Assembly (NCBI GenBank): GCA_029881635.1
Contig: JAOUMG010000111.1
Span: 1-6,685, forward strand
Reading direction: 5' to 3'
DNA: 6,685 bases
Source of the DNA: Paracoccaceae bacterium
GTDB taxonomy: Bacteria > Pseudomonadota > Alphaproteobacteria > Rhodobacterales > Rhodobacteraceae
Part shown: positions 1 through 6,685 of the stretch, one piece after another
How positions within the stretch are numbered: the first letter of the stretch is position 1
Layout of the letters: the number at the start of each line of letters is the position of its first letter
Notes under the pieces: model-generated
What the model was told of the DNA's origin: nothing
Seen by the model: only the letters and a program-made list of their open reading frames with translations
Database searches by the model: none
Position numbers and translations under genes: made by a program

Positions 1-188
1 GCCGTCGCTCTGAGGCAGATCTGCGCGGCGCCATCACCAACGATTCCATGACCGAGGATGAAAGAAAGGTGTTGGAGGAAGAGCAGAAGAAAGCCGAAGA
101 CGCCGCCAAGCTGCGGCTTGACGATTATCAACTGGCCTATGCGATCGACATCCTCAAAGGGTTGTCGGCAATCCAGCCGGTTCAGTAA
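1..188 (+). CDS. S41-family C-terminal processing peptidase, 3' end only
   Basis: This is the last 61 codons of a gene that begins outside the window; the reading frame starts at base 3 and stops with TAA at 186-188. The fragment is highly charged (an acidic/lysine-rich stretch around EDERKVLEEEQKKAEDAAK) and ends with a conserved-looking helix, DYQLAYAIDILKGL. This resembles the C-terminal tail of carboxy-terminal processing proteases (CtpA/S41, a periplasmic serine protease with a PDZ domain) of Rhodobacteraceae. The catalytic Ser/Lys and the PDZ domain are not in view, so the call rests on tail similarity and on the neighbouring rppH, which I recall as commonly following this peptidase in the family. 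A hairpin lies 6 bases after the stop. Confidence 0.65.
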   Translation, partial: RRSEADLRGAITNDSMTEDERKVLEEEQKKAEDAAKLRLDDYQLAYAIDILKGLSAIQPVQ

Positions 189-194
189 TTAAGG

Positions 195-214
195 GGGGCC
201 GGGTAACCGGCCCC
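195..214 (+). other. Intergenic GC-rich hairpin between the protease gene and rppH
   Basis: A perfect 8-bp stem, GGGGCCGG (195-202) with CCGGCCCC (207-214), closes a GTAA tetraloop. No T-run follows, so it is not a classical intrinsic terminator; it could still attenuate transcription, stabilise the upstream mRNA 3' end, or shape translation of rppH. The purine run AAGGGG starts just before the stem (191) and only 13 bases separate the stem from the rppH ATG. The same stem sequence recurs at 3038-3061. Confidence 0.6.
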
Positions 215-227
215 AAACCGGCTTCGA

Positions 228-713
228 ATGACACCAAAGGAAATCGCAAATTTGCCCTATCGCCCTTGTGTCGGCGTCATGCTGATCAACGGCGACGGGC
301 TTATCTTTGCTGGCCAGCGGCTCGACAGTAATGCGCCCGCCTGGCAAATGCCCCAAGGCGGCATTGACGACGGTGAAAAACCCCGCGCCGCAGCGCTGCG
401 CGAACTTTGGGAAGAAACCGGAGTGACCAGTGACCTTGTGGAATTCATCGGTAAGACTAATGACTGGGTGACCTACGATCTTCCGGATGAACTTTTGGGC
501 AAAATCTGGGGCGGAAAATTTCGCGGGCAAAAACAGCGCTGGTTCCTGTTCCGCTTCAAGGGTGAGGACGATCAGATCAATATTGTTACCGAACACCCGG
601 AATTCTCAAATTGGCGGTGGATCGCCGCGGATGAGATGCTTGCAGCCATCGTACCTTTCAAAAGGCCAGTTTACGAACAGGTCGTTCAGGCCTTTCGGAC
701 ATATCTAGCGTGA
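228..713 (+). CDS. rppH: RNA 5'-pyrophosphohydrolase (Nudix)
   Basis: The 161-residue protein matches the RppH/NudH family, which removes pyrophosphate from 5'-triphosphate ends of mRNA and thereby starts RNase E-dependent decay in the cytoplasm. The opening [11 protein letters not shown] (residues 9-19) is typical of RppH. The complete Nudix box lies at residues 44-66 (G-x5-E-x7-REL-x-EE-x-GV), with the metal-binding glutamates E59, E62 and E63 in REL-W-EE. Length is normal for the family. The ATG at 228 is chosen because the family N-terminus begins a few residues before the YRP motif. There is no good Shine-Dalgarno sequence in the 12 bases before it; the nearest purine run lies at 191-198, on the far side of a hairpin. 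It is probably read together with the upstream protease gene and is a housekeeping gene unrelated to the downstream transporter operon. Confidence 0.93.
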
Positions 714-714
714 C

Positions 715-795
715 TGCATCTGGTGCCGCCGCACCGCGCGAACATTAGCCTTTTGCCGCCGACGCCATGGCAACTCTCAAGGCACCTTAGATGCA
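715..795. repeat. Long interrupted inverted repeat downstream of rppH
   Basis: The left arm TGCATCTGGTGCC (715-727) pairs with the right arm GGCACC-TT-AGATGCA (781-795) over 13 bp with only a 2-base TT bulge (787-788), enclosing 53 bases. Part of the left arm can instead form a local GGTGC/GCACC hairpin (722-726 with 731-735). The enclosed bases also hold a GCCATGGC palindrome (764-771). It could be the 3' UTR fold of rppH mRNA, a termination or protection structure, or a small structured RNA. No T-run follows either arm, so it is not a standard terminator. Function is unknown. Confidence 0.5.
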
Positions 796-835
796 CAGAA
801 CGTGTTCACAGCCCTGAGAGCCTCCAGAGATTTCG

Positions 836-852
836 ACACATATGTCATGTGT
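836..852. repeat. Short inverted repeat upstream of the lacI-type gene
   Basis: ACACAT (836-841) and ATGTGT (847-852) form a 6-bp inverted repeat around ATGTC, with an overlapping 8-bp palindrome ACATATGT (838-845). It sits about 45-60 bases upstream of the operator palindrome, where an activator of the operon promoter could bind. It may also be chance in an AT-richer stretch. Confidence 0.3.
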
Positions 853-897
853 TTGTTGCTTCTCTTGATTATTTTCGGGGATGAGGGTACTTATTAG

Positions 898-911
898 TGG
901 AAACGTTTCCA
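898..911. promoter_or_regulatory. LacI-family operator palindrome
   Basis: TGGAAACGTTTCCA is a perfect 14-bp palindrome with the central CG step typical of LacI/GalR-family operators, whose hinge helix inserts a leucine at that step. It lies 15 bases upstream of the chosen GTG start of the adjacent LacI-family gene, at the end of an AT-rich promoter-like region (about 840-897). That position suits blocking of RNA polymerase and autoregulation of the whole downstream operon. I saw no second copy elsewhere in the window. Confidence 0.8.
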
Positions 912-916
912 TATGT

Positions 917-923
917 GGGGGGA
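917..923 (+). promoter_or_regulatory. Ribosome-binding site deciding the repressor start
   Basis: The purine run GGGGGGA ends 3 bases before the GTG at 927. It supports that GTG as the true start, in preference to the in-frame GTG at 897, which has no comparable site and would place the operator inside the coding region. The in-frame GTG at 939 is 15 bases away, a poor spacing. Confidence 0.55.
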
Positions 924-926
924 ATC

Positions 927-2036
927 GTGCGCCAGCCAGTGACGATAAAAGATGTTGCCCACTATGCAGGCTGCGGGGTTGCTTCTGTCAGCCGTGTTTT
1001 AAACAGATCTGGCCCGTCCAGTGCGGGTCTGCGCCAACGGGTGCTGGCGGCGGTCGACGAACTCGGATTTGAATTCAGTGAGGTTGGGCGCGCACTTCAA
1101 AGCAATACCACCCGGACGATCGGTTGCGTGGTCCCCTCTTTGGCAAACCCGGTCTACGCGGACGCGGTTCAAGGTGCGCAAGAGGCGTTTCGAATGGCTG
1201 GGTACCAGACCCTGCTTGTATGTACGAATTACGATCCCGAAATTGAAATGCAGGCCATTCGAACCCTGACCGCCAAGCAAGTCGACGGGTTTGTTCTGAC
1301 AGTCAGCGATGCCCGCGCGAGCGACGGCTTGAAGTTAATTCAAAGCCGCGAAATACCGCATTGTTTGTTGTTCAACATGGCACCGGATGGTGAATACAGC
1401 TGGTCGGTTGATGATTGTTCGGCCGCAATGGCTGTGTCGGACGCGTTTGCCGAAAAGGGTCACCGTCATGTGGGCTTTCTGGCGCTCAAGTTCAAAAGCT
1501 CTGACCGCGCGCGCCAACGCTATGAAGGTTTTGTCGAAGGCAGTTTTCGTAATGGTATGATTAAGCCAGCCTTGCTGGAAATCGAGGAAGACAGCCAGAA
1601 TCTGAATGACCTGATAAAAGAATTTCTGCGAACCAATCCGACCATGACCGGCATATTCGCATCCAACGACTTTCTGGCGCTGGCGGCGATCCGTAGCATC
1701 CGTTCGCTCGGGATGAATGTGCCAAGGGATCTTTCGATTGTCGGCTTCGACGGAATCGAAGTGGGCAAGATGGTAGAACCCAGCCTGGCGACGATATTAA
1801 CCGATCCGAGAATGATGGGTGACGGCGCCGCCAAGACCGTTTTGTCGATCATCAATGGCACGCCGCCGACCGACACGCCTGATCCCACACAATCATACAG
1901 TTTCCGCGCAGGGGGAAGTCTTGCCCCGGTGACCGCTGAAAGAGCAGACGACGAAAAGGTTGCAGCCTTTTCGTCGTCAAACAATCCAACCAAGAAGAAC
2001 GCTAAATCCAACTGGAGAGACCAAAATGAGATATAA
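927..2036 (+). CDS. LacI/GalR-family transcriptional repressor of the transporter operon
   Basis: The 369-residue product has the standard layout. A LacI helix-turn-helix lies at about residues 5-26 (VTIKDVAHYAG then VASVSRVLN). A hinge around 53-61 carries the minor-groove leucine L57 (RALQSN) and is followed by TRTIG-VVPSLANPVYA. A periplasmic-binding-protein-like effector domain runs to about 334, including GIFASNDFLALAAIRSIRSLG and LSIVGFDGIE. It should bind the palindrome just upstream and release it when its ligand, probably the transported compound or a breakdown product, binds. GTG at 927 is preferred over GTG at 897 on the ribosome-binding site, operator position and family N-terminus. 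Family members usually end near the GGSLAP motif; here about 35 low-complexity, Asn/Lys-rich residues follow, encoded by a hairpin and by the next gene's ribosome-binding site. The stop overlaps the binding-protein gene by 11 bases, implying co-transcription and translational coupling. Confidence 0.9.
   Translation: MRQPVTIKDVAHYAGCGVASVSRVLNRSGPSSAGLRQRVLAAVDELGFEFSEVGRALQSNTTRTIGCVVPSLANPVYADAVQGAQEAFRMAGYQTLLVCTNYDPEIEMQAIRTLTAKQVDGFVLTVSDARASDGLKLIQSREIPHCLLFNMAPDGEYSWSVDDCSAAMAVSDAFAEKGHRHVGFLALKFKSSDRARQRYEGFVEGSFRNGMIKPALLEIEEDSQNLNDLIKEFLRTNPTMTGIFASNDFLALAAIRSIRSLGMNVPRDLSIVGFDGIEVGKMVEPSLATILTDPRMMGDGAAKTVLSIINGTPPTDTPDPTQSYSFRAGGSLAPVTAERADDEKVAAFSSSNNPTKKNAKSNWRDQNEI
1947..1978 (+). 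other. Strong hairpin inside the 3' end of the repressor gene
   Basis: GACGACGAAAAGG (1947-1959) pairs perfectly with CCTTTTCGTCGTC (1966-1978): 13 bp with a 6-base loop TTGCAG. It ends 47 bases before the binding-protein start. No T-run follows (AAACAATCC), so full termination is unlikely. Its place between a regulator and an abundant periplasmic protein suits an mRNA-processing, 5'-stabilising or attenuating element. It is translated as part of the repressor's unusual C-terminal tail. Confidence 0.65.
2014..2019 (+). promoter_or_regulatory. Ribosome-binding site of the substrate-binding protein gene
   Basis: GGAGAG lies 6 bases before the ATG at 2026 and within the repressor's reading frame. 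It selects this ATG over the upstream in-frame ATG at 1960, which falls in the hairpin loop region and would add 22 residues in front of a clean signal peptide. Confidence 0.8.
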
Positions 2037-3021
2037 ACTTGCAGCCGCCTTCATGACAATGACTATCGCGTCACCGGTTTTCGCCGAAGATGCCGTATGC
2101 TACAACTGCCCGCCGCAATGGGCCGACTGGGCGTCGATGCTGGAAGCGATTGACAAAGAAATCGACATCCAGATGCCGCATGACAACAAGAACTCTGGGC
2201 AAACCCTCAGCCAGCTTTTGGCCGAGAAAGACAATCCGATTGCCGACGTCGCTTATTACGGTGTGACCACAGGCATCAAGGCGGGCAACGAAGGCGTGGC
2301 CGCCGCCTACAAACCCGCCAAGTTTGACGAAATTCCCGATGGACTCAAGGATGCGGATGGCAAATGGTTCGCCGTTCACTACGGCACCCTCGGCTTTTTC
2401 GTGAATGTGGATGCCTTGGGCGGTGCTGCGGTGCCGCAATGCTTTGCCGATCTGACCAAACCTGAATATCGGGGCATGGTCGGCTATCTTGATCCATCAT
2501 CGGCCTTTGTCGGCTATGCGGGTGCGGTTGCCGCCAACATCGCCTTTGGTGGCGATCTGGACAATTTCGACCCGGCGATCAAATACTTCAACGACCTGGC
2601 TGCAAATGATCCGATCGTGCCCAAGCAGACGTCCTATGCGCGGGTCGTATCCGGTGAAATACCGATCCTGTTCGACTATGACTTCAACGCCTATCGCGGC
2701 AAATACGAAGAAGATGGCAATTTTGAATTTGTCCTTCCCTGCGAAGGCTCTGTCAGGGTGCCATACGTGATGAGTCTGGTGAACAACGGTCCGCATCCGG
2801 ATCTGGGCAAACGGGTTCTGGATTTCATTCTGTCCGACAAGGGGCAGGCGATTTGGACAAATGCCTATTTGCAGCCTGCGCGCCCGGTCGAATTGCCTGC
2901 AGACGTGGCCGCAAAGTTTCTGCCCGCCAGCGACTATGAGCGTGCCGTTGCAGTGGATTACGCCGAGATGGAAAAAGCGCAAGCCGGCTTTGGCGAACGC
3001 TACCTTTCCGAAGTCCAGTAA
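2026..3021 (+). CDS. Periplasmic substrate-binding protein of an ABC importer (PotD/AfuA-like class)
   Basis: The protein has 331 residues and begins with a Sec signal peptide: MRYK, a hydrophobic core and a likely cut after SPVFA (residue 20). There is no lipobox. The mature part starts like many iron/polyamine/phosphonate-type binding proteins, with a first strand followed by QWADWASMLEAIDKE. A ligand-loop region follows (DNKNSGQTLSQLLAEKDNP, residues 53-71), then a crossover region with HYGTLGFFVNVDAL (118-131), and the C-terminal lobe with SVRVPYVMSLVNNGPHPDLGKRVLDFILS. It captures the solute in the periplasm and delivers it to the two permeases encoded next. Four cysteines (C25, C28, C139, C239) are unusual for this class; C25 and C28 form a CxxC at the mature N-terminus. 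The cargo cannot be told from sequence; the phosphodiesterase at the operon end suggests a phosphodiester. The iron-binding tyrosine pair of FbpA-type proteins is not evident to me. A hairpin follows 15 bases after the stop. Confidence 0.9.
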   Translation: MRYKLAAAFMTMTIASPVFAEDAVCYNCPPQWADWASMLEAIDKEIDIQMPHDNKNSGQTLSQLLAEKDNPIADVAYYGVTTGIKAGNEGVAAAYKPAKFDEIPDGLKDADGKWFAVHYGTLGFFVNVDALGGAAVPQCFADLTKPEYRGMVGYLDPSSAFVGYAGAVAANIAFGGDLDNFDPAIKYFNDLAANDPIVPKQTSYARVVSGEIPILFDYDFNAYRGKYEEDGNFEFVLPCEGSVRVPYVMSLVNNGPHPDLGKRVLDFILSDKGQAIWTNAYLQPARPVELPADVAAKFLPASDYERAVAVDYAEMEKAQAGFGERYLSEVQ

Positions 3022-3036
3022 CCTTGCTCTGAAAGG

Positions 3037-3062
3037 AGGGGCCGGCACAAATTCCGGCCCCT
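3037..3062 (+). other. Intercistronic hairpin between binding-protein and first permease genes
   Basis: AGGGGCCGG (3037-3045) pairs with CCGGCCCCT (3054-3062): a 9-bp stem with loop CACAAATT. The next bases (GCCCTACC) hold no T-run. It lies where ABC importers often carry a structure that protects the highly expressed binding-protein mRNA and lowers permease expression. The purine run GAAAGG (3031-3036) sits directly before the stem and the permease ATG 10 bases after it, so folding would bring a Shine-Dalgarno-like stretch close to the start. Confidence 0.65.
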
Positions 3063-3072
3063 GCCCTACCTC

Positions 3073-3876
3073 ATGTCAAACCGACAATTCGTTCTGGCGT
3101 GCCTGACGCCACTATTCATCTTCTCGCTGGCTTTTCTGGCCCTGCCCTTGGTGCGCCTGTTCCTGGCCTCGGGTGAGGGTGAGAATGGCTGGGCTATCTA
3201 TCTCGATATCCTTCGTAAACCGCGCTATCTCAACACGCTTTGGATGACGGTTCTGGTGTCAATCTCGGTGACGTTTACGGCGCTGGCGATATCAACCACG
3301 GCGGGCATGTTCCTGTCACGCAACCGGTTTCGCGGGCGGGGTGTGCTTTTGTCGATCATGACGCTGCCGCTGGCATTTCCCGGTGTGGTCATCGGGTTTC
3401 TGATCATCTTGCTTGGCGGGCGTCAGGGGCTGATCAACCAGATCACGCCGGGTCACGTGGTCTTTGCATATTCGGTCATCGGCTTGTTTCTGGGATATCT
3501 CTATTTCTCGATCCCACGGGTATTGCTGACCGTCATGGCCGCCGCCGAGAAGCTGGACCCACCGCTGGAGGAGGCTGCCCGTACACTTGGCGCATCGCCC
3601 TACCGTGTCGTGATCGACGTGATCCTGCCCGGCTTGATGCCTTCGCTGATCGCTGCAGGCGCAATCGCCTTTGCCACCGCCATGGGAGCCTTTGGAACGG
3701 CCTTCACGCTGGCCACAAACATCGATGTGCTGCCAATGGTGATCTACACGGAATTCACCCTGTCGGCCAATATCGCCATGGCCTCGGCGCTGTCCATTGT
3801 ACTGGGTATTGTGACCTGGGCGTTATTGCTGATCGCGCGCAGCCTGTCGGGTACAACCGTCGCGGCGGGGGGGTAA
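3073..3876 (+). CDS. ABC importer permease subunit 1
   Basis: This 267-residue integral membrane protein of the binding-protein-dependent transport family has about six hydrophobic segments (roughly residues 8-31, 55-80, 91-114, 130-150, 190-215 and 236-258). The cytoplasmic EAA loop is at about 167-186 (EAARTLGASPYRVVIDVILP), which docks to the ATPase; it has the canonical EAA, the glycine three residues later and the closing I-LP. It would form a heterodimeric channel in the inner membrane with the next product. Size and motif order match the PotB/PotH type. The ATG at 3073 has no local Shine-Dalgarno sequence (TGCCCTACCTC precedes it); an intercistronic hairpin stands between it and a purine-rich stretch. 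The next gene starts one base after its stop, so translation is probably coupled. Confidence 0.93.
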   Translation: MSNRQFVLACLTPLFIFSLAFLALPLVRLFLASGEGENGWAIYLDILRKPRYLNTLWMTVLVSISVTFTALAISTTAGMFLSRNRFRGRGVLLSIMTLPLAFPGVVIGFLIILLGGRQGLINQITPGHVVFAYSVIGLFLGYLYFSIPRVLLTVMAAAEKLDPPLEEAARTLGASPYRVVIDVILPGLMPSLIAAGAIAFATAMGAFGTAFTLATNIDVLPMVIYTEFTLSANIAMASALSIVLGIVTWALLLIARSLSGTTVAAGG

Positions 3877-3877
3877 G

Positions 3878-4669
3878 ATGCACAAATCAAAAGCAAAAAT
3901 GCTGCAACTGATCGTTACCCTAAGCGCATGCGCCTTCCTTTTCGTGCCCACGATCCTTTCGGTCATGGCAGGTGTCACCGCGAATTACTTTCAGGGTATT
4001 TCGTCAGGCCTTACCCTCAAATGGGTTTTCCGTGTGTGGGAGCTTTATGCCGATAGTATCTTTCTGTCGCTCTGGCTTGCGATTGCCTGTCTGTTTTGCA
4101 CCCTTCTGATCGGCCTGCCTGCCGCATATGGGCTGGCGCGGCACCCCGGCTGGCTGTCGCGGATCTTGGAGGAGTTCATTTCGCTTCCTCTCGCCGTTCC
4201 CGGCCTTGCGCTGGCACTGGCGCTCTTGCAGCTTTACGGCTCAATGAAGGGGTTTCGCGCCTCATGGACCTTCATCCTTGTCGGGCATGTACTTTACACA
4301 CTGCCCTTCATGGTCCGCTCAATTCTGGCGGTCCTGGCAGCCATAGACCTCAAAACGCTTGAAGAAGGGGCTGCCACCCTTGGCGCATCGCCCTGGCAGA
4401 GGTTTCGTGACATCGTCGTGCCCAACGCCATGCCGGGTATCCTGGCAGGCGCGCTGACGGTCGTGACGCTGTCGATCGGCGAATTCAACCTGACCTGGAT
4501 GCTGCACACGCCTTACCTGAAAACCCTGCCCGTCGGGCTGGCAGACAGCTATGCCTCAATGCGCCTTGAAGTGGCCTCTGCCTATACACTCGTCTTCTTC
4601 GTTCTCATCGTTCCACTATTAATGGCCATGCAATGGGCCTCGGCGCGTGCGCAAAGGATTGCTCAATGA
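3878..4669 (+). CDS. ABC importer permease subunit 2
   Basis: This 263-residue inner-membrane permease is the partner of the preceding one. It has about six hydrophobic segments (roughly residues 9-31, 60-86, 103-121, 130-154, 184-205 and 237-257). An EAA-type loop lies at about 163-182 (EGAATLGASPWQRFRDIVVP); here the first alanine of EAA is glycine, a mild departure. The TLGASP core is shared with subunit 1, as expected for related halves of one channel. The G-run at 3867-3873, at the end of the previous gene, serves as ribosome-binding site for ATG 3878. An in-frame ATG at 3899 is a less likely alternative that would drop a short basic N-terminus. Its TGA overlaps the ATPase start in an ATGA junction. 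Confidence 0.93.
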   Translation: MHKSKAKMLQLIVTLSACAFLFVPTILSVMAGVTANYFQGISSGLTLKWVFRVWELYADSIFLSLWLAIACLFCTLLIGLPAAYGLARHPGWLSRILEEFISLPLAVPGLALALALLQLYGSMKGFRASWTFILVGHVLYTLPFMVRSILAVLAAIDLKTLEEGAATLGASPWQRFRDIVVPNAMPGILAGALTVVTLSIGEFNLTWMLHTPYLKTLPVGLADSYASMRLEVASAYTLVFFVLIVPLLMAMQWASARAQRIAQ

Positions 4670-5700
4670 CCCTTCGCCTGACCAATACCGCCAAAACCTA
4701 TCCCGATGGGACAAAGGCCCTGATGCCAACGGATCTGACCGTTGAGACGGGTGAAGTGGTATCGCTGCTGGGACCTTCGGGATGTGGCAAAACCACCTTG
4801 CTGCGGATCATTGCCGGGCTGGAAACACCTGATACAGGCGGCGAGATCTGGTTTGATGACGACAACGTCACCGCCCAACCGGTAGAGCGGCGCAATGTCG
4901 GCATGGTCTTTCAGTCCTATGCCTTGTTCCCCAACATGTCGGTGGGTGCCAATGTTGGCTATGGCCTGAAAATGCAAAAACTGTCAAAGCCTGAAATCGA
5001 CGCCCGCGTCACCCAGGTGCTCGAGATGTGTCAGCTTGAAAAGTTTTCACATAGGTCAATCTCGGCACTTTCTGGCGGGCAGCGCCAAAGGGTGGCTCTT
5101 GCGCGTGCCATAGCGCCGCGTCCAAGGCTGCTATTGCTGGATGAACCGCTCTCGGCGCTGGATGCAGCCTTGCGCGAAACCTTGCGGGATGAGCTGGCAA
5201 TTCTGCTTCGGAAATTTCAGATCACCGCCATTTTCGTGACCCACGATCAGGACGAAGCCATGGCAATCGCCGACCGCGTCGCCGTGATGGCAGAGGGCCG
5301 TGTCGTTCAAAGCGGCACCCCCGAAGAGCTTTACCGCAATCCGACATCAGCCTTTGTGGCCGGGTTCGTCGGCAATGCGATGCAGTTGCACGGCACGCAC
5401 GACGGGATGCTGTTGAAACTCTCCGGCGGCGTTTTACCCTTGGGGCGTGATGGTACCGGGCAAGATATCTTTGTTCGTGCCGAGGATGTCCTGATTGATT
5501 CAAGCGGACCGCTCAAGGGGCAGGTTGAAACGGTCACATTCCTTGGCACCCATTACCGTGTCGGGATCGGTGGCCTCATGCCGGAAATCCTGATCTCGAT
5601 CTTTCCCGGCCAGAGCGCGCCGCGCATCGGCGAGACGGTACAAGTCTCGATCAAACCTGAAAGCCTGATGTTGCTTCCTCAGACAGGGCGCGGCAAATGA
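4666..5700 (+). CDS. ABC importer ATPase (PotA/UgpC/FbpC-type)
   Basis: The 344-residue cytoplasmic ATPase powers the importer. All nucleotide-binding elements are intact: Walker A GPSGCGKT (residues 36-43), Q-loop Q83 in VFQSYALFPNMSV, signature LSGGQ (135-139), Walker B LLLLDE (155-160), D-loop SALD (163-166) and H-loop H193 in FVTHDQDEA. The remaining ~110 residues form a short TOBE-like C-terminal region, as in MalK/PotA-class proteins that bind small solute importers. ATG 4666 overlaps the permease stop by 4 bases and has a good ribosome-binding site, AAAGGA (4653-4658), 7 bases upstream. The longer in-frame start at 4633 is disfavoured because it would add an untypical MGLGACAKDCS leader. 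It ends in a 4-base ATGA overlap with the phosphodiesterase gene, which argues that the enzyme and importer are made together. Confidence 0.95.
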   Translation: MTLRLTNTAKTYPDGTKALMPTDLTVETGEVVSLLGPSGCGKTTLLRIIAGLETPDTGGEIWFDDDNVTAQPVERRNVGMVFQSYALFPNMSVGANVGYGLKMQKLSKPEIDARVTQVLEMCQLEKFSHRSISALSGGQRQRVALARAIAPRPRLLLLDEPLSALDAALRETLRDELAILLRKFQITAIFVTHDQDEAMAIADRVAVMAEGRVVQSGTPEELYRNPTSAFVAGFVGNAMQLHGTHDGMLLKLSGGVLPLGRDGTGQDIFVRAEDVLIDSSGPLKGQVETVTFLGTHYRVGIGGLMPEILISIFPGQSAPRIGETVQVSIKPESLMLLPQTGRGK

Positions 5701-6512
5701 CAAAGATCATCCAGATATCAGACCCCCACATCGTGCCTCATGGCCAGCTTGCTTATGGGCGTGTGGATACCGCACCCCCGCTGGCGGAATGCGTGGCAAC
5801 GATCAACCGGATGCTGCCGCTGATCGGCCCGATAGACATGGCAATTGTCACCGGAGATCTGACCGATTTCGGAACCGCCGAGGAATATCGCAGGTTTCGC
5901 GACATCATGGCGCAACTCGAAGTTCCCTATCAGGCCGTTCCCGGAAACCATGATATCAGGGACGCGATGCGTGCAGCGTTTTCGGATCAGGACTGGATGC
6001 CGAAAACGGGGGCCATAAACTGGCGACATGATCTGGCAGATCTGACGCTGATTGGACTGGATTCAACCGTTGACGGCGCATCGCACGGACATCTGACCGA
6101 AGCAACACTGGCCTATCTGCGAGAACAGCTATCCGATCTGAAGGGGCGACCTGTCATCGTGGCCCTTCACCATCCGCCGTTTTTAACCGGAATCGAAAAG
6201 ATGGATATCCAGAACCTGCGCGAAAGCCGCCCGCTTGCAGAAATTCTGTCGGCCTACACTGGCGAACTCAAGCTTATTTGCGGCCATGTTCATCGCAATA
6301 TTGTCAGCATCTTCGGTGGTGTTGTCTGCCAGATCGCACCGGGCACGTCGCATGCTGTCAGTATGGACCAGCGTATCGGTGCGCCCAACTGCCTGACCAA
6401 GGAACCTGGCGGGTTTTTATTGCACGAAATGCGCTCTGGCCTTGTAACTCACACCATACCGATCGGTCAGTTTGACGGACCTTGGCTTTTCTATTCAGAT
6501 GCGCGCGAATGA
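5697..6512 (+). CDS. Cytoplasmic GpdQ-like metallophosphodiesterase
   Basis: The 271-residue protein belongs to the calcineurin-like (class III) phosphodiesterases. The full dinuclear metal site is visible: D9 and H11 (SDPH), D54 (TGDLTD), N84 and H85 (GNHD), H158 (HHPP), H197 and H199 (GHVH). These match the ligands known for Enterobacter glycerophosphodiesterase GpdQ (D8, H10, D50, N80, H156, H195, H197). Other features also recall GpdQ more than generic cAMP phosphodiesterases: the near-equal length, HPPFLTGIEKMD, the APGTSHAV segment (GpdQ: LPGTVHQV) and the closing GPWLF. There is no signal peptide, so it acts on material inside the cell. The start overlaps the ATPase stop by 4 bases. 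It probably cleaves the imported compound, releasing an alcohol and a phosphomonoester. A cyclic-nucleotide phosphodiesterase (CpdA-like) or 2',3'-cyclic nucleotide activity remains possible. Confidence 0.88.
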   Translation: MTKIIQISDPHIVPHGQLAYGRVDTAPPLAECVATINRMLPLIGPIDMAIVTGDLTDFGTAEEYRRFRDIMAQLEVPYQAVPGNHDIRDAMRAAFSDQDWMPKTGAINWRHDLADLTLIGLDSTVDGASHGHLTEATLAYLREQLSDLKGRPVIVALHHPPFLTGIEKMDIQNLRESRPLAEILSAYTGELKLICGHVHRNIVSIFGGVVCQIAPGTSHAVSMDQRIGAPNCLTKEPGGFLLHEMRSGLVTHTIPIGQFDGPWLFYSDARE

Positions 6513-6517
6513 CCAGG

Positions 6518-6536
6518 CGCTACTATTCAAATAGCG
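6518..6536 (+). other. Weak hairpin just after the phosphodiesterase gene
   Basis: CGCTA (6518-6522) and TAGCG (6532-6536) form a 5-bp stem with a 9-base loop, 5 bases after the stop. No T-run follows. It is too weak to count as a terminator, but it is the nearest structure to the operon's 3' end. The rest of 6537-6594 shows nothing recognisable. Confidence 0.2.
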
Positions 6537-6594
6537 AGTCCTGTCAACATTCTGAGTAATTGAACCGCAGTTTTCCCCTGTCAAACAAGGAAAA

Positions 6595-6618
6595 CGCGCG
6601 GGGCAATCGCCCCGCGCG
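6595..6618 (-). terminator. Rho-independent terminator of the convergent minus-strand gene
   Basis: CGCGCGGGGC (6595-6604) pairs with GCCCCGCGCG (6609-6618): a 10-bp all-GC stem with a 4-base loop. On the minus strand the stem is followed directly by TTTTCC, as in an intrinsic terminator. On the plus strand the following bases are CGGTGGTC, so it fits minus-strand transcription better, though the stem could also slow transcription arriving from the transporter operon. Confidence 0.75.
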
Positions 6619-6648
6619 CGGTGGTCTTCCGGGAGTGGTAACCTAGTC

Positions 6649-6685
6649 TTACCGGTCGCTGCCGCGCGACTGCTTCGGCGCGGCG
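6649..6685 (-). CDS. 3' end of an unidentified minus-strand gene
   Basis: On the minus strand one frame reads AAPKQSRGSDR and then TAA (complement of 6649-6651). Thirty bases beyond the stop begins a T-tailed terminator hairpin, which supports a gene ending here. The eleven visible residues form a basic, polar tail that I cannot assign to a family. The other two minus-strand frames stay open through the terminator, so the frame choice rests on stop-to-terminator spacing. Confidence 0.45.
   Translation of the reverse strand, partial: AAPKQSRGSDR

Follow-up and report, generated by a model that had tools for sequence, protein, structure and literature searches.

The 6,685-nucleotide stretch of DNA analysed here (the window) harbours a compact and widely conserved six-gene operon which encodes a LacI-family regulator, an ABC importer and a GpdQ-like metallophosphodiesterase (PDE). 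In our judgement, this operon probably accomplishes the import of intact glycerophosphodiesters and their predicted cytoplasmic cleavage to glycerol-3-phosphate and an alcohol. Put more generally, the cassette likely takes up small lipid-derived phosphodiesters whole, for phosphorus and carbon, with cleavage predicted to occur inside the cell. This reading builds on gene content, gene order, overlaps, the conservation of the cassette, the residues of the PDE metal site, an upstream palindrome and helper genes found in some relatives. If it is true, a widespread and probably misnamed importer (spermidine/putrescine in several sources) gains a role in the recycling of membrane-lipid debris, and phosphorus, carbon and head-group nitrogen become linked in the sea, in soil and on plant surfaces. 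It would furthermore give GpdQ, investigated chiefly for its chemistry, a function in the cell; an importer operon of E. coli plasmids contains a 94%-identical copy of this enzyme.

Layout and conservation of the operon

The tight packing of the six genes put forward in the original prediction is reproduced by the open reading frame coordinates (Table 1): lacI and the SBP gene overlap by 11 bases, gaps of 51 bases and 1 base precede TM1 and TM2, and the ATPase and PDE genes each overlap the gene before them by 4 bases (ATGA). Family profile matches bear out the assignment to LacI, ABC importer and metallophosphodiesterase families and identify the PF00149 protein as the single enzyme of the operon, the start codon of which overlaps the stop codon of the ATPase gene (ATGA). 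As 38 of the 47 genome loci show the same gene order, this packing is not due to chance. The best NCBIfam model for the ATPase is PhnT2, whose cut-off of 457.7 bits is missed with a score of 346.2 bits. The hairpin present in the 173 bases between the PDE gene and the contig end has its T-run on the minus strand and, therefore, may terminate a convergent gene or both. Altogether, seven terminator-like sites were found in the window, compared to a mean of 6.8 upon shuffling.

Table 1. Features of the operon and its flanks (positions within the window).
Feature	Position	Strand	Remarks
Predicted LacI-type operator TGGAAACGTTTCCA, perfect 14-bp palindrome	898..911	no strand	just 5' of lacI
lacI, LacI-family regulator (HTH + periplasmic-binding-protein-like sensor)	927..2036	+	GTG start; PF00356, PF00532, PF13377
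SBP, periplasmic substrate-binding protein, AfuA/PhnS group	2026..3021	+	PF13343 (SBP_bac_6)
TM1, ABC permease 1	3073..3876	+	PF00528 (BPD_transp_1)
TM2, ABC permease 2	3878..4669	+	PF00528 (BPD_transp_1)
ABC ATPase with TOBE_2 domain	4666..5700	+	PF00005 (ABC_tran), PF08402
PDE, GpdQ-like metallophosphodiesterase, predicted cytoplasmic	5697..6512	+	Metallophos (PF00149)
Hairpin, 11 pairs, G+C-rich, 3' of PDE	6594..6619	no strand	terminator-like site scan

A survey of homologous loci for linkage of the substrate-binding protein (SBP) to the PDE reveals that, besides the genome of the window, 24 of 27 SBP-anchored genomes carry the PDE, which is encoded about 3.5 to 4 kb downstream of the SBP on the same strand. 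The linkage extends across three proteobacterial classes and is present in 15/15 plasmid records in which the SBP shares about 60% identity or more. Rare linkage of the PDE to this transporter, named beforehand as an argument against a joint function, was thus looked for and did not materialise. Together, the 24 genomes and 15 plasmid records support the original notion of uptake of an intact phosphodiester followed by predicted cytoplasmic hydrolysis. The importer occurs without an adjacent PDE at three of 20 class-survey loci (L140, L148 and L154), where inspection of the listed frames by eye recognised no replacement enzyme in its place. PDE homologs without a recognised adjacent importer are present at L032, L056, L057, L104, L110, L115, L123 and L124. 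The contrast originally drawn between a GpdQ-type enzyme and Ugp-type importers has to be revised, however, as PDE relatives, including the plasmid copy with 94% identity to GpdQ, also pair with importers of the Ugp type.

The binding protein and the phosphodiesterase

The SBP possesses a Sec-type signal peptide (ending in ...SPVFA and followed by ED, assigned by eye). By family match it is not of the CUT1 (UgpB) type: PF13343 is its top match, and its NCBIfam matches include no UgpB model. Its earlier assignment to a PotD/AfuA class holds true for AfuA, which together with 5t1p (C. jejuni, ligand not named) and PhnS constitutes the nearest solved relatives, but not for PotD. The five best solved relatives by sequence are organophosphate binders or unnamed. 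In the structure comparison, 5t1p, AfuA, PhnS and VcA0625 are ahead of iron binders by at least 2 Z units, families missing from the match lists, here as in the fold comparison of the PDE, not being counted as excluded. It is highly improbable that the operon encodes a transporter for iron or polyamines with which an unrelated PDE is merely co-transcribed. Although close SBP homologs often bear the name “putative spermidine/putrescine transport system substrate-binding protein” in the sources, and ferric-binding proteins share the fold of the SBP and tie with P5PA in the structure comparison, both the ranking just described and the PDE linkage across three classes argue against such a transporter. 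In addition, AfuA itself was formerly named an iron binder, according to PMC4546632. As the SBP ranks with organophosphate binders, iron or polyamine transport was rejected.

Ser57 of the SBP, invariant in 35 rows, is aligned with the phosphate-binding Ser/Thr at a helix start (Ser37 of AfuA). Trp32/Trp35 and a DYDFNAY motif of the SBP are likewise conserved. In contrast, the sugar-binding triad of AfuA (His205, Asp206, Glu229) is replaced by Asn221, Ala222 and Val245 as read from the alignment with an inferred numbering offset of 2. The best score against the PhnS/PhnS2 NCBIfam equivalog models is 90.1 bits at a cut-off of 310. Hence, with the sugar residues missing and the PhnS score below its cut-off, membership of the SBP in either AfuA or PhnS was rejected. 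Distant relatives (35-37%) adjoin a SLOG-family TIGR00725 protein, which indicates that the wider SBP group is not uniform in its ligands.

As originally stated, the PDE is devoid of a signal peptide (N-terminus MTKIIQISDPH, judged by eye). Its metal-site residues Asp9, His11, Asp54, Asn84, His158, His197 and His199 are invariant in all 31 rows; this series (D, H, D, N, H, H, H) matches that of the binuclear metal centre in the calcineurin-like core of GpdQ. GpdQ represents the closest solved fold and ranks above Rv0805, with an identity of only about 25% in the structural alignment. The top NCBIfam name is SpdA (2',3'-cyclic nucleotides), the score of which (126 of 400 bits) is far below the cut-off, and CpdA reaches 108.3 of 225 bits. 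With both scores below the equivalog cut-offs, SpdA and CpdA were rejected as identities of the PDE. In the PDE tree, the cassette PDEs do not form one clade but require six label changes, at least four of which are forced by well-supported branches, while those of a cassette with a UgpB-like binding protein need two; GpdQ and three others form long branches.

The low SpdA and CpdA scores and the rank of GpdQ above Rv0805 speak against import and cleavage of a different phosphodiester, i.e. a 2',3'- or 3',5'-cyclic nucleotide, a short nucleotide or a sugar phosphodiester whose sugar or nucleoside part is sensed by LacI. The recurring metabolic genes among the identified neighbours, many others being unlabelled, likewise do not point there, as they encode GlpD, HAD phosphatases and Na/Pi transporters. 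We consider this alternative unlikely.

Neighbouring genes, upstream sites and proposed mechanism

The genes of GlpD, a HAD-IIA phosphatase and a Na/Pi transporter lie at the operon end in some relatives, a location accounted for by the proposed product handling, namely use of glycerol-3-phosphate and exit of phosphate. Of the 66 loci, only 3 have GlpD next to the cassette, and 54 lack all three helpers within 4 kb. Since the query sequences came from L016, L023 and L029, the matches minus these source loci amount to two for GlpD, seven for Na/Pi and four for HAD-IIA. The 173 bases between the PDE gene and the contig end contain none of the three. Other identified downstream neighbours, an S49 peptidase (two loci) and a GGDEF gene (eight loci), are uninformative on glycerol. 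The original prediction left the choice of substrate open; the helper genes and the existence of the parallel cassette, which combines a UgpB-like binding protein with a PDE relative, now make glycerophosphodiesters more likely to us than cyclic nucleotides or sugar diesters. GlpD and Na/Pi could be just as useful to an importer for glycerol phosphate as such.

This bears on a further alternative, in which the importer is dedicated to a phosphomonoester (glycerol-3-phosphate, hexose phosphate) or a phosphonate (2-aminoethylphosphonate) while the PDE provides a side activity or handles a cytosolic by-product. Such compounds are indeed bound by those solved relatives of the SBP for which a ligand is known or proposed (AfuA, VcA0625, P5PA; PhnS by name), and both glycerol phosphates are bound by UgpB and GpxB, as described in PMC12718374. 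Yet the PDE is the enzyme retained (24/27 genomes), whereas the presence of GlpD, HAD and Na/Pi varies. The hexose-phosphate version is at odds with the replaced AfuA triad, and the phosphonate version with the low PhnS score and with the annotated cassette regions of the three loci checked (L007-L009), which contain no phosphonate catabolic gene. Hence, this alternative appears quite unlikely.

Of the 40 upstream regions examined, 29 contain the 14-mer TGGAAACGTTTCCA in perfect form, nine contain a different perfect palindrome, TGAGATCGATCTCA, and two contain imperfect palindromes. With its HTH, its sensor domain and a palindromic predicted operator at its own operon, the regulator has the features of a local LacI-family regulator, and we infer that it controls its own gene and represses the operon via TGGAAACGTTTCCA. 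Upstream of the window operon there is no significant Pho box (best 9 of 14, reached in 109/200 shuffles). Significant Pho boxes precede 8/8 Enterobacterales and 4/4 Stappiaceae copies. In 300-base stretches of the 20 class-survey loci, raw scores, taken without shuffle comparison, do not exceed 11 of 14 (L142, L146, L147, L155, L156).

For glycerophosphodiester import we propose the following course. LacI would occupy TGGAAACGTTTCCA and be released when substrate or product binds. The SBP would hold the phosphate aided by Ser57, the far pocket end recognising a non-hexose group, and permeases and ATPase would bring the ester in uncut. The PDE, coupled to the ATPase via its overlapping start, would then hydrolyse one P-O bond in the cytosol. 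Glycerol-3-phosphate would be passed to GlpD (or a HAD phosphatase), the alcohol of the head group would enter a pathway of its own, and surplus phosphate would exit via a carrier of the Na/Pi family, to which the E. coli exporter YjbB belongs. In groups with a Pho box (Enterobacterales, Stappiaceae), induction would additionally respond to phosphate starvation.

Comparison with known systems

UgpBAEC-UgpQ of E. coli takes up glycerol-3-phosphate and glycerophosphodiesters and includes a cytoplasmic diesterase. Like this system, the cassette encodes within a single operon both an ABC importer and a cytosolic diesterase belonging to it, with glycerol-3-phosphate as predicted product and Pho boxes before some copies. 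It differs in its AfuA/PhnS-group SBP (CUT1 in Ugp), its calcineurin-like PDE (a GDPD TIM barrel in UgpQ) and its LacI regulator. A GDPD-fold (PF03009) diesterase is absent from the operon, the only GDPD match of the genome residing on another contig (C159). GpdQ of Enterobacter (Klebsiella) aerogenes and its near-identical E. coli IncF plasmid copy share the fold and the aligned metal residues of the PDE; the plasmid copy is also part of an importer operon, the importer of which is UgpB-like, unlike that of the window. AfuABC (hexose-6-phosphate), P5PAB (pyridoxal phosphate) and PhnSTUV (2-aminoethylphosphonate) resemble the cassette in SBP group and conserved phosphate serine, but the cassette lacks the AfuA sugar residues, stays below the PhnS cut-offs and includes a PDE.

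GpxB, classed with PhnD, and UgpB, classed with CUT1, of Phaeobacter sp. MED193 are described for glycerol-1- and glycerol-3-phosphate in PMC12718374, the main text of which does not contain the word phosphodiesterase. By their description, they parallel the cassette as marine Rhodobacterales uptake of glycerophosphate compounds. According to Table 1 of PMC10132767, MED193_11288 (a predicted phosphodiesterase), 11293 and 11308 are induced by phosphate stress; in the phoB mutant, PDE and ATPase were undetected and the SBP still rose. As to kinship with the window genes, this set is a lead only. The XanT-XanP xanthosan system likewise imports an intact sugar phosphodiester which is then cleaved inside the bacterium. 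As it uses a TonB-dependent receptor and a 2H-phosphoesterase, protein families which differ from those of the cassette by the description in PMC12807533, it was set aside as a match. The main text of the LacI regulon paper PMC4052901 lacks the word phosphodiesterase, and within the listings, abstract starts and cited papers covered in the open PMC literature no description of the cassette or of the operon of GpdQ was found.

Beside CUT1 UgpB and PhnD-like GpxB, the cassette may well represent a third, structurally unrelated class of importer for glycerophosphate compounds, of the AfuA/PhnS type, which feeds the uncut diester to a cytosolic diesterase of the GpdQ type devoted to it. Enzymes of the GpdQ family, including GpdQ, would then generally work in the cytosol as partners of importers for organophosphodiesters and would have been joined to three or more importer classes (AfuA/PhnS, UgpB-like and dipeptide-type), with the carbon burned via GlpD and surplus phosphate released via the Na/Pi-family carrier; we lean slightly towards this broader view.

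Operon and conservation of the cassette

The window comprises the entire contig C571 of a draft genome which is 89.6% complete and carries a tight operon of six genes, all on the plus strand, whose overlaps and gaps as recomputed from the gene coordinates exactly match those of the original prediction. These genes encode a LacI-family regulator, a substrate-binding protein (SBP), two permeases (TM1, TM2), an ATPase and a GpdQ-like metallophosphodiesterase (PDE) whose closest relatives in the genome scan are found in Roseovarius. The neighbouring Nudix gene (221.8 bits compared to a cut-off of 116 for the NCBIfam RNA pyrophosphohydrolase model) is an ordinary RppH.

Coordinates of features in the window and in compared loci
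Feature	Source	Position	Strand	Family or description
Nudix gene	window	228-713		RppH
Palindrome	window	898-911		TGGAAACGTTTCCA
lacI	window	927-2036	+	LacI family
SBP	window	2026-3021	+	SBP_bac_6
TM1	window	3073-3876	+	BPD_transp_1
TM2	window	3878-4669	+	BPD_transp_1
ATPase	window	4666-5700	+	ABC_tran with TOBE_2
PDE	window	5697-6512	+	Metallophos
MttB-like gene	L024	10629-12278		trimethylamine methyltransferase family
Importer operon with near-identical GpdQ	L122, E. coli IncF plasmid	5229-10201		
PDE relative in C-P lyase operon	L125, Mesorhizobium plasmid pMLa	1-13088		dipeptide-type importer

Scanning genome contigs with the PDE yielded 47 loci from Roseobacters, Stappiaceae, Rhodomicrobium, Caballeronia, Herbaspirillum, Pseudomonas, Pantoea and Enterobacter, 38 of which have the complete six-gene set with order and strand preserved (the cassette). 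The cassette is complete except for LacI in L052 and interrupted by the end of the contig in L055; L045 and L046 harbour a second, DeoR/UgpB-like cassette instead, and in L032, L056 and L057 no importer was recognised beside the PDE. L038 (also L103) and L047 appear to be broken remnants with PDE matches in two frames and a short ATPase match, and the position of the latter adjoining a second-type cassette hints at replacement.

The SBP (E <= 1e-90) is present in 8 of 199 genomes of the family survey, and in all eight (window included) the PDE is encoded no more than 4 kb away on the same strand. In the class survey it occurs in 26 of 385 genomes; 20 of the 25 other than that of the window were fetched, and in 17 of these the PDE lies 3.7-4.0 kb from the SBP start, while none is present at that place in L140, L148 and L154. 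Both surveys combined and the window's own genome left out, the PDE is linked to the SBP in 24 of 27 genomes, one of which (G111) also belongs to the PDE-anchored set as L023. Of 627 plasmid records with any SBP match, 15 reach about 60% identity or more to the SBP, and each of these encodes the PDE in the corresponding position. In five class-survey loci (L153, L155-L158) a DeoR-type gene takes the place of LacI. The patchy occurrence of the cassette (8/199 in the family) is consistent with en-bloc transfer or with recurrent loss. Compared to the window, the SBP of L011-L018 is 91-96% and the PDE 69-77% identical, which makes the binder the slower changing of the pair.

Sites upstream of lacI

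A perfect palindrome, TGGAAACGTTTCCA, ends 15 bases 5' of the lacI start. A survey of CG-centred palindromes within 200 bases upstream of lacI at 40 loci reveals the identical, perfect 14-mer in 29, another perfect palindrome, TGAGATCGATCTCA, in nine (Enterobacterales, Pseudomonas) and imperfect ones in two. All 14 positions are invariant in an alignment of 16 sequences, the flanks being mostly variable. Thirteen of the 20 additional class-survey loci possess LacI; here, TGGAAACGTTTCCA is perfect in two (L139, L148), occurs in eight as a variant retaining at least six of the seven pairs, and is found in neither form in L140, L143 and L150. Its position before lacI is the usual one for an auto-repressing LacI protein, and the palindrome is a putative operator to which LacI would bind.

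Pho boxes were scored against the consensus of 14 positions in the 200 bases upstream of lacI at 40 loci, with 200 shuffles each. The eight Enterobacterales loci score 12-14 (equalled by 0-1 shuffles), the four from Stappiaceae 11-12 (none) and L009, L048 and L050 11 (1-3). No significant Pho box is present in the window (9 of 14; 109/200 shuffles equal), nor do other Roseobacter-type loci contain any better than 17/200 shuffles. In a Roseovarius plasmid the cassette is situated directly 3' of pst-phoU-phoB.

Helper genes and alternative importers

At 66 cassette loci, 4 kb downstream (238 kb in total) were compared with 4 kb upstream (205 kb). Downstream, glycerol-3-phosphate dehydrogenase (GlpD) is encoded in three (L016, L018, L020), a HAD-IIA phosphatase in five (L021, L023, L029-L031) and a Na/Pi transporter in eight, or in two, four and seven, respectively, without the hits to the sources of the query proteins (L016, L023, L029). 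All matches are on the operon strand; within these 4 kb none is located upstream or on the opposite strand. At least one such helper gene is present in 12 loci, which are all alphaproteobacterial, partly close kin (L029-L031; L021 and L023) and thus not independent events; 54 have none within 4 kb downstream. GlpD, firmly assigned (749-761 bits, cut-off 360), occurs in three arrangements: PDE-GlpD, PDE-HAD-GlpD-Na/Pi and PDE-Na/Pi-GlpD. Many downstream neighbours are unlabelled, those identified being an S49 peptidase gene (L014, L015), a GGDEF-domain gene on the same strand in 8/8 Enterobacterales loci (L039-L044, L053, L054) and, after Na/Pi in L024, an MttB-like gene (247 bits, under the cut-off of 525). 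The latter, a single instance, weakly hints at a quaternary amine head group. The window's own genome encodes GlpD on another contig, two Na/Pi transporters and one GDPD match; no UgpB match is found in this incomplete (89.6%) assembly.

Thirteen of the 19 remaining PDE places from the family survey were fetched; at ten of them the PDE belongs to a cassette in which a DeoR-type regulator accompanies an importer of another kind. Including L010 and L045-L047, this second cassette amounts to 14 (furthermore L105-L109, L111-L114, L116). The gene order is DeoR-ATPase-SBP-TM-TM-PDE in 11, while in L045, L046 and L111 DeoR is placed between permeases and PDE. The best NCBIfam models are UgpB for the L010 SBP (160.6 bits, cut-off 411) and DeoR/GlpR for its regulator (200.2 bits, cut-off 331); the others were assigned by BLAST to L010 (SBP 51-88%). 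Na/Pi follows in 9/14, in L112 together with GlpD, and a divergent HAD-IIA gene is present at 6/14. L146 contains an extra PDE (34%) and a sugar-type importer tail to tail with a cassette of the first kind.

The PDE of L122, a near-identical GpdQ, matches 2dxl over its full length with, by our own count, 17 differences in 274 residues (257/274). It sits between two permeases of the sugar type and an ATPase, and the SBP of this importer is UgpB-like (158.7 bits of 411). The operon suggests a physiological setting for GpdQ. Of 5,426 complete E. coli genomes, 215 contain a match to the five-gene stretch (coverage of at least 80% in 207), and 216 of the 219 matching places are on plasmids. PDE relatives accompany dipeptide-type importers on pMLa and in Pseudosulfitobacter and a sugar-type importer in Arthrobacter; no ABC importer adjoins the plasmid PDEs of L123 and L124. 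The PDE relatives of L126 and L127 adjoin a gene whose product carries the annotation tyrosine phosphatase (PF13350 in L126) and may be a phosphomonoesterase acting after the diesterase.

Eight weaker plasmid hits to the SBP (31-39% identity) were fetched. A haloarchaeal Halopenitus plasmid (L058) exhibits SBP-TM-TM-ATPase-metallophosphoesterase, while Meiothermus and Enterococcus (L062, L063) harbour a PF01663 phosphodiesterase/nucleotide-pyrophosphatase-type enzyme instead. Such non-homologous phosphoesterases in the same operon seat suggest phosphoester ligands. Three of the eight, among L059, L060, L064 and L065 (SBP 34-37% identical; possibly other organophosphate importers), encode a SLOG-type TIGR00725 protein, in whose position L061 has a 'DNA-binding protein'; Na/Pi lies beside L059 and L065 (2/8).

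Proposed function and known systems

The genomic context makes it quite probable that an intact phosphodiester would be imported and then cleaved in the cytosol. The strongest argument that the two unrelated importers handle the same substrate class is that both are combined with a single enzyme family and the same group of helper genes. That the diester is a glycerophosphodiester appears reasonably likely, judged by the GlpD, HAD and Na/Pi genes beside some cassettes and by the resemblance to Ugp.

According to PMC12718374, GpxB and UgpB of Phaeobacter bind glycerol phosphates; the word phosphodiesterase is absent from its main text. Details of P5PA used for comparison stem from PMC8427247. 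Although the cassette lacks both defining features of Ugp-UgpQ, the CUT1 binder and the GDPD enzyme, and was therefore rejected as a member, it would work like that system.
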